Shown: piece after piece, positions 1 through 64,000 of the stretch
Layout: each line of letters starts with the position of its first letter
How positions within the stretch are numbered: position 1 is the stretch's first letter
NCBI RefSeq assembly: GCF_014189455.1
Contig: NZ_CP050296.1
Span: forward strand, 2,724,001 to 2,788,000
Length of the DNA: 64,000 nucleotides
Reading direction: 5' to 3'
DNA from: Mesorhizobium huakuii
GTDB taxonomy: Bacteria > Pseudomonadota > Alphaproteobacteria > Rhizobiales > Rhizobiaceae
The notes under the pieces: model-generated
Database searches by the model: none
What the model saw: the letters and a program-made list of their open reading frames with translations, nothing else
Told to the model about the DNA's origin: nothing
Made by a program: the position numbers and the translations under genes

Positions 1-494
1 GCGCCGCCGCGATCGAGCAATTGAAGATCTGGGGCGAGCGGACGAAATCGCCGGTCATCGCCTCCAAGATCGGCGCCGATGCTGCCGGCCTCGCTTACGA
101 CGCCTTCGAACGAGCAAAAGAAGCCGGCTCCGACGTGCTGATCATCGACACCGCCGGCCGCCTGCAGAACAAGACCGAACTGATGGCGGAGTTGGAAAAG
201 ATCGTTCGCGTACTCGGCAAGCTCGATCCGGAAGCGCCGCACACCGTGCTGCAGACGGTCGACGCCACCACCGGCCAGAACGCGCTCAACCAGGTCGAAA
301 TCTTCCGCAACATCGCCGGCGTCAACGGCCTGGTGATGACCAAGCTGGACGGCACGGCGCGCGGCGGTATTCTGGTGGCGATCGCGGCAAAGCACAAATT
401 GCCGGTCTATTTCATCGGCGTCGGCGAACAGGTCGACGACCTCGAACCTTTCTCCGCAAGCGAATTCGCCAGGGCGATCGCTGGAGTGGCTTGA
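1..494 (+). CDS. ftsY: FtsY, signal recognition particle receptor (C-terminal part)
   Basis: SRP receptor GTPase that docks the Ffh/4.5S RNA-ribosome complex at the inner membrane. Only about the last 163 codons are present and the frame is open at the left window edge. The NG-domain signatures are visible: IIDTAGR (G3), TKLDGTARGG (G4) and the closing GVGEQVDDLEPF motif that faces the GTP site. Ffh, its partner, is encoded in the same window at about 22 kb. The TTG codon near base 21 is internal to the protein, not the start. Identification is secure; the N-terminal A domain lies outside the window. Confidence 0.95.
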   Translation, partial: AAAIEQLKIWGERTKSPVIASKIGADAAGLAYDAFERAKEAGSDVLIIDTAGRLQNKTELMAELEKIVRVLGKLDPEAPHTVLQTVDATTGQNALNQVEIFRNIAGVNGLVMTKLDGTARGGILVAIAAKHKLPVYFIGVGEQVDDLEPFSASEFARAIAGVA

Positions 495-501
495 AACAAG
501 A

Positions 502-541
502 CATGATCTCTTGAAACGGCCTAGTTTTGGGCCAGATCATG
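502..541. terminator. Stem-loop between ftsY and ispZ
   Basis: Eight-base arms CATGATCT (502-509) and AGATCATG (534-541) are exactly complementary, with an inner GGCC/GGCC pair. It sits just after the ftsY stop and before ispZ. There is no U tract, so it may be an intergenic palindrome or processing hairpin rather than a true terminator. Confidence 0.35.
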
Positions 542-557
542 CGCAAGAAGGACTTTT

Positions 558-1213
558 ATGAACATCCTCGAACGCGACCCGTCAGACCCACGCCGCAGGC
601 CGATCAACCCCGGCTTGAAGCTGCTGCTTGAGCTTGGGCCCGGCCTGGTGTTCTTCTTCACCACGATCCGCGGTGAATGGCTGGCCGAAAAGTTCCCGAT
701 CCTGACCCATCTCGGCGAGCCAATCCTGATCGCCACCGCATTTTTCATGGTCGCGACGGCACTGTCGCTTAGCGCGTCCTGGGCGCTGACGCGCAGCCTG
801 CCGCTCATGCCGCTGGTGTCGGCGATCGTCGTTTTCGGGTTCGGCGCGCTGGCGCTCTACCTGCAAGACAAGACCTTCGCCTTCATGAAGCCGACCATCA
901 TCAACACGTTGTTCGGCGTCACGCTGCTCGGGGGCTCGCCTTCGGCAGGTCGCTGCTCGGCTATGTCCTTGATTCCGCCTTCCAGCTTGATGCCGAGGGC
1001 TGGCGCAAGCTGAGTTTTCGGTGGGGGCTGTTCTTCCTATTCCTGGCCGTGCTCAACGAGGTGGTGTGGCGCAATTTTTCGGAAGAGACCTGGGTTTATT
1101 TCAAGTTCTGGGGCACAGTTCCCATCACCTTGCTGTTCACCTTCAGCCAGATGCCGCTGATTATGCGTCACTCGCTTGAGGAAAAACCCGAGGAAGAGCA
1201 GGCCGGCGAATAG
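558..1213 (+). pseudogene. ispZ: IspZ/YciB septation protein A, frameshifted
   Basis: Inner-membrane protein of the IspZ/YciB family (intracellular septation protein A), a multi-pass protein of about 200-220 residues. Starting at ATG 558 the protein matches the family ([18 protein letters not shown], then [14 protein letters not shown]). The frame then breaks in a run of five G at 930-934. In the -1 frame the rest of the family continues ([41 protein letters not shown]) to the TAG at 1211-1213. Restoring one base gives 218 residues, the expected length. Read literally, the product is a 151-residue truncated protein ending at 1013. It follows ftsY in the same direction. Either a recent loss-of-function mutation or a base-calling error. 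Confidence 0.85.
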
Positions 1214-1263
1214 AGCAATTCCAGAAAAAGTAGCCAGCGGTTTCCGTCTGGGATTGCGTCAGA
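1211..1263. repeat. Short dispersed palindromic repeat (R5)
   Basis: Reads TAGAGCAATTCCAGAAAAAG, then GCGGTTTCCGTCTGGGATTGCG. It begins at the ispZ stop codon and ends just before the PNPOx-like start. Confidence 0.65.
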
Positions 1264-1277
1264 TGAAGAGGGGCGAG

Positions 1278-1898
1278 ATGGACTTCATCACCACGCGCGA
1301 GGAATTGCGGACGATCTACAAGACGCCCCGGCCCACCGACGGTTCGATCCGCAAGGAATTGAAGGCGCTTGACGGCCATTGCCGCTCCTTCATCGGCAAG
1401 AGCCCCTTCGTGCTGATCGGCTCATCAGACGGCGAAGGCAATGCCGACGTGACGCCTAAAGGCGACAAGCCCGGTTTCGCCGCCATTCTCGACGACAGGA
1501 CCATCGCCATCCCCGACCGGCCCGGCAACAACCGGCTGGATACGCTGGAGAACATCCTGCGCAATCCTTCGGTCGGGCTGCTCTTCCTGATCCCCGGCAT
1601 GAACGAGACGCTGCGCGTCAACGGCGATGCCCGCATCACCGTCGACGCCGGTTTGCGCGAGCGCCTCGCCGTCGACGGCAAGGAGCCGCAGAGCGTCGTC
1701 GTGGTTACGGTCAAGGCCGCCTACATGCATTGCGCCAAGGCCTTCATGCGCTCCGATCTGTGGAAGCCGGACACCTGGTACGACCGCGCGACGCTGCCGA
1801 CACTCGGCCAGATCCTGCGCGACCAACTGGCGCTCGCCGATTCCGTCGAGGCGACCGATCGCTGGCTCGACGACGATTACAAGCAGACCATGTGGTAG
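1278..1898 (+). CDS. Pyridoxamine 5'-phosphate oxidase family FMN-binding protein
   Basis: Predicted 206-residue split-barrel flavoprotein of the PNPOx-like superfamily (MSMEG_1061-type subgroup). The core is visible: the strand ending in VLIGSSDGEGNADVTPKGDKPGF, then RPGNNRLDTLENILRNPSVGLLFLIPG, typical of the FMN-binding barrel, and a C-terminal half with HCAKAFMRSDLW. ATG 1278 is preferred because GAGGGGCGAG lies directly upstream; a second in-frame ATG at 1263 would add five residues. The substrate is unknown; members often reduce F420- or FMN-dependent substrates or act on small electrophiles. It is followed by another flavin enzyme in the same direction. Confidence 0.85.
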   Translation: MDFITTREELRTIYKTPRPTDGSIRKELKALDGHCRSFIGKSPFVLIGSSDGEGNADVTPKGDKPGFAAILDDRTIAIPDRPGNNRLDTLENILRNPSVGLLFLIPGMNETLRVNGDARITVDAGLRERLAVDGKEPQSVVVVTVKAAYMHCAKAFMRSDLWKPDTWYDRATLPTLGQILRDQLALADSVEATDRWLDDDYKQTMW

Positions 1899-1939
1899 GC
1901 TTTTGCGGACGCGATTCGTCCGAACTGGCTTCACCCACC

Positions 1940-2470
1940 TTGCTGAACATCCTCGCCATCTCCGGCAGCCTGCGCGCGGCCTCCACCAATTCGGCCCTGG
2001 TCGCAGCACTGGCGCGCAACGCGCCGGCAGGCTGCCGCGTCACCGTCTATGACGGGCTCGGCCGCCTGCCGATCTTCAACCCCGACGACGAGGGCGAGCG
2101 CACGCCGCGCGAAGCAGCCGACCTGATCGACGCCGTCACCGCCGCCGACGGCATCATCGTCTCCTGTCCCGAATATGCCCATGGTGTGCCGGGCGGGCTG
2201 AAGAATGCACTCGACTGGCTGGTCTCGCGCGACGCCGCCGTCGCCAAGCCCGCCATGCCAGTGCACGCCTCGCCGCGCTCGCTCTATGCCCGCGCCGCGC
2301 TGGCCGAGATCATGCGGACGATGTCGTTTGCGATGTATGAGGACGGGCTGGAAATTGCCCTGCTCGGCAAGAGGCCGCCGGAGGTGGAGGCTATTTTGGC
2401 TGAGCCGGGAAACGTGTTGGCGATGCGCAATGCGCTCACGGCCTTCGCGGAGTTCATTCGGACGCCCTGA
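1940..2470 (+). CDS. NADPH-dependent FMN reductase family protein
   Basis: Flavodoxin-like NAD(P)H:FMN oxidoreductase of about 176 residues. The phosphate-binding loop ISGSLRAASTNSAL sits at the N-terminus, and SCPEYAHGVPGGLKNALDWL is the family's signature FMN/active-site segment. The start is taken as TTG 1940, giving MLNILAISGS at the family's usual N-terminus. No ATG lies close upstream in frame. It probably reduces free FMN or quinones in the cytosol. It follows the PNPOx-like gene by 41 bases and could be co-transcribed. The IS element begins 30 bases after its stop. Confidence 0.85.
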   Translation: MLNILAISGSLRAASTNSALVAALARNAPAGCRVTVYDGLGRLPIFNPDDEGERTPREAADLIDAVTAADGIIVSCPEYAHGVPGGLKNALDWLVSRDAAVAKPAMPVHASPRSLYARAALAEIMRTMSFAMYEDGLEIALLGKRPPEVEAILAEPGNVLAMRNALTAFAEFIRTP

Positions 2471-2483
2471 GCGGCGGTCGCTC

Positions 2484-2500
2484 TTCCTTCTCCCCTTGTG
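2484..2500. repeat. R1 repeat, left arm fragment at IS copy 1
   Basis: Left end of the R1 palindromic repeat, reading TTCCTTCTCCCCTTGTG, cut where IS copy 1 begins. The matching right-arm end, CACAAGGGGAGAAGGAAG, is at 3651-3668. The roughly 120-base body of the repeat is missing here. Confidence 0.8.
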
Positions 2501-3650
2501 GGCCTGTTGCGCAGTTACTGGGAGGAACGGCGGGGGAACAGGATCAGCGGGCTATTGCTGGTTCTTAGGGGTTGAGGTCTGGTTTCGATGTTTGAGGTGG
2601 CGGTTCGGCCTTGGCTGGCCGGATTGTGGACGCACCTATCCCGTGATGGCGGCCCATCGGCGCATGTTGAAAGCGATGGCCGCCATTGTCACCTGACCAG
2701 CAGCCTTGGCCAACCCGATGTAGCGGATCGTGGTCAGCTTCATGCGGTTCTTGAGCGTGGCGAAGGTGGTCTCCACCGCTGCTCGCCGTCTGGCGATCAG
2801 GCGATTGTAGTGCTTGAGCCGCGGCGGCAGCGCATGATGCTTGTTGGGGCGCCGTGCAATGCGCACCTTCTTGCCGGCCGCCCTGAGCCGAGCACGGCGG
2901 GCATGGGTGTCATAGGCTGCGTCTGCCCATACCGTCTTCTCATCACCGCAGATCAAGTGATCAGCCACGACCGTGTCGTTGACGTTGGCCGGTGTCGTGA
3001 TCACCGTGCGGATCAGGCCAGAGCCTTCATCCACCCCGACATGAGCCTTGTAGCCGAAGGTAAGGCCGCTCTTGCCCTTGCGTGCTGTGACGCGGGCGTC
3101 CGTATCCTGCGACGGCCGCTCGGGTGTCGGCGGCGTCGAGACCGCATCAATCAGCGTGGCATCCAGCATCGTACCGCGCTTCAGGATCACGCCGGCCTTC
3201 TCCAACTGCCGGTCCAGTTCGCCAAACAGCTTCTCCATCAGCCCTTCGCTGACAAGCAGATTGCGAAAACGCGACAGCACCGTGTGGTCGGGGATTGTAT
3301 CGTCCAGCCCCAGCCCAGCAAAGCGCCGGAACGACAGCCGATCGCCCAGCGCTTCCTCTAACTCGCGATCCGACAGTCCGTAGAGCGATTGCAGCAACAG
3401 TGCCTTGAACAACACCAGCGGCGGCCAGGCAGCTCGACCCGGTCCACCATCGCGCAGCGCATTAAGCAGCTTCTCGAACCGGTACCACTTCACCAGACCC
3501 GACAGACGGTCGAGTGGCGAAGAACCCCCCGTCAGCTTGTGGCCCAGAAAGGCCTCCGCCAAGCTCAACTGTCCAGTCTGCTTCACCGCCATCGCGATTC
3601 CTCCGAGCTCCCTCTCAGAGAATCACAACCAGCGAATTACGCAACAGGCC
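2501..3650 (-). mobile_element. IS5-family insertion sequence, copy 1 (1,150 bp)
   Basis: Complete insertion sequence with imperfect terminal inverted repeats: GGCCTGTTGCGCAGTTACTG at 2501 and, reading inward from 3650, GGCCTGTTGCGTAATTCGCT. It holds one transposase gene on the minus strand. A copy of identical length lies at 55805-56954 in the opposite orientation. The terminal GGC-TGTTG resembles the ends of IS903-type IS5 elements, which make 9-bp duplications. Both outer flanks are R1 repeat arms in inverted orientation, so this copy has no simple target duplication as it stands. Confidence 0.92.
2636..3592 (-). CDS. IS5-family transposase, copy 1
   Basis: 318-residue DDE transposase that would catalyse cut-and-paste movement of the surrounding element. 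The N-terminal DUF772-type region (SPLDRLSGLVKWYRFEKLL, then LYGLSDRELEEALGDRLSFRRF) is followed by the DDE catalytic domain. Candidate catalytic residues are the Asp in GTMLDATLID, the Asp in VWADAAYDT and the Glu in RRAAVETTFATLKNR. The C-terminal helix QVTMAAIAFNMRRW is typical of the family. It is intact and its translation is identical to the copy at 55863-56819, which suggests recent duplication or ongoing homogenisation. ATG 3592 follows GAGGGAGCTCGGAGG. Confidence 0.95.
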   Translation of the reverse strand: MAVKQTGQLSLAEAFLGHKLTGGSSPLDRLSGLVKWYRFEKLLNALRDGGPGRAAWPPLVLFKALLLQSLYGLSDRELEEALGDRLSFRRFAGLGLDDTIPDHTVLSRFRNLLVSEGLMEKLFGELDRQLEKAGVILKRGTMLDATLIDAVSTPPTPERPSQDTDARVTARKGKSGLTFGYKAHVGVDEGSGLIRTVITTPANVNDTVVADHLICGDEKTVWADAAYDTHARRARLRAAGKKVRIARRPNKHHALPPRLKHYNRLIARRRAAVETTFATLKNRMKLTTIRYIGLAKAAGQVTMAAIAFNMRRWAAITG

Positions 3651-3674
3651 CACAAGGGGAGAAGGAAGAGGCGT

Positions 3675-4166
3675 CTAAGCCGCCGCCAGCCTCCCAGCCG
3701 CGACATAGTCCTGCAGCCAGACCAGCACCCGGCCCCAGCCCTCGGCATGCTCGGCCGCCGCATCGCTTAGCCCGGCAAAGCCGCCATGGCAGATGGTGAG
3801 GCGCGTGCCGGTGGCGGTCGGCTGCAGCAGCCAGGCGACCGTGGTTTGCCGCCGGCCAAGCGTCGGATGGTCCCAAACATAGGCCCGCGTCTGCACGATC
3901 CGGCGCGGCGCTTCGATCTCGAGGAATTCGCCGCCGGCCGGCAGGTCCCTGCCGTCGGCCGTGCGGACGACAACGGTCCAGCGGCCGCCGACGCGGAGGT
4001 CGGCCGACCAGTCGGCCATCCGGTAGGTGTCGGAGGACCCCCACCATTGCTCGACCTCGTTGCTGACCAACGCCTTGAAGATGCGTTCCGCAGGCGCTTC
4101 GATCTCGGCGGATGCCATGATCGTCTCGCCATTGGTCATGCTCTGTACCCCGAGAACGTGCATCAT
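3675..4166 (-). CDS. SRPBCC/AHSA1-family protein
   Basis: 163-residue START-like (SRPBCC, Aha1-type) protein with a hydrophobic ligand cavity: the family core IEAPAERIFKALVSNEVEQWWG, LRVGGRWTVVV, GEFLEIEAPRRIVQTRAYVW and the C-terminal helix GWGRVLVWLQDYV. ATG 4166 follows GGAGGCACCG; a second ATG is adjacent at 4163. It is the last gene of an arsR-SRPBCC-SRPBCC operon on the minus strand, an arrangement in which the START proteins are thought to bind or modify a small hydrophobic ligand. The ligand is not predictable from sequence. Confidence 0.85.
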   Translation of the reverse strand: MMHVLGVQSMTNGETIMASAEIEAPAERIFKALVSNEVEQWWGSSDTYRMADWSADLRVGGRWTVVVRTADGRDLPAGGEFLEIEAPRRIVQTRAYVWDHPTLGRRQTTVAWLLQPTATGTRLTICHGGFAGLSDAAAEHAEGWGRVLVWLQDYVAAGRLAAA

Positions 4167-4210
4167 CGGTGCCTCCGCATCCGTTTTGTTTCGGTATCGA
4201 AACGAGCCTT

Positions 4211-4654
4211 TCACCCTTTCGACGGCGGGCGCTCGAAACCCTTGCCGGTCTCGAGCAGGCTCTTGAGACTCGCCAGCACCAGCGGCCAGCCCTTGCTGAC
4301 ATTCGGGATCAGCCGGTGCGGCCCGTCGGCCTCGTGGGTGACGGCAAGTTTCAGCTCGCCGTCCTGTTCGATGGCGAAAGTGCAGCGCGTGTAGCCGTCT
4401 TCCTTGATCTCCGGCATCCATTCATTGCGCCACTTGATGACCAGGCGTCGCGGCGGGTCGATCTCGAGGATCTCGCCCGAGTCGGCGACGCGGCCGTCGG
4501 GGAAGATCAGTTTCCAGCTGGAGCCGACCTTCCACTCGCTCTCCTGATAGGAGCAGAGGAAGAACTGCCGGTTGAATTCCGGGTCGGTCAGCGCCTCCCA
4601 GAGCTTTTCGGCCGTGGTGCGGATGTAGGTCACGTAAACAAAGCTGTTGCTCAT
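4211..4654 (-). CDS. SRPBCC/AHSA1-family protein
   Basis: 147-residue START-like protein: VTYIRTTAEKLWEALTDPEF at the N-terminus, then SGEILEIDPPRRLVIKWRNEW and the C-terminal helix GWPLVLASLKSLLETG. It is clearly of the same superfamily as its downstream neighbour, but divergent enough that the pair is not a recent duplication. Its start overlaps the stop of the arsR gene, so it should be translationally coupled to it. This coupling of an ArsR-type repressor with Aha1-type proteins is common in Rhizobiales; the physiological substrate remains unknown. Confidence 0.88.
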   Translation of the reverse strand: MSNSFVYVTYIRTTAEKLWEALTDPEFNRQFFLCSYQESEWKVGSSWKLIFPDGRVADSGEILEIDPPRRLVIKWRNEWMPEIKEDGYTRCTFAIEQDGELKLAVTHEADGPHRLIPNVSKGWPLVLASLKSLLETGKGFERPPSKG

Positions 4655-4971
4655 CAGTCTTCCCTTTCGAGGCGTTTCTTCAGATCACTCAATGCGTCCA
4701 GCCGATGGCGCTCGAACTTGCCGATCCAGCGCTCGGCGATCTCGTTGATCGGAACCGGGTTGAGGTAGTGCTGCTTCTCGCGTCCCTTGCGGATGGTGGT
4801 GACGAGGTTGGCCTCCTCCAGGATCGCCAGGTGCTTGGTCACCGCCTGGCGTGTCATGTCCATCTCCGCGCACAGCGCGTTCAGCGTCTGCCCGTTCCTG
4901 GCATGGAGTTTGTCCAGCAATTGCCGGCGTGTCGGGTCGGCCAGGGCGCGAAAGACGTCATCCATGCTCAT
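4654..4971 (-). CDS. ArsR-family transcriptional regulator
   Basis: 105-residue winged-helix repressor: FRALADPTRRQLLDKL is the family's opening helix pair, TRQAVTKHLAILEEANLV the recognition helix, and the wing is TIRKGREKQHYLNP. No ArsR-type cysteine pair (CxC) is present, so it is not a classical metal sensor. ATG 4971 is preferred; a TTG at 4986 would place the operator inside the gene. It is the first gene of a three-gene operon with two SRPBCC proteins and probably represses its own promoter through the palindrome at 4981-5000. Confidence 0.9.
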   Translation of the reverse strand: MSMDDVFRALADPTRRQLLDKLHARNGQTLNALCAEMDMTRQAVTKHLAILEEANLVTTIRKGREKQHYLNPVPINEIAERWIGKFERHRLDALSDLKKRLERED

Positions 4972-4980
4972 GGCTTTAAT

Positions 4981-5000
4981 ATGCAACCATTTGGTTGCAT
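4981..5000. promoter_or_regulatory. Operator palindrome upstream of the arsR operon
   Basis: The 20-base sequence ATGCAACCATTTGGTTGCAT has 9-base arms that are perfect inverted repeats around a TT centre. It lies 10 bases upstream of the arsR start, where binding would block transcription or RNA polymerase entry. The spacing and perfect symmetry suit a homodimeric winged-helix repressor. That ArsR binds here is inference from position. Confidence 0.75.
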
Positions 5001-5057
5001 GTCAAGCGGCAAAATCGCGCGCCGATGACGACCGGATGCGGCCAAGGGAGAAAAAAG

Positions 5058-5483
5058 TCAGCCGTTGCGGGAGAACCAGAAGGCGTCGGCCGTGCGTTTC
5101 ATGCCGATGCGTTCGTAAAAGCCGACGGCGTCGGGCATGGAGATCAGGCTGATGGCGACCGACGGGCCGAGCTGCCGCCGCGCCTCGTCCATCAGGCCTT
5201 TGCCAATGCCAAGCCCTTGCGCCGATTGGGAGACGGCGAGTTCGGAGATATAGCAGACCCAGGCAAAGTCGGTGACGGCGCGCGCCACGCCGATCAGCGG
5301 TTTGCCCTCGATATCGAGACGCGCGGTCAGCACCAGATTGGCGCCGGACAGCATCGCCTGCAGCCTGGCGGGATCATCGACAGGCCGTGTCTTGCCGAGA
5401 CCGGATTCCACCAGCACCTTGCGGAATTCGGCGATGCCGAGCGCGGGTTCGCGGGCGTAGAGGACATGGGAGTTTTCAGCCAT
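5058..5483 (-). CDS. GNAT-family N-acetyltransferase
   Basis: 141-residue acetyltransferase of the GNAT fold. The acetyl-CoA binding motif A is [21 protein letters not shown] (Q/RxxGxG/A form), and [22 protein letters not shown] is the usual C-terminal motif B. ATG 5483 is chosen because [13 protein letters not shown] aligns with family N-termini. The acceptor is unknown. It is transcribed away from leuD, so the 155-base gap to leuD holds divergent promoters. Confidence 0.85.
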
Positions 5484-5638
5484 GCCGGCCAGACTGCACC
5501 ATCGGCCGGCGAATTCGAAGCCGCCTTCGCGTAGTGCCCTTGTGCCAGTGCGCACGAACAGTTGCCTTTTATTTGCCCTCGGCTTTGTGTAAACGGAGCT
5601 TCAGCAAATCCCCCGCAACGAAAACACGGGCCAAAGCC

Positions 5639-6244
5639 ATGGAAAAATTCACCAAGCTCACCGGCGTCGCCGCTCCCATGCCGATCGTCAATGTCGACAC
5701 CGACATGATCATCCCGAAGGATTATCTCAAGACGATCAAGCGCACCGGGCTCGGCACCGGCCTGTTCGCCGAAATGCGCTACAAGGACGATGGTTCGGAA
5801 AACCCGGATTTCGTGCTCAACAAGCCGGCCTACCGCAAGGCGCAGATCCTGGTCGCCGGCGACAATTTCGGCTGCGGCTCGAGCCGCGAGCACGCGCCGT
5901 GGGCGCTGCTCGATTTCGGCATACGCTGCATCATCTCGACCTCGTTCGCCGACATTTTCTACAACAACTGCTTCAAGAACGGCGTGCTGCCGATCACCGT
6001 CAGCCCCGAGGATCTCGAGAAGCTGATGGATGACGCCTCGCGCGGCTCCAATGCCACTTTGTCGATCGACCTCGAAGCCAAGGAAATCCGTGGCCCCGAT
6101 GGCGGCGTTGTCACCTTCGACCTCGACGACTTCAAGCGGCACTGCATGCTCAACGGCCTCGACGATATCGGCCTGACCATGGAGAAGGCCGGCGCCATCG
6201 CCTCGTTCGAGAAGCGCAACGCCGAACAGCGCCCCTGGGCCTGA
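5639..6244 (+). CDS. leuD: 3-isopropylmalate dehydratase, small subunit
   Basis: 201-residue LeuD. With LeuC it isomerises 2- to 3-isopropylmalate in leucine biosynthesis. The swivel-domain signature [21 protein letters not shown] is intact, as is the N-terminal [15 protein letters not shown]. The length is normal for the family. LeuC is not in this window; the next leucine gene is leuB at 9.1 kb on the same strand, separated by four unrelated genes. No leader peptide rich in leucine is visible upstream. Confidence 0.96.
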
Positions 6245-6313
6245 GCGGCACCATCCGACGGATAGGCCCGGCTCTTTCAGGCCGGGCTCGTGGCGACTGA
6301 GGGAGGGACAGTC

Positions 6314-7267
6314 ATGACACGTTCGCTTCTAGCCGGCGTTTGCGGGCTGGTCTTGTTGCTGGCGCCCATGGCTGGCGTCGATGCGCAGACGCAGACGCCT
6401 GCCGCGCAGCAGACACCCGCGGCAGCCCAGAAGCCGGCCGACCAGCCAGCGACCGACCAGGGAGCGTCGAGCACCAGCGACGCGGCGCCCGCCGACGGTG
6501 ACAAGCAGGCGCCGATAGCGTTCGAGGGCGGCCAATTGACCATCACCCAGCCGGAGCAGGATGGCGAGAAGGTACTCGCCTATGACGGCAAGCAGCTGGC
6601 CAGCAATTACGATGTCTTCTTCGACAAGATCGTGAAGATCGGCGACGTCAACGTGGCGCTGGTCGATGTCGGCGACGGCGGCAATCAATGCGGCCCGGCC
6701 AAGGTGATCGTCTGGAAGCCGAAGGACGGCGAGATCAAGACCACGACGGTCGAGCAGGACGAATGCGGCGCCCCGCCGGCCGCGATCGCCGACGACGCCA
6801 TCTATTTCGTGCCTTACCTGCTGCCCGGCGAGATAAAGGCGGCGCTGCAATGGTCGCCGACCGAAGGCCTGACGACCTCCGGCAACCTCGCCTATACGCC
6901 GGAACCCGGCACCGACTGGAAGGATGTCGATCCGGCGAAGTATGAGAACATCATCGATGCCTTCCACAACGAGGCTGTGTACAAGGCGGCCAAGGCGCTG
7001 CTCGGCGACACCATGCCCGACATGGCGACCAGCCTGCTGGTCGGCGGCGGTACGGAAAAGACCGCTTCAGGCGCCTTCTATGCCACAGGCTGCGTGCCGC
7101 ATGATTGCGGCGGCAATGACGGCTTCATGGCGGTCGACCCGGCCAAGCACAAATTGTACTTCGCCCGCCGCGGCGACAATGGAGAGCCGAACGCCTGGCC
7201 GGCGGTGACGACATGGCCGGCCGATGTGAAGGAAGCGCTGGACAAGGCGTTGGGCTCGGCGAACTGA
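6314..7267 (+). CDS. Exported protein of unknown function, tandem paralogue 1
   Basis: 317-residue protein with an N-terminal signal peptide (TRSLLAGVCGLVLLLAPMAGVDAQ) and an Ala/Pro/Gln-rich low-complexity linker at about residues 24-58. The folded part has paired cysteines in NQCGPAKVIVW, DECGAPPAAI and TGCVPHDCGG, suggesting disulphides in the periplasm. ATG 6314 follows GGGAGGGACAG. The next gene encodes a clear paralogue sharing the whole C-terminal domain (FEGGQLTIT, GPAKVIVWKP, YFVPYL, YTPEPGT, FMAVDP). No known domain or function is recognised. Confidence 0.75.
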   Translation: MTRSLLAGVCGLVLLLAPMAGVDAQTQTPAAQQTPAAAQKPADQPATDQGASSTSDAAPADGDKQAPIAFEGGQLTITQPEQDGEKVLAYDGKQLASNYDVFFDKIVKIGDVNVALVDVGDGGNQCGPAKVIVWKPKDGEIKTTTVEQDECGAPPAAIADDAIYFVPYLLPGEIKAALQWSPTEGLTTSGNLAYTPEPGTDWKDVDPAKYENIIDAFHNEAVYKAAKALLGDTMPDMATSLLVGGGTEKTASGAFYATGCVPHDCGGNDGFMAVDPAKHKLYFARRGDNGEPNAWPAVTTWPADVKEALDKALGSAN

Positions 7268-7312
7268 TTGCACGTTTTGCGCGCGGTCAGGGTGCTTTCA
7301 CCTTGGAGGAAT

Positions 7313-8173
7313 ATGATGGTGCGGTCACCTCTGGCGGTCCCTCGCGGGCTGGCTTTTGTGCTGATACCCGTTGCCAGCGTGTTTTCACAAACGCAGGCAG
7401 TCGGCGCGGCCGACAAGTCGACAGTGATTTCGTTCGAAGGCGGTCAACTGACCATCACCCAGCAAAAGCGATACGGCGAAAAAGTGCTGGCCTTCGACGG
7501 CAAGGAGTTGGCCCGCAATTATGAGGTCGACATCGACAAGATCGTCGACCTTGGGAATGTGAGGGTGGCGCTTGTCAATGTCGCCGACGGCGGCAATCTG
7601 TGCGGCCCAGCCAAAGTGATTGTATGGAAGCCGAAAGGCGGCACCATCCAGAGCACCAAGGTGGAGCAAGACCGATGCGGTGCACCGGCGGCCGCAATAT
7701 CCAACGGTGTGATTTATTTCGTGCCTTACCTGATGCCGGGTGCTTCGAAACCTCTGCAGCAATGGTCGCCATTCGAAGGGCTCATCACCTCGGGCAATGT
7801 GATCTATACGCCTGAACCGGGCACAGGGTGGAAAGATATCGATTCTTCAAGAATCGACATGATCGAAATCTTTCGTAACGAAGGCGTCTACAAGGAGGCC
7901 GAAAATCTGCTCGGCGAGAAGGTGACCGAGATCGCGACCCACATGATTGTCAGCGATGGCATAGACAAGACGGAGTCTGGGGTCTTCTATGCCAGCGGCT
8001 GCGCCCCGCACAATTGCGGGGTCGACACCTTCATGGCAGTCGATCCGAACAGGCAAAAGTTGTTTTTTGCCCAACTGAACGGCGAGCCAGAACCGGATAC
8101 GTGGCCTGCGGTGAAGGCTTGGCCGGCCGACGTCGCGGAAGCCATGGACAAGGCGCTGGGGTGGGCAAAATAG
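7313..8173 (+). CDS. Exported protein of unknown function, tandem paralogue 2
   Basis: 286-residue paralogue of the preceding protein, about half identical by eye through the mature domain, with the same cysteine pattern (NLCGPAKVIVW, DRCGAPAAAI, SGCAPHNCG) and the same C-terminal WPADV-EAxDKALG ending. It has a signal peptide ending near AVGAA but lacks the low-complexity linker. ATG 7313 follows TTGGAGGA; a second ATG is adjacent. The pair arose by tandem duplication and then diverged, so selection probably maintains both. Function unknown. Confidence 0.75.
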   Translation: MMVRSPLAVPRGLAFVLIPVASVFSQTQAVGAADKSTVISFEGGQLTITQQKRYGEKVLAFDGKELARNYEVDIDKIVDLGNVRVALVNVADGGNLCGPAKVIVWKPKGGTIQSTKVEQDRCGAPAAAISNGVIYFVPYLMPGASKPLQQWSPFEGLITSGNVIYTPEPGTGWKDIDSSRIDMIEIFRNEGVYKEAENLLGEKVTEIATHMIVSDGIDKTESGVFYASGCAPHNCGVDTFMAVDPNRQKLFFAQLNGEPEPDTWPAVKAWPADVAEAMDKALGWAK

Positions 8174-8313
8174 GCCCTTAACAAGGTACCGCACACCGCG
8201 CCGTCGTCATCCCGGCTTGACGCGAGCGTCGAGACAACAGTCAACTCCGCGTGGCCTATGGTCGGAAAGCTTTCGTCCTTTCAAGATAACCGAAACGATC
8301 TTGCGAGGCCCTC

Positions 8314-8697
8314 ATGCGTAAATTGATCTCCACCGGCTCACCGTTCGAAAAGACCGCCGGCTATTCGCGTGCCGTGGTGCAGGGCGACTGGTGCTTTGTA
8401 TCCGGCACGACCGGCTACGATTATGCGACAATGACGATGCCGGAAACCGTTGAGGCGCAGACGCGCAATTGCCTGGCGACGATCGGCAAGGCGCTTCACG
8501 ATGGCGGCTTCGACATGGCCGACGTGGTGCGGGCGCGTTATTACATCACCGACCAGGCGTTCGTGGACGTGGTCTTCCCGATCCTGGGCGAAACATTCGG
8601 CGACATCAGGCCGGCGGCGACGATGATCGTCTGCCAGCTCAACAAGCCGGAAATGAAGATCGAGATCGAAGTGACCGCGCTGCGGCGGACGGCATGA
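8314..8697 (+). CDS. RidA/YjgF/YER057c-family protein
   Basis: 127-residue RidA-fold protein, normal length. Family features include GDWCFVSGTTGYD, TRNCLATIGKALHDGGFDMADVVRARYYITD and a C-terminal KIEIEVTAL. Canonical RidA hydrolyses reactive 2-aminoacrylate and similar enamines. The Arg that binds the substrate carboxylate in archetypal RidA would fall in VRARYYI, but subfamily assignment cannot be fixed here. Its stop overlaps the start of the VOC gene (ATGA), so the two are translationally coupled. Confidence 0.88.
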   Translation: MRKLISTGSPFEKTAGYSRAVVQGDWCFVSGTTGYDYATMTMPETVEAQTRNCLATIGKALHDGGFDMADVVRARYYITDQAFVDVVFPILGETFGDIRPAATMIVCQLNKPEMKIEIEVTALRRTA

Positions 8698-9044
8698 AGG
8701 TCCGGCGCATCGTAGCCAATATCGAGACATCAGATATCGCGGCGGCCAAGCGCTTCTATCAGGATGTGCTCGGCCTCGACCTGCTGATGGATCACGGCTG
8801 GATCGCCACCTATGGCTCGCAAGAAAAAATGGATGTGCAGATCAGCTTTGCCGAGCAAGGCGGCTCCGGCACGCCGGTGCCCGACCTGTCGATCGAGGTC
8901 GATGATGTCGAAGCCGCACTCGAAGGCATGAAGGCCGCCGGCTTCGCCATCGAATACGGACCGGCCGACGAACCCTGGGGCGTGCGGCGCTTCTATGTGC
9001 GCGATCCCTTCGGCCGGCTGGTTAACATTCTCTCGCATCGGTGA
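8694..9044 (+). CDS. VOC-family (glyoxalase/bleomycin-resistance fold) protein
   Basis: 116-residue vicinal-oxygen-chelate protein: VANIETSDIAAAKRFYQDVLGLDLL opens the first beta-alpha-beta-beta-beta module, and WGVRRFYVRDPFGRLVNILSH closes the second. Related members bind a divalent metal or a hydrophobic drug, and the substrate here is unknown. It overlaps the RidA-like gene by four bases (ATGA), which implies a two-gene operon. Confidence 0.85.
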   Translation: MKVRRIVANIETSDIAAAKRFYQDVLGLDLLMDHGWIATYGSQEKMDVQISFAEQGGSGTPVPDLSIEVDDVEAALEGMKAAGFAIEYGPADEPWGVRRFYVRDPFGRLVNILSHR

Positions 9045-9056
9045 AGGGTGCTTCTC

Positions 9057-9090
9057 AACGCCAGGCTTGCGCGCCGAGCGCTTGGCGTTT
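9057..9090 (+). terminator. Possible terminator after the VOC gene
   Basis: AACGCCAGGC and GCGCTTGGCGTT can pair across a GC-rich loop just downstream of the VOC stop. The U tract is only TTT, so termination strength is doubtful. Confidence 0.35.
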
Positions 9091-9131
9091 AGCAAGGCGC
9101 CGGTTCAAATCTTTCTGGGACGGTTTTCTCC

Positions 9132-10235
9132 ATGGCAACGAAGCATCTTTTCCTGCTCCCCGGCGACGGCATCGGCCCCGAGGCCATGGCGGAGGTCAAG
9201 AAGCTGATAGCGGCCATGAACGAAAAGCTCGGCAGCGGCTTCGTCACCGATGAGGGCCTGGTCGGCGGCTGCGCCTACGATGCACATGGCGCGGCGATCT
9301 CCGACGCCGACATGGCCAAGGCGATGGCGGCCGACGCGGTGCTGTTCGGCGCGGTCGGCGGTCCGAAATGGGATGCCGTGCCTTACGAGGTGCGCCCCGA
9401 GGCCGGCCTGCTGCGGCTGCGCAAGGACATGGAGCTGTTCGCCAATCTGCGCCCCGCCATCTGCTACCCGGCGCTGGCCGCGTCGTCCTCGTTGAAGCAG
9501 GAGGTGGTCGAGGGTCTCGACATATTGATCGTGCGCGAGCTCACCGGCGGCGTCTATTTCGGCGAGCCCAAGCAGATCATCGATCTCGGCAATGGCCAGA
9601 AGCGCGGCATCGACACGCAGGTCTACGACACGTTCGAGATCGAGCGGATTTCCGGCGTCGCCTTCGAGCTCGCGCGGACGCGTCGCAACCATGTCACCTC
9701 GATGGAAAAGCGCAACGTCATGAAGTCGGGCGTGCTGTGGAACGACGTCGTCACCCAGACCCACAAGGCCCGCTACTCCGACGTCAAGCTCGACCACATG
9801 CTGGCTGACGCCGGCGGCATGCAGCTGGTGCGCTGGCCAAAGCAGTTCGACGTCATCGTCACCGACAATCTGTTCGGCGACATGCTGTCCGACATCGCCG
9901 CCATGCTGACCGGCTCGATCGGCATGCTGCCGTCGGCCTCGCTCGGCGCGCCCGACGTGAAGACCAAGAAGCGCAAGGCGCTCTACGAGCCGGTGCACGG
10001 CTCGGCGCCCGATATTGCCGGCAAGGGCATCGCCAACCCGATCGCCATGATCGCGTCCTTCGCCATGTGCCTGCGCTATTCCTTCGGCATGGTCGATGAA
10101 GCCGACAGGCTGGAAGGCGCCATCGCCGCCGTGCTCGATCAGGGCCTGCGGACGAAGGACATTTTCTCGCCGGGCATGACCGAGGTCGGCACGGTCGAGA
10201 TGGGCGACGCGATCATCGCCAAGTTCCTGGGTTAA
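9132..10235 (+). CDS. leuB: 3-isopropylmalate dehydrogenase
   Basis: 367-residue LeuB. It oxidatively decarboxylates 3-isopropylmalate to 2-oxoisocaproate with NAD. Family signatures are present: [15 protein letters not shown] at the N-terminus, REnLTGG-type [10 protein letters not shown], the metal-binding [29 protein letters not shown], and the NAD loop [20 protein letters not shown]. Length is normal. It is on the same strand as leuD but separated from it by the exported pair and the RidA/VOC operon. Confidence 0.97.
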
Positions 10236-10251
10236 CCCGGGACAGGTTCAC

Positions 10252-10707
10252 TCAGCGGATTTCGCCGGCCAGCTGCTGCAGCAGGCCGACGAGTTGCGCC
10301 TCGTCCACCGGTTCGAAAAAGGCCGCGTCGGCTGCCTCGACGGCGACGATGGCGCGCTGTGCGGCAGCCGCCCCGGTTGGGGTGACGCGGATCACCTTGG
10401 CGCGGGAATCCCTGGGGTCGGCCTCCCGTGCGATCAGCCCTTTCGCTTCCAGCCGGGCAACAACGTCCGACGTCATCTTCACCTCGGTGCCGGCCTGAGC
10501 GGCGAGTTGCACCTGGTTGGGCGGCTCGCCATTGCGGCCGAGCCACATGGCCGAGGCCAGTAGCACGAACTGGACATGTGTCAGGTCGAGCGGCGTCAGC
10601 GCCGCCGTCATGACGCGCTGCCAGCGCATTGTGGTTCGCCACAACAACAAGCCGGGGCTCTCCGAAGGTCCGCTGAAGCGCGTCTTCAAATCCTGTCCAT
10701 CAGCCAC
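10252..10707 (-). CDS. MarR-family transcriptional regulator
   Basis: 151-residue winged-helix protein: VQFVLLASAMWL, then QVQLAAQAGTEVKMTSDVVARLEAKGLIAREADPRDSRAKVIRVT, the recognition helix plus the conserved D-R-D/S-R-A-K wing. It overlaps the upstream SRPBCC gene by eight bases, so it is the second gene of a two-gene operon. A 25-base near-perfect palindrome upstream of that operon is a good candidate operator. MarR proteins usually respond to small aromatic ligands, but nothing here identifies the effector. Confidence 0.88.
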   Translation of the reverse strand: MADGQDLKTRFSGPSESPGLLLWRTTMRWQRVMTAALTPLDLTHVQFVLLASAMWLGRNGEPPNQVQLAAQAGTEVKMTSDVVARLEAKGLIAREADPRDSRAKVIRVTPTGAAAAQRAIVAVEAADAAFFEPVDEAQLVGLLQQLAGEIR

Positions 10708-11128
10708 CGTTCGCCAACTCCTTTGCCTGCTCGAACAATTTAGCCATCGACACGTCGAAATCGCCGCTGATCTGCGGGCCGAGTTCGGGTCCGACCTCTG
10801 CTGCCGAGGGGCCGGAAATTTCCAGCCGGTGCGTCACCTGCGTGCCACCTTCGACGGGGACCAGCGTATGCCTGAACAGCAATTTCGTGTCACCGAACGT
10901 GGTCTCGTCGGCATAGGTGACGTTATCGACGAGATCGACGATGGTCGATTCAAACGTGTCCTGCCCGACCGGTGTCACCGAAACACGGGTGCCCTTGGCG
11001 AACGGGCCATGCAGCACGAAAGTGTCGGACCCTTCATAGGTCAGGCGACCTTCATGCAAGGCCTTCAGCGCATTCCAGATGGCGGCTGCGGGAAGCGAGG
11101 AAATCGCGGTGTATTCATTGCTCCACAT
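10700..11128 (-). CDS. SRPBCC-family protein
   Basis: 142-residue START-like protein: EYTAISSLPAAAIWNALKALHEG at the N-terminus and GGTQVTHRLEISGPSAAEVGPELG towards the end. ATG 11128 follows GGAGCCAAGACA at good spacing; an ATG at 11146 would add six residues. It heads a two-gene operon with the MarR regulator. This is the second regulator-plus-SRPBCC pair within 8 kb, but the regulator family differs (MarR here, ArsR at 4.7 kb). Confidence 0.85.
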   Translation of the reverse strand: MWSNEYTAISSLPAAAIWNALKALHEGRLTYEGSDTFVLHGPFAKGTRVSVTPVGQDTFESTIVDLVDNVTYADETTFGDTKLLFRHTLVPVEGGTQVTHRLEISGPSAAEVGPELGPQISGDFDVSMAKLFEQAKELANGG

Positions 11129-11168
11129 TGTCTTGGCTCCATTCATCCTGGTCGACCGATTATTCGAT

Positions 11169-11193
11169 CTGCGCACAGATTATCTGTGCACAG
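11169..11193. promoter_or_regulatory. Candidate MarR operator
   Basis: CTGCGCACAGAT and ATCTGTGCACAG form 12-base inverted repeats around one central T, with one mismatch. The element lies 41 bases upstream of the SRPBCC-marR operon start, where a dimeric MarR protein would autoregulate. Binding by this MarR is inferred from position and symmetry. Confidence 0.7.
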
Positions 11194-11283
11194 ACTAAAT
11201 TGCAATAGGAATCTTGCTGCTCCGCCTGGATGGTATCAACTCATTGTTTTTATGCAGTTCCGAACGGCATGCCGCCGACGTCG

Positions 11284-11994
11284 CTAAACCCTGACCCCCG
11301 CCGGCACCGGCCCCCACTGGTTTTCGCGTCCCTGTGTCGGGATCAGTGCGAAGACCAGGATGATCAGGCTGCCGAAGGTCGGGATCAGGATGAGCAGGCA
11401 GAGCCAGCCGGTCAGGCCGAGGTCGTGCAGGCGGCGCACGATCATGCCCAGGCTGGGCAGGAAGGTGGCCAGCAGGAACATGCCGAAAAGCCCGACCGTC
11501 ATCGCCGGCACCTCAGAACTGTCGAAATTGCCGATCTCGGCATCGGTGAAAACGCCGACGCCGATGATCACCAGCAACGCGATCGTCCAGAACAGGCAAT
11601 AGCCCCAATATTCCTTGCGCCGGGCGCGGCCGGCGAAATTGAAGTAGTTCTGCGTCACGCCGCGCCAGAAGTAACCCCAGAGATCGGTAGGCTCGGCCGG
11701 CTCGGCGGCCCGGCCGAAATTCTGTGCCTGCGCTGCGCCGGACGCAGGTGCGGGGCTGGCTTGCGCCGGTGCGGCGCTGGTGGCGGCGTCGGCGGCCGGA
11801 CTTGCGGCCTGGGCGGCGATCGGAAAAACGTCGCGCGCCTGGCCGCCGCCCGCCTGGAATTCGACCGCCGTCCCTTTGGGCATCGTAGTTTGCCGGCGAA
11901 GGTTCTCGCGGGTGAAGGTGTAGCGGTTGCCGTCGGCTCCGGTGATGAAGCCGAAACCCTGGTCCTCGTCATAGTGGAGCACTTCGCCGCGCAT
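11284..11994 (-). CDS. Cold-shock-like domain fused to DUF805 membrane protein
   Basis: 236-residue two-domain protein. Residues 1-60 resemble a cold-shock (OB-fold) domain: MRGEVLHYDEDQGFGFITG, with an RNP1-like GFGFI and VEFQAGGGQARDVFPI. An Ala/Pro-rich linker follows at about 62-100. The C-terminal half is a DUF805 domain with about four membrane spans and the conserved FNFAGRARRKEYW and MIVRRLHDLGLTGW. ATG 11994 follows GGGGGCGGGTG. The arrangement suggests an inner-membrane protein with a cytoplasmic nucleic-acid- or nucleotide-binding head. Function is unknown. Confidence 0.8.
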   Translation of the reverse strand: MRGEVLHYDEDQGFGFITGADGNRYTFTRENLRRQTTMPKGTAVEFQAGGGQARDVFPIAAQAASPAADAATSAAPAQASPAPASGAAQAQNFGRAAEPAEPTDLWGYFWRGVTQNYFNFAGRARRKEYWGYCLFWTIALLVIIGVGVFTDAEIGNFDSSEVPAMTVGLFGMFLLATFLPSLGMIVRRLHDLGLTGWLCLLILIPTFGSLIILVFALIPTQGRENQWGPVPAGVRV

Positions 11995-12135
11995 CACCCG
12001 CCCCCTTTATCGCCACGTCCCTGCAAAGGTGTGGCACAAGGCCGAGCCTGCGGGCAAGGCCCCGCGCCGTGGCTACCATATCAGCGGCAAATCAAGCATA
12101 AGGTTCACGTGCAGCCGTCTTCGCCAAGGCAGACA

Positions 12136-13545
12136 ATGACAGTCGAGCATTCTGATGCCAGCGCCGCGACCGAGGGCGGGCTGGTTGTCAATCCTCCTAC
12201 ACTAGCCATCGACGCCACCGGCCTGATGTTCTGGCCGCCCGGCAAGGGCCTGGCGGGCATTCCGCGGGTGGAAAGCTTTCTCGTCAACGCGGCGTTGGTG
12301 GATCCCGACCCGGCTGTGCAGGTGGTGGCGTTCAGGCCCTGGGAAGGCCGGTTCCGGCCGCTTGCTCCCTATGAACTGGACCATGTCGCGGCGGGCGAGA
12401 TTTCCCCGCATCGTGTCAAACCATGGCCGGGAAAGCGCGCGGCGCTGTCGCAGGCCTTCGAGGCGGTACGGCAGCAGCCTTGGGACAGGCCTGAGACGGA
12501 CAGCCACCTGGCCAAGACGGTGACCAACGGCGGCAAGGGGACCACTTACCAGGCGACGCGGCTGTTGATCCGCGCCTATCGTCTGTACCAGCGGGCGAGG
12601 ATCCGGTCGGGTTTACGCCAGGACGCTCCGAGCCAGGCCCCCGAGACGGAACCCGGCCTTGTATTGATCAGTCATCACATCCTGACGCAGGAGGACCGGT
12701 CCGCCGTTTCTGGCGCCGCCGGCAAGCTTGCCTTCCTGTGCCACGATATCATCCCGGCATTGCGCCCTGACCTGCTCGGCTCGAGCACCAGCGAGCGCCG
12801 CTTCGGCTCCTATCTCGAGCAGCTCGTGCGCAGCGGTGCCCCGGCGTTCTGCGCCTCCGACGAGGTCGGCGCGACGCTGACCGAGCATATGCGCAAGGCC
12901 GGCATCGCCGCGCCGGCGGTGTACCGCTTTCCGATGCCCTCGATCCTGCACGAGACGGCATCGCGCATGGGCAAGACCTCGCGCATCGAGGCCGGTGAGC
13001 CGTTCGTGCTCTACTGCTCGACAATCGAAGTGCGCAAGAACCACATATTGCTAGCGCGGATCTGGCAGCAGGCATTGGAAGACGGCGTCAAGCTGCCAAG
13101 GCTTGTCTGCGCCGGGCGCTGGGGCTGGATGATCGAGCCGTTGCGCGCCTATCTCAAGGCGCATCCCGAACTGCTCCAATCGGTCACTTTCACCGGACTG
13201 GTCAGCGACGAGCAGCTCATCCAATATTACCGCAGCGCCACTTTCGGCGTCTTTCCCTCGCATATAGAGGGCTGGGGCTACGGCGCCTCGGAATGCCTCG
13301 ATTTCGGCGTTCCGGTCATCGTCTCGACCACACCGTCGCTGATCGAGGCGAGCGGCGGGCTGATGCCGGCGATCGATTCCGAAGACCAGCAGGGTTGGTA
13401 CGCGGCGATCCGCAAGATGGCCGACGACCATGCCTGGCGCTCCTCGCTGGTGGAGCGCATCGCCCAAAACCACCGGCCGACACCGGCATCGGCAAGCTGG
13501 GCCGCCATCAAGGCCGGCCTGAAGAGCGCGTCCCGCCGCTTGTAG
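12136..13545 (+). CDS. Glycosyltransferase, family 4 (GT-B fold)
   Basis: 469-residue glycosyltransferase. The C-terminal half has the GT4 nucleotide-sugar domain: LYCSTIEVRKNHILLARIW, FTGLVSDEQLIQYYRSATFGVFPSHIEGWGYGASECLDFGVPVIVS, including the retaining GT-B E-x7-E-like motif. The N-terminal half (IDATGLMFWPPGKGLAGIPRVESFL) is the acceptor domain. It probably adds a sugar, perhaps mannose, to surface polysaccharide or LPS precursors. ATG 12136 is used; the frame stays open far upstream but that stretch is the antisense of the DUF805 gene. It stands alone with no polysaccharide cluster. Confidence 0.85.
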   Translation: MTVEHSDASAATEGGLVVNPPTLAIDATGLMFWPPGKGLAGIPRVESFLVNAALVDPDPAVQVVAFRPWEGRFRPLAPYELDHVAAGEISPHRVKPWPGKRAALSQAFEAVRQQPWDRPETDSHLAKTVTNGGKGTTYQATRLLIRAYRLYQRARIRSGLRQDAPSQAPETEPGLVLISHHILTQEDRSAVSGAAGKLAFLCHDIIPALRPDLLGSSTSERRFGSYLEQLVRSGAPAFCASDEVGATLTEHMRKAGIAAPAVYRFPMPSILHETASRMGKTSRIEAGEPFVLYCSTIEVRKNHILLARIWQQALEDGVKLPRLVCAGRWGWMIEPLRAYLKAHPELLQSVTFTGLVSDEQLIQYYRSATFGVFPSHIEGWGYGASECLDFGVPVIVSTTPSLIEASGGLMPAIDSEDQQGWYAAIRKMADDHAWRSSLVERIAQNHRPTPASASWAAIKAGLKSASRRL

Positions 13546-13548
13546 ATC

Positions 13549-15429
13549 TTACGAGGGCCGTTTCGCCTTCTTGTGCTTTGGCGGGCCGGCATTGTCGAAT
13601 TTCGGCTTGCCCGGCTTTTTCGCCCACGGCTTTGCCTCATGCGCGGCTGCCGGGCGCTGGTCGGCTGAAGCCGGTGCACGCTTTTCGAATTTGCGCTTCG
13701 GCGCGCTCGGGTCGAACGGCGCCTTGCCGCGATGCGGCTTCTTGTCGGGGCTCGGCGGCTGATAGCCGGCCCGCGACAGGTCCGGCGTGCCGTCCAGCCG
13801 CTTCACCACGATGTTGCCCTGCAATTTGCGGTCGGGTCCGATGGCGGCGAGAAAACGCTCGGCCCAGTCCGCGGCGATCTGCACGAAGGTTTCTTCCGGC
13901 TGCATCTTGATGGCGCCGATCTCGCGCTTCGAGATGCTGCCGGTGCGGCACAGCATCGGGATCAGCCAGCGCGGCTCGGCATTCTGCCGGCGGCCGACCG
14001 ACAGCGAGAACCAGACGCTGGCGCCGAAATCGTCGCGGCGGCTCGGCGCCTCGTCGCGCGGCGCGAATTTTTCGCCCGCCGGTCTTTCACGCGCCAATCC
14101 TTCACGCGAGGGCGTGAAGGGTGCTACGTCCATCAGATCCTCGGGCGCCGAGCGGCTGGCGCGGCACTGGCGCACGAAGGCCGCGGCCACCTGCTCGGCG
14201 CCATGTTTGGCGAGCAGCGCGTCGATGAAGGTCCGCTCATCGTCCTTCACCGGCTCGTCGAAGGCCGGGTCGGCGAGAATGCGCTCGTCGTCGCGGCGGA
14301 TCACGTCGTCGGCCGAGGGCGGGCTTGCCCAGGTCGCCTTGAGGCCGGCATTCTGCAACAGCCGCTCGGTGCGCCTGCGGGCGCTGCCCGGCACGATCAG
14401 CGCGCTGACGCCCTTGCGCCCGGCGCGGCCGGTGCGGCCGCTGCGGTGCAACAGCGTTTCCGGATTGGTCGGCAGGTCGGCGTGGATGACCAGTTCGAGA
14501 TTGGGCAGGTCGATGCCGCGTGCCGCGACGTCGGTGGCGATACAGACTTTGGCGCGGCCGTCGCGCATCGCCTGCAGGGCGTGGCTGCGCTCGTTCTGGC
14601 TGAGCTCGCCCGACAGCGCGACCACGGAAAAATTGCGGTTGTTGAAGCGCGCGGTCAGATGGTTGACGGCGGCGCGCGTGTTGCAGAACACCAGCGCGTT
14701 CTTCGCCTCATAGAAACGCAGCACGTTGATGATGGCGTTCTCGCGGTCGGCCTGGGCGACGCTGAGCGCCCGGTATTCGATGTCGAGATGCTGCTTTTCC
14801 TCGCCGGCGGCCGAGATGCGGACGGCATCGCGCTGATAGCCCTGGGCCAGCGTGGCGATCGAACGCGGCACGGTGGCCGAGAACATCAGCGTGCGGCGTT
14901 CGGCCGGGGCGGCGTCGAGGATGAATTCAAGGTCTTCGCGAAAACCGAGATCGAGCATCTCGTCGGCCTCGTCGAGCACCACGGCCCTGAGCGCCGACAT
15001 GTCGAGCGATTGCCGTGTGATGTGGTCGCGAAGGCGGCCGGGCGTGCCGACGACGATATGGGCGCCGCGCTCCAGCGCGCGGCGCTCGGTGCGCATGTCC
15101 ATGCCGCCGACGCAGGACGCCACGGTGGCGCCGGTCGGCTCGTAGAGCCATTCCAGTTCACGCGTCACCTGCAGCGCCAGCTCGCGCGTCGGCGCCACCG
15201 CCAGCGCCAGTGGTGCCGTGGCCGCGCCAAAGCGCTCGGCGCCGTCGAGCAGCGTCGGCGCCATGGCAAGGCCGAAGGCCACGGTCTTGCCCGAACCGGT
15301 CTGCGCCGAGACCAGCGCATCGGCCTGGCCAAGCTCCAGCACGGCCTTCTGCACCGGCGTCAGTTCGGAATAGCCGCGTTTTTCCAGCGCCTGTGCCAGC
15401 GCCGGGACGATACCTTCAAAGTTGGACAT
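13549..15429 (-). CDS. DEAD-box RNA helicase (DbpA/DeaD type)
   Basis: 626-residue RNA helicase. All motifs are present: Q motif SELTPVQKAVL, AQTGSGKT (I), PTRELALQV (Ia), GTPGRL (Ib), DEADEMLDLGF (II), SATVP (III), VFCNTRAAV (IV), ATDVAARGIDLP (V) and HRSGRTGRAGRKG (VI). The C-terminal part has a DbpA-type RNA-binding domain (WLIPMLCRTGSISKREIGAI, then GNIVVKRLDGTP) and ends in a Lys/Pro-rich basic tail. It probably acts in ribosome assembly or cold adaptation. The stop lies 3 bases from the convergent glycosyltransferase stop. Confidence 0.92.
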   Translation of the reverse strand: MSNFEGIVPALAQALEKRGYSELTPVQKAVLELGQADALVSAQTGSGKTVAFGLAMAPTLLDGAERFGAATAPLALAVAPTRELALQVTRELEWLYEPTGATVASCVGGMDMRTERRALERGAHIVVGTPGRLRDHITRQSLDMSALRAVVLDEADEMLDLGFREDLEFILDAAPAERRTLMFSATVPRSIATLAQGYQRDAVRISAAGEEKQHLDIEYRALSVAQADRENAIINVLRFYEAKNALVFCNTRAAVNHLTARFNNRNFSVVALSGELSQNERSHALQAMRDGRAKVCIATDVAARGIDLPNLELVIHADLPTNPETLLHRSGRTGRAGRKGVSALIVPGSARRRTERLLQNAGLKATWASPPSADDVIRRDDERILADPAFDEPVKDDERTFIDALLAKHGAEQVAAAFVRQCRASRSAPEDLMDVAPFTPSREGLARERPAGEKFAPRDEAPSRRDDFGASVWFSLSVGRRQNAEPRWLIPMLCRTGSISKREIGAIKMQPEETFVQIAADWAERFLAAIGPDRKLQGNIVVKRLDGTPDLSRAGYQPPSPDKKPHRGKAPFDPSAPKRKFEKRAPASADQRPAAAHEAKPWAKKPGKPKFDNAGPPKHKKAKRPS

Positions 15430-15562
15430 CTCGCTCTTTCGGAATTCAGGGGTCTGCGCTCATCATGGAGCACGAGCCGGGGCCGGCGCCGCGCCAGCCA
15501 AACAATCTTGGCCGTTCGTACTTCTTGGCGTCGCTCTTGTACAGGGAGAGCCGCACCGGTTC

Positions 15563-15713
15563 TTCCTTCTCCCCTTGTGGGAGAAGGTGGATCGGCGCGC
15601 AGCGCCGAGACGGTTGAGGGGTGGGTGACGGAGTGCCGTCGGCGCCAAGCTGGAGCACCCCTCATCCGGCCTCGCTTCGCGAGGCCACCTTCTCCCGCAA
15701 GGGGAGAAGGAAG
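15563..15713. repeat. R1 palindromic intergenic repeat
   Basis: About 150 bases, with outer arms CCTTCTCCCCTTGTGGGAGA and its near complement TCTCCCGCAAGGGGAGAAGG. The body contains GGCGCGCAGCGCC and CCTCGCTTCGCGAGG hairpins. Full or partial copies occur at 17173, 46236, 55667 and 2484. It lies between the helicase and the asd leader. Confidence 0.85.
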
Positions 15714-15804
15714 AGAGGCCGCCAATTGACTCCTGCCGCAAACCGCGTAAAAGCCCGCTTCGAACGGGATCGTTTTTCGATGCGCGGCCTTTTGATGGCT
15801 CTTC

Positions 15805-15833
15805 TTGCATTCGACGCCCCCAGCCACAATGTA
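15805..15833 (+). promoter_or_regulatory. Candidate sigma-70 promoter of the asd leader
   Basis: TTGCAT (15805-15810) and AATGTA (15828-15833) are separated by 17 bases. This would start transcription near 15840, about 40 bases before the leader peptide. Both hexamers are imperfect, so this is a plausible prediction only. Confidence 0.4.
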
Positions 15834-15881
15834 AAGCATTGGGCCGGGCGCTTAGACGTGTCCGTCCGTTCCAGCAAAACC

Positions 15882-15923
15882 ATGGCCAAAACCACCACCA
15901 AAACCACCACCAAAACGGTGTGA
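15882..15923 (+). CDS. Thr/Lys-rich leader peptide upstream of asd
   Basis: 13-codon ORF encoding MAKTTTKTTTKTV, then TGA. Seven residues are Thr (six ACC, one ACG) and three are Lys. Threonine and lysine are both end products of the pathway branch fed by Asd. It lies in the 5' region of asd, 107 bases before its start, and is followed by mutually exclusive hairpins and a terminator-like stem at 15941-15993. No strong Shine-Dalgarno sequence precedes the ATG; rhizobial leader peptides can be translated from very short 5' ends, so this does not exclude translation. It is interpreted as the ribosome sensor of a transcription attenuator. Confidence 0.65.
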   Translation: MAKTTTKTTTKTV

Positions 15924-15940
15924 TTCCCTTGGCCTAACCA

Positions 15941-15993
15941 CCCTCTCCCGGGTTCGGCCCGGGGGACGGAACCCGCATTGGCCGGCGGGTTTT
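15941..15993 (+). promoter_or_regulatory. Attenuator structure in the asd leader
   Basis: Three competing pairings are visible. (a) CCCGGG 15947-15952 pairs with CCCGGG 15958-15963, extendable outward by 3 pairs. (b) CGGGTTC 15949-15955 pairs with GAACCCG 15969-15975 as a candidate antiterminator. (c) AACCCGC 15970-15976 pairs with GCGGGTT 15985-15991, followed by T at 15990-15993 as the terminator. Pairings (a) and (b) exclude each other, and (b) and (c) exclude each other. The U tract is short, which is common in high-GC genomes. Confidence 0.6.
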
Positions 15994-16030
15994 CTCCAAC
16001 AAACCAAGCGGAGAGGGACAGGAGATCTTT

Positions 16031-17065
16031 ATGAGTTTCAAGGTTGCAGTCGTCGGCGCCACGGGAAATGTGGGCCGGGAAATGCTCAACATACTGGAAG
16101 AGCGCGGCTTTCCGGTAAGCGAAGTCGTGGCGCTGGCGTCGCGGCGCAGCCAGGGCACGGAAGTGTCGTTCGGCGACCGCACGCTGAAGGTCAGGACGCT
16201 CGACCAGTATGATTTTTCCGACACCGACATCTGCGTCATGTCGGCAGGCGGCAACGTCTCCAAGGAATGGTCGCCGAAGATCGGCAAGCAGGGCTGCGTC
16301 GTCATCGATAATTCGTCGGCCTTCCGCTACGACCAGGACGTGCCGCTGATCGTGCCGGAAGTGAACCCGGACGCGATCTCGCTGTTCACGCGCAAGAACA
16401 TCATCGCCAACCCGAACTGCTCGACGGCGCAGCTGGTGGTGGCGCTGAAGCCGCTGCATGACTTCGCCACCATCAAGCGCGTCGTCGTCGCCACCTACCA
16501 GTCGGTGTCGGGCGCCGGCAAGGAAGGCATGGACGAGCTGTTCACGCAGACCCGCGCGGTGTTCGTCGCCGACCAGGTCGACGTCAAGAAGTTCACCAAG
16601 CGCATCGCCTTCAACGTCATTCCGCATATCGACGTCTTCCTCGACGATGGCTTCACCAAGGAAGAGTGGAAGATGGTCGCCGAGACCAAGAAGATGCTCG
16701 ATCCCAAGATCAAGCTGACGGCGACCTGCGTGCGCGTGCCGGTGTTCATCGGCCATTCGGAAGCGGTCAACATCGAGTTCGAGAAGCCGATCACCGCCGA
16801 CGAGGCACGCGATATCCTGCGCGACGCGCCCGGCTGCCAGGTCTTGGACAAGCGCGAGGACGGCGGCTACATCACGCCGCTGGAATCGGCCGGCGAGGAT
16901 GCCACCTTCATCTCGCGCATCCGCGAGGATTCGACCGTCGACAACGGCCTGTCGATGTGGGTCGTCTCCGACAATCTGCGCAAGGGCGCGGCGCTGAACG
17001 CCGTGCAGATCGCCGAGCTCCTGGTCGAGCGCGGCCTGATCCAGCCGAAGAAGAAGGCGGCCTGA
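16031..17065 (+). CDS. asd: Aspartate-semialdehyde dehydrogenase
   Basis: 344-residue Asd. It reduces aspartyl phosphate to aspartate semialdehyde with NADPH, the branch point to lysine/diaminopimelate and to threonine/methionine. The Rossmann motif VVGATGNVG is at residues 8-16, and the catalytic cysteine is Cys130 in NPNCSTAQ. SVSGAGKEGMDELFTQT and PVFIGHSEAVNIEFE are further family signatures. ATG 16031 follows GGAGATCTTT. A Thr/Lys-rich leader peptide and attenuator-like structure lie upstream, so expression is probably controlled by charged tRNA-Thr and possibly tRNA-Lys. Confidence 0.97.
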   Translation: MSFKVAVVGATGNVGREMLNILEERGFPVSEVVALASRRSQGTEVSFGDRTLKVRTLDQYDFSDTDICVMSAGGNVSKEWSPKIGKQGCVVIDNSSAFRYDQDVPLIVPEVNPDAISLFTRKNIIANPNCSTAQLVVALKPLHDFATIKRVVVATYQSVSGAGKEGMDELFTQTRAVFVADQVDVKKFTKRIAFNVIPHIDVFLDDGFTKEEWKMVAETKKMLDPKIKLTATCVRVPVFIGHSEAVNIEFEKPITADEARDILRDAPGCQVLDKREDGGYITPLESAGEDATFISRIREDSTVDNGLSMWVVSDNLRKGAALNAVQIAELLVERGLIQPKKKAA

Positions 17066-17172
17066 CGGCGGTTTAGCTTTCGCTCACGGGCCGTATCGCC
17101 GCTGCCGCGGCGGGCCCTCCGCGAGGGCGCCGGACGACCGGCGGCCCGCGGTCCTGGGCTTATGGCGCCCTT

Positions 17173-17321
17173 TCCTTCTCCCCCTGTGGGAGAAGGTGGA
17201 TCGGCGCGCAGCGCCGAGACGGTTGAGGGGTGCGTGACGGAGTGCCGTCATTGCCAAGCTGGAACACCCCTCATCCGACCTCACTTCGTGAGGCCACCTT
17301 CTCCCACAAGGGGAGAAGGGA
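17173..17321. repeat. R1 palindromic intergenic repeat
   Basis: Second full copy of R1, about 90 percent identical by eye to the one at 15563. The two copies bracket asd in direct orientation, so recombination between them could delete asd. It fills most of the gap between asd and the GNAT gene. Confidence 0.85.
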
Positions 17322-17349
17322 AAGCGCGCACCTGCCCCTCAGATTGAGC

Positions 17350-18219
17350 TTACTTATGAACGGTACTCGGCCTGTCACTCTGCGTCCGGCCATCGGCTCG
17401 GACGCTGCTCCCATTGCAAAAATCATGCGGGCAGCACTTGCTTCCTTCGACTGGATGCCGGTCATCCACACGCCGGTCGAAGACCTCTTTTTCATCCGCG
17501 ATATCGTGCTGCCACGGCAGCAGGCGACAGTCGCCGAAGCGGGCGAGCAGATCATCGGTTTCATCGCCGTCAGCGACGAATGGGTGGAACAACTCTATCT
17601 CGACCCGACCTGGACAGGACAAGGCATCGGCAGCCGGTTGCTGATCGACGCCACCGCTGCCCTGCCGGTCGCGAAACTGCACTGCTTCCAATCCAACACC
17701 GGAGCCCGGCGCTTCTACGAGCGCCATGGCTTTCGCGCGGAAGCGTTCGGCGACGGCACGACCAACGAGGAAGGTCTGCCTGATATCTTGTATGTCCGCA
17801 GACTCTAATTTCAGCCAGCGCTGTCCTTTGGCGAGCTGGCGCAGCAGCCCCAACGCCTCCTCCGCCCGCTCCGCCGGAACGAACAGATGATCGTGATAAA
17901 ACGCCGAGACCGGATTGACGCCCATGCCGGCGGCGGCGAGGCGCGTGGTGATGGCGGCGAGGAAGCCGACGGCTTCCAGCGATGAGTGGATGTTCAGCGT
18001 GATCATCCGGCAGCGAAACGAGGCGGCCAGCCCGGCTGTCTTTGCCGCGTCCTCCGTCACGATCAGCGTCGTGCCCTCGCGCTCGCGAAACACCATCACC
18101 GGGTCGAGGCCATCGGGTGGGGAAATGCCCGGCGCCAGCGTGGCGAAGACATGGATGCCGTCGAGCAATTCCGGCGTCATGGATGCCAACAATGTCTTCA
18201 GATCGGTCTCGCCGGTCAT
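17350..18219 (-). CDS. ACT-domain protein, with abnormal C-terminal read-through
   Basis: The first 140 residues are a compact ACT-type regulatory protein seen in Rhizobiales: MTGETDLKTLLASMTPELLDG, FREREGTTLIVTEDAAK, then CRMITLNIHSSLEAVGFLAAITTRLAAAGMGVNPVSAFYHDHLFVP and AEEALGLLRQLAKGQRW. Family members end about there. Here no stop occurs and the frame runs another 150 codons antisense through the GNAT gene to 17350. That extension has no protein-like features, so the supported coding region is about 17800-18219. Either the stop was lost or a frameshift lies near 17810. ATG 18219 follows AGGCGAGAGAA. The ACT ligand, presumably an amino acid, is unknown. Confidence 0.7.
   Translation of the reverse strand: MTGETDLKTLLASMTPELLDGIHVFATLAPGISPPDGLDPVMVFREREGTTLIVTEDAAKTAGLAASFRCRMITLNIHSSLEAVGFLAAITTRLAAAGMGVNPVSAFYHDHLFVPAERAEEALGLLRQLAKGQRWLKLESADIQDIRQTFLVGRAVAERFRAKAMALVEAPGSGVGLEAVQFRDRQGSGGVDQQPAADALSCPGRVEIELFHPFVADGDETDDLLARFGDCRLLPWQHDIADEKEVFDRRVDDRHPVEGSKCCPHDFCNGSSVRADGRTQSDRPSTVHK
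17356..17808 (+). CDS. GNAT-family N-acetyltransferase
   Basis: 150-residue acetyltransferase. VTLRPAIGSDAAPIAKIMRAA opens the fold, EQLYLDPTWTGQGIGSRLL is acetyl-CoA motif A, and FYERHGFRAEAFGDGT is motif B. ATG 17356 is preferred; upstream in-frame sequence is R1 repeat. The convergent ACT-domain gene on the other strand has no stop codon until after this gene's start, so this gene is entirely overlapped by an antisense reading frame. Confidence 0.88.
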   Translation: MNGTRPVTLRPAIGSDAAPIAKIMRAALASFDWMPVIHTPVEDLFFIRDIVLPRQQATVAEAGEQIIGFIAVSDEWVEQLYLDPTWTGQGIGSRLLIDATAALPVAKLHCFQSNTGARRFYERHGFRAEAFGDGTTNEEGLPDILYVRRL

Positions 18220-18394
18220 TTCTCTCGCCTGAATGGGAATGGTCAGCAGGCTCCCTAATATCCGCAACCCGCACATGCCGATAGCCGGCGCAACGCGCAC
18301 GACATGGCGATGTCGCTGGCGGCTGGGCTTGCGGGCCTGTCGCATCGCACAATACAGAAGCTGAGGGCCGACGCCGGTCCGTGAAAGGCCGTCC

Positions 18395-19300
18395 ATGATC
18401 GTTCGCCCGCGCCCAAACTTCCTGCAGCTGTTCTTCATCATGCGCGGCTCCGTGGTGCCGCGCATCCTGCCGCAGATTTTTGGGTTCGCCATCTATTCGG
18501 CGGTCATCCTGGCTCTGGCGCGATGGTTCGAGCTCGATCTCGGCGTCTTCAACATCACGCCGTTCGGCCTGGTCGGCGTGACGCTGTCGATCTATCTGTC
18601 CTTCCGCAACAACGCCGCCTATGACCGCTGGTGGGAGGCGCGTAAGCTGTGGGGCGCGCTGGTCTTCGAAATCCGCAATCTGGCGCGCGCCACGACCAGT
18701 CTCATTCCCGACCCGGCCGAACAGCGCGCCTTGCTGATGGAGGCGCTGGCCTTCTGCCACTTCCTGCGCGGCCAGTTGCGCAAGATCGACAGCATCAAGG
18801 ACGCCCGCGCCTTCATCGACACTGAGGCGGAGGCGGTCGCGAATTTCGCCAATCCGGCCGACGAGATGGTTAGGCGCATGGGCCGCCGCGCCAATGCGCA
18901 GCGGCGCTCGGGCGACGTCGATCCGATCGGCTTCCGCATCCTCGATGAAAGGCTGGCGTCGATGTCAGCTATCCAGGCCGGCTGCGAGCGGATCGCCGGT
19001 ACGCCCCTGCCTTTCGCCTATACGCTGCTGGTGCACCGCACGGCCTATATCGTCTGCCTGCTTCTGCCGATCGGGCTGATCTCGACCACCGGCTGGGCGA
19101 CGCCGCTGTTCACGGCGCTGATCGCCTACACCTTCTTCGGCCTCGACGCACTTTCGGAGGAGCTCGAGGACCCGTTCGGCACCGAAGCCAACGACCTCGC
19201 GCTCGACGGCCTGTGCCGCGTTTGCGAAATCTCGGTGTTCGAGGCGCTGGGGGAAACGCCGCCAAAAATGCTTCCGGCCGAGAAGTTTTATTTCTCCTGA
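18395..19300 (+). CDS. Bestrophin-like anion channel family protein
   Basis: 301-residue inner-membrane protein of the bestrophin/RFP-TM (UPF0187, YneE) family. Family features are NFLQLFFIMRGSVVPRILPQIF, the LSIYLSFRNNAAYDRWWEARKLWGALV segment and DALSEELEDPFGTEANDLAL near the end. Bacterial homologues form pentameric ion channels. It starts divergently from the ACT-domain gene, with 175 bases between them. No operon partner is evident. Confidence 0.9.
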   Translation: MIVRPRPNFLQLFFIMRGSVVPRILPQIFGFAIYSAVILALARWFELDLGVFNITPFGLVGVTLSIYLSFRNNAAYDRWWEARKLWGALVFEIRNLARATTSLIPDPAEQRALLMEALAFCHFLRGQLRKIDSIKDARAFIDTEAEAVANFANPADEMVRRMGRRANAQRRSGDVDPIGFRILDERLASMSAIQAGCERIAGTPLPFAYTLLVHRTAYIVCLLLPIGLISTTGWATPLFTALIAYTFFGLDALSEELEDPFGTEANDLALDGLCRVCEISVFEALGETPPKMLPAEKFYFS

Positions 19301-19432
19301 AATCCGGTCCGGCTTGCCTGCCGGCCAAAGGACGGACCGAAAAAGCCCAGCCCCCTGTAGGATTGCCGCCTCATGCCGCGTCCTTGGTTTGACCCCGGCG
19401 AAAGGGGTTCGAACCATCAGGAGGGACCACCA

Positions 19433-19843
19433 ATGAGCATTTCCGAAACCGCGCTTGTCTCGTCCGGCGCCCTGTGGACCGGCCGCGTGCTCAGCGGCCT
19501 CATCATCCTGTTCATGATCTTCGACGGCGCCATCAAGCTGCCGCCGCTCGACATCGTCACCCAGACGATGGTGCCGCTGGGCTGGCCGGCAGATCCGAAT
19601 GTCGCGCGCTTGCTCGGCGTCATAGGCCTGACCGCAACGGCGCTCTACGCCTTGCCGCGCACTTCGGTGTTCGGCGCCATCCTGCTCACCGCCTATATGG
19701 GCGGGGCCATCGCCACCAATGCGCGGATCGGCAATCCGCTGTTCTCGCACACGCTGTTCGGCGTCTATCTCGGCATCATCCTGTGGGGTGGCCTCTATCT
19801 GCGCAACCCCAGGGTGCGCGAGCTGATCCCATTCAGCCGATAG
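19433..19843 (+). CDS. DoxX-family membrane protein
   Basis: 136-residue protein with four hydrophobic segments: LWTGRVLSGLIILFMIFDG, VARLLGVIGLTATALYALP, VFGAILLTAYMGGAIATN and LFGVYLGIILWGGLYL. This is the DoxX/DoxD layout, including the conserved GAIATN stretch. ATG 19433 follows CAGGAGGGACCACC. Such proteins have been linked to redox membrane chemistry, but no specific role can be assigned. It may be co-expressed with the SRPBCC gene 90 bases downstream. Confidence 0.85.
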   Translation: MSISETALVSSGALWTGRVLSGLIILFMIFDGAIKLPPLDIVTQTMVPLGWPADPNVARLLGVIGLTATALYALPRTSVFGAILLTAYMGGAIATNARIGNPLFSHTLFGVYLGIILWGGLYLRNPRVRELIPFSR

Positions 19844-19854
19844 TTTCACTGTTT

Positions 19855-19921
19855 TGACGCAATTCCCTAGGGAAAGCGCTATGCGCTTTTCCCGGGAAAA
19901 CCGCTTCACACTTTTCTGCTT
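19855..19921. repeat. Short dispersed palindromic repeat (R5)
   Basis: Copy of a small repeat family reading as TTTTGACGCAATTCC, with an inner palindrome GGGAAAGCGC/GCGCTTTTCCC and then AACCGCTTCACACTTTT. Related copies are at 1211-1263, 36432-36536 and 63591-63650. It separates the DoxX and SRPBCC genes. Confidence 0.7.
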
Positions 19922-19933
19922 AAGGAGAGAAAA

Positions 19934-20461
19934 ATGTTCAGCACCATCCTCATCATCCTGGTCGTCATCATCGCCGCCGTCCTCGTCTATGCCGCAACCC
20001 GGCCCAATGACTTCGTCACCACCCGCACCGCCACCATCAAGGCTTCGCCGGAAGCGATCTTCCCGCTGATCAACGATTTCAGCCGCTGGCCGACATGGTC
20101 GCCTTATGAAAAACTCGACCCCGACATGAAGCGCACGCTCTCCGGCGCGCAAAGCGGCAAGAGCGCCGTCTATGCCTGGGAAGGCAATGGCAAGGCCGGC
20201 AAAGGGCGCATGGAGATCGTCAATTCGGTGCCGTCGTCGCTGGTTTCACTCAAGCTCGATTTCGAGAAGCCGTTCCGCGCCAACAACAGTGTCGACTTCA
20301 CCTTGACGCCATCGGGCGAGAACACCGCCGTCAGTTGGGCGATGCGCGGCAGCCGGCCCTTCATCGCCAAGCTGATGGGCCTGTTCATGAATTTCGACAC
20401 ACTGATCGGCCGGGATTTCGAGGTCGGCCTCGCCAATCTGAAGCGCAACACCGAGGCATGA
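19934..20461 (+). CDS. SRPBCC-family (polyketide cyclase-like) membrane-anchored protein
   Basis: 175-residue protein. Residues 1-19 form a hydrophobic anchor (FSTILIILVVIIAAVLVYA), followed by a START-like domain: TATIKASPEAIFPLINDFSRWPTWSPYEKLD, a typical 'SRPBCC with N-terminal helix' signature, and the C-terminal FDTLIGRDFEVGLANLK. ATG 19934 follows AAGGAGAGAAAA. The binding pocket probably faces the periplasm. It is the fourth SRPBCC protein of the window and the only one with an anchor. Ligand unknown. Confidence 0.88.
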   Translation: MFSTILIILVVIIAAVLVYAATRPNDFVTTRTATIKASPEAIFPLINDFSRWPTWSPYEKLDPDMKRTLSGAQSGKSAVYAWEGNGKAGKGRMEIVNSVPSSLVSLKLDFEKPFRANNSVDFTLTPSGENTAVSWAMRGSRPFIAKLMGLFMNFDTLIGRDFEVGLANLKRNTEA

Positions 20462-20600
20462 TCCGATTGCACACAGCCGCTCGCCGGAAGTCGCCTGAGC
20501 GAGCGGCGTCGCTATCTTCATCCTCTCTCGGATCAAATTAGCCGGCTGCGAGTTAAGCACTTGGCGGCGAGACGGCGACCCGCGTGTGAGAGGAATGATA

Positions 20601-20864
20601 ATGAAGAAAATCTTGACCATTCTGGTATTGGCGACGGCCCTGGGCGCATGCTCGCAAACAGAGAAAGGCGCTGCTGTGGGCGGCCTTGGTGGTGCCGCGA
20701 TCGGCGCAGCCGTGGCCGGAGATCCGGTCCAGGGTGCAGTCGTCGGCGGTGCGGTTGGCGCCGTTGCGGGTGCCCTGATTGGGCACGCCAGCGAAAGCGG
20801 CCAATGCCGCTACCGAGACCGTCACGGCCGTGTCTATGTCGACCGCTGCCCGAGCGGCTACTGA
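20601..20864 (+). CDS. Small lipoprotein with glycine-zipper
   Basis: 87-residue protein: a type II signal peptide with lipobox LGAC (Cys17), a glycine-zipper region (GGLGGAAIGAAVAGD, then GGAVGAVAGALIG) that can insert into or lie on membranes, and a short Cys-containing tail (CRYRDRHGRVYVDRC) likely to form a disulphide. The third in-frame ATG, at 20601, is chosen because it places the signal peptide at the N-terminus. Related to Rick_17kDa/SlyB-type zipper lipoproteins in outline. Role unknown. Confidence 0.85.
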   Translation: MKKILTILVLATALGACSQTEKGAAVGGLGGAAIGAAVAGDPVQGAVVGGAVGAVAGALIGHASESGQCRYRDRHGRVYVDRCPSGY

Positions 20865-20890
20865 TCAGGCTACGCGAAGTCTGGAATAGC

Positions 20891-20919
20891 AAAACGGCGG
20901 GCACAGGCCCGCCGTTTTG
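20891..20919. terminator. Bidirectional intrinsic terminator
   Basis: AAAACGGCGGGC and GCCCGCCGTTTT form a perfect 12-base stem with a short loop, flanked by A and T runs. It serves both the lipoprotein gene (plus) and rpsP (minus). Confidence 0.88.
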
Positions 20920-20939
20920 TCGATGCGATGAAGCAATAT

Positions 20940-21341
20940 TTATTCGGCAGTAGCGGCTTCCGCCTCGGCGGGAGCCGCGGCAGCGGCCGCCACGGCGGCG
21001 GCGGCGTCTTCCTGAGCCTTCTTCAGCAAAGCGGCGCGTTCCTGCGCCTTCTTGCCCGGCTCGGCCTTCTTCGGGTTGGAGCGGGCGTCGCGCTTGGCAA
21101 GGCCGGCCTCATCGAGGAAGCGCAGCACGCGGTCGGTCGGCTGGGCGCCATGCGACAGCCAATGCTTGACGCGGTCGGCATCGACCTTGACGCGCTCGCC
21201 GTCCTTCGGCAGCAGCGGGTTCCACGAGCCGAGCGACTCGATGAACCGGCCGTCGCGCGGCGAACGGGCGTCGGCGACGACGACGTGGTAGTAAGGACGC
21301 TTCTTCGAGCCCGCACGGGCCAGTCTGATCTTCAGTGCCAT
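20940..21341 (-). CDS. rpsP: 30S ribosomal protein S16
   Basis: 133-residue S16. The conserved N-terminus [24 protein letters not shown] and [13 protein letters not shown] are intact. The C-terminus has an Ala/Glu-rich extension (about residues 90-133), typical of alphaproteobacteria. It lies downstream of ffh and chorismate mutase on the minus strand. In many proteobacteria rpsP is followed by rimM and trmD, but here a bidirectional terminator follows directly and neither gene is in the window. Confidence 0.97.
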
Positions 21342-21392
21342 TTCTTTATCTCCTAAAAGCTCTGATTTGGTTTGATATGTTTGACTGAGATT

Positions 21393-21719
21393 TCAGCCGG
21401 TTTTCATCACGCCGTTGGCAGCGGCGATCTGTTCGTGGTGGCGGATCACTTCGCGGACGACGAAGTTGAGGAATTTCTCCGCGAAATCGGGGTCGAGATG
21501 CGCGTCCTTGGCCAGCTGGCGAAGACGGGCGATCTGCTGCTGCTCGCGCGCCGGGTCGGCCGGCGGCAGGCCGTGCTCGGCCTTCAGCACGCCGACCGCC
21601 TTGGTACAGCGGAAGCGCTCGGCCAGCATGTGGATGAGGGCGGCATCGATGTTGTCGATCGAGGCGCGGTAGCCGGCCAGGATGGTGCGTGCGTCGGCCA
21701 TGTCTTTTTCTTCGTTCAT
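21393..21719 (-). CDS. Chorismate mutase (AroQ class)
   Basis: 108-residue stand-alone AroQ-type chorismate mutase. It converts chorismate to prephenate for Phe/Tyr synthesis. All-helical, with the expected charged active-site residues: YRASIDNIDAALIHMLAERFRCTKAVGVLKAEHGLPPADPAREQQQIARL, the Arg-Lys-Glu-Gln pattern of the family. It starts 7 bases after ffh and precedes rpsP, so the three genes form an ffh-chorismate mutase-rpsP operon known from other Rhizobiales. Confidence 0.92.
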   Translation of the reverse strand: MNEEKDMADARTILAGYRASIDNIDAALIHMLAERFRCTKAVGVLKAEHGLPPADPAREQQQIARLRQLAKDAHLDPDFAEKFLNFVVREVIRHHEQIAAANGVMKTG

Positions 21720-21726
21720 AGCGTCC

Positions 21727-23331
21727 TCACTTCTTCTTGCCGAGACCTGGCAGTCCGCCGCCGCCGAGGCCGGGAAGGCCTGGAAGTTTCATGCCGCCCG
21801 GCAGGCCGGGCAGGCCACCGCCGCCGGGAAGGCCGCCAGGCAGGCCCTTCATGCCGCCAAGGCCGGCGGCCTGCGCCTGCTTCTGCAAGGCTTCGAGCTG
21901 CTTGGGGTCCATTTTCGACAGATCGGGCATGCCGCCGCCCATCCCCCCAAGACCGCCAGGCATCATGCCGCCGAGGCCCATCTTGGAGGCAAGGCCGCCC
22001 ATCATGCCGCGCATCAGGCCGCCGCCTTTGCCCTTGCCGCCCATCGCCTTCATCATGTCGGCCATGCCGCGATGCATCTTGAGCAGCTTGTTGATCTCGG
22101 CGGCATCGGTGCCGGAGCCGGCGGCGATGCGCTTCTTGCGCGAGTGCTTGAGCATATCAGGGTTGGCGCGCTCGGCCTTGGTCATCGAGGAGATGATGGC
22201 GAGCTGGCGGCCGAACATCTTGTCGTCGAGACCGGCGGCGGCCATCTGGTCCTTCATCTTGCCCATGCCGGGCATCATGCCCATGATGCCGCCCATGCCG
22301 CCCATTTTCGACATCTGCTGAAGCTGCTGGGCGAGGTCGTTCAAGTCGAACTTGCCCGACTGCATCTTCTTGGCCATCGCCGCCGCCTGCTCGGCGTCGA
22401 TGTTTTCGGCGGCCTTCTCGACCAGGCTGACAATGTCACCCATGCCGAGGATGCGGTCGGCAATGCGCTTGGGGTGGAATTCCTCCAGCCCGTCCATCTT
22501 TTCGCCGGTGCCGATCAGCTTGATCGGCTTGCCGGTGACGGCACGCATGGAAAGGGCCGCACCGCCACGGCCATCGCCGTCCATGCGGGTCAGCACCAGG
22601 CCGGTGATGCCGACGCGTTCGTCGAAGCTTTTCGCCAGGTTGACGGCGTCCTGGCCGGTCAGCGAATCCGCGACCAGCAGAATCTCGTGCGGGCTCGACA
22701 CCTTCTTGATGTCGGCCATCTCGACCATCAGCGGCTCGTCGATATGGGTGCGGCCGGCGGTGTCGAGGATGACGACGTCATGGCCGCCGAGCTTGGCCGC
22801 CTGGACGGCGCGCTTGGCGATGTCGACCGGGTTCTGGCCTGATATGATCGGCAGCGTCGCGACCTTGACCTGCTCGCCGAGCTGGCGCAACTGCTCTTGC
22901 GCGGCGGGACGCCGCGTGTCGAGCGAGGCCATCAGAACCTTCTTGTTCTGACGCTCGCTCAGCCGCTTGGCGATCTTGGCCGAAGTGGTCGTCTTGCCGG
23001 AGCCCTGCAGGCCGACCATCATGATCACGACCGGCGCCGGCGCATTGAGGTCGATGGCGACGCCCTCGGCGCCCAGCATGTCGACCAGTTCGTCATGGAC
23101 GATCTTGACGACCATCTGGCCGGGCTTGATCGACTTCAGCACCGCGGCGCCGACAGCCTTTTCGCGCACCTTATCGGTGAAGGACCGCACCACTTCCAGC
23201 GCCACGTCGGCCTCGAGCAGCGCACGGCGCACCTCGCGCAGGGCCGCCGAGACATCAGCCTCCGACAGCGCGCCGCGGCCGGTGAGGCCGTTCAGGATGG
23301 AGCCAAGGCGCTCCTGCAGCGATTCAAACAT
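21727..23331 (-). CDS. ffh: Signal recognition particle protein Ffh
   Basis: 534-residue SRP54 GTPase that binds signal sequences and 4.5S RNA and delivers ribosomes to FtsY. N domain at about 1-90; the G domain has GLQGSGKTT (G1), SLDTRRPAAQEQLRQLG, ILDTAGRTHID (G3) and LTRMDGDGRGGAAL (G4). The methionine-rich M domain follows at about 325-440 (including SMTKAERANPDML and HSRKKRIAAGSGT, the RNA-binding helices). The last 80 residues are an extended Gly/Met/Pro-rich tail, longer than in E. coli. No ffs RNA gene was found in the window. Confidence 0.97.
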   Translation of the reverse strand: MFESLQERLGSILNGLTGRGALSEADVSAALREVRRALLEADVALEVVRSFTDKVREKAVGAAVLKSIKPGQMVVKIVHDELVDMLGAEGVAIDLNAPAPVVIMMVGLQGSGKTTTSAKIAKRLSERQNKKVLMASLDTRRPAAQEQLRQLGEQVKVATLPIISGQNPVDIAKRAVQAAKLGGHDVVILDTAGRTHIDEPLMVEMADIKKVSSPHEILLVADSLTGQDAVNLAKSFDERVGITGLVLTRMDGDGRGGAALSMRAVTGKPIKLIGTGEKMDGLEEFHPKRIADRILGMGDIVSLVEKAAENIDAEQAAAMAKKMQSGKFDLNDLAQQLQQMSKMGGMGGIMGMMPGMGKMKDQMAAAGLDDKMFGRQLAIISSMTKAERANPDMLKHSRKKRIAAGSGTDAAEINKLLKMHRGMADMMKAMGGKGKGGGLMRGMMGGLASKMGLGGMMPGGLGGMGGGMPDLSKMDPKQLEALQKQAQAAGLGGMKGLPGGLPGGGGLPGLPGGMKLPGLPGLGGGGLPGLGKKK

Positions 23332-23609
23332 CTATGGTCCTTCGATCTCGGTTCGGGTTCGATCCGAGAAGTAATGGGTTCGCGCCAAGTGTCCAAGCAA
23401 AAGCCCGTGCAAGCGCAAAGCCAAAAAGCACCCGGGGGCGCTCAGCGCTGCCGGGTGTTGGCCTCCAGGATCGATTTACAGCACTTGGCCTCAAAGAGGC
23501 TTCGGCGTCCTGGTCGGCTTGCTCGGAGGGATACTCGTCGCGGAATTCGACGCGTGTAGACAGGAAATCGGCCGCGGAGTCAAGACAAGGGCCGTGCCGG
23601 GGTATGCAC

Positions 23610-23852
23610 ATGCGCCGCTTCACCCGCCTGAAAAACGGCTTTTCCAAGAAAGTAAGACGCTCACGCTAATGCGGTGGCGCTTCACGTCACTACAATTTTG
23701 TTCGCATCCATGCCACGTTGCGCGTGACGCCAGAGATGGCCGCTGGCGCCACTGGCAAGCTTTGAAAGATTGACGATATCGTTGCGCTGATCGAAGCGAA
23801 GGAAGCTGAAAAGCCGTTGGTTCGCGGAACGTATGAAAAGCGCCCAAAGCGG
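23610..23852 (+). pseudogene. Remnant of a transposase C-terminus (IS1-like/ISNCY)
   Basis: Degenerate transposase 3' end. Reading from 23610 gives MRRFTRLKNGFSKKV. After a one-base shift comes DAHANAVALHVT, and in frame again at 23688 HYNFVRIHATLRVTPEMAAGATGKL, a TGA where the family has Trp, then KIDDIVALIEAKEAEKPLVRG. The NFVRIHxTLRVTPxMAAGVT motif is a hallmark of a widespread rhizobial IS transposase family. Only about 80 codons survive, with at least one frameshift and one stop. Inferred to be an ancient insertion now decayed. Confidence 0.75.
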
Positions 23853-23878
23853 TTTTGCTTTCTATGGGAGGGGGAGAA

Positions 23879-24184
23879 TTGGACAAGGCCAACTCTGGTT
23901 TGCGTTTCTTAATTGCTGGCGCATGCATCGCGGTGATCGTTGGCGTCGGCTATTACCTTTTCAGCGAATATCGCAATTACCAGCGTCAGAAAGACGAGGC
24001 GGCGCAAGAGCAGATGCATGCGGCGCTTCGTCGAATTTGCATCGACGAGCTGGCCAAATTGGATAAATCGTTCGGCATCTCCCCTTCGGAAAAGAACCAA
24101 ATTGCCAATTGCCTCTACATGGGATCGTTGACAGAGGCCGAAGTCGCAGAGCGAGAGCGGGTGCTAGATGTCCAGTTACGCTGA
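23879..24184 (+). CDS. Hypothetical single-pass membrane protein
   Basis: About 101 residues. One membrane span near the N-terminus (LRFLIAGACIAVIVGVGYYLF) is followed by a charged helical segment (RNYQRQKDEAAQEQMHAALRR) and a soluble tail with two Cys. TTG 23879 is chosen because GGAGGGGGAGA lies immediately upstream; ATG 23864 is an alternative. No family recognised. It lies directly after the transposase remnant, and its base composition is a little lower in GC than its neighbours, so it could be accessory DNA. Confidence 0.6.
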   Translation: MDKANSGLRFLIAGACIAVIVGVGYYLFSEYRNYQRQKDEAAQEQMHAALRRICIDELAKLDKSFGISPSEKNQIANCLYMGSLTEAEVAERERVLDVQLR

Positions 24185-24308
24185 AAACGCGGCCTGAACT
24201 TTCAACTGACCCACTACTGCCGGGCGGCAAGGCGTGCGGCGGCTATTGCAGTGGTCTGTCGTATCCGATTTTGCCAGAAAACCGCCCTGCGAGGTGATCT
24301 TGCCGGCA

Positions 24309-24602
24309 TCAGCTCGCCGGCTCAGCTGTGATCTTCACCCCGAGTGCTTTGGTGACCCCCAGCAGCGTCGAAAGGCGTGGGTCGCCATCGGGTCTCAGTG
24401 CTTTGTAGAGAGCTTCACGCGTGACACCCGCTTCCTTTGCAACTGCCGTCATACCCCGCGCCCGGGCAATGATGCCAAGCGCGTTGGCGATATAGCTGGG
24501 GTCGCCGGTCGCAAAGGCATCGGTCAGCAGTTCGGCCTGTCCTTCGGCGCTGCCCAGATGTTCGGCTGGATCAAAGGGGACGGTCTCGATTGCCATGATC
24601 AT
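24309..24602 (-). CDS. Addiction-module antitoxin (HigA-like, XRE-type HTH)
   Basis: 97-residue protein of the 'probable addiction module antidote' family: FDPAEHLGSAEGQAELLTDAFATGD, then the helix-turn-helix GMTAVAKEAGVTREALYKALRPDGDPRLSTLLGVTKALGV. The antitoxin would normally bind and neutralise a RelE/HigB-type toxin encoded just upstream. Here only the toxin's last residues can be found (see 24604-24639), so this is an orphan antitoxin. Two possible starts, ATG 24602 and ATG 24596. Confidence 0.82.
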   Translation of the reverse strand: MIMAIETVPFDPAEHLGSAEGQAELLTDAFATGDPSYIANALGIIARARGMTAVAKEAGVTREALYKALRPDGDPRLSTLLGVTKALGVKITAEPAS

Positions 24603-24603
24603 T

Positions 24604-24639
24604 TAGCTCCTTGGCCATCTGGATGGCCTTTTTGATGTC
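24604..24639 (-). pseudogene. Remnant of a RelE/HigB-type toxin 3' end
   Basis: The minus strand immediately upstream of the antitoxin reads DIKKAIQMAKEL, the usual C-terminal helix of HigB-type toxins in this family (D-I-K/A-A-I/x-x-A-K-E-L). No stop follows in frame before it runs into the antitoxin, and no toxin-like sequence is visible further upstream beyond about ten residues. The toxin appears deleted. Confidence 0.5.
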
Positions 24640-24783
24640 GCGACCGAAAGTCGGTGGTTTGGCGAGCCAATCGTCTGCGAACTATAGTTCACATCTTTGG
24701 CATGTTAAGCTGCGTGAATTGCGCGCAATCATTTTCCTTCCGCGCCATAGGATTGAATCCGCCCCGTCGCCCTTTTGAAACCT

Positions 24784-24923
24784 CGGCGCCGCCCCTCATC
24801 TGCCTGCCCTCATCGCCGATTTCGCCAATCGCCGCGTTGCCGAAAAGGCGCCAGCGTTGCGGCCAGCTCCCTTCTCCCGTTCACGGGGAGCAGATGCCGG
24901 CAGGCAGATGAGGGGCGCCGACC
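24784..24923. repeat. Intergenic inverted repeat (R3)
   Basis: Arms GGCGCCGCCCCTCATCTGCC (24785 onward) and GGCAGGCAGATGAGGGGCGCC (ending near 24921) are inverted repeats around a 90-base centre with its own CTCCCTTCTCCCGTTCACGG segment. Its structure is typical of the dispersed palindromic units of Mesorhizobium genomes. It occupies the 340-base gap between the antitoxin and the SH3 gene. Confidence 0.75.
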
Positions 24924-24982
24924 TCAGTGATTGGCGCTTTCCAAGAAAGACGGCCGCGCTTCGTGGCGGCATTCGCCTGCCG

Positions 24983-25588
24983 TCAACGCACCACGTACAT
25001 GATGCGCCGTGTCTGCGGATCGATCAGCGCCGGCTGACCGTTCACATAGACATAGCGGTAGTTGTAGTCAGGAATTTCGCGCAGATCGACCGTGTCGGGC
25101 AAGGTCGCGCCGGTCACCACCTCGCCGTCGAGATAGACGGGGTCGAGGCGATGCGTGTCGACATAGGTGCGGACTTCGGCCGGCGGCGGGGGAAAATCAC
25201 CCTCGACCGGACCGCCGGCAATGATCGCGCCGGTATAGTCGTTCGAAGTACTGCCGATGTCTTCCGGTGGCGAGACTATGGCGACGGCGGAGCCGTGCGG
25301 ACGCTGCGTCAGCACCACCCGGCTGCCGCTGAAATCGGCCGTCACATAGTCGGAATAGACCCAGCCCTGGCCGCCGGCTTCGGCGATGGTGCACCATTTG
25401 CTGTGTTCGATGCAGCCATTGAGCGTCGCCGACTGGCCAGCGGCGAGCACGCCGATGACAGGATATTGCGGCCCGGGGCCGGCGCGCACGTTGAGATCGG
25501 TGACGGCTGAGACGGCGGTGTCGGCAAATGCGGCACCCGACATCACGGTCATCATCCCGGCGATCGCGGGAAACAATAGGGATTTCAT
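24983..25588 (-). CDS. Exported SH3-domain/DUF1236 protein
   Basis: 201-residue secreted protein. Signal peptide FPAIAGMMTVMSGAAFA at residues 5-21. Bacterial SH3 (SH3b) domain at about 25-85 (VTDLNVRAGPGPQYPVIGVL, then GWVYSDYV), a Pro-rich linker, and a DUF1236 domain at the C-terminus (YVDTHRLDPVYLDGEVVTGATLP, then YRYVYVNGQPALIDPQTRRI). ATG 25588 places the signal peptide correctly. Probably a periplasmic or cell-wall-associated protein, as SH3b domains bind peptidoglycan in other proteins. No operon partner. Confidence 0.88.
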   Translation of the reverse strand: MKSLLFPAIAGMMTVMSGAAFADTAVSAVTDLNVRAGPGPQYPVIGVLAAGQSATLNGCIEHSKWCTIAEAGGQGWVYSDYVTADFSGSRVVLTQRPHGSAVAIVSPPEDIGSTSNDYTGAIIAGGPVEGDFPPPPAEVRTYVDTHRLDPVYLDGEVVTGATLPDTVDLREIPDYNYRYVYVNGQPALIDPQTRRIMYVVR

Positions 25589-25652
25589 GGTTTTCTCTCC
25601 GTCTTCATGGTCCCTCGGGGGTGAGAACGGGGCAGCGGCGCATGCGTTCCGG

Positions 25653-26750
25653 CTAAAACGCCTGCGCCCACTCACGATTTGTTCGCGCGGCTTTCGGCAG
25701 GCCGGTCAAAAGCTCGTGAACGAAGGCCAGTTTTCGCGCCGTAACGTCCGAAATGACGAAGGGATAGAGGTCGGGCAGACCCATGCAGCGGTTGATCGAG
25801 TTGGAGGCCTCCGACAGTACCAGCCAGCGGGCAAGGATCTTTTCGAACGGCTCGGGTGCGTTGGCGGGCTCCGAAGGGGCGGCCTGCAGTTCGCCGCCGG
25901 TGTCGCCTCTGGGCAACTCGTTGGCTTCCACCGTCTCCAGCCGGCCGAGCGGAAAGTTCAACGCATGGACCATCTCCAGCGTGTCGGTGATGTGCAGATG
26001 GTGGGCCCAGGTCTCGGCCCAGTCCTCCCAGGGGTGCGAGGTGGCATAGGCCGAGATGTGGTTCTGCTGCCAGTCGGGCGCGGCGCCATTGGCGTAATAG
26101 GCCTTCAGCGCCTGTTCGTAATCGGCGCGGTCGTCGCCGAACAAAGCGCGGAAAGCGTCCAGCCTCTGCGGATTGTCGCGGATCAGGCGGTCCCAGTAGT
26201 AATGGCCGAGTTCGTGGCGGAAATGGCCGAGCAGCGTTCGATAATTCTCCCCCATCTCGATGCGGCGCTTCTCGCGCTCGGCCGAATCGGCCTCGGCGAC
26301 ATTGAGCGTGATCAGGCCGTTGTCATGGCCGGTGAGGATGCGTTCGCCGCCAGGGCCGCCGCCGATCGGGTCGGCGAGGAAGTCGAAGGCGAGGCCCACC
26401 TCGTCCGTCGAGTTCTGCTTGGGCGCCACCGGCAGGCCAAAGGCGAGCAGCGAATAGATGGCGCGCTTCTTCGCCGCCTCGACCCGGATCCAGCGGCGGC
26501 GGTTGCCGTCGACGGAGAGATCGGGGATCAACTGGTTCAGCCCGCAGGCACGGCAAAACCCATGTCCCGGTTCGGCCATCCAGTTGCAGGCGCATTCATC
26601 GGCATTGGTGCACTGGAAGATGCCGTCGACACCCGACAGGGCAAAGCGGGCATGTTCGGGATCGTAAAGCACGAGGCTTGAGCAATTCAGGCACTGCGCG
26701 TTCTCGAAGTAGAGACGGTGGCCGCAATGCGGGCAGTCGAAGAGTTTCAT
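25653..26750 (-). CDS. Zinc-ribbon putative metallopeptidase
   Basis: 365-residue protein with an N-terminal double zinc ribbon (CPHCGHRLYFENAQCLNC; CACNWMAEPGHGFCRACG) and a gluzincin-like HFRHELGHYYWDRL motif near residue 180, giving a HExGH active site; the downstream ExxxDWAETWAHHLH supplies a probable third ligand. This matches the 'putative zinc-binding metallo-peptidase' family (Peptidase_Mx type). It is cytosolic, with no signal peptide. ATG 26750. Substrate unknown. Confidence 0.85.
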   Translation of the reverse strand: MKLFDCPHCGHRLYFENAQCLNCSSLVLYDPEHARFALSGVDGIFQCTNADECACNWMAEPGHGFCRACGLNQLIPDLSVDGNRRRWIRVEAAKKRAIYSLLAFGLPVAPKQNSTDEVGLAFDFLADPIGGGPGGERILTGHDNGLITLNVAEADSAEREKRRIEMGENYRTLLGHFRHELGHYYWDRLIRDNPQRLDAFRALFGDDRADYEQALKAYYANGAAPDWQQNHISAYATSHPWEDWAETWAHHLHITDTLEMVHALNFPLGRLETVEANELPRGDTGGELQAAPSEPANAPEPFEKILARWLVLSEASNSINRCMGLPDLYPFVISDVTARKLAFVHELLTGLPKAARTNREWAQAF

Positions 26751-27046
26751 GTCGGTCTCAAACCATCAGAGCCAGCATATAAGTGTGCGGCGGCAGTGCC
26801 TAACGCCAATCGCCGGCCGGTGTTCCGCATGTCTCGAAGCAATTTCGCCGCAAGCTGGGTGGCGACCTGCCTTGCGACCGCTTCGCCGCCGCAGGTCCCA
26901 TGGCTATTTCGACCCCGCCACAATAATCACTTGATCGTAGGCAAATTCCCCGGCATTCGCCAGCATTGCGGCGCAGACGGTGACAAATGCGCGTTTCGCT
27001 GGCAAATTCGCAGACGGGACGTGAATCAGGCAACCAGGAGAACAAC
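26751..27046. other. Gene-free interval
   Basis: 296 bases between the metallopeptidase and the transglycosylase, which are transcribed divergently. It must contain both promoters. No repeat, palindrome or conserved ORF was recognised. Confidence 0.5.
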
Positions 27047-27844
27047 ATGGCATTTCTTGCCAAGGGTAGGATTTTAGCGGCAGCGGTGGTGGCTGTGCTT
27101 GGGCTGGCGACGGGTGCACAGGCGGCGCCCAGTTGCGGCAAGACCGGCGCCGGCTTCGATGCCTGGAAACAGGATTTTGCCGCGGACGCCAAGTCCGAAG
27201 GTGTCGGTTCGAAGGGGCTGGCCGCGCTGGCCGGCGCCACCTATGCAACCAGGACGATCTCGGCCGACCGCGCCATCCACAAGGCCTTCAGCGGCTCGGT
27301 GGAAGACTTCATGAAGCGTCGTGGCGGGGCGGCGATCATTTCCAAGGGCCGGTCGCTGAAGAAGTCGAACGCGGCGCTGTTCAGCCAGATCGAAGCCAAT
27401 TACGGCGTGTCGCCGGGTGTGCTGCTTGCCATCTGGGGTATGGAGACCGGCTTCGGTGCCTCCATGGGCAACCAGAATACGGTCTCCGCCATTTTGACGC
27501 TTGCCTATGATTGCCGCCGCCCGGCCTACTTCCACCCGCACGCCATTGCGGCCCTGAAGCTGGTCGATCGCGGCGCATTGACCGCCTCGTCGGTCGGCGC
27601 CATGCATGGCGAGGTTGGCCATACGCAGTTCCTGCCTGGCAATGTCTTGAAATATGCAGTCGGCAGCGGAAACCTGCGCGACAAGGCGACAGCGCTGGCT
27701 TCCACCGCCAACTTCCTCAAGGGCCATGGCTGGCGGGCCGGCGCGAGCGCGAGCGCGAATATGGGCGCGATTGCCGGCTGGAATTCCGCAAGCGTCTATC
27801 AGCAGGCCATCGCCCGCATCGCCGACGCGATCGACGGCGGCTGA
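27047..27844 (+). CDS. Lytic murein transglycosylase (MltB-like, SLT_2)
   Basis: 265-residue periplasmic enzyme that cleaves the MurNAc-GlcNAc bond to form 1,6-anhydro ends. Signal peptide at about residues 1-27 (GRILAAAVVAVLGLATGAQA). SLT_2 domain: FDAWKQDFAADAKSEGVGSKGL, AIWGMETGFGASMGNQNTV with the probable catalytic Glu in GMETGFG, then GAMHGEVGHTQFLPGNVLKYAV. ATG 27047 follows CCAGGAGAACAAC. The family's second Glu and the substrate loops are conserved in order. A terminator follows directly. Confidence 0.92.
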   Translation: MAFLAKGRILAAAVVAVLGLATGAQAAPSCGKTGAGFDAWKQDFAADAKSEGVGSKGLAALAGATYATRTISADRAIHKAFSGSVEDFMKRRGGAAIISKGRSLKKSNAALFSQIEANYGVSPGVLLAIWGMETGFGASMGNQNTVSAILTLAYDCRRPAYFHPHAIAALKLVDRGALTASSVGAMHGEVGHTQFLPGNVLKYAVGSGNLRDKATALASTANFLKGHGWRAGASASANMGAIAGWNSASVYQQAIARIADAIDGG

Positions 27845-27861
27845 TTGAAGCCTCTGTTCGA

Positions 27862-27893
27862 CGAAAAGCCCGGCCATGCGCCGGGCTTTTTGT
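27862..27893 (+). terminator. Intrinsic terminator after the transglycosylase gene
   Basis: AAAAGCCCGG and CCGGGCTTTTT flank a short loop (CCATGCG), with the T run on the plus strand. The stem is GC-rich and well placed, 20 bases after the stop. Confidence 0.88.
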
Positions 27894-27922
27894 TGATGGA
27901 ACGGGACCGCCGGGTCTGGTCC

Positions 27923-28507
27923 CTATTTCACGTCAATCGCGTAGGAGCAGCCGGCTAGCGTCTTGCCGGGATGGGTATCGACGGTCGAGACATTGAGCGT
28001 GATGCGCGTGGCAAGACTGACGCCGCCGGTATCCTCGGTGCTTTCAGCCACGACCTTCTCGCCCAAGAATTTGTCCGGCGTTGAGACCGTCGTCGGGACG
28101 TCGAGCTGCCGGGCGAGGTCGAGCGGGGCAATGCCGTCAAGCACGGCCATCGGCCCTGTCGCGGTGAAGACTATTGTCCCCGTCTCACGCCCGAAGACAT
28201 GGATCGGGGCAGGCAGTTGATACTGGCTGAGGAATGGATTGCCCGATGCAACCTCCTTCCAGCCAAGCGTGTCCGCCGCGGCGGGCTCCCCAGCCAGCCA
28301 AAGGGCAAAGCCGTTATAGGTCGGCACGTCTGCCTTGCATTGGATCAGCGCGGCGAGGTCGAGAGAGGCCGGCGCGAAATCTTCGGCCGAGGCCGTCGCC
28401 GGACTCGGCAGCAGAAGCAGCGCCGCCAGCCATTTGCCGGGAAGGCGCACCCCGCTCGGGCGCAGAAAACCGGCTCCCACCTGCGGTTCCGATGCGGCAA
28501 CCGTCAC
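27923..28507 (-). CDS. Hypothetical exported protein
   Basis: About 194 residues. A hydrophobic signal segment (WLAALLLLPSPATASA) is followed by a mature domain with conserved-looking features (IQCKADVPTYNGFALWL, then TLAGCSYAIDVK, two Cys probably paired). The start is taken as GTG 28507, which overlaps the upstream stop as GTGA after AAAGGGCAG. An ATG at 28528 would add seven residues. Translationally coupled to the preceding small exported protein. No family recognised. Confidence 0.65.
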   Translation of the reverse strand: MTVAASEPQVGAGFLRPSGVRLPGKWLAALLLLPSPATASAEDFAPASLDLAALIQCKADVPTYNGFALWLAGEPAAADTLGWKEVASGNPFLSQYQLPAPIHVFGRETGTIVFTATGPMAVLDGIAPLDLARQLDVPTTVSTPDKFLGEKVVAESTEDTGGVSLATRITLNVSTVDTHPGKTLAGCSYAIDVK

Positions 28508-28812
28508 CTGCCCTTTATGACCTTCCATATCTCGGTCGGCTGGTCGAGCTGCAGCCTGTTTATGTCGGAATAGCTGATGCGGCCGCTGCGTATCCCATCG
28601 GCGAGGCGCTGGCAGAACAAAGCCGGCATGCGCTCCTGCGAGACGCCCATGAACAAAGCCATGTCATGCTTGAACGTAAGGTCCCGCGTGCGGGCGGAGG
28701 CGATACATTCGTTCATATCCGCCTTCGGGTCACGCTTCGCGCCAGCCTGTGAGGACTGGCATACCGCCAAGACGACGACCACGCCAAGCAGAAGAGAAAT
28801 ACTATTCTTCAC
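28504..28812 (-). CDS. Hypothetical small exported protein
   Basis: About 102 residues, with signal peptide KNSISLLLGVVVVLAVCQSSQAGA and a mature helical part containing two Cys (NECIASARTRDLTFKHDMALF and ALFCQRLADGIRSGRISYSD). GTG 28812 is preferred because AGGGGG lies about 9 bases upstream; TTG 28818 is possible. First gene of a two-gene operon with the exported protein that follows. No family recognised. Confidence 0.65.
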   Translation of the reverse strand: MKNSISLLLGVVVVLAVCQSSQAGAKRDPKADMNECIASARTRDLTFKHDMALFMGVSQERMPALFCQRLADGIRSGRISYSDINRLQLDQPTEIWKVIKGR

Positions 28813-28920
28813 CGTCAAAAACCCCCTAAACCCACAAGCGAACTTAGATGATGCCGCCAAAAGGTCAAACAGGAACCGAGTTCGGGCGACTTCATTTTTC
28901 TTATATTAGAAAAACCAAAT

Positions 28921-28946
28921 AAAAACCCGACGTCTCCGTCGGGTTT
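28921..28946 (-). terminator. Intrinsic terminator of argG
   Basis: On the minus strand, ACCCGACGG and CGTCGGGT form a stem with a four-base loop and are followed by TTTTT. It lies 40 bases after the argG stop. Confidence 0.9.
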
Positions 28947-28985
28947 CTTAGGTATGATTGATAGCGTTTGGCTGCTGTCCGGGCA

Positions 28986-30209
28986 TCAGCCCTTGCGGTT
29001 GCGTGCGGCCAGCGTGCGCAGCCTGAGCGCATTGAGGCGGATGAAGCCGGCGGCGTCCTTCTGGTCGTAGGCGCCGCGGTCGTCCTCGAAGGTGACCAGT
29101 GCGTCGGAATAGAGTGTCTTCTTCGACTTGCGGCCGGTGACCATGACATTGCCCTTGTAGAGCTTCAGCCGCACCGTGCCTTCGACGTCTTCCTGGCTCT
29201 TGTCGATCATCGCTTGCAGCATCAGCCGCTCGGGCGAGAACCAGAAGCCGTTGTAGATGAGCTCGGCGTAGCGCGGCATGAACTCGTCCTTGAGGTGCGC
29301 GGCACCGCGGTCGAGCGTGATCGATTCGATGGCGCGGTGGGCCACGATCAGGATGGCGCCGCCGGGCGTCTCGTAGACGCCGCGCGACTTCATGCCGACG
29401 AAGCGGTTCTCGACCAGGTCGAGCCGGCCGATGCCATTGTCGCGGCCGAGATCGTTAAGCGCGGCCAGCATGGTCGCCGGGGACAGCTTCTTGCCGTTGA
29501 GCGCGACGGGATCGCCCTTCAGGAATTCGATCTCGATCTCGGTGACCTTGTCCGGCGCATCCATCGGCGAGACGGTGCGCTGGTGGACGAATTCCGGCGG
29601 CTCGCTCCACGGATCTTCCAGCACCTTGCCCTCGGAAGATGAGTGCAGCAGGTTGGCGTCGACCGAGAACGGCGCCTCGCCGCGCTTGTCCTTGGCCACT
29701 GGAATCTGGTGCTGCTCGGCGAAGTTGATCAGGTCGGTGCGCGACTTGAACGACCAGTCGCGCCACGGTGCGATGACCTTGATGTCCGGGTTCAGCGCAT
29801 AGGCCGACAGCTCGAAACGGACCTGGTCGTTGCCCTTGCCGGTGGCGCCATGCGCGATCGCATCGGCGCCGGTCTCCTTGGCGATCTCGACGAGGTGCTT
29901 GGAGATCAGCGGCCGCGCGATCGAGGTTCCCAGCAGATAGGTGCCTTCATAGACGGTGTTGGCGCGGAACATCGGGAAGACGAAGTCGGAGACGAATTCC
30001 TCGCGCACATCGACGATGCGGATGTCCTTGATGCCCATCATCTCGGCTTTCTGGCGCGCCGGCTCCAATTCGCCGCCCTGGCCGAGATCGGCGGTGAAGG
30101 TGACGACTTCGGCGCCGAGCTCGGTCTGCAGCCATTTCAGGATGATGGATGTGTCGAGGCCGCCGGAATAGGCGAGCACGACCTTCTTGACGTCTTTGGT
30201 CTTGGACAT
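28986..30209 (-). CDS. argG: Argininosuccinate synthase
   Basis: 407-residue ArgG. It condenses citrulline and aspartate with ATP in arginine biosynthesis. The N-type ATP pyrophosphatase motif AYSGGLDTS lies near residue 13, and [14 protein letters not shown] and [20 protein letters not shown] are family signatures. Length is normal for the alphaproteobacterial type. It is monocistronic: a terminator follows and the next gene upstream is divergent. Confidence 0.97.
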
Positions 30210-30614
30210 TTCTGCTCCGTCGGATGGGTGGACGCCTGGGCAAGGGCGTCACGGATTGTCGGAGCGCCTTTTAGCAGGAACGGCAAAGCGAGCAAGCGCG
30301 CGCGGGGCCAGACTGCTGATCCAGCGCGCGGCAGGCGGCGATCCATCTCTTTGTTGGGGCATGATCTCTGGACAAACCGAAACCATCTGTCCGAGAAAAC
30401 CGGTTCCCACCTTTCGCCGGCGCGGTCCTTCGGTTCGGGATTATGCCCCTGGGAAACAACCTGCTACAATCATGGGCTGCATTTTTGCCCTGGATTTAAG
30501 CAAGTTTTCATGTCCTGCCGCTAAACCAGCGGGACAGAACTGCACGGCCATGCAACCGGCCGATGCAGCTTTTGCCCGCTCATTGCGGGTGTCCTCGGGC
30601 TTGGACCATTCTTG
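30210..30614. other. Gene-free interval with a palindromic repeat
   Basis: 405 bases between the divergent argG and MHYT genes. Positions about 30357-30450 carry a dispersed repeat with CATGATCTCTGGACAAACCG, TCCGAGAAAACCGGTTCCCA and GGGATTATGCCC. A hairpin lies at about 30510-30537 (GTCC...AGCGGGAC). Both promoters must be here. No ORF is credible. Confidence 0.5.
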
Positions 30615-32693
30615 ATGCGCGTTATCTCATGCATCGTCACGGAGCATAATCTGTGGCTTGTCCTGCTGGCGGCGCTGATGTGCGTCACCGGCTGCTGGGT
30701 GACGATCGGTCTGTTGGACCGCGCCAGGAAAACCGTCGGTGTGCAGATGCGGGGATGGCTGTTCCTGACCGCGGTCGCCGCCGGTTCCTCGATCTGGTGT
30801 ACGCATTTCATCGCCATGCTGGCCTATCAGCCCGGCGCGCCGATCACCTTCGATCCGGCGCTCACCATGATATCCCTGGTCATCGCCATGGTCGGAACCG
30901 GGGCGGGCTTCGGCCTTGCGCTCGACAAAGGCCGCGGCCTGGCGCCGGAATGGGGCGGCTGTGCCGTCGGCCTGGCGATTTCGGCCATGCACTATACCGG
31001 CATGATGGCCTATCACGTGGCCGGCATCGTCGAATGGGACGCCCGCTATGTCGTCGCTTCGGTGCTGATCGCGATGGCATTCTCGGCCGTGGCGGTCGGC
31101 CATGCGGTGCGCCGGCCTTACCGCTGGTCGCATTATCTCGGCATCGGGCTTCTGGTGCTGGCGATCGTCGGCCTGCATTTCACGGCGATGGCGGCGGTGG
31201 CGGTGACGCCGCTCTCCTTCATCACCACGGGCACCAATCCCGATATCCTCGAAGCCATGGCCGTCGCCGTCGCCGTGGTCGGCCTGATCGTCGCGGCCAC
31301 CGGCTTCGCCAGCTATCTGATCGACGAGCGTGGCCGGCTCGAGAGCTTCGAGCGGCTGCAGCATCTTGCCCTCAACGACGCGCTCACCGGCCTTGCCAAC
31401 CGGGTCTCCTTCAACGACCGCCTCGACCACGAGATCGAGCGGGCGCGCGAGGGTGAGGAGACGATGACCGCCGTCATCGTCATCGATCTCGACCGTTTCA
31501 AGGAAATCAACGACCTCAGGGGACATGCCGCCGGCGACCAGGCGCTCAAGATCATTGCCCGCAGGCTGGCGAAGCTGACCGGTGACGGCGAATTCGTCGC
31601 CCGGCTCGGCGGCGACGAGTTTGCTGCCATCAAGCGCTTCAAGGACCAGAACGACCTGCTCGGCCTGGTATCGCGGCTGGAAAAATCATTGTTCGAGCCC
31701 CTGCAGATCGACGATTTCGAGACCATCACCGGCGCCAGCATCGGCGTCGCCGTCTATCCGCGTGACGGGGCCGACCGGGAAAGGCTGGTCAGCAATGCGG
31801 ATCTGGCTATGTACCGGGCCAAGAACGACGTGACGCGGGCCGTCTGCTTCTACGAATCGGCCATGGACGAGACTGCGCGGGCGCGCCGGGCGCTGGCCAC
31901 CGATCTTCGCCAGGCGATCGACCGCGGCGAGCTCTCGCTGCACTATCAAGTGCAGACCTCGGTTCAGACCGGCGCCACCTGCGGCTACGAGGCGTTGCTG
32001 CGCTGGACCCATCCGGTGCACGGCATGGTTCCGCCCGCCGAATTCATTCCGATCGCCGAGGAGAACGGCTCCATCCTGGCGATCGGCGAATGGGTGCTGC
32101 GCACCGCATGCCGTCAGGCGGCCTCCTGGGACAATGGCCACAAGATCGCGGTCAATCTGTCGCCGGTGCAGTTCGCCCATGCCGATCTCGCCACGCTCGT
32201 CCATCAGATCCTGGTCGAAACCGGCCTGTCGCCGAAGCGTCTCGAGCTCGAGCTGACCGAATCGACGATCGTCGCCGACAAGGTGCGGACGCTGCACGTG
32301 CTGCGCCAGATCAAGGCGCTGGGCGTCACGATCGCGATCGACGATTTCGGCACCGGCTATTCCTCGCTCGACACGCTGCGCTCGTTCCCGTTCGACAAGA
32401 TCAAGCTCGACCGCTCCTTCATGGCCGATGTCGAACGCAGCCCACAGGCCAAGGCGATCATCCGCGCCGTGCTGACATTGGGGCGCAGCCTCGACATTCC
32501 CGTGCTTGCCGAAGGCGTCGAGACCCACGTCCAGCTTACCATCCTGCAGGTCGAGGGCTGCAACGAGGCGCAAGGTTATTTCCTCGGCCGCCCCAAGCCG
32601 ATCGATCAGATCCTGCTCATCGGGGGTCCTGTCCCTCAGGACGGCCCGCCCGCCTTCGAGGAACCTGTCAGGGTGCTGGCTGCCGCCGGCTGA
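30615..32693 (+). CDS. MHYT-GGDEF-EAL cyclic-di-GMP protein
   Basis: 692-residue membrane sensor of c-di-GMP. N-terminal MHYT domain at about 1-230 with seven hydrophobic segments and the motifs CTHFIAMLA, AMHYTGMMAYH and LHFTAMAA. These conserved His/Met residues are thought to bind copper or a gas. GGDEF domain at about 255-420 with an intact ARLGGDEFA active site. EAL domain at about 435-680 with YEALLRW, ELTESTIV and IDDFGTGYSSL. All catalytic signature residues are intact, so synthesis and hydrolysis are both possible. ATG 30615 is preferred to the adjacent TTG. Confidence 0.93.
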   Translation: MRVISCIVTEHNLWLVLLAALMCVTGCWVTIGLLDRARKTVGVQMRGWLFLTAVAAGSSIWCTHFIAMLAYQPGAPITFDPALTMISLVIAMVGTGAGFGLALDKGRGLAPEWGGCAVGLAISAMHYTGMMAYHVAGIVEWDARYVVASVLIAMAFSAVAVGHAVRRPYRWSHYLGIGLLVLAIVGLHFTAMAAVAVTPLSFITTGTNPDILEAMAVAVAVVGLIVAATGFASYLIDERGRLESFERLQHLALNDALTGLANRVSFNDRLDHEIERAREGEETMTAVIVIDLDRFKEINDLRGHAAGDQALKIIARRLAKLTGDGEFVARLGGDEFAAIKRFKDQNDLLGLVSRLEKSLFEPLQIDDFETITGASIGVAVYPRDGADRERLVSNADLAMYRAKNDVTRAVCFYESAMDETARARRALATDLRQAIDRGELSLHYQVQTSVQTGATCGYEALLRWTHPVHGMVPPAEFIPIAEENGSILAIGEWVLRTACRQAASWDNGHKIAVNLSPVQFAHADLATLVHQILVETGLSPKRLELELTESTIVADKVRTLHVLRQIKALGVTIAIDDFGTGYSSLDTLRSFPFDKIKLDRSFMADVERSPQAKAIIRAVLTLGRSLDIPVLAEGVETHVQLTILQVEGCNEAQGYFLGRPKPIDQILLIGGPVPQDGPPAFEEPVRVLAAAG

Positions 32694-32848
32694 TGCTCTC
32701 GTCTCGCCCTTTCCGAACGCCTTCGACATTGTGGTCCGCAACAAGCTGGAAACTGTAGTGCCGAAGCGATTGCCATGCTGGACCACCGCTTCATCTGGCG
32801 CCGGCACAGCGCATCTTGTATAGGCTCGCGCGTTCCCCGGAGCCGTCC

Positions 32849-33490
32849 ATGTCCTTCATTCCCGACACCGCTACGTTGATCCAGTTCGCCATCGCCACGG
32901 TCATCCTGGCGATCACGCCCGGTCCCGACATGACCTTGTTCGTCTCGCGCACGCTGAGCCAGGGGCGTGCCACCGGCTTTGCCTCGATGGCCGGCGCGCT
33001 GTGCGGCACGCTGATCCACACCACGCTGGTGGTGGTCGGCGTCTCGGCGCTGATCGTCGCCTCGCCGATGGCCTTCTTCGTGCTGAAGATTTTTGGCGCC
33101 GGCTATCTCGTCTTCCTGGCCTGGCAGGCGATCGCCAAGGGCTCGGCGTTTTCGCCGGAAAAGAAGACAGGCCCGCAAATCTCGCTGCTGCGCAGCTGGG
33201 CGGCGGGGCTCGGCGTCAATTTGCTCAACCCGAAGATCATCCTGTTCTTCATGACCTTCCTGCCGCAGTTCGTCTCCGCGCATGATCCGCACGCGCCCGG
33301 AAAGCTGTTCTTCCTCGGCGCCATGTTCATCGTGCTGTCGATCCCGGTGACGGCGCCGATGGTGCTGGCGGCCGAAAAGTTTTCCGCTGCGATGAAGGCC
33401 AGCCCGCGCGTCACGCGGGTGGTCGACTATCTCTTCGCCGGCGTGTTCTCGGCCTTCGCGCTCAAGATCCTGACGGCCCAGGCGAAGTAG
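32849..33490 (+). CDS. LysE/RhtB-family exporter
   Basis: 213-residue membrane protein with about six spans. Family signatures are ATVILAITPGPDMTLFVSRTL, FGAGYLVFLAWQ and WAAGLGVNLLNPKIILFFMTFLPQF. It exports amino acids or homoserine lactones in the family; the substrate here is not known. ATG 32849 is chosen so that SFIPDTATLIQFA aligns with family starts. The last 29 bases overlap the convergent membrane-protein gene. Confidence 0.9.
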   Translation: MSFIPDTATLIQFAIATVILAITPGPDMTLFVSRTLSQGRATGFASMAGALCGTLIHTTLVVVGVSALIVASPMAFFVLKIFGAGYLVFLAWQAIAKGSAFSPEKKTGPQISLLRSWAAGLGVNLLNPKIILFFMTFLPQFVSAHDPHAPGKLFFLGAMFIVLSIPVTAPMVLAAEKFSAAMKASPRVTRVVDYLFAGVFSAFALKILTAQAK

Positions 33491-33944
33491 AAGCGCTGTC
33501 GTCCTTCCACCAGCTTCCGGCCCAGCGGCCGGCGCTCAGCCAGTAGAAGATGCCGCCAACCATGCCGCCGCCGATCACCGCCATGATGGCGCTGGTGTCG
33601 GTGACGGCGAAGGTGGACTCTTGGGCGTGGTCGACCAGGCCGAGGAAGACGGCCGCCACCACAGCACCCGCTAGGGCATAGTACAGCCAGTCGCGCCGGC
33701 CGAGGATTTCGGCGAGCAGGATGACGATGACCGCCGGCAAGAAGGCGAAATAGGCGACGAACAAGGCGACGAAGGGAATCGAGAAATACAGTGAAGCCGT
33801 CGCCGTCGGATGCGTGTGGTCTGGCGTGTAGCCGAGCGAGGCCAGGAACAGGATGTTGAGGAAGGCGCTCGCCGCCAGCGAGGCGACGGCATAGCCGAAC
33901 AGGATCATGGCAAAGCGGACGAGATAGGAAACGATGCGGGTCAT
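33462..33944 (-). CDS. Hypothetical four-span membrane protein
   Basis: 160-residue protein with hydrophobic segments near residues 10-35, 55-78, 90-105 and 120-142. It includes FVALFVAYFAFLPAVIVILLAEILGRRDWLYYALAG, then AIMAVIGGGMVGGIFYWLSAGRWAG. ATG 33944 overlaps the stop of the upstream gene (ATGA). It resembles its upstream neighbour in layout (LAEx...RxWxYYAxxGA; GxxYWLxAGR), so the two are probably diverged paralogues. Function unknown. Confidence 0.75.
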   Translation of the reverse strand: MTRIVSYLVRFAMILFGYAVASLAASAFLNILFLASLGYTPDHTHPTATASLYFSIPFVALFVAYFAFLPAVIVILLAEILGRRDWLYYALAGAVVAAVFLGLVDHAQESTFAVTDTSAIMAVIGGGMVGGIFYWLSAGRWAGSWWKDDSASTSPGPSGS

Positions 33945-34390
33945 CGGGGATTTCGCTTGGCAAGATGGCCTGACCTGCGTCCAGCCAGAAGCCAGTAGAC
34001 CGAACCGGCGACGGTGCCGGCCGTGGCCAGGAATCCGAGAAAGCCCGGATTGAAAACAAAGCCTCCGGCCGAGCCCGGGACAAGAACGCCAAAGGCGATG
34101 GAGGTGACCGCCCCCATGACGGCGAAATAGAACCATCCCCGCAGCGCAAGCCATTCGGCGACCAGGATCGCCGGACCGACGATCAGCAGCGCGCAGACCG
34201 CCACGGTCAACACGGCGAGCGGGAAGGAACCCAGCCAGTCGAAGGTGTATACCATGGACCAGTTGCCGTACTCGATCCCTTCCAGAAGCGTGATCAGCAG
34301 CACCGGCACCAGGATCGACGTCAGCACGCCGGCGATATAACCGACGGCTATGATGGCGATGCGTTTGAGCCCGGCGACGAGACGGCTCAC
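33941..34390 (-). CDS. Hypothetical four-span membrane protein
   Basis: 149-residue protein, four hydrophobic segments ([91 protein letters not shown]). GTG 34390 overlaps the stop of rlmN (GTGA), so it is coupled to it. A likely diverged duplicate of the downstream membrane protein. The three genes rlmN and the two membrane proteins appear to be one transcript. Confidence 0.75.
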
Positions 34391-35619
34391 GCCTCGCCGT
34401 GCCCCGCGATCATCATGGCTTCCAGCGCCAGCCGGTCGACCTTGCGCATGCGCTCGGAGTCCGACTTCAGCTGGCCGCAGGCGGCGAGGATGTCGCGGCC
34501 GCGCGGGGTGCGGATCGGCGAGGCATAGCCGGCATTGTTGATATAATCGGCGAATTTCTCGATCGTTTCCCAGTCCGAGCACTGGTAGTTGGTGCCCGGC
34601 CACGGGTTGAACGGGATCAGGTTGATCTTGGCCGGAATGCCCTTGAGCAGCTTGATCAGGCCCTTGGCGTCCTCGATGGAATCGTTGACGTCCTTCAGCA
34701 TCACATATTCGAAAGTGATGCGCTTGGCGTTCGACAGGCCGGGATAGGCGCGGCAGGCGGCGATCAGTTCCTTCAGCGGATACTTCTTGTTGATCGGCAC
34801 CAGCAGGTCGCGCAGATCGTCATTGGTGGCGTGCAGCGAGATCGCCAGCATGACGCCGATCTCCTCGCCGGTGCGGAAGATTTCGGGCACGACGCCGGAG
34901 GTCGACAGCGTGATGCGCCGCTTCGACAGGGAAAGCCCGTCGCCGTCGGAAGCGATCAGCAGCGCCTTCTTCACCGCCTCGAAATTGTAGAGCGGCTCGC
35001 CCATGCCCATCATGACGATGTTGGACACTTTGCGGCCCTCGGCGGGGACGATGGCGCCGTCCGGCGTGTCGCGGTCGGGGAAATCGCCGAGCCGGTCGCG
35101 CGCGGTGAGCAATTGCGCCAGGATTTCCTCGGCGGTGAGGTTGCGCACCAGCTTCTGCGTGCCGGTGTGGCAGAACGAGCAGGTCAGCGTGCAGCCGACC
35201 TGTGAGGAGATGCAGAGCGTGCCACGGCCTTCCTCGGGAATGTAGACGGTCTCGATCTCCACGGGCCGGCCGGCGCCGCGCGGCGGAAAGCGGAACAGCC
35301 ATTTGCGGGTGCCGTCGGAAGAAATCTGTTCCTCGACGATTTCGGGCCGGGCGACGGTAAAATGCTTGTCGAGTTCGGCGCGCAGGTCCTTGGAAATGTT
35401 CAACATGCCGGCAAAGTCTGAGACGCCGCGCACATACATCCAGTGCCAGAGCTGCTGGGCGCGCATCTTTGCCTGGCGCTCCGGCACGATGCCGGACGCA
35501 ACCAGCGCCTCGCCGATCTCGGCGCGGGTCAGGCCGATCAGCGACGGCTTCTCGGGCGTGGCGCGGGCGCGCAACGCGTCGCGGGCACCCTCAGTGGTGA
35601 GGTCGAAGGAAAGGGTCAT
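34387..35619 (-). CDS. rlmN: Dual-specificity 23S rRNA/tRNA adenine-C2 methyltransferase RlmN
   Basis: 410-residue radical-SAM enzyme that methylates A2503 of 23S rRNA and A37 of some tRNAs. The iron-sulphur motif [11 protein letters not shown] (CxxxCxxC) is intact, and a cysteine in EFVML-type C-terminal sequence ([29 protein letters not shown]) supplies the methyl-carrier/proton-donor pair. [10 protein letters not shown] is the SAM-binding GMGE motif. Length is normal for Rhizobiales. It overlaps the following membrane-protein gene. Confidence 0.95.
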
Positions 35620-35981
35620 GATCGCACTGATATAAGCGGTTTGCGGCCGATTTCATCCATCGTGCCGGGAACTGAAGCGCGGCGCATAGCACAGGTTGAG
35701 GGCGGAGTCATGCGGTGGCGAACACAACCCCGAGTGGGCCGGCAGTGTTTCGATCGCGAATGTTCCGATCGACAGACGGTCTTTGCCGTTTAAACCGAGA
35801 GTTCATCGGACCAACCAGTTTGTCACACGACAACAGCCCGCTACGACCGACTGGCAGCCTTGCGCCCAATCTTCCCGCCACGCGCGAGCCGATCACATAG
35901 TCGTGTTGACGTAACGATTCCCTTGCCGCCTTCGAAGGCTGAAGGGGGCAACCACGCCCTTGCAAAATGGGAGTATGCTGA
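35620..35981. other. Gene-free interval
   Basis: 362 bases between the divergent rlmN and the Met-rich protein gene. It must hold both promoters. No repeat unit, strong palindrome or conserved frame is recognised; the small ORFs here read like shadows. Confidence 0.5.
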
Positions 35982-36281
35982 ATGAACTCGATCAAGCTCG
36001 CTGTCATTGCCGGCCTCGTCGGCTTGTCCACCCCGCAGGCTTTTGCAGAAGACGCAATGGGCACAATGACCATGATGAAAGGCGGGGAGGTGATGGCAAT
36101 CATGCCCGATGGACACATGGGCACCATGATGCCGGACGCAAAGATGGGCGCCGAGATGATGAAGATGGCAAAGCCGATCAAGCACTGCATGATGATGATC
36201 ACCGACGCCAAGGGCAAAGCCTACATGATCGATACGTCGACCAAGAAGGCCCAGGCCGAATGTGAAAAAATGGCGATGTAG
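35982..36281 (+). CDS. Methionine-rich exported protein
   Basis: 99-residue secreted protein. Signal peptide NSIKLAVIAGLVGLSTPQAFA, then a mature domain of about 77 residues with 19 Met (MGTMTMMKGG, HMGTMMPDAKMG, EMMKMA, HCMMMITD), plus two His and two Cys. Methionine clusters of this type commonly bind Cu(I) in periplasmic proteins, so copper handling is a reasonable inference. The start follows GGAGTATGCTG. A hairpin follows the stop. No specific family recognised. Confidence 0.75.
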   Translation: MNSIKLAVIAGLVGLSTPQAFAEDAMGTMTMMKGGEVMAIMPDGHMGTMMPDAKMGAEMMKMAKPIKHCMMMITDAKGKAYMIDTSTKKAQAECEKMAM

Positions 36282-36289
36282 TCATGCCA

Positions 36290-36318
36290 CCGCCCCGTCG
36301 GCGAGAGCCGGCGGGGCG
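36290..36318 (+). terminator. Hairpin after the Met-rich gene
   Basis: CGCCCCG...CGGC and GCCG...CGGGGCG pair around a GAGA loop, 8 bases after the stop. There is no U tract, so termination may need Rho or the hairpin may mainly protect the mRNA. Confidence 0.5.
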
Positions 36319-36431
36319 TCCGGTGCCGGCCTCACGTGGCTTCGGCCCGAGCAAGCGCGCGAGTCGGACGCGCGGCAGCTATCTCACCTCACAGATCGGC
36401 CGCATGCGAGTGCCAGGTGACCATGACCTCT

Positions 36432-36536
36432 AGAGCGTTTCACCGTTTCATGGAAACGGCGAACCGCTCTAACTCTTTGTTTTGACGCAATTTCCAGACG
36501 GACAACCGTTCACACTTTTCCTGGAATTGCTCTAGC
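36432..36536. repeat. Short dispersed palindromic repeat (R5)
   Basis: AGAGCGTTTCACCGTTTC and GAAACGGCGAACCGCTCT form a palindrome, followed by TTTTGACGCAATTTCC, CCGTTCACACTTTTCC and GGAATTGCTCTAG. This is the fullest of four copies. It ends at the ClC remnant. Confidence 0.75.
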
Positions 36537-36540
36537 CTAG

Positions 36541-36792
36541 CTGAGCCCAATCCGCGGCTTCGGCTATTTGGCCGGCGTCGCGCGGGCGCCGATGACGGCC
36601 TTCGTCATCATCCTGGAGATGACCGGCAATCACGACAATGTCATTGCGCTGATGCTGGCCTCGATGCTGGGCTATGGCACGGCACGCATGATCTCGCACG
36701 AGCCGCTCTATCCCGCGCTGTCGCGCGTCTTCATAGCCGAGGCGATCCGGCGGCGTCGGGCAGAGACAGCGCCAGAATCGGGCCACGGCTGA
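36541..36792 (+). pseudogene. C-terminal remnant of a ClC-type chloride channel
   Basis: The frame through 36568 reads GYLAGVARAPMTAFVIILEMTGNHDNVIALMLASML and GTARMISHEPLYPALSRVFI. This matches the last membrane helices of EriC/ClC transporters, in which the AGVxxAPMTAxVIxLEMT segment is diagnostic. Everything upstream (about 300 codons) is missing; the sequence starts abruptly after an R5 repeat. Probably left by a deletion at the repeat. About 75 codons remain with no frameshift. Confidence 0.75.
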
Positions 36793-36798
36793 AAAGCA

Positions 36799-36827
36799 AA
36801 AAGGCCGGACTTTGCGGCCCGGCCCTT
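36799..36827 (-). terminator. Intrinsic terminator of the IalB-family gene
   Basis: On the minus strand GGCCGG and CCGGCC form a stem with a GC-rich loop and are followed by TTTTTGC. It lies about 20 bases after the IalB stop. Confidence 0.8.
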
Positions 36828-36847
36828 CGTTTAAAAACTGGTTTCGC

Positions 36848-37351
36848 CTATTTGCACTTGGCGATCGATGTCAGCGCGGCTGAAATGCCCTTCAGCGAGA
36901 AGACATAGGAGGTGGGATTGCCGCGGCCGGACTTCGCCGTCACCTTCATGTCGGTGCCGGTCTTCATGGCGGCGATCAGCACCGGTTCCTCGGCGGCGTT
37001 CTCGACCCAGGCCGACTTGCCGCGCGTGAACATCGAGAAGGACTTCTTGTCGATGGTGACGGTGGCCTTGGAGCCTTCCTGGAAATTGTAGCCGGCGATG
37101 AATTGCGGCTCGTAGGACACCTGCTGGCCGGGCCGCTGGCTGACGAAGAAGAACATGTCGCCATGGTCGAGTGTCGGCGGCTGCTTGTCGGTCGGCACGG
37201 TGAGCACGTAGCAGACCTTGCCGCCCTGCGCCTGATAGCTGTAGGTGCCCCAGGCATTGTGCTGGCCGATCTTGGTCGCCTGCTGCGCCAGTGCCGGCGC
37301 TGCCGAGGCCGCCAGGACCAGGCTCGAAACGAGTGCTATCAATCCGCGCAT
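36848..37351 (-). CDS. Invasion-associated locus B (IalB) family protein
   Basis: 167-residue periplasmic protein. Signal peptide RGLIALVSSLVLAASAAPALA, then the IalB core: HNAWGTYSYQAQGGKVCYVLTVPTDKQPP, GDMFFFVSQRPGQQVSYEPQFIAGYNFQEGS and TSYVFSLKGISAAL. Two Cys, at CYV and near the end (CK), probably pair. IalB contributes to erythrocyte invasion in Bartonella; in free-living or symbiotic Rhizobiales the role is unknown. Monocistronic. Confidence 0.9.
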   Translation of the reverse strand: MRGLIALVSSLVLAASAAPALAQQATKIGQHNAWGTYSYQAQGGKVCYVLTVPTDKQPPTLDHGDMFFFVSQRPGQQVSYEPQFIAGYNFQEGSKATVTIDKKSFSMFTRGKSAWVENAAEEPVLIAAMKTGTDMKVTAKSGRGNPTSYVFSLKGISAALTSIAKCK

Positions 37352-37625
37352 TGTCTTTCCCGTATTCCAAATGGTGCGGAGGCGGGCCGCATGGCGTCCT
37401 GCCGTCGCTTCATTTTGATTTAATCTGGGTTACCAAACGGTGAATTTCCCTCAACAAAAGGACGCTCACCCCAGGAAACCGCCGCCATTCCCGCGCCGTC
37501 GCCTTGTCAGCGGCCGGCGCGACGTCCCTTCGGCGACTTGGAGGCCACGAAAGCGGCAAGAGTTTGACTTTTCAGCTTGGCCTCCAAACGCCCTGCCCAC
37601 AGGGCGCGTGCCATTTTGAAGGTGC

Positions 37626-37988
37626 TCAGCCCTTGTCGGCGATGGCGTCCTTGGCGGCCTGCCGATGCGCCGGCGTGATGTGGGCGCTGACGGCGGTGAT
37701 CGCGGCGGTCAGCACGGCTATGTCGTCGGTGAAACCAATCCCGAAGACGAAGTCGGGAATGAGGTCGAAGGGCAACACGAAATAGCCGAGTGCCGCCACC
37801 AATATACCCTTGGCGCGCAGCGGCGTGTTCTTGTCCATGGCGCAGTAGTAAGCGGCGACGACCTCTTCCATGAACGGGATCTGCCGCGCGGCCTTCTTGG
37901 CCGTGCGCCAGAATTTCTCGCGCACCTCGCCCTCGCCGCCCAACCTGTCGCCAAAGCCGAAGAAATCAAAACCGGGTTGTTGCGCCAT
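37626..37988 (-). CDS. DUF1232 (YkvA-type) protein
   Basis: 120-residue protein of the DUF1232 family. The signature is VAALGYFVLPFDLIPDFVFGIGFTDDIAVLTAAITAVSAHI, with the conserved PxDLIPD and DD residues in a two-span hydrophobic hairpin. ATG 37988 follows AAGGAGTGATTG. No biochemical role is known for the family. The preceding gene-free gap on the right is small. Confidence 0.88.
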   Translation of the reverse strand: MAQQPGFDFFGFGDRLGGEGEVREKFWRTAKKAARQIPFMEEVVAAYYCAMDKNTPLRAKGILVAALGYFVLPFDLIPDFVFGIGFTDDIAVLTAAITAVSAHITPAHRQAAKDAIADKG

Positions 37989-38109
37989 CAATCACTCCTT
38001 GCGTGCGCGTCCTGGCGCATGTCTCGCTGGGAAAATGTGGTGAAAGCCGGACCCGGCTGCAAGATGCGGGGTGCCGATTTGGGGTCGCCGCTGACGGCGA
38101 AGCGTATAC

Positions 38110-38406
38110 TCAGTCGCCGAAATAGCGGTTCATCTTCTTGGCCAGCGCGATGTCGAGCGCCGTGACGCCGCCGGCGTCATGGGTGTTCAGCGTCACGTCC
38201 ACGGTCTTGTAGACGTTCGACCAGTCGGGGTGATGGTCCATCTTTTCGGCCGCCAGCGCGACGCGGGTCATGAAGGCGAAGGCTTCGGAAAAATTCTTGA
38301 AGACGAAGCTGCGCTTGATCGAGGCGCCGTCCGTGGCCAGCGACCAGCCGCCGAGTTCGGCAAGGGCAGCAGTGATGGCGTCCTTGCTGAGTTTTTCTCT
38401 CGTCAT
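38110..38406 (-). CDS. phhB: Pterin-4a-carbinolamine dehydratase
   Basis: 98-residue protein of the PCD/DCoH family that dehydrates 4a-hydroxytetrahydrobiopterin after aromatic amino acid hydroxylation. The fold residues [33 protein letters not shown] contain the family's catalytic His pair (HH) and the following H in [10 protein letters not shown]. No phenylalanine hydroxylase gene is nearby, so the partner is elsewhere or the enzyme recycles another pterin. The start matches family N-termini. Confidence 0.92.
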
Positions 38407-38511
38407 GATGATTTCCCGTGCTATTTCGAATTTTGACCCTCACCATACTGCAAGTCGTCCAAAAGTGCTTTGCGGTTTTGGGGTTCCAAATGCACAAACG
38501 GCGCATATCGA

Positions 38512-39021
38512 ATGAGCATAAAGCCGATAAATTCCATACTCTTCGTCTGCCTCGGCAACATCTGCCGCTCGCCATTGGCCGAAGGCGTGTTTCGCACCGT
38601 ATTGGCGGAACGCGGGCGCGACATGCTGCTGGACTCTGCCGCCACCAGCGGCTGGGAGGTCGGCTCGGCCCCCGACCCTCGCTCGATCGCGATTGCCTTG
38701 CGTCACGGCATCGACATTTCCGGACAGAGGGCGCGCAAGGTCAGGCCGGAGGATTTCTCGCGTTTCGACCTGATCCTCGGCATGGACCGCTCGAATGTCG
38801 CCGATCTCAAAGCGCTGGTGCCGGTGGCGCGGGACCGGGTGCACCTGTTTTTAGAGTTCGCGCATGGACAGGCGCGCGACGTGCCCGATCCCTATTATGT
38901 CGGGCCGGAGGCTTTTGCCGAGGTCTACCGCATGATCCGCGAAGCGTCGGAGGCGCTGGCGACACGGCTGGCGGCGCGGGCGTCGGTGCCCGACAGCGGC
39001 CAGGCTTCCTCGACGATATAG
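38512..39021 (+). CDS. Low-molecular-weight protein-tyrosine phosphatase
   Basis: 169-residue LMW-PTP. The P-loop is CLGNICRSP (C-x5-R-S) at residues 13-21, and the general-acid loop is DVPDPYYVGPEAF with Asp before PYY. SGWEVGSAPDPRSIAIALRHGID is the usual middle region. It is likely to dephosphorylate protein-tyrosine, as in polysaccharide-export systems, although no BY-kinase is adjacent. ATG 38512 precedes SIKPINSILFVCLG. The last 97 bases overlap the convergent 2H-phosphoesterase gene in antisense. Confidence 0.9.
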   Translation: MSIKPINSILFVCLGNICRSPLAEGVFRTVLAERGRDMLLDSAATSGWEVGSAPDPRSIAIALRHGIDISGQRARKVRPEDFSRFDLILGMDRSNVADLKALVPVARDRVHLFLEFAHGQARDVPDPYYVGPEAFAEVYRMIREASEALATRLAARASVPDSGQASSTI

Positions 39022-39521
39022 GGGCCGCCGCCGACCGAATCGCGCGACGACATCAAGACGAAGCGGCCGATGCGGAAGGGCAACGTCGAGAAATTGCCGC
39101 GCGCCGACAGATATTGCGCGACATCCAGCGGGGTCGAATTGCGCAGCCGCGCAAGGGTTACATGCGGCATGAACTTGCGTGGGTCGGCTGGGATGCCAAG
39201 CCGCTGGCAGATGCGCTCGATCTCACCCTGAAGTGCTGCCAGATCCGGCGAAGGGGCAGCGCCGGCCCAGACCGCGTGCGGCTTCTTCTGGCCGAAAGCG
39301 CCGACACCGGACAAGGTCAGGGAGAAGGAGGGGCGGTGGACGCGGTCGAGCGCGTTGGCGATCTCATCGGCTACGTGACCGGGGACATCGCCGATGAAGC
39401 GCAGCGTCAGATGGTAGTTTTCGACATCGATCCAGCGGGCCCCGGGCAGGCCGCCCCGGAGCAGGGACAGCGAAAGGGCGGCGTCACGCGGAATTTCGAG
39501 GGCGGTGAAAAGACGCGGCAT
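38925..39521 (-). CDS. thpR: RNA 2',3'-cyclic phosphodiesterase (2H family, LigT/ThpR)
   Basis: 198-residue 2H phosphoesterase with both catalytic tetrapeptides: HLTL (in ENYHLTLRFIGDVP) and HVTL (in KFMPHVTLARLRN). RLFTALEIPRDAAL opens the fold. It hydrolyses 2',3'-cyclic phosphates on RNA in its family. ATG 39521 is used; an in-frame ATG at 39587 would add 22 residues unlike the family. Its 3' end overlaps the tyrosine-phosphatase gene by 97 bases, tail to tail; about 32 C-terminal residues lie in the overlap. Confidence 0.9.
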   Translation of the reverse strand: MPRLFTALEIPRDAALSLSLLRGGLPGARWIDVENYHLTLRFIGDVPGHVADEIANALDRVHRPSFSLTLSGVGAFGQKKPHAVWAGAAPSPDLAALQGEIERICQRLGIPADPRKFMPHVTLARLRNSTPLDVAQYLSARGNFSTLPFRIGRFVLMSSRDSVGGGPYIVEEAWPLSGTDARAASRVASASDASRIMR

Positions 39522-39648
39522 GAAGAGCCTCCCTTCCTCGAATCGAACTTTCATCCCTAGCGAATCATCGATAGTCGAATGGAGCAAGAGGTTTATTGGT
39601 CACACGCTTTGTTAAAAGTTTCCGCTGGGGAAAGCATTTTATCCGGCC

Positions 39649-40293
39649 TCACGAACCTCCAGGCACCGCCGCGATAGCCTTCTCGACCGTCGGCAGGATG
39701 CGCTCGACCATCTGGTCGACCCCCTTGGCGTTCGGATGCAGGCCATCCTCGAGCCGCAGGCCGGGCTGGCCGGCGACGCCGTCGAGGAAGAACGGATAGA
39801 GCGGAACGCCGTATGTCTTCGCCAGGTCGGGAAAGATGGCGTCGAAGGCGTTTTGATAGTCGGCGCCGAGATTGGGCGCGGCGCGCATGCCCGCGAGCAG
39901 CACGGCGATCTTGCGCTGTTTCAGCTTGCCCAGCATCTCGTCGAGGTTCTTCCTGGTGATGCCGGGCGCGACGCCGCGCAGCATGTCGTTGGCGCCGAGT
40001 TCAAGGATGACCAGCTGGGTGCCGTCCGGCACCGACCAGTCGAGCCGCGCCAGGCCGCCGCTGGTGGTGTCGCCGGAAACGCCGGCATTGGCGACGGTCA
40101 CGTCATGGCCCTTGGCCCGAAGCGCGGCCTGCAATTTGTCGGTAAAACCCTCGCCGGGCCCGAGGCCAAAGCCCGCCATCAGGCTGTCACCGAAGCCGAC
40201 GATCTTGAAAGGCTCGGCCTGTGCCGACGAAATGGCGCCGCAAAGGGCGAGGAAAAGGATGAGCCCTGCGGCTATCTGGCGTTTGAAAGACAT
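39649..40293 (-). CDS. GDSL-type arylesterase/thioesterase (TesA-like)
   Basis: 214-residue SGNH hydrolase, periplasmic. Signal peptide KRQIAAGLILFLALCGAISSAQA. Block I is GFGDSLMAGFGLG with the nucleophilic Ser; block III GANDMLRG; block V DGLHPNAKG holds the catalytic Asp and His. It is divergent from an ATP-binding cassette gene and a large FtsX-like permease. The E. coli tesA-ybbA-ybbP locus has the same arrangement, supporting a shared membrane or lipid role. Confidence 0.92.
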   Translation of the reverse strand: MSFKRQIAAGLILFLALCGAISSAQAEPFKIVGFGDSLMAGFGLGPGEGFTDKLQAALRAKGHDVTVANAGVSGDTTSGGLARLDWSVPDGTQLVILELGANDMLRGVAPGITRKNLDEMLGKLKQRKIAVLLAGMRAAPNLGADYQNAFDAIFPDLAKTYGVPLYPFFLDGVAGQPGLRLEDGLHPNAKGVDQMVERILPTVEKAIAAVPGGS

Positions 40294-40381
40294 GCGGCAG
40301 GCCCCATATGACAAAAACATTCTTCCGGGCGACGGCTTCCGGCAAGCAGAGCCTTCATACCTGATATAGGACGCTTTCATT

Positions 40382-41077
40382 TTGACAGAAGCCGTCATCG
40401 CGCTGAAAGACGTATCGCTGACGCTCGGCGAAGGCGCTTCGTCTGTCCACGTGCTGAAGGGCATCAGCCTCGAGGTGGCGCGCGGCGAGGCCACCGGCAT
40501 CGTCGGTCCGTCGGGATCCGGCAAGTCGACTCTCCTGATGGTGCTGGCAGGCTTGGAGCGGGTCGATTCGGGTACGGTACGAATCGCCGGCGAGTTGCTC
40601 AACGGCAAAAGCGAGGATCAGATTGCTTCGTTTCGCGGCCGAAACATTGGCATTGTGTTCCAGTCCTTCCATCTCATCCCCAACATGACGGCGCTCGAAA
40701 ATGTCGCGGTGCCGCTGGAGCTGGCCGGCCATGCCGATCCGTTTTCGGTGGCGGCGCGCGAACTGGCGGCGGTGGGCCTGAGTGACCGCGTCACCCATTA
40801 TCCCGGCGAGCTCTCCGGCGGCGAACAGCAGCGCGTGGCGATCGCCCGGGCGCTGGCGCCGTCGCCGCGCATCCTCATCGCCGACGAGCCGACCGGCAAT
40901 CTCGACCAGGCGACCGGGCGGCAGGTCGCCGACCTGCTGTTCGCCAAAGCGGCCGAACGCGGCATGACGCTGGTGCTGGTCACCCATGATCCGGCGCTCG
41001 CGGCGCGCTGCTCGCGCCAGGTGTCGATGCGCTCCGGCCGGATCGAGGCGCCGGCGCCCTTGAAGGTCACCGCCTGA
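40382..41077 (+). CDS. ABC transporter ATP-binding protein (YbbA/LolD-like)
   Basis: 231-residue ATPase with Walker A GPSGSGKST, Q loop VFQSFHLIPNMTALENV, signature LSGGEQQRVAIARAL, Walker B ILIADEPTG and H-loop VTHDPALAAR. TTG 40382 is taken as the start (encoding MTEAVIALKDVSL). The stop overlaps the permease start by one base, so they are coupled. It belongs to the LolD/MacB-type class and pairs with a single large FtsX-like permease, as in YbbAP. Confidence 0.92.
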   Translation: MTEAVIALKDVSLTLGEGASSVHVLKGISLEVARGEATGIVGPSGSGKSTLLMVLAGLERVDSGTVRIAGELLNGKSEDQIASFRGRNIGIVFQSFHLIPNMTALENVAVPLELAGHADPFSVAARELAAVGLSDRVTHYPGELSGGEQQRVAIARALAPSPRILIADEPTGNLDQATGRQVADLLFAKAAERGMTLVLVTHDPALAARCSRQVSMRSGRIEAPAPLKVTA

Positions 41078-43626
41078 TGCCGCTGGCGCAGACGCTGAAG
41101 CTCGCGGTTCGCTTCTCGCTGCGCGAAATGCGCGGCGGCCTGTCCGGCTTCCTGATCTTCCTTGCCTGCATCGCGCTCGGCGTCGCGGCGATCGGCGGCG
41201 TCAATTCGGTTGCCCGTTCGATCAGTGCCGGCGTTGCCGACCAAGGCCAGACGCTGCTCGGCGGCGACCTCCGCTTCCAGATCAACCAGCGCGACGCCAG
41301 CCAGGCCGAGCGTGGCTTCCTCGACGGGCTGGGCACCGTTTCGCGCACCGCCAGCATGCGCTCGATGGCGCGCCTGGCCGACGGCTCGGACCAGGCGCTG
41401 GTCGAGGCCAAGGCGGTCGACGACGCCTATCCGCTCTACGGCGCGCTGGAAACCGAACCGAAGCTGTCGAAGCAGGAGCTGTTCGGCGAAGAGTTTGGCG
41501 TTTTCGGCGCGGCGGCGCCCGATCTGTTGTTCGAACGGCTGCATCTCAAGCTCGGCGACCGGCTGAAGCTCGGCACCGCGACCTTCGAACTGCGCGCCAG
41601 GCTGGTCACCGAGCCGGATGCCGTGTCCGACGGTTTCGGCTTCGCGCCAAGGCTGATGATCTCGACCGAGGCACTGGCGGCGACCGGACTGGTGCAGCCG
41701 GGCAGCCTGGTCGAAAATGCCTACAAGGTCCTGCTGCCCGCCAACGCCGACGAGGCGCGGCTCAAGGCCATCCAGGATCAGGCGGCGAAGGATTTTCCCG
41801 AGGCCGGCTGGTCGATCCGCACGCGCAGCAATGCCGCACCCGCGCTGTCGTCCAACATCGAACGCTTCTCGCAATTCCTGACGCTGGTCGGGCTGACGGC
41901 GCTGGTGGTCGGCGGCGTCGGCGTCGCCAATGCGGTGCGCGCCTATCTCGACGGCAAACGCGGCGTCATCGCCACCTTCAAGAGCCTGGGCGCTTCCGGC
42001 GGCTTCGTCTTTGCCGTCTATCTCGTGCAGATCATGATCATCGCCGCACTTGGCATCGTTCTCGGTCTCGTGCTCGGCGCGCTGATGCCCTTTGTAGCGA
42101 GTGCTGCGCTCCAATCCGTCATTCCGGTGCCGGCGGAGGGCGGCTTCTATCCCGGCGCGCTCGCCATGGCGGCGCTGTTCGGCCTGCTGGTGACGCTGGC
42201 CTTCGCGCTGTTGCCGCTTGGCCGCGCCCGCGACGTGCCGGCGACGGCGCTGTTCCGCGAGATGGGGCTGGAAGGCCGTGGCCTGCCGCGCCCGGTCTAT
42301 ATTGCATCGGCCATCGGCATCGCGCTGCTCTTGGCGGCGCTGGCCATCCTGTTTTCCGGCGACCAGCGCATCGCCTCGATCTTCGTCGGTGCCACTATCT
42401 TCGCCTTCCTGGTGCTGCGGCTGGTCGGTGCGCTGGTGCAGTGGGCGGCAAGGAAAAGCCCGCGCGTGCGCTTCGTGGCACTCAGGCTCGCCGTCGGCAA
42501 CATCCACCGGCCGGGCGCCCTGACGCCATCGGTGGTGCTGTCGCTCGGGCTCGGGCTGACGCTGCTGGTGACGCTGGCGCTGATCGACGGGAATCTCAGG
42601 CAGCAGATCTCCAGCAGTCTGCCGGAGCGGGCGCCGAACTTCTTCTTCGTCGACATCCAGGGCAGCGATGTCGATGCGTTCTCCGCACTGATCGGCAAGG
42701 AGGCGCCAAAGGGGACGCTGGCCAAGGTGCCGATGCTGCGCGGCCGGGTGATGGCGCTCAATGACGTCGATGTCGACAAGGTCAAGGTGCCGGCCGAAGG
42801 CGCCTGGGTGCTGAAAGGCGATCGCGGCCTGACCTATGATGCCAGGCAGCCGGAAAACGCGACGCTGACCGAGGGCAAATGGTGGCCGGACAATTATATC
42901 GGCGAGCCGCTGGTCTCGTTCTCGGCGCAAGAAGGCAGGGAAATCGGGCTGAAGCTCGGCGACACCGTCACCGTCAATGTGCTCGGCCGCAACGTGACGG
43001 CCAGGATCGCCAATTTCCGCCAGGTCCAATGGGAAACGATGGGCATCAATTTCGTCATGGTGTTTTCGCCCAACACATTCACCGGGGCGCCGCATGGCTG
43101 GATGGCGACGCTGACCGAAAAGAATGCCACCACGGCCGACGACGCGCGCATCCTCAATGCCGTCACCCGCGCCTTTCCGGCGGTGACGACGGTGCGGGTC
43201 AAGGACGCGCTCGATGTCGTCAACCGGCTGGTCGGCCAGCTCGGCACGGCGATCCGGGCGGCGGCCGGCGTGGCGCTGATCGCTTCGGTGCTGGTGCTGG
43301 CCGGCGCGCTCGCCGCCGGCAACCGGGCGCGCATCCACGATGCCGTGGTGCTGAAGACGCTCGGCGCCACAAGAAGAACGCTGATCACGGCGTTCTCTCT
43401 CGAATACATGCTGATCGGACTGGCCACCGCCATCTTTGCGCTGGCCGCCGGCGGCATCGCGGCCTGGTACATTGTCGCTCGCATCATGACCCTGCCGTCG
43501 CATTTCATGCCGCAGGTGGCGGTGGCGACCATCGTCTTTGCGCTGGTGATCACCGTCGGCATCGGCCTCGCCGGCACCTGGCGGGTGCTCGGCCACAAGG
43601 CCGCACCGGTGCTGCGCGAGCTGTAA
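41077..43626 (+). CDS. FtsX-like ABC permease (YbbP type)
   Basis: 849-residue membrane protein with two FtsX domains. The N-terminus is LIFLACIALGVAAIGGVNSVARSI; a large periplasmic domain follows; central helices include LTLVGLTALVVGGVGVANAVRAYLDGKRGVIATFKSLGA; a second periplasmic domain precedes the C-terminal FtsX helices (LIASVLVLAGALAAGNRARIHDAVVLKTLGA). Both FtsX domains carry the KSLGA/KTLGA helix that contacts the ATPase. Likely a lipid- or lipoprotein-related mechanotransmission complex, by analogy with YbbAP. Length matches the family. Confidence 0.92.
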   Translation: MPLAQTLKLAVRFSLREMRGGLSGFLIFLACIALGVAAIGGVNSVARSISAGVADQGQTLLGGDLRFQINQRDASQAERGFLDGLGTVSRTASMRSMARLADGSDQALVEAKAVDDAYPLYGALETEPKLSKQELFGEEFGVFGAAAPDLLFERLHLKLGDRLKLGTATFELRARLVTEPDAVSDGFGFAPRLMISTEALAATGLVQPGSLVENAYKVLLPANADEARLKAIQDQAAKDFPEAGWSIRTRSNAAPALSSNIERFSQFLTLVGLTALVVGGVGVANAVRAYLDGKRGVIATFKSLGASGGFVFAVYLVQIMIIAALGIVLGLVLGALMPFVASAALQSVIPVPAEGGFYPGALAMAALFGLLVTLAFALLPLGRARDVPATALFREMGLEGRGLPRPVYIASAIGIALLLAALAILFSGDQRIASIFVGATIFAFLVLRLVGALVQWAARKSPRVRFVALRLAVGNIHRPGALTPSVVLSLGLGLTLLVTLALIDGNLRQQISSSLPERAPNFFFVDIQGSDVDAFSALIGKEAPKGTLAKVPMLRGRVMALNDVDVDKVKVPAEGAWVLKGDRGLTYDARQPENATLTEGKWWPDNYIGEPLVSFSAQEGREIGLKLGDTVTVNVLGRNVTARIANFRQVQWETMGINFVMVFSPNTFTGAPHGWMATLTEKNATTADDARILNAVTRAFPAVTTVRVKDALDVVNRLVGQLGTAIRAAAGVALIASVLVLAGALAAGNRARIHDAVVLKTLGATRRTLITAFSLEYMLIGLATAIFALAAGGIAAWYIVARIMTLPSHFMPQVAVATIVFALVITVGIGLAGTWRVLGHKAAPVLREL

Positions 43627-43868
43627 TTCCAGGGCCGAAGCCACCATCGCGGATTAAATCTTGGTAAGGATGCCGGTCGGAAAGCCCGGGAATCGGCCTT
43701 TCGGCCTCTCACGAACCGTTACATCCGGTTACGGTCTTGTTCTTGACGCGAATAACCATCATATTTCGCCACAGGCATGCTGGAGCCCCGCCAGCGGCGC
43801 CTGGGTCCAGTGGATTTGTACCCGACAGGGTCCGACACCGGACGGGGCAGAAGCAATAGAGGACTACA

Positions 43869-44642
43869 ATGGCTGATCCCATTCGCAACTTCCAGACGCG
43901 CGCCGTGCCCGGCGCCGCCGTCGATATCGACCAGGGCCTGCGCGCCTATATGGTCAAGGTTTACAATCTTATGGGGCTTGGCCTCCTCATCACCGGCCTT
44001 GCCGCCATCGGCACGATCATGCTGGCCACCACCACCGATCCGGCCTCGGCTGTCGCAACGCTGCCGAGCGGCGAGATGCTGACCTCCTTCGGCTACGCGA
44101 TCTTCGGGTCGCCGCTGCGTTGGGTGGTGATGCTGGCGCCGCTGGCCGCCGTGTTCTTCCTGTCATTCAGGATCCAGTCGATGAGCGTTGCTGCCGCGCA
44201 GACGACGTTCTGGGTCTATGCCGGCCTCGTCGGCCTGTCGCTGTCGTCGATCTTCCTGGTCTACACCACAGCCAGCATTTCGCAGACCTTCTTCGCCACC
44301 GCCGCCTCCTTCGGCGCGCTGTCGCTCTATGGCTACACGACCAAGCGCGACCTGACGGCGATGGGCTCGTTCCTGATCATGGGCCTGTTCGGACTGATCA
44401 TAGCGATGGTGATCAACATCTTCCTGCAGTCGTCGGCGCTGTCCTTCGCGGTTTCGGCGATCGGCGTGCTGATCTTCGCCGGCCTCACCGCCTATGACAC
44501 GCAGAAGATCAAGGAGATGTATTTCGAGGGCGACGCTTCGGATGCCGCCGGCCGCAAGGCCATCATGGGCGCGCTGAGGCTCTACCTCGACTTCATCAAC
44601 CTGTTCATGTTCCTGCTGCAGTTCATGGGCGACCGCCGCTAA
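43869..44642 (+). CDS. Bax inhibitor-1/YccA-family membrane protein
   Basis: 257-residue protein with seven hydrophobic segments. Family features are LRAYMVKVYNLMGLGLLITGLAAIG, the FWVYAGLVGLSLSSIFLVYTTASI stretch, LYGYTTKRDLTAMGSFLIMGLFGLIIAMVINIF and the C-terminal ITAYDTQKIKEMYF motif (here LTAYDTQKIKEMY), the region holding the family's Asp pair. Members regulate FtsH proteolysis or calcium leak. ATG 43869. Monocistronic, with the next gene over 100 bases away. Confidence 0.93.
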   Translation: MADPIRNFQTRAVPGAAVDIDQGLRAYMVKVYNLMGLGLLITGLAAIGTIMLATTTDPASAVATLPSGEMLTSFGYAIFGSPLRWVVMLAPLAAVFFLSFRIQSMSVAAAQTTFWVYAGLVGLSLSSIFLVYTTASISQTFFATAASFGALSLYGYTTKRDLTAMGSFLIMGLFGLIIAMVINIFLQSSALSFAVSAIGVLIFAGLTAYDTQKIKEMYFEGDASDAAGRKAIMGALRLYLDFINLFMFLLQFMGDRR

Positions 44643-44761
44643 GGCTTCGCGTCATGGTCTGAACTGGACCATCAGGTTTGGAAGGGGCGGCCCAACGGCC
44701 GCCCTTTTCTTTATGCCGGTCTTTGCTGTTATCGCAGGCACATGGAAGGCTTGCATAAAGA

Positions 44762-45331
44762 ATGAGCAATATCGTGATTCGGGCGGCCAATGCCGCCGAC
44801 CTCGACACCATCACCGAAATCTACGCCGACGCGGTGACACATGGCACGGCAAGCTACGAGCTGGAGCCGCCGAGCCGCGCCGAGATGGGTATCCGATTCG
44901 ACACGCTCACGGCAGGCGGCTTCCCCTATCTGGTGGCGGAAAAGGATGGCGCCGTGGTCGGCTATGCCTATGCCGGCGCCTTCCGGCCGCGCCCGGCCTA
45001 TCGCTTCATCGTCGAGGATTCGGTCTATGTCGCGCCTGAAGCCAAGGGCCAGGGCGTCGGGCTCATGCTGATGCAGAGCCTGATCGCGGCGGCCGGGGCG
45101 GCGGGTTTCCGCCAGATCATCGCGGTGATCGGCGACGGCCATCCCGACAGCGCCTCGGTCAAGCTGCACGAAAAGCTCGGCTTTCGTCTTTCAGGCCGGC
45201 TCGAAGGCTCGGGCTACAAGCACGGGCGCTGGCTGGACACTGTGTTCATGCAGCTGTCGCTGAATGGCGGTGCGTCGCTGCCGCCCGATCCGGATTCTCT
45301 GCCAGAACGGAAGTTTCGGGGAGGGAAATGA
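44762..45331 (+). CDS. GNAT-family acetyltransferase (phosphinothricin acetyltransferase-like)
   Basis: 189-residue GNAT protein of the PAT/YncA type. Signatures are VIRAANAADLDTITEIYADAV at the N-terminus, GAVVGYAYAGAFRPRPAYRFIVEDSVYVAPEAKGQGVGLMLM (acetyl-CoA motif, QG-x-G), AVIGDGHPDSASVKLHEKLGFRLSGRLEGSGYKHGRWLDTVFMQ. Homologues acetylate amino-group compounds such as methionine sulfoximine or sulfone. The gene ends at a run of GAA-rich repeats that forms a bidirectional terminator-like structure. Confidence 0.92.
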   Translation: MSNIVIRAANAADLDTITEIYADAVTHGTASYELEPPSRAEMGIRFDTLTAGGFPYLVAEKDGAVVGYAYAGAFRPRPAYRFIVEDSVYVAPEAKGQGVGLMLMQSLIAAAGAAGFRQIIAVIGDGHPDSASVKLHEKLGFRLSGRLEGSGYKHGRWLDTVFMQLSLNGGASLPPDPDSLPERKFRGGK

Positions 45332-45332
45332 A

Positions 45333-45445
45333 GAGGAATTGAAGAACTGAGGAATTGAAGAACTGAAGAAAAGAAAAATGAACTAATATCAGGCGTTTAG
45401 CGCCTCTTTCCTCAATTCTTCAGTTCTTCAATTCTCCAGTTCCCC
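45333..45445. terminator. Inverted repeat between convergent genes
   Basis: GGAATTGAAGAACTGAGG and its reverse complement CCTCAATTCTTCAGTTCTTC bracket a central hairpin AGGCGTTTAGCGCCT followed by CTTTC. The element separates the GNAT gene (plus) and the DUF2794 gene (minus) and probably ends both transcripts. Confidence 0.7.
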
Positions 45446-45446
45446 T

Positions 45447-45833
45447 TCAAGCCTCAACCACTTTCAGCTTGCTGTCGAAGATGCCAAGCACTCGCCCAAG
45501 TTCTTGCCCGCGCTTGAGGATGCGCCCGCCAGCGGCAATAACGGCGAAGGCGCCTTGCTTGCGCGCCAGTTTCGGATCCTTGACGATCTGGAACAGCGGC
45601 ACTTCGCTGGCGCGGCGGAAGACGGAAAACACGGCCCTGTCGGTGAGATGATCTATGGCGTAGTCGCGCCATTCATTGGCGGCGACCATGCGTCCGTAGA
45701 GCCTGAGGATCTGGTCCAGTTCACGCCGGTCGAAGCGCACCGGCTGGTCGAGGCGTGCGCTGCGTACCTCGTGCAGCGGGATCAATATTGCGGATGCGTC
45801 ACCATCCCCCGTCCCGCCGCTGTCGTCAGTCAT
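45447..45833 (-). CDS. DUF2794 protein
   Basis: 128-residue alphaproteobacterial protein of the DUF2794 family: ILIPLHEVRSARLDQPVRFDRRELDQILRLYGRMVAANEWRDYAIDHLTDRAVFSVFRRASEVPLFQIVKDPKLARKQGAFAVI, with the conserved F-R-E-L and D-A-I-D residues. ATG 45833 is chosen to start at MTDDSGG. No biochemical role is known. Its 5' region (45834-46170) is otherwise gene-free. Confidence 0.88.
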   Translation of the reverse strand: MTDDSGGTGDGDASAILIPLHEVRSARLDQPVRFDRRELDQILRLYGRMVAANEWRDYAIDHLTDRAVFSVFRRASEVPLFQIVKDPKLARKQGAFAVIAAGGRILKRGQELGRVLGIFDSKLKVVEA

Positions 45834-46069
45834 GCCTCGATCCTTCAAAATGAATCTTTGCCAACCAAAATTGGCCCCTTCGCGTGGCAATTGCAAGAGC
45901 CGGCGAAGCGGTGGCGGCGACGCGCTGTTTCTGCAACGTCCAGTCACGTTTGCGAACCGGATGTTGGAATTGGTGATGCTTCGCCACATTTCTGCCTTTT
46001 TTATCCGCGCTCATGCCCCAATGTCCGACGAATTTACCGGCGTTGCCTGAGACGGTTCGGTCCGGCACC

Positions 46070-46205
46070 GGCTCGTAAACCCCAAGCCCCCGCCCACGGG
46101 TCTGCGTCGGATCGAACCAACCTCGGTTTTTCCTTGGAAAAATCGGGTGCGACGATCCCAAAACCTAAATGACCGGCGTCAGAAGCAAGCTGACGTCGGT
46201 TTTTT
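46070..46205 (+). ncRNA. Candidate small RNA ending at an orphan terminator
   Basis: The plus strand ends in a strong terminator at 46172-46205: ACCGGCGTCAG pairs with CTGACGTCGGT (11 pairs, one G-U) around AAGCAAG, followed by TTTTTT. No plus-strand gene lies upstream within 800 bases: the GNAT gene ends at 45331 with its own terminator, and the DUF2794 and DUF1223 genes are on the minus strand. An independent short transcript is the simplest explanation. The 5' end is a guess; the promoter was not resolved. Confidence 0.35.
46172..46205 (+). terminator. Strong orphan intrinsic terminator
   Basis: 11-pair stem with a 7-base loop and six T on the plus strand only. It cannot serve the minus-strand neighbours. 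Confidence 0.85.
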
Positions 46206-46235
46206 GTTGGTGGTGCCAAGGCGGATAGCGCGGCT

Positions 46236-46357
46236 CTTCCCTTCTCCCCTTGTGGGTTGAGGGGTGCGTGCCGGATCGCCGTCTTTGCCAAGCTGGAACA
46301 CCCCTCATCCGACCTCGCTTCGCGAGGCCACCTTCTCCCACAAGGGGAGAAGGGAAG
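46236..46357. repeat. R1 palindromic repeat, internally deleted
   Basis: R1 copy in which the segment after the left arm (GAGAAGGTGG up to the start of GGTTGAGGGG, about 33 bases) is deleted, so CCCCTTGTGG joins directly to GTTGAGGGG. The right half (AACACCCCTCATCCGACC, CCTCGCTTCGCGAGG, and TCTCCCACAAGGGGAGAAGG) is intact. Lies between DUF2794 and DUF1223. Confidence 0.8.
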
Positions 46358-46367
46358 AGGCAGCCGA

Positions 46368-47153
46368 TTACGGCTTGTGGATGAAGGCGGCGCCGAGAAT
46401 GGGGCCCGGCATGCCGTCCTTGCCGACCGACTGCAAAAGCACGGCGCAGCCGCCCTTCTTGGTGATCTCGCTCAACGGCAATTCGTAGCGCTGCGCCTTG
46501 CCGTGCCACATGCCGGCGGTCTGGATGCCGGTGACAGCGTTCCAATAGGTCATCCTGCGGCCGGAGTTCTCGCCCTGGGCGATCTTGACCGTCTGTGGCG
46601 CATCGAAATAGACGATGACGACATGGGCGTCGCTCGGGCCGGCGCCGGCATCGCCGGCATCGATGATCACACGGTCGCTGGTGCGGCTGACCTTGACGGG
46701 GACCCGAATGCCTTCGCCGCCCCTGGCCATGCGGGCGAGCGCGCCGTCGACCTCGCCGCGATTGGCGCCGTTGACGTGCACGCGGCCATTGAGGACCGCC
46801 TGCGGCGTATAGACGGAGCGACTGCCGAAGGCGCGCATATAATCATATTGCCGCTCGGTGTTTTCCTTGCGGCTCAGCGTGTCCTTCCAGCCGAGATAGT
46901 CCCAATAGTCGACGTGATAGGAGAGCGCGACGATGTCTTCCTTGGTGGCGAGTTCGGCGAAGAAGGCATCGGCGGGCGGACAGGAACTGCAGCCCTGGCT
47001 GGTGAACAGTTCGACGACGCCGAGCGGCTTGTCGGGTTGGGGTTTTTCGGCCTGGATTCTTTCGGCCTCGCCGGCATGGCCGGCGCCGGCAACCGCCGAG
47101 AAGGCCAGCGCAAAGGCTGCCAGCCAAAGTGATCTTCGCCAGGCCATGACCAT
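46368..47153 (-). CDS. DUF1223 exported thioredoxin-fold protein
   Basis: 261-residue secreted protein: signal peptide RRSLWLAAFALAFSAVAGAGHA, then the DUF1223 signature VVELFTSQGCSSCPPADAFFAELATKEDIVALSYHVDYWDYLGWKD with a CxxC pair in CSSC, and YTPQAVLNGRVHVNGANRGEV. Members of this family have a thioredoxin-like fold, and the CxxC suggests redox or metal-transfer activity in the periplasm. ATG 47153 or 47147. The function is not established. Confidence 0.9.
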   Translation of the reverse strand: MVMAWRRSLWLAAFALAFSAVAGAGHAGEAERIQAEKPQPDKPLGVVELFTSQGCSSCPPADAFFAELATKEDIVALSYHVDYWDYLGWKDTLSRKENTERQYDYMRAFGSRSVYTPQAVLNGRVHVNGANRGEVDGALARMARGGEGIRVPVKVSRTSDRVIIDAGDAGAGPSDAHVVIVYFDAPQTVKIAQGENSGRRMTYWNAVTGIQTAGMWHGKAQRYELPLSEITKKGGCAVLLQSVGKDGMPGPILGAAFIHKP

Positions 47154-47331
47154 TCCAATTCCCGCCGGTGGCGCCGGCTTTGTTCTGATTGTCTGAAATA
47201 TGTGGCAGAAGCGGAAGTCAACGGGAAGTCACGTTGCGGTGAAATTTTGCCATTGCAGCCGCAGGTAAGGCCGCAATAGGTGAGACACTGCATTTCACGA
47301 CGTGGTTCGATTCGGGAGTGGCATCATCACC

Positions 47332-48006
47332 ATGTGGAAGATTCTCCTGACCCCGGTCGATCTCTATTGCGAGCGGACCGGACCTGGACTTTGGGCCGAG
47401 CCGACGAATGCTTTGACCAACCTCGCTTTCATTGCCGCGGGATTATGGGGCGTGCGGGAAGTACGCCGATGCAAGGCCGGCGCTTTCGCCGAGGTGCTGG
47501 CCTGGTGGGTGGTGGCGATCGGCATCGGCTCGACGATCTTCCATACCTTTGCCACCAAGGGCACGATCTGGGCCGATATCCTGCCGATTGCCGGTTTCAC
47601 GCTCGCCTATACGCTGTTCAATCTGCGCCGCTTCCTGCGCATGGAATGGGGCAAGGCGATCGCGGTCTTTGTCATCTTTTACGCGGTGGCAGGGGCGCTA
47701 ACCTTCGCCGTGCCGGACTGGCTGCGCCAGGCATCGAACGGCACGACAAGCTATCTGCCGCCATTCCTGGCGCTCGCCTTCTTCGGTGTCTGGGTGGCGG
47801 CCAGCGGCAACCGGGCCGGCTGGTACAATCTGGCGGGGTCGGCGATCTTCGTGGTGTCCGCTATCTGCCGGATGATCGACCCGATGGTCTGCGCCAGCTT
47901 TCCGCTCGGCACACATTTCCTGTGGCACATCTTCAACGCGCTGATGCTGGGGGTGCTGCTGGCGGCGACGGCGCGGTTTGGGAAAGCGAGGGGAGTAGGG
48001 GAGTAG
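47332..48006 (+). CDS. Ceramidase-domain membrane protein
   Basis: 224-residue membrane protein of the CREST/alkaline-ceramidase superfamily. Conserved features are VDLYCERTGPGLWAEPTNALTNLAFIAAGLWG, GIGSTIFHTFATKGTIWADILPIAGF and FPLGTHFLWHIFNALMLGVLL, which together supply the S-x3-H, D-x3-D-like and H-x3-H residues of the zinc hydrolase site. About seven spans. ATG 47332. Some rhizobia make sphingolipid-like membrane lipids, but the substrate here is not known. Its 3' end forms a terminator with acnA. Confidence 0.85.
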   Translation: MWKILLTPVDLYCERTGPGLWAEPTNALTNLAFIAAGLWGVREVRRCKAGAFAEVLAWWVVAIGIGSTIFHTFATKGTIWADILPIAGFTLAYTLFNLRRFLRMEWGKAIAVFVIFYAVAGALTFAVPDWLRQASNGTTSYLPPFLALAFFGVWVAASGNRAGWYNLAGSAIFVVSAICRMIDPMVCASFPLGTHFLWHIFNALMLGVLLAATARFGKARGVGE

Positions 48007-48052
48007 GGGAGTAGGTATCCCTTCCCTACTCCCTTACTGACCTACTCCCCTA
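48004..48052. terminator. Hairpin between the ceramidase-like gene and acnA
   Basis: TAGGGGAGTAGG (48004-48015) and CCTACTCCCCTA (48041-48052) are a perfect 12-base inverted repeat and lie between convergent genes. GGGGAGTA is repeated three times on the left side. Its role as a bidirectional terminator is inferred from position. Confidence 0.65.
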
Positions 48053-48059
48053 TTCCTTA

Positions 48060-50750
<2,691 letters not shown>

Positions 50751-51035
50751 GTGCGATCCGTCCTTGTCTGTTCAGCCTGAAAGGGAACGGACGCCGATGG
50801 CATGCAATCACGCGCAAAGGTGCGGGTACGGCCATTTCCGCTGTCCGTTCCCAAGCAACCCGAGCCGTTCAAGGCGGCGCGTGCGCTGGTTCGGCGCAAA
50901 TTCTGTTCCCGCGCCGACCGCTGGCACGGATGCACCGCATATAGAGAATTTTCTGGAATAGTTCTAGACAGTTGGAGAGCAAATTTGTGCGATGCGGCAG
51001 CGCTCGCGAAACATTGTTTTCAGGGCAGGCGAGGG

Positions 51036-51644
51036 ATGCGGCTTATCGCCGAAAATCTGGGCGGCGAACGCGGCGGCGAGAGCGTGTTTTCCGGGGTTGG
51101 CTTTGACCTCGGGGATGGCCAGGCGCTGGTCGTCACCGGGCCGAACGGATCGGGCAAATCGACCTTGCTCAGGATCATCGCCGGGCTGCTGCCGAAGGCG
51201 GAAGGCCGGTTGCTGCACGAAGGCGGTGGCGATGCCTTTCCGTCGATCGCTTCGGCCTGTCACTATCTCGGCCACCAGAATGCGATGAAGACGGCGCTCA
51301 GCGTGGCGGAGAATTTGCGCTTCTGGCGCGACTTCAATGGCAGTGGCGATTCGAGCGTCGAAGAGGCGCTGGAGACCGTGGGGCTCGGTGGCATCGGCCA
51401 TCTGCCGTTCGGCTATCTCTCGACCGGGCAAAGGCGGCGCGCGGCGATCGCGAAGCTTTTGGTCAGCCGTCGACCGCTGTGGCTGCTCGATGAGCCGACG
51501 GCGGGATTGGACAAGGCTTCGGAAGAACGGTTTGCGGGGTTGATGGCAGGGCACTGCGCCGGAGGCGGGATGATTGTCGCGGCGACGCATCTGCCGCTGG
51601 GGATCGAGGCGGCGAAGGAATTGGTGATGGGGCAGGCATTTTGA
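51036..51644 (+). CDS. ccmA: Heme exporter ATP-binding protein CcmA
   Basis: 202-residue ABC ATPase of cytochrome c maturation system I. Walker A is TGPNGSGKSTLL, the signature LSTGQRRRAAIAKLL, Walker B LWLLDEPTAGLD. The Q-loop is LGHQNAMKTALSVAENLRFW, and ATHLPLG is the H-loop. With CcmB it releases holo-CcmE from CcmC. ATG 51036 follows GGGCAGGCGAGGG. It starts a ccm operon that lacks ccmC and has a frameshifted ccmB (see below). Confidence 0.95.
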   Translation: MRLIAENLGGERGGESVFSGVGFDLGDGQALVVTGPNGSGKSTLLRIIAGLLPKAEGRLLHEGGGDAFPSIASACHYLGHQNAMKTALSVAENLRFWRDFNGSGDSSVEEALETVGLGGIGHLPFGYLSTGQRRRAAIAKLLVSRRPLWLLDEPTAGLDKASEERFAGLMAGHCAGGGMIVAATHLPLGIEAAKELVMGQAF

Positions 51645-51658
51645 TGACTGCACTCTAC

Positions 51659-51819
51659 GGCGCCCCCCTCTGTCCTGCCGGACATCTCCCCCACTTGGGG
51701 GGAGATTGGCAGCTTCGGCGCTCCGCTCGTCTTTGCGACGCTGGTGATTGGCGAAATCGCAGGAGACAGCCGATCTCCCCCTTGTGGGGGAGATGTCCGG
51801 CAGGACAGAGGGGGGCGCC
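51659..51819. repeat. Long intergenic inverted repeat (R2) inside the ccm operon
   Basis: Near-perfect arms of about 47 bases, starting GGCGCCCCCCTCTGTCCTGC at 51659 and ending with its reverse complement at 51819. They enclose about 65 bases. The element splits the normally tight ccmA-ccmB pair by 210 bases and could form a very stable hairpin in the operon mRNA. Confidence 0.88.
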
Positions 51820-51854
51820 ACAGAACGTCGTCCTCAACGGGGGACCACATCGTA

Positions 51855-52519
51855 ATGTGGTCCCTCCTGCTGCGCGACATCCGTCTCAACATCCGCGCCG
51901 GCGGCGGGCGCTGACCGGCGTCATCTTCTTCCTCGCCGTCATCGCCACCATTCCGTTCGGCGTCGGTCCCGACCTGAAGCTGCTTGCGCGCATCGGCCCG
52001 GCGATCCTGTGGATTGGGGCGCTGCTTTCCTGCCTGCTCGGGCTTGACCGGCTGTTCCAGGCCGATCGCGAGGACGGCTCGCTCGATCTGCTGGTGCTCG
52101 GCAACGACCGGCACATGCTGGCGCTGACCGTATTGGTGAAATGCCTGGCGCATTGGGCGGGCAGCGTGCTGCCGCTGGTGGTTGCTGCGCCCCTGCTCGG
52201 CCTGTTCATGAACATGGAGCCGCTCGCGATAGGCGCCACGGCGCTGACGCTGCTGGTCGGCACGCCGGCCATCACCTTCATCGGCGCCGCCGGTGCCGCG
52301 GTGGCGGTGGCGCTGCCGCGCGGCGGGCTGCTGATCTCCGTGCTGGTGCTGCCGCTGACCATACCGGTGCTGATCTTCGGCGTTTCGGCAAGCTATGGCG
52401 CGACGGCCAATCCCGATCCGTTCCTGCAGCCCTTCCTCATTCTTGCCGCGCTGACATTGTTCCTTTCCGTGCTGGGACCGGTTTCGGCGGCGCTGGCGCT
52501 GCGGCATGGAACGGATTGA
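51855..52519 (+). pseudogene. ccmB: Heme exporter membrane protein CcmB, frameshifted
   Basis: CcmB permease. ATG 51855 opens with MWSLLLRDIRLNIRAGGG, then meets TGA at 51912 in the same frame. The -1 frame continues perfectly with ALTGVIFFLAVIATIPFGVGPDLKLL, LLGLDRLFQADREDGSLDLL and the rest to 52519. The break is in GGCGGCGGGCG at 51900-51910, where one base appears missing. With it restored the length is 221 residues, normal for CcmB. Read literally, the gene makes only a 19-residue peptide. Decay or base-calling error. Confidence 0.88.
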
Positions 52520-52896
52520 TGTGGCCGCTGCGTATTGAAAATCCGATCTTTCTGCAAACCGTTTACGGCAATTATCCTGACCTGTCGTCCGTCGAGATTA
52601 CTTCGGCGACGATGGGCCGCGACGGACCCAGCATGCACCTGTCCTTTATCTCGACCATCCGCCCCTATCGGCCACCCGCTAAATGGGGAGAGTTCAACGC
52701 CGTGTCTTTCGGACTTGAGTTCATCGCGGTCGAAACGATCAGCCTTCGCAAATTCGAGAGCCATGGCTGGAGTGCAATCAAGATGTGGGATGACGCGGGC
52801 AAAATCCTGCTCACCTGCGAAGGTGCTGTCAGGCTGTCGCTGACGTGCCAGTTCATGCGCATCAAAAGCATGTCCGGTGTTTTGCGGTCCCAATGA
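52519..52896 (+). CDS. Imm50-like orphan protein in the place of ccmC
   Basis: 125-residue cytosolic protein, no signal peptide or membrane span. Features including MWPLRIENPIFLQTVYGNYPD, SMHLSFISTIRPYRPPAKWGEFNAVSFGLEFIAVETISLR resemble the immunity protein 50 (Imm50) family of polymorphic-toxin systems (the PPxKWxxxNxVxxxLxF pattern). The ATG overlaps the ccmB stop (TGATG), so it is coupled to ccmB. In Rhizobiales the ccmC gene is expected here, and none is found. No toxin gene is nearby. The family assignment is from memory of the motif and should be tested. Confidence 0.55.
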   Translation: MWPLRIENPIFLQTVYGNYPDLSSVEITSATMGRDGPSMHLSFISTIRPYRPPAKWGEFNAVSFGLEFIAVETISLRKFESHGWSAIKMWDDAGKILLTCEGAVRLSLTCQFMRIKSMSGVLRSQ

Positions 52897-52994
52897 CGGT
52901 GAACCTTGAAAACCGCAAATCTGCCGCAGAGGCGGTTCATTGCGGCGAGCTGAAGCTGAGGCTATGAATTCGCCGTGAAAGCCCGGATTTGGAA

Positions 52995-53162
52995 ATGAGC
53001 GCGCACGCCCTTTACGTCACCGCAGCCTATGGCATCACCGCCATCGTGCTGGCCGGACTGATTGGCTGGATTCTGTTCGACCAGCGGGCGCGCAAGCGCG
53101 AACTTGCCGAACTCGAAGCGGCCGGCGTGCGGCGGCGTTCCGACAAGACGGTGAAGCCGTGA
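52995..53162 (+). CDS. ccmD: Heme exporter protein CcmD
   Basis: 55-residue protein with one membrane span (YVTAAYGITAIVLAGLIGWILF) and a charged cytoplasmic tail (DQRARKRELAELEA). This is the CcmD layout: N-terminal periplasmic HALYV, one helix, then a KR-rich tail. It bridges CcmC and CcmE in heme handover. Its stop overlaps the GTG start of ccmG (GTGA). It is too short to stand alone; context decides the call. Confidence 0.85.
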   Translation: MSAHALYVTAAYGITAIVLAGLIGWILFDQRARKRELAELEAAGVRRRSDKTVKP

Positions 53163-53734
53163 GCAGCGAAACCGAAACGCCAAAGCGCAGTCGCCGCCTG
53201 CTCGTGCTGTTGCCGCTGCTGGTCTTCCTTGGCTTAGCGGGATTGTTCCTGTCGCAGCTTTTGTCCGGCCGCGATGTCTCGGAAGTGCCTTCGGCGCTGA
53301 TCGGCCTGCCGGCGCCGCAGACCAATCTGCCGGCACTGGAGGGGTCAAACCTGCCGGGGCTTGATTCCAGGGCGTTTGCCGGCAAGGTCACGCTGGTCAA
53401 TGTCTTTGCGTCGTGGTGCGCGCCGTGCCGCGAAGAGCATCCGGTGCTCTTGGCGCTGGCGCAGGACAAGCGGTTCGTGATGGCGGCGCTGAACTATAAG
53501 GACCAGCCGGAAAACGCCCGCCGGTTCCTCGGCGACCTCGGCAATCCGTTCCAGGCGATCGGCATCGACGAAGCCGGCCGCACTGCGATCGACTGGGGCG
53601 TCTATGGCGTGCCGGAGACCTTCATCGTCGGCAAGGATGGCAAGATCGCCTACAAGCATGTCGGCCCGCTGACGGCGGAGTCGGTGCAGACGCTGCTGCT
53701 GCCGCAGATCGACAAGGCGCTGGCGGCGCATTGA
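53159..53734 (+). CDS. ccmG: Thiol:disulfide interchange protein CcmG (DsbE)
   Basis: 191-residue periplasmic thioredoxin-like protein anchored by one N-terminal span at about residues 14-34. It reduces apocytochrome c thiols for heme attachment. The active site WCAPC has Cys87 and Cys90, followed by REEHPVLL. The cis-Pro is in VYGVPETFIVGKDG. GTG 53159 is the start, overlapping the ccmD stop. Length is normal for CcmG. Confidence 0.95.
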   Translation: MSSETETPKRSRRLLVLLPLLVFLGLAGLFLSQLLSGRDVSEVPSALIGLPAPQTNLPALEGSNLPGLDSRAFAGKVTLVNVFASWCAPCREEHPVLLALAQDKRFVMAALNYKDQPENARRFLGDLGNPFQAIGIDEAGRTAIDWGVYGVPETFIVGKDGKIAYKHVGPLTAESVQTLLLPQIDKALAAH

Positions 53735-53917
53735 TATTCAGGTGATGCCGGCCTGCAAACGGCGGCTTCCTGGGCTTCCCTGTTCTACTGCGTCGCAGTA
53801 GAACTGAGCTCACGTACGAAAAGTACGCTCCGCTCCGGTTCTCGGAAACCACCGTTTTCGACTCGGCCTGACCTGAATCTCAGCGCGCCTGGGTGGCGCG
53901 TCTCACGAGACTTGAGA

Positions 53918-54085
53918 TCAGCCGTAGATCTGCTTGTGGATCTGGTAGAGCATTTCCGAGCGGTCGGCGCGCATGTCGGCCAGATCGCGGCTGGTGAAGC
54001 TGTCGATTTCGGCGACGAGGCGGTTGTAGTGCTTGCGCTTGGCGATGCTGCTGCGGGCGCGGGTCATGAGATCGTTGAAGATCAT
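53918..54085 (-). CDS. DUF1127 small protein
   Basis: 55-residue basic protein with the DUF1127 core FTSRDLADMRADRSEM and a preceding RKHYNRLVAEIDS, all typical of the short alphaproteobacterial class. ATG 54085 gives MIFNDLMTRARSSI. DUF1127 proteins act as small RNA-binding regulators of phosphate, arginine or sugar uptake in a few bacteria, but the role of this one is unknown. Monocistronic. Confidence 0.9.
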   Translation of the reverse strand: MIFNDLMTRARSSIAKRKHYNRLVAEIDSFTSRDLADMRADRSEMLYQIHKQIYG

Positions 54086-54370
54086 AGCAAGGGTCCTTTC
54101 GTGCCGCATTCTGGCGGCGGGTTTCTTCCTCCCTTGGTCAATACGGAACATGACATAAGAATGGTGCGTTGCAAAAAGAAGATGTTGCAATGCACCATTG
54201 CACGCAGCGCATAGCCGGTTAATTGAGTCCTAAGGCGCGTGGCCACGGGCCGGACCCGGGCTGCACGGCCGTTCCTCTCCGTTTTGTCATACAAATTGCG
54301 GCGGCTCCGTCTTGCCAGATCGATCGCGGGCTGGCTTGATCTGACGTCACCTGATGCCGGGAGGAAATGC

Positions 54371-55291
54371 ATGGCGGCCGCAGATTATTACGAAGTTCTC
54401 GATCCGCGCTTCGCGCGGCTGCTCAACGGCAACGCGCAGGTGGACAAGCTGTTCACCGGATGCCGCTGGGCGGAAGGGCCGGCCTGGTTCGCCGCCGGGC
54501 GCTACGTCGTCTGGTCCGACATCCCGAACAACCGCATGCTGCGTTATGACGAGACGGACGGCAGCGTCAGCGTCTTCCGCCAGCCGTCGGGCAATTCCAA
54601 CGGCAACACCGTCGACCGGCAGGGCCGGCTGGTCACTTGCGAGCATTCGGGTCGCCGCGTCAGCCGTACCGAGCATGACGGCTCGGTGACGACCATTGCC
54701 GCCAAATGGAAGGGCAAGCAGCTGAATTCGCCCAACGACGTGGTGGTGAGATCCGACGGCTCGATCTGGTTCACCGACCCGACCTACGGCATCGACACCG
54801 ACTATGAGGGCGACAAGGCCGAGAGCGAGATCGGCGCCTGCTATGTCTACCGGGTCGATCCCGAGACCGGCGAGGTCGAGGCCGTCATCACCGACATGGT
54901 GAGGCCGAACGGCCTTGCTTTCTCGGTGGACGAAAGCCTGCTCTATGTCGTCGATACCGGCCGCACGCATGGCGCGGAGAACCCCGCGCATATGCGGGTG
55001 TTCAACATCGGCAAGCACGGCAAGAAGGTTTCGGGCGGCAAGGTCTTCGCCGACTGCACGGCCGGCCTGTTCGACGGCTTCCGGCTCGATGCCGACGGAC
55101 GGATCTGGACGAGCGCCGCCGACGGCATCCATTGCTACGATCCGGACGGCACACTGATCGGCAAGGTCAAGGTGCCCGAAGTGACCGCCAATTGCGTGTT
55201 CGGCGGCGCCAAGCTGAACTGCCTCTACATCGCCGGCACCACTTCGCTCTATTCGGTGCGGCTGATGGTGAATGGGGCCAAGACCTATTGA
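54371..55291 (+). CDS. SMP-30/gluconolactonase-family protein
   Basis: 306-residue six-bladed beta-propeller lactonase. Calcium and active-site residues are recognisable: GCRWAEGPAWFAAGRYVVWSDIPNNRMLRYD (the opening Glu in AEGP), NGNTVDRQGRLVTCEHSGRRV, LNSPNDVVVRSDGSIWFTDPTYG (Asn and Asp ligands) and VRPNGLAFSVDE. The Asp near FDGFRLDADGRIW is the probable base. Probably hydrolyses a sugar lactone. ATG 54371 follows GGGAGGAAATGC. Confidence 0.92.
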   Translation: MAAADYYEVLDPRFARLLNGNAQVDKLFTGCRWAEGPAWFAAGRYVVWSDIPNNRMLRYDETDGSVSVFRQPSGNSNGNTVDRQGRLVTCEHSGRRVSRTEHDGSVTTIAAKWKGKQLNSPNDVVVRSDGSIWFTDPTYGIDTDYEGDKAESEIGACYVYRVDPETGEVEAVITDMVRPNGLAFSVDESLLYVVDTGRTHGAENPAHMRVFNIGKHGKKVSGGKVFADCTAGLFDGFRLDADGRIWTSAADGIHCYDPDGTLIGKVKVPEVTANCVFGGAKLNCLYIAGTTSLYSVRLMVNGAKTY

Positions 55292-55453
55292 GGCTGCTGA
55301 GAACGCTTCTCCGGCGGGTTTTGATGGCGTTGCTGCGCATACAAGCAGCACCCGCTGCGCTACGGCTCAGGCAATCGCCACCATGCGATTCGCCAGAGCG
55401 AGTTTCGAAACAGCCTCTTGGTGGTACCAGATACAGTTCAAGGGGAGGACGTC

Positions 55454-55660
55454 ATGCCATTCGTCAACATCCGCATCGTCAAGGAAGTGATCGCCGCCGA
55501 TCCGGCAGGCAAGAAGGCTGATATCGCCAAAAAAGTCACGGCGGCCATCATGGACGCTACCGGGCTTAGCAATGACGATGTCTGGGTGGTTTTCGAAGAG
55601 GTCAACGCCCGCGACTGGTATGTCGGCAAGACCGATGTCGAGACGCTGCGGAAGGGGTAG
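55454..55660 (+). CDS. 4-Oxalocrotonate tautomerase-family protein
   Basis: 68-residue tautomerase. After removal of Met the catalytic Pro1 is exposed (PFVNIRIVKEVI), and Arg11-type residues are found in ADPAGKKADIAKKVTAAIMDATG; the second half is VWVVFEEVNARDWYVG. ATG 55454 is chosen so that Pro is residue 2, as the mechanism demands. The family acts as hexamers on 2-hydroxymuconate or related dienols. The substrate is not known. It follows the gluconolactonase by 162 bases. Confidence 0.92.
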   Translation: MPFVNIRIVKEVIAADPAGKKADIAKKVTAAIMDATGLSNDDVWVVFEEVNARDWYVGKTDVETLRKG

Positions 55661-55666
55661 CTCTTC

Positions 55667-55804
55667 CCTTGTCCCCTTGTGGGAGAAGGTGGATCGGCGC
55701 GCAGCGCCGAGACGGTTGAGGGGTGGGTGACAGATCGCCGTCTTTGCCAAGCTGGAACACCCCTCATCCGACCTCGCTTCGCGAGGCCACCTTCTCCCAC
55801 AAGG
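55667..55804. repeat. R1 palindromic repeat interrupted by IS copy 2
   Basis: Complete R1 copy up to its right arm (ending CTTCTCCCACAAGG), where IS copy 2 begins. The arm would be completed by the flank at 56955-56971 (CGCAAGGGGAGAAGG), but that flank differs from the left-hand base pattern (CGCAAG against CACAAG). Confidence 0.85.
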
Positions 55805-56954
55805 GGCCTGTTGCGTAATTCGCTGGTTGTGATTCTCTGAGAGGGAGCTCGGAGGAATCGCGATGGCGGTGAAGCAGACTGGACAGTTGAGCTTGGCGGA
55901 GGCCTTTCTGGGCCACAAGCTGACGGGGGGTTCTTCGCCACTCGACCGTCTGTCGGGTCTGGTGAAGTGGTACCGGTTCGAGAAGCTGCTTAATGCGCTG
56001 CGCGATGGTGGACCGGGTCGAGCTGCCTGGCCGCCGCTGGTGTTGTTCAAGGCACTGTTGCTGCAATCGCTCTACGGACTGTCGGATCGCGAGTTAGAGG
56101 AAGCGCTGGGCGATCGGCTGTCGTTCCGGCGCTTTGCTGGGCTGGGGCTGGACGATACAATCCCCGACCACACGGTGCTGTCGCGTTTTCGCAATCTGCT
56201 TGTCAGCGAAGGGCTGATGGAGAAGCTGTTTGGCGAACTGGACCGGCAGTTGGAGAAGGCCGGCGTGATCCTGAAGCGCGGTACGATGCTGGATGCCACG
56301 CTGATTGATGCGGTCTCGACGCCGCCGACACCCGAGCGGCCGTCGCAGGATACGGACGCCCGCGTCACAGCACGCAAGGGCAAGAGCGGCCTTACCTTCG
56401 GCTACAAGGCTCATGTCGGGGTGGATGAAGGCTCTGGCCTGATCCGCACGGTGATCACGACACCGGCCAACGTCAACGACACGGTCGTGGCTGATCACTT
56501 GATCTGCGGTGATGAGAAGACGGTATGGGCAGACGCAGCCTATGACACCCATGCCCGCCGTGCTCGGCTCAGGGCGGCCGGCAAGAAGGTGCGCATTGCA
56601 CGGCGCCCCAACAAGCATCATGCGCTGCCGCCGCGGCTCAAGCACTACAATCGCCTGATCGCCAGACGGCGAGCAGCGGTGGAGACCACCTTCGCCACGC
56701 TCAAGAACCGCATGAAGCTGACCACGATCCGCTACATCGGGTTGGCCAAGGCTGCTGGTCAGGTGACAATGGCGGCCATCGCTTTCAACATGCGCCGATG
56801 GGCCGCCATCACGGGATAGGTGCGTCCACAATCCGGCCAGCCAAGGCCGAACCGCCACCTCAAACATCGAAACCAGACCTCAACCCCTAAGAACCAGCAA
56901 TAGCCCGCTGATCCTGTTCCCCCGCCGTTCCTCCCAGTAACTGCGCAACAGGCC
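55805..56954 (+). mobile_element. IS5-family insertion sequence, copy 2 (1,150 bp)
   Basis: Identical in length and in the transposase translation to copy 1, but inverted relative to it. The left end is GGCCTGTTGCGTAATTCGCT at 55805, and reading inward from 56954 the right end is GGCCTGTTGCGCAGTTACTG. The two copies enclose about 52 kb. See finding on the inversion. Confidence 0.93.
55863..56819 (+). CDS. IS5-family transposase, copy 2
   Basis: 318-residue DDE transposase with translation identical to the copy at 2636-3592, including the DUF772-type N-terminus and the three candidate catalytic acidic residues (LDATLID, WADAAYD, VETTFATLKNR). Intact, so the element could be active. ATG 55863 follows GAGCTCGGAGGAATCGCG. 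Confidence 0.95.
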   Translation: MAVKQTGQLSLAEAFLGHKLTGGSSPLDRLSGLVKWYRFEKLLNALRDGGPGRAAWPPLVLFKALLLQSLYGLSDRELEEALGDRLSFRRFAGLGLDDTIPDHTVLSRFRNLLVSEGLMEKLFGELDRQLEKAGVILKRGTMLDATLIDAVSTPPTPERPSQDTDARVTARKGKSGLTFGYKAHVGVDEGSGLIRTVITTPANVNDTVVADHLICGDEKTVWADAAYDTHARRARLRAAGKKVRIARRPNKHHALPPRLKHYNRLIARRRAAVETTFATLKNRMKLTTIRYIGLAKAAGQVTMAAIAFNMRRWAAITG

Positions 56955-56982
56955 CGCAAGGGGAGAAGGAAGAAGCGCGCCC

Positions 56983-58149
56983 TCAAATCACATTCAATTC
57001 CCGGAACGCCCGTCCTTCAGCCACGCGTTCGTACCCAAATGCCGAGCAATCGATCGTCCGGTACCCGCCATGCACCAAAAGCTCCGCCAACGCCTGGCCG
57101 ACCGCCGGCGCCTGCTGCAGGCCGTGGCCGGAAAAACCGTTGGCGAAGATGAAATTGCCAACCTCGGGATGCGGACCGATCACCGCGTTCTGGTCGAGCG
57201 TGTTGTAGTCATAATGCCCGGCCCAGGCTCGGGTCGCCTTGATTGCCTCGAAGGCCGGAATGCGGGTCGCCAGCACCGGCCAGATCACCTCTTCGAACAG
57301 CGGCCAATCGACCTCGAAATCGGTGGGGTCGGCCGGGCCGTCGCCCTCTTCCGGCTCGGCGCCGCCGGTGAGGTAGACCGAGCCTTCCGGCCGGACATAG
57401 ATGCCCGAGGGATCAACCAGCAGCGGCATGTCGGCATATTTCTCGCGCGCCTCGAAAACGAAGACGTTGCGCTTGCGCGGCTCTACCGGCAGCGCCAGCC
57501 CGGCAAGGGCGGCGACCTTGCCGGCATTCGGCCCGGCGGCGTTGACGACGATGCCGGCCTCCAAGGTCTGGCCATTGTCGAGGGAGACGCCGGTGACGCG
57601 GTCGCCGTCGCGCGCAATGCCGTTGACCGAGGCGGCGATGAAATCGATCTTCTTCTCGCGCAGCGCCTTGCGGAACAGCATCAGCATCGCATGCGCGTCG
57701 AACCAGCCTTCGCCCGTCCGGCCATAGGCGCCGGCGGAAATGCCTTCGCTCGACAGCCAGGCGAAACGCCGCGTCAGCTGCTCGGCGTCCTCGAGCACGA
57801 TGTCGGCGCCCTCGGCGACCTGCGCATCGTGATTGGCCTTGAGGACCGGCAGGCCGTTCTCGCCGGCCAGGATCAGATAACCGCCCTCGCGAAAACCGAT
57901 ATCGGCGTCGGTGCCGAATGTCTCCTTCAGCCGCCGGAACAGTTTTAGCGTGAATTGCGACAGCCGGATGTTTTCCGGAATGGAGAATTGCTGGCGGATC
58001 GAGGCCATGGACAGCGTCGTTGCCGCGTGAGCGAATTGCGGATCGCGCTCGATCAGCGCGATCGAGCCGGAAAACCCCTCCTCGCGCAGATAGTAGGCGA
58101 TCGAGGACCCGACGATGGCCCCGCCGATGATGACGATGTCGTAGCGCAT
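56983..58149 (-). CDS. FAD-dependent oxidoreductase (DAO family)
   Basis: 388-residue flavoprotein of the D-amino-acid/sarcosine oxidase (DAO) family. The N-terminal Rossmann motif is IVIIGGAIVGSSIAYYLREEGF, followed by LIERDPQFAHAATTLSMASIRQQFS (family region binding the FAD pyrophosphate), and a second part near the C-terminus, ANGFSGHGLQQAPAVGQALAELL, closes the FAD site. ATG 58149 starts at MRYDIVI. It probably oxidises an N-methyl or amino acid substrate with oxygen as acceptor. IS copy 2 lies 28 bases downstream. Confidence 0.9.
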   Translation of the reverse strand: MRYDIVIIGGAIVGSSIAYYLREEGFSGSIALIERDPQFAHAATTLSMASIRQQFSIPENIRLSQFTLKLFRRLKETFGTDADIGFREGGYLILAGENGLPVLKANHDAQVAEGADIVLEDAEQLTRRFAWLSSEGISAGAYGRTGEGWFDAHAMLMLFRKALREKKIDFIAASVNGIARDGDRVTGVSLDNGQTLEAGIVVNAAGPNAGKVAALAGLALPVEPRKRNVFVFEAREKYADMPLLVDPSGIYVRPEGSVYLTGGAEPEEGDGPADPTDFEVDWPLFEEVIWPVLATRIPAFEAIKATRAWAGHYDYNTLDQNAVIGPHPEVGNFIFANGFSGHGLQQAPAVGQALAELLVHGGYRTIDCSAFGYERVAEGRAFRELNVI

Positions 58150-58177
58150 TTTTTCTCCGATCCGGCCGGCGGCCTGT

Positions 58178-59778
58178 CTATGCCGCTGGCAGTGTGATCT
58201 CGAAGCGCGTGCCGTGCTCGCTGTCAACCAGCCGGATCGTACCATCATGCGCTTTCAGGAGGGCCAGCACGATGCCGAGGCCCATGCCGGTGCCGCCGCT
58301 TGCGCGCCGCGTGGTGAAGAACGGCTCGAAGATGCGCGCCCGGTTGCTCGGCGAAATGCCGGCGCCATCGTCGCCAACCAGCACCGTCGCCCTGCCGCCG
58401 GCTGTTGCGGCAGTGAGCGAAACCAGCGTCGCGCCGTGCCTGGCGGAATTGTCGATGAGGTTGGCAAGCACGATCGCCGCGTTCTCTGCCGAGATGCGCA
58501 AGGGCAGATCACCGCCCGCCTCGACACGGACCGCCAGCCTGGTGTCGACGGGCAGCAGCGCCAGCACAGCATTGATAGAGGTGCTTTCGCCGCTCGGTGC
58601 AAGGTTTTCGGCCTTCGCCAGATCGAGCAGCCGGCGCACCAGCAGATTGAGCCGCCCGGCATCGGTGACAATATTGTTGGAGAAGCGCCGCCGCTCGTCA
58701 TCATCCATCGCGCTGCCTGAATCGCGCAGCAATTCGGCCGCGCCCTGGATCGCCGTCAGCGGCGATTTGAGCTCGTGCGAGACATGGGTGGCAAAGGTCT
58801 GGATCGAGTCCGACCGCGCCTGCAGTTTTTCGGCCATGTCGAGGAAGGCGGCGGACAGCTCGGCCATTTCGTAGGTGCCGTGATGGTCGAGCGGCCGGAT
58901 CGCGTCGCGCTCGCCGGCGGCGATACGCTCTGTGCGGTCGATCAGCGCATAGATCGGCCGGCTGACGGTGCGCAGGAAGACCAGGCCGATGAGCAGCGTG
59001 CCGCCGAGAATAGCGATCGCCGCCAAGGTCACCTTGCCGCGCTCGCCATAGAGATGTTTTACGATGTTGTTGGGCGTCCGCGAGACATAGACCACGCCGG
59101 CGACCTTGCCATCGACGGCCGCCGGCAAGGCGACGAAGACACGCACCTTGGTGCCGCGGCTGACCGAATAGAGCGGTGGCGTCGGCTGGTCGGGAATGCG
59201 CAGCCGGAGCGCGCTGGCATAGCGGCCGGCAAGCGCGGTGCGCACCTCTTCGACCTCGGCAAGCGACTGCCCGACCTCGCCCCGCCCGGCAATGACGACG
59301 CCCCTGGGATCGAGCAGCCGGAAGCCGGCCAGCGTGGTTTTCTGCGTCGCGTCGAGTATGCCCGACAGGTGCGCGCCAATCGCTGCAAAGGCCGGATCGG
59401 TGTTAGCGGGCATGGCGGCCGGCCGGGTCGGCAGCACAGTGTCCGAAGCGAGGTCGAGGCGCGGCTCGAGCGGCCGGTACGGTCCGTCGGGATTGACGCT
59501 TCGGCTGGCGCCGCCATTGGGCTCCGGCATCGGCGCGCCGAGTTTTTCCGGGGAATGCCGGCGTCGCGCACGTCTTGCGCATAGATGGCGGCGATGGCCG
59601 CCCCTTGTGCGATCAGCTCCGCTTCGGTCTGGCGGATCAACTGGTTCTCGTAGAGGCGAAAGAAGAACAGGCCGACCAGCGGCAGCGCCATCACCAGGAC
59701 CAGGATAGCGACGACGACCGTGGCAAGCCGAGGCCGCCATTTGCGGCCGATCCACTTGCTGGACGTCGTCAGCCGCAT
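58178..59778 (-). pseudogene. Sensor histidine kinase (CreC-like), frameshifted
   Basis: Two-component sensor. From ATG 59778 the N-terminus reads MRLTTSSKWIGRKWRPR, then a membrane span (LATVVVAILVLVMALPLVGLFFF) and a periplasmic start. The frame breaks at a run of four C (59550-59553 on the plus strand). The other frame then supplies EKLGAPMPEPNGG and the rest: a second span (VTLAAIAILGGTLLIGLVF), HAMP-like linker, HVSHELKSPLT (H box), NLIDNSARHGA (N box), VGDDGAGI (G1) and GTGMGLGI (G2) to the stop at 58178. Repaired length is 533 residues. Overlaps the response-regulator gene by 10 bases. Confidence 0.88.
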
Positions 59779-60461
59779 CGGCCAAGCCGGAAGCCGACGC
59801 CATGCACGGTCTCGATGGCATCCAGGCAGCCCACCGCCGCCAGCTTGGCGCGGATGTTGCGGATATGGCTGTCGACTGTGCGGTCGGCGACATGGATCTT
59901 GCCGGCATAGGCATTGGCCATCACCGCGTCGCGGTCGAGCACATGCATGGGCCGCGCCAGAAACCCTTTCAGGATCGAGAACTCGATCCCCGTCAGGGCG
60001 AGCGGCTTGCCGTCGAAGGTGGCCGCGTGACTGGCCGGCGCCAGAGTGAGCTTGCCATGCGAAAACTGCCTGTCGTCGGCCGGTTCCGGCGCCACCGGGC
60101 GGGCACGGCGCAGGATGACGTTGACGCGCGCGACCAACTCGCGCGGGCTGAACGGCTTCGTCACATAGTCGTCGCCGCCCATTTCGAGCCCGAGGATGCG
60201 GTCGATTTCGTCGTCACGCGCAGACAGGAACAGCACCGGCACATCGGATGTGTGCCTGAGCCGCCGGCAGACCTCCAGCCCGTCCATCTCCGGCATGCCT
60301 ATGTCGAGCACGACCAAGTCCGGCGCCCGGCGCCCGATCTCCTGCAGGGCGGCCGCACCATCGGCCACCCCAAGCGTTTTCATGCCGGCCTTTTCCAGCG
60401 CGAAGCAGATCACTTCGCGGATATGCGGGTCATCGTCGGCGACGAGGATGTGATGCGGCAT
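59769..60461 (-). CDS. OmpR-family response regulator (CreB-like)
   Basis: 230-residue response regulator. Receiver domain: ILVADDDPHIREVICFALEKAG (acid pocket), VVLDIGMPEMDGLEV with the phospho-Asp, VPVLFLSARDDEIDRILG and YVTKPFSPRELVARVNVILRR (Lys switch). Winged-helix domain: FSILKGFLARPMHVLDRDAVMANAY and VDSHIRNIRAKL, RTVHGVGFRLG. The kinase gene overlaps its end, so both are one transcription unit. The DUF4173 gene directly upstream in the same direction may be in the same operon. Confidence 0.93.
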   Translation of the reverse strand: MPHHILVADDDPHIREVICFALEKAGMKTLGVADGAAALQEIGRRAPDLVVLDIGMPEMDGLEVCRRLRHTSDVPVLFLSARDDEIDRILGLEMGGDDYVTKPFSPRELVARVNVILRRARPVAPEPADDRQFSHGKLTLAPASHAATFDGKPLALTGIEFSILKGFLARPMHVLDRDAVMANAYAGKIHVADRTVDSHIRNIRAKLAAVGCLDAIETVHGVGFRLGRCG

Positions 60462-60464
60462 CGG

Positions 60465-62012
60465 TCAGCGGCCCGGCAAGGAAGGTTGCGAAGGCTGAGG
60501 AAGCACGAGCGACCCCTTGCTGTCGAGATAGGCACGCAGCCGCCAGTCGCGAAAGCTCCAGGCGCGCCAGTTCTGCCGGACGGTGCGATACCAGTCTTCG
60601 TCGCTGGCCCGCAATCCTTCAAGCTCGCGCGTAGCGCCCGCGGCAGCCGTCTTGTCCTGATGGTCAAAGAAACGATCGAGCGCCGGAAACGCACCCGGGC
60701 CGAGCGAGCGCAGATACCAGGCGTCGAGGGGAATGCCCTGGCCGGTCATTTCGAGGGAATGGTCGACATTGTAATTGGCGATCGTCGCTGCGAAGTTGAT
60801 GAAACAGCAGGCATAAAGCGTCAGCGATAACGTCAGAAGATTGGCGGAGGACAGCCATTCATTGGATTTTCCAAGCGCGATGCGGGCGATGATCAGCGCA
60901 AGCCCTGCCGCCACCAGCCCCATCCAGACGAAAGCGGCGATGCGCCAGTAGGTCAGCGCATAGATGCCGACATAGAGATCGAGCCGCAGGATCGACGAGA
61001 CGACCAGCATGATGTTCTGCGCCACCCAGGCATAGACCAGCCGACGGATGAGCGGATCCCCCGAGGTCTCGCTTCCCGGCCTGAGCGCTGCCAGGACAAA
61101 ACCGGCGGCAAGCAGCGCGGTGACGATCAAGGGATAGGCGCCGCGATGCGCATAGGCGGCGTAGCTCAAGCCGTCGGGAAGGGCCACCCCGCCCCACAGA
61201 TAGGTGGCGTCGAGCCCGGTCTGCAGCGCGAACAACGCGTTGAAGACGATCAAGGCGCGCAGGATGGCGGCCTTGCCGAACACGATGTCCTCGACGACGT
61301 GCTTTTGCGCATTGATCGCCGGTTGAGCAGCGGCAAGGGGGTTGTTTGGCCGGGAGACGCGTTTCGAAAACCGCGGCAGGCGTGGCCGCAGAAAGGCCCA
61401 GACGCCGGCGAGCACGAACAGCCAGAAGGCGATCCTTGCCAGCTGGATGAGATCGAGCAGTTTTAGAAGATCGATCAGCGACAGCCAGTATTCGATGACC
61501 GGATTGGCGGCGCCGAACAGCGCCAGGAAAACGGCGCCCAGCGTCAGCGGCATCGCCCAGACCGCGATCGCCGCCAGCCGCACGCGGCGCCGGCCGAAGC
61601 GTCGCGCCGTCTTGCGCCAGCGGATGAAATCTCTGATGAAGCGGAACGGCGCCGCGAGCCCGAACAGTGCGATCTGGCCGGCAATGCGCGCTAGGCTGTG
61701 CCGCAGCCGACCGCTCAGCGAAAGCGCGAAGACGATCAGCGCCGCAAGCGCGATCGACACCGACAGGACGCTGACATTTTCGGCAAGCGGCAGCAGCGCG
61801 ACAAGCAGAGCGGCGGGCTTGAGCCAGACCTTGATGTCGCTGAAGGCTGTGGGGTGCATGGCGACGACCGCGGCGGCAATGAGGATGGCGAACAGGAAGA
61901 CGGTGATGCCGGCGGGCTGGCCGTAGAACAGAAAATCCGCCAGCACGACCAGCAGCACGGCAACACCGAAGCGGCTGCAATAGCTTGGTGCCGCTGTGAA
62001 GAATGATGTCAT
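60465..62012 (-). CDS. DUF4173 integral membrane protein
   Basis: 515-residue multi-pass inner-membrane protein of the DUF4173 family, about 12 hydrophobic segments. Features are FGVAVLLVVLADFLFYGQPAGITVFLFA, LSLSGRLRHSLARIAGQIALFG, YLWGGVALPDGLSYAAYAHRGAYPLIVTALLAAGFVL and FINFAATIANYNVDHSLEM. The C-terminus is hydrophilic (WYRTVRQNWRAWSFRDWRLRAYL). It lies 4 bases before the response-regulator gene, which suggests the three form an operon. Gram-negative cre loci also pair CreBC with a membrane protein (CreD), but this protein is not a CreD homologue. Function unknown. Confidence 0.88.
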   Translation of the reverse strand: MTSFFTAAPSYCSRFGVAVLLVVLADFLFYGQPAGITVFLFAILIAAAVVAMHPTAFSDIKVWLKPAALLVALLPLAENVSVLSVSIALAALIVFALSLSGRLRHSLARIAGQIALFGLAAPFRFIRDFIRWRKTARRFGRRRVRLAAIAVWAMPLTLGAVFLALFGAANPVIEYWLSLIDLLKLLDLIQLARIAFWLFVLAGVWAFLRPRLPRFSKRVSRPNNPLAAAQPAINAQKHVVEDIVFGKAAILRALIVFNALFALQTGLDATYLWGGVALPDGLSYAAYAHRGAYPLIVTALLAAGFVLAALRPGSETSGDPLIRRLVYAWVAQNIMLVVSSILRLDLYVGIYALTYWRIAAFVWMGLVAAGLALIIARIALGKSNEWLSSANLLTLSLTLYACCFINFAATIANYNVDHSLEMTGQGIPLDAWYLRSLGPGAFPALDRFFDHQDKTAAAGATRELEGLRASDEDWYRTVRQNWRAWSFRDWRLRAYLDSKGSLVLPQPSQPSLPGR

Positions 62013-62299
62013 GACCTGACCTTCCTGATCGGATTCCATCGCCGTGGCGGCGGGCTCTTGCGGGCAAAGGGAATGAGGATCGCCACAGGCTTCACGCGCG
62101 GCGGATCGACCAGCCACCAGCCTTCGCTGTGCAGACGCTGTGGCAAGGACCAACGGGGTCTTGCTCGCTTGTGCATGCCGCCTGTCTCGCAGGCCGGCAG
62201 GGAGGCAGCAGGGCGGATTGGAGGAGGTTTTCGGCAGGCGTGTGCAGTTTTCGTGCAGGACGTGCGCTTCAGGGCTGGGGCGCTGCCCCAGCCGGCTCC

Positions 62300-62491
62300 T
62301 TTCCTCTCCCTCCGGAGGGGGGGAGGTGGCTCGGCGAAGCCGAGACGGAGTGGGGGAACCACCTGGCAAGCGCCGCGAACGGATATTGAAAAGGGACCAA
62401 GGCGCAAGCCTCGCCTTGCGCCCAAGGGTCGACCCCCACTCCGTCGAGCTTCGCTCGACACCTCTCCCCCGATCGACGGGGGAGAGGAAGG
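62300..62491. repeat. Palindromic intergenic repeat (R4a)
   Basis: CCTCTCCCTCCGGAGGGG and GATCGACGGGGGAGAGG with inner ACGGAGTGGGGG and CCCCCACTCCGT arms. Total about 190 bases. Confidence 0.75.
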
Positions 62492-62530
62492 GCCCCCGTC
62501 CGCAACTGCCGAGGAGGACGCCGAGCTTTT

Positions 62531-62635
62531 ACCTCCCCCTTGTGGGGAGGTCGGACCGAAGGTCCGGGTGGGGGGTCCGGCGCCGCACCCCCACCCCGCT
62601 GCTTCGCAGCGACCCTCCCCACAAGGGGGAGGGTG
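62531..62635. repeat. Palindromic intergenic repeat (R4b)
   Basis: ACCTCCCCCTTGTGGGGAGG at the left and CCTCCCCACAAGGGGGAGGG at the right form inverted arms around GGTCCGGGTGGGGGGTCCGG and GCTTCGCAGC hairpins. Related in style to R1 but a separate family. Confidence 0.75.
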
Positions 62636-62688
62636 GGCGCACAGCCGCAACGCTTGCCTCACCCGCCCACACGCGGCATAGATCGGTT

Positions 62689-63582
62689 ATGACCGAACCC
62701 TACCGCCCGCGCCGCTCGGTGCTCTACGTCCCGGCCTCCAGCGACAAGGCGCTGGCCAAGATCGCGCAGCTGTCCTGCGATGCAATCATCATCGACCTCG
62801 AGGACGCCGTCGCGCCGGCCGACAAGATTGCCGCCCGCGAAAAGCTGCCTGCAATCTTCGCCAGCCGCCCGGCTGCCAACACTCTTGGCCACCGCTGCGA
62901 GATGGTGGTGCGCGTCAATGCGCTGGCCAGCGAATGGGGCGCCGACGACCTCTTGGCCGTGGCAAAAATCGAGCCCGACGGCATCCTGTTGTCCAAGGTC
63001 GCCACACCGCGCGATATCCTTGAAGTCGGCGACGTGCTCGACGACAATTTTGCCCCCGACAGTGTGAAATTATGGGCGATGATCGAGACGCCCAAGGCGC
63101 TGCTCAACATCGGCGCCATGGCCGAACTGGGCCGCGATCCGGCCTCACGGCTCAATTGTTTCGTGGCCGGAACGAATGATCTGGCCAAGGACACCGGTGT
63201 GCTGATGACGCCGGACCGGCGCTACCTCGTGCCATGGCTGATGCAGATGGTGCTGGCCGCGCGCGCCGGCGGCCTCGACATGCTCGACGGCGTCGCCAAT
63301 GATTTTCGCGACCTCGACGCCTTTGCCCGTGAGTGCGCGGAAGGGGCGGCCATGGGTTTCGACGGCAAGACCCTCATCCATCCGGCCCAGATCGACGCGG
63401 CGAACCGCGCCTTCGCGCCGTCGCCGGCAGCGCTGACCGAGGCGCGGCTGATAAAGGACGCCTTTTCACGTTCCGACAATGCCGACAAAGGCGTGATTTC
63501 GTTGAACGGAAAAATGGTCGAGCGCCTGCACCTGGCGCAGGCCGAAAAACTGCTGGCGAAAGCGGCCGCCATCGGCGCATGA
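62689..63582 (+). CDS. HpcH/HpaI aldolase/citrate lyase-family protein (CitE-like)
   Basis: 297-residue TIM-barrel C-C lyase of the CitE/malyl-CoA lyase family. PRRSVLYVPASSDKALAKIAQLSCDAIIIDLEDAVAP is the N-terminal signature; the metal-binding Glu is in WAMIETPKALLNIGAM, and MGFDGKTLIHPAQIDAANRAFAP is the conserved C-terminal segment. It probably acts on malyl-CoA or a related acyl-CoA. ATG 62689. Precise substrate cannot be told from sequence. Confidence 0.92.
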   Translation: MTEPYRPRRSVLYVPASSDKALAKIAQLSCDAIIIDLEDAVAPADKIAAREKLPAIFASRPAANTLGHRCEMVVRVNALASEWGADDLLAVAKIEPDGILLSKVATPRDILEVGDVLDDNFAPDSVKLWAMIETPKALLNIGAMAELGRDPASRLNCFVAGTNDLAKDTGVLMTPDRRYLVPWLMQMVLAARAGGLDMLDGVANDFRDLDAFARECAEGAAMGFDGKTLIHPAQIDAANRAFAPSPAALTEARLIKDAFSRSDNADKGVISLNGKMVERLHLAQAEKLLAKAAAIGA

Positions 63583-63590
63583 TCCCGGCC

Positions 63591-63650
63591 AAAGCAATTC
63601 CAGGAAAAGTGCGTAGCGGTTTTCCGTCCGGAATTACGTAAAAAGAACGA
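63591..63650. repeat. Short dispersed palindromic repeat (R5)
   Basis: AGCAATTCCAGGAAAAGTGC, then GCGGTTTTCCGTCCGGAATTACG. Copy of the R5 family, lying between the CitE-like and DUF1737 genes. Confidence 0.7.
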
Positions 63651-63674
63651 GTTATTTACGACAGGACTTGAGAC

Positions 63675-63881
63675 ATGAAACTCTACCGCTTTCTGACCGC
63701 CCCGGACGACGCCAGCTTCTGCCACAAGGTGACGGCGGCGCTGAACAAGGGCTGGCACCTGTTCGGCTCGCCGACCTACGCCTATGACAAGAAAGCCAAG
63801 ACCATGCGCTGCGGCCAGGCCGTGGTGAAGGATGTCGACGGCCAGGAATACGGGCCGGACACCAAGCTCAGCGACTGGTAG
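63675..63881 (+). CDS. DUF1737 protein
   Basis: 68-residue protein: MKLYRFLTAPDDASFCHKVTAALNKGWHLFGSPTYAYD and MRCGQAVVKDVDG, matching the DUF1737 family, normally 60-70 residues. ATG 63675 follows GACTTGAGAC, a weak Shine-Dalgarno. Role unknown. No neighbour in the window offers context. Confidence 0.88.
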   Translation: MKLYRFLTAPDDASFCHKVTAALNKGWHLFGSPTYAYDKKAKTMRCGQAVVKDVDGQEYGPDTKLSDW

Positions 63882-64000
63882 GGAGAGCCGCCGGGGCCCT
63901 TCTCTCTTCGGGCGTTTCCGCCAATCGCCAAGGCATGGGTCGGTCGACGCAAGCGTCGCTTCAAAAAGTCCGCTTCACCGGCCTAATTGAACACCGCCTC

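Follow-up and report, generated by a model that had tools for sequence, protein, structure and literature searches.

The product of Asd is the branch-point precursor of lysine/diaminopimelate, threonine and methionine, and a short Thr- and Lys-rich reading frame found just upstream of asd in Mesorhizobium huakuii raises the question of whether this gene is controlled through the supply of its own end products and, if so, at which step. The window analysed here (the whole stretch of 64,000 nucleotides) had been given a sequence-only reading, in which a 13-codon ORF (MAKTTTKTTTKTV; 7 Thr and 3 Lys), ending with TGA at 15921-15923, 107 bases before asd at 16031, was taken as the leader peptide of an attenuator and was followed by a hairpin, an antiterminator and a terminator; the ORF and its position can be read directly from the DNA. 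Identification of the downstream gene as asd was confirmed by family models (TIGR01296, 470.2 bits against a cut-off of 324.2; PRK14874, 530 against 223), and the nearest named relatives of the window's asd locus belong to Mesorhizobium. A DEAD-box helicase gene is located upstream of the leader-asd unit on the opposite strand. The unit is flanked on both sides by copies (15563-15715 and 17172-17324) of a 153-nt element, which are 92% identical, have inverted ends of 29-30 nt and resemble a palindromic intergenic repeat. A search of positions 14000-18000 against Rfam (E up to 5) gave three matches, all below the gathering scores and none in the leader, and leader peptides had no match in Pfam (two leaders) or NCBIfam (four leaders).

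The 13-codon ORF was ruled out as the complete leader because its proposed start at 15882 is not conserved, ATG being replaced by ACG or missing in many congener loci. It is the C-terminal part of a longer sORF of 47 aa (Table 1), whose in-frame ATG at 15780 is placed in a largely conserved surrounding (TTTCGATGCGCGGCCTTTTGATGGC) in congener loci and is the likely start codon. In 51 unique Mesorhizobium-type leaders, all of the 11 distinct indels inside the sORF are multiples of three, compared with 1/14 between the stop and asd and 1/3 before the start, as counted from an unconditioned nucleotide alignment; pN/pS is 0.58 for the sORF and 0.42 for its last 14 codons. The reading frame is intact in 51/51 of these leaders, a count that is biased if taken alone since the starts were chosen in frame. 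Openness by itself also says little, because the +2 frame is open in 40/51 (stops in 11/51), while the +1 frame has stops in 44/51. Leader lengths in the Mesorhizobium-type set are 38-52 aa. Protein search with the leader detected 127 homologues at E up to 0.01, and among the matches listed (the best 120) many are 39-50 aa long and those of Mesorhizobium are annotated as hypothetical protein; a profile of other leaders gave 579 matches at E up to 0.1, the best 120 of which include Rhizobium, Agrobacterium and Ensifer names.

A promoter-like motif precedes the start codon by 26 nt in the window, and in the other family loci printed a motif of the TTGACT/TAAAAG type is found mostly 22-29 nt before the start codon, with exceptions including L058, L068, L081 and L100. 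A generic sigma-70 scan of 15700-16060 listed zero promoters; it misses this site because TAAAAG is without the final T that the scan requires. An attenuator calls for a short translated ORF, and the sORF between the promoter-like motif and asd is, as judged from the sequence, probably such an ORF. By eye, a hairpin of the CCGGC...GCCGG type was seen in many loci within the sORF before the Thr/Lys run (e.g., L072 and L090), and this is possibly a pause hairpin.

Table 1. Features of the leader-asd unit, with positions in the window.
Feature	Position	Strand	Sequence or description	Basis or remark
Promoter-like motif (putative)	15726..15753	+	TTGACT (15726-15731), 16-nt spacer, TAAAAG (15748-15753)	comparative
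Leader sORF	15780..15923	+	47 aa, MRGLLMALLAFDAPSHNVKHWAGRLDVSVRSSKTMAKTTTKTTTKTV, C-terminus SKTMAKTTTKTTTKTV	indel pattern, frame conservation, pN/pS
Thr/Lys run	15876..15920	+	KTMAKTTTKTTTKTV, 8 Thr and 4 Lys of 15, all four Lys being AAA	codons read
PL	15905..15920	+	hairpin within the last codons, CACC 15905-15908 with GGTG 15917-15920	covariation
S1	15925..15966	+	TCCCTTGG 15925-15932 (directly past the stop) with CCGGGGGA 15959-15966	covariation
S2	15941..16017	+	CCCTCTCC 15941-15948 with GGAGAGGG 16010-16017, stopping 2 nt short of the asd SD	covariation
P2	15947..15963	+	CCCGGG-TTCGG-CCCGGG hairpin	excludes S1, overlaps the S2 5' strand
P3	15970..15991	+	terminator-like stem, U-rich tail mainly in Mesorhizobium	arms z=2.42, 53/5000 (strict set, n=25)
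asd Shine-Dalgarno (SD)	16020..16024	+	AGGAG	direct reading
asd	16031..17065	+	aspartate-semialdehyde dehydrogenase	family model matches

The distribution of the run was followed by a score, the number of Thr plus Lys in the 14 C-terminal residues of the best ORF ending upstream of asd, searched over 230 nt in loci of the order and over 260 nt in those of the class and in the null set; upstream regions were sampled from 40/247 genomes in one set and 40/105 in another. The window scores 11. A score of at least 6 was obtained in 114/115 loci of the window's family, which are not independent because several of the loci L001-L030 repeat genomes of named loci (e.g., L003/L034); the exception (L148), from a 1.5-Mb genome, has no Thr/Lys run before asd and scores 3. 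In other families of the order, at least 5 was reached in 23/34 scored loci (16 families with and 8 without), and one further locus (L123), on a contig too short to score, reads MIKKTTTI followed by a stop. Outside the order, 4/39 parsed loci (L157, L162, L170 and L184) reach at least 7, and in several more a longer ORF ends near upstream of asd, as seen by eye; L182 was left out as unparsable, and L176, in which an ORF of 50 or more residues ends with enough Lys to score 5 without any Thr, was set aside as a non-leader. As a null, 716 random segments of named loci were scored, of which 9 reach at least 5, one of them 6 and none 7, and codons matching TTTKTV followed by TGA occur once in the genome of the window, at the asd leader. 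A run of end-product codons in the leader, which attenuation also calls for, is supplied by these Thr and Lys codons. In Agrobacterium loci (L098, L102, L105 and L106) the tail is IRITAKTTIKTV, with fewer Thr/Lys and three Ile codons, and looks as if Ile supply were also read.

The Lys codons of the tail are mostly AAA: 139/144 in 43 Mesorhizobium-type loci, 151/169 in 55 other loci of the family, and 42/53 in 23 loci of other families, three groups that are used throughout. The background of AAA among Lys codons is 47/1828 in 80 asd genes and 104/622 in 46 long ORFs of the window, the latter picked by composition. Lys codons in the N-terminal part are few and are also often AAA (10/14, 5/8 and 8/14 in the three groups), and the bias may therefore be in part a property of the entire sORF. 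One tRNA-Lys(UUU) and one tRNA-Lys(CUU) are among the tRNA genes detected in the genome. According to the available part of a theoretical study, attenuation should use the codon most sensitive to starvation, which is not necessarily a rare one (PMC1183508).

These codon data bear on the alternative that the sORF is translated but has a different role, that of a small protein or a general sensor of translation, in which Thr and Lys would serve RNA or peptide chemistry (e.g., a Rho site, or an unstructured stretch rich in A and C). In its favour, the codons of both residues are A/C-rich, the choice of AAA over AAG avoids G and may itself have a structural reason, the N-terminal Lys codons share the preference, and the rhizobial leader peptide peTrpL was reported, in the part of the paper available, to act in trans (PMC7298713). 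Against this, the Thr/Lys run persists while the residues upstream of it vary between leaders, the downstream gene makes the precursor of Lys and Thr, and the Thr codons of the tail are mainly ACC and ACG, as in asd, with no shift to ACA; we consider such a role improbable. Control of asd by a Thr/Lys leader peptide through ribosome stalling is, in our judgement, highly probable. The tie between such a peptide and asd, which the sequence-only reading had proposed from one locus, is borne out far beyond the genus and comes with a marked choice of Lys codon.

If the leader ribosome is a sensor, its position should be translated into a choice between RNA structures, and helices with varying spacing were examined by comparing the best helix of true partners with those of swapped partners in permutations. 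The larger set (n=70), used also for the ribosome masking below, consists of 47/49 non-redundant family loci and 23/35 other-family loci (those with a leader); L079 and L094 were excluded from it owing to long spacers before asd. The strict set (n=25) consists of 9 family loci with less than 72% identity and one locus per other family. Leader alignments covered 48/49 family loci and the window (A1, L094 excluded), 26/49 and the window (A2), and 18/49 (A3). Chance helices are common since the strands are pyrimidine- or purine-rich, and permutation tests remove relatedness incompletely.

Two helices have the most comparative support across orthologues. For S1 (first 13 nt after the stop against about 31-60 nt from the stop), true partners exceed swapped ones in the strict set with z=6.17 (0/5000), and in the window's family the helix starts a median of 4 nt past the first base of the stop codon. 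In other families, judged by length alone, S1 reaches 6 bp or more in 22/23 loci, little above the 19.8/23 obtained with a shuffled strand. For S2 (13-50 nt from the first base of the stop against 8-38 nt before the asd ATG), z is 6.29 (0/5000) for n=70 and 2.86 (24/5000) in the strict set. S2 of at least 6 bp was observed in 42/43, 54/55 and 21/23 loci of the three groups, compared with 19.1/43, 35.2/55 and 16.6/23 after shuffling the asd-proximal strand, and it ends a median of 14, 17 and 21 nt before the asd ATG, beside the SD and not over it. Because the strands are arranged in the order S1, S2, S1 partner and S2 partner, S1 and S2 cross, and together they would form an H-type pseudoknot. 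The CCCGGG hairpin pointed out by the sequence-only reading is present (P2) and shares strands with S2 and with the 3' strand of S1. Covariation of P2 partners is not significant in the strict set (z=1.25, 531/5000), and in 42/42, 34/54 and 18/21 of the loci having both, the S2 strand and the 5' arm of the best local hairpin have 2 nt or more in common. Mutually exclusive helices, one strand of which the leader ribosome can reach, are a further feature expected of an attenuator and are predicted here.

The antiterminator proposed previously fared less well: CGGGTTC (15949-15955) and GAACCCG (15969-15975) are complementary in the window, but the 7-bp form is not conserved among congeners, since the loop GGGTTCGG that it requires was seen by eye in the window and in 4/29 of the other loci L002-L030, the remaining 25/29 carrying GGGTCCGG or GGGTACGG instead. 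A shorter core can still be paired (CGGGT:ACCCG in L011 and CGGGC:GCCCG in L073). That reading had named orthologous asd leaders with no conserved short ORF or stems as evidence against itself; when orthologous leaders were compared, short ORF and stems were both present. Two other pairings were tried and dropped. Leader codons with the post-stop strand gave z=0.12 in the family and 0.71 in the others, pooling alone raising z to 3.52, and the post-stop strand with the asd SD was unconvincing, 244/5000 and 545/5000 permutations being at least as high. As a control, pairing of the post-stop strand with the wider ribosome-binding site (RBS) region was below chance, also in the strict set.

Within the last codons, PL is paired in 91.3% of cells and both sides have changed in 17 cells vs 5.5 after shuffling (0/500), although two of five measures are no higher than in shuffles (452/500 and 486/500) and relatedness can inflate the remaining ones. 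The changes are at synonymous sites, slid versions of PL score lower, and RNAalifold recovered PL unprompted, with only 10 pairs recovered over the whole leader. These results are relevant to the view that no regulation exists and that a conserved upstream ORF and hairpins merely set basal asd expression. The fold of the window leader is not unusually stable compared with shuffles (z -1.09 and -1.24), in agreement with that view, which we nevertheless regard as very improbable in the light of covariation within codons and of a run conserved across families.

For the regulated leader, the next question is the level of output. Classical transcription attenuation of the trp/thr type would have stalling form S1 as an antiterminator, and otherwise P3 or a Rho-dependent stop would end transcription before asd. 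The stem of the proposed terminator holds, AACCCGC (15970-15976) being complementary to GCGGGTT (15985-15991), but the "TTTT" following it had counted two T of the stem: directly after the 7-bp P3 stem comes TTCTCC, with only two T before CTCC. A stem with UUUUCUCC, 5 or more of the next 8 bases being U, was seen in 34/43 Mesorhizobium-type loci, which supports transcription attenuation; the position of S1, which corresponds to that of helix 2:3 of the trp attenuator, was also counted in its favour. Outside the order, L170 has the same kind of Thr/Lys leader followed by a canonical terminator (AGGCCGCA/TGCGGCCT, 7 T in the next 8), and the 5' arm of this GGCCGC-GCGGCC terminator stem has a potential pairing partner in GCGGCC just past the leader stop; in L157, L162 and L184 the number of U after the stem is below 5 of 8. 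In contrast, 5 or more U in the 8 nt after the stem are present in only 8/55 of the family's remaining loci and in 0/23 from other families, by which an intrinsic terminator was ruled out as the general output. In addition, a generic scan of 15700-16060 lists neither P3 nor any other plus-strand terminator-like site, and S2 at the RBS would be left unexplained. We regard transcription attenuation as rather unlikely, though as a serious competitor, and, because intrinsic termination is not general, do not file this leader as a trp-type transcription attenuator. Within the order, S2 beside the asd SD is shared and termination is not, and we therefore favour control close to the ribosome-binding region, being about half confident that the output lies there rather than at intrinsic termination.

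Folding with masked ribosomes (family n=47, other families n=23) showed no clear switch. In the family, S2 and the wider RBS barely change between ribosome positions; in other families, S2 is 9.32 in late stall vs 7.21 at stop. Exposure of the SD rises slightly from the ribosome-free state (0.414 in the family and 0.481 in other families) to a ribosome late in the run (0.461 and 0.540) or at the stop (0.441 and 0.580), while it falls in both groups on early stall, opposite to the expected direction. The nested minimum-energy fold of the window leader prefers P2.

The mechanism that we propose is as follows. Transcription from the putative promoter would give an RNA with the 47-codon leader, in which Thr or Lys (AAA) accounts for 12 of the last 15 codons, and when charged tRNA-Thr or tRNA-Lys is scarce the leader ribosome would slow in this run. 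Its position would decide whether the post-stop strand (15925-15932) is covered, and so whether S1 or P2 forms, by which the strand 15941-15948 would be freed or engaged. When free, this strand would pair as S2 directly upstream of the asd SD and probably lower asd translation. Starvation would then lead to more Asd, a direction taken from physiology, and translation initiation would be the main point of control, with P3 perhaps as a second one in Mesorhizobium. The sORF, the Thr/Lys run, the AAA bias, PL, S1 and S2 are the parts of this model supported by comparison, and as a whole, ribosome-mediated attenuation of asd with its output near the RBS of the gene appears to us moderately probable on sequence evidence. 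More tentatively, the leader may be an old alphaproteobacterial sensor of Thr and Lys (rare AAA) that has been coupled to different outputs, a crossing, pseudoknot-like S1/S2 switch at the asd RBS region in Hyphomicrobiales and a classical terminator in some lineages outside the order, giving a translation-level attenuator built on one conserved leader peptide.

A relative of this leader has been reported. In the available part of its description, SEP5 of Sinorhizobium meliloti is located in the asd 5'-UTR, has six Thr and three Lys near its 3' end, and was published as translated and "possibly a leader peptide" (PMC10117765). The end of a database protein from Ensifer, SKTTAKTTTKTV, has six Thr and three Lys, matching these counts, and SEP5 is therefore very probably a member of the asd leader family. 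The paper states conservation only in Sinorhizobium, and RNA structures and codon bias are not among the features described in that part of its text (PMC10117765). In the literature searched, as far as the texts were available, such an asd element is described only there, and in the available main text of a survey of alphaproteobacterial RNA motifs the word "asd" is absent (PMC1273637). As far as these searches reach, what is new is the conservation of the leader within and outside the order, together with the correction of its start, the preference for AAA and the covariation of S1, S2 and PL, and a single published remark on Sinorhizobium becomes a family that can be tested, its start codon, codon bias and pairing strands being defined. 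A leader reading both Thr and Lys, if true, would be a two-input sensor at the Asd branch point that is common to plant symbionts and their relatives, and an output at translation initiation, if true, would extend amino acid attenuation beyond termination.

The thr attenuator of Escherichia coli (thrL) senses Thr and Ile and controls thrABC via an intrinsic terminator. The asd leader is similar to it in being rich in end products of the aspartate family and, as proposed here, in using ribosome stalling as the sensor; it differs in reading Thr and Lys, in its length of 38-52 aa and in being without a general terminator. In translational attenuators of the ermC/cat type, which sense drugs, the position of the leader ribosome decides whether the downstream RBS is sequestered. 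The proposed control at the RBS resembles theirs, while the codon run of the asd leader points to amino acid supply. In S. meliloti, the Trp attenuator has the leaderless sORF of peTrpL, which is 14 aa long according to the available parts of two papers (PMC7298713, PMC10117765), and peTrpL and the asd leader would both be rhizobial leader peptides for amino acid control.
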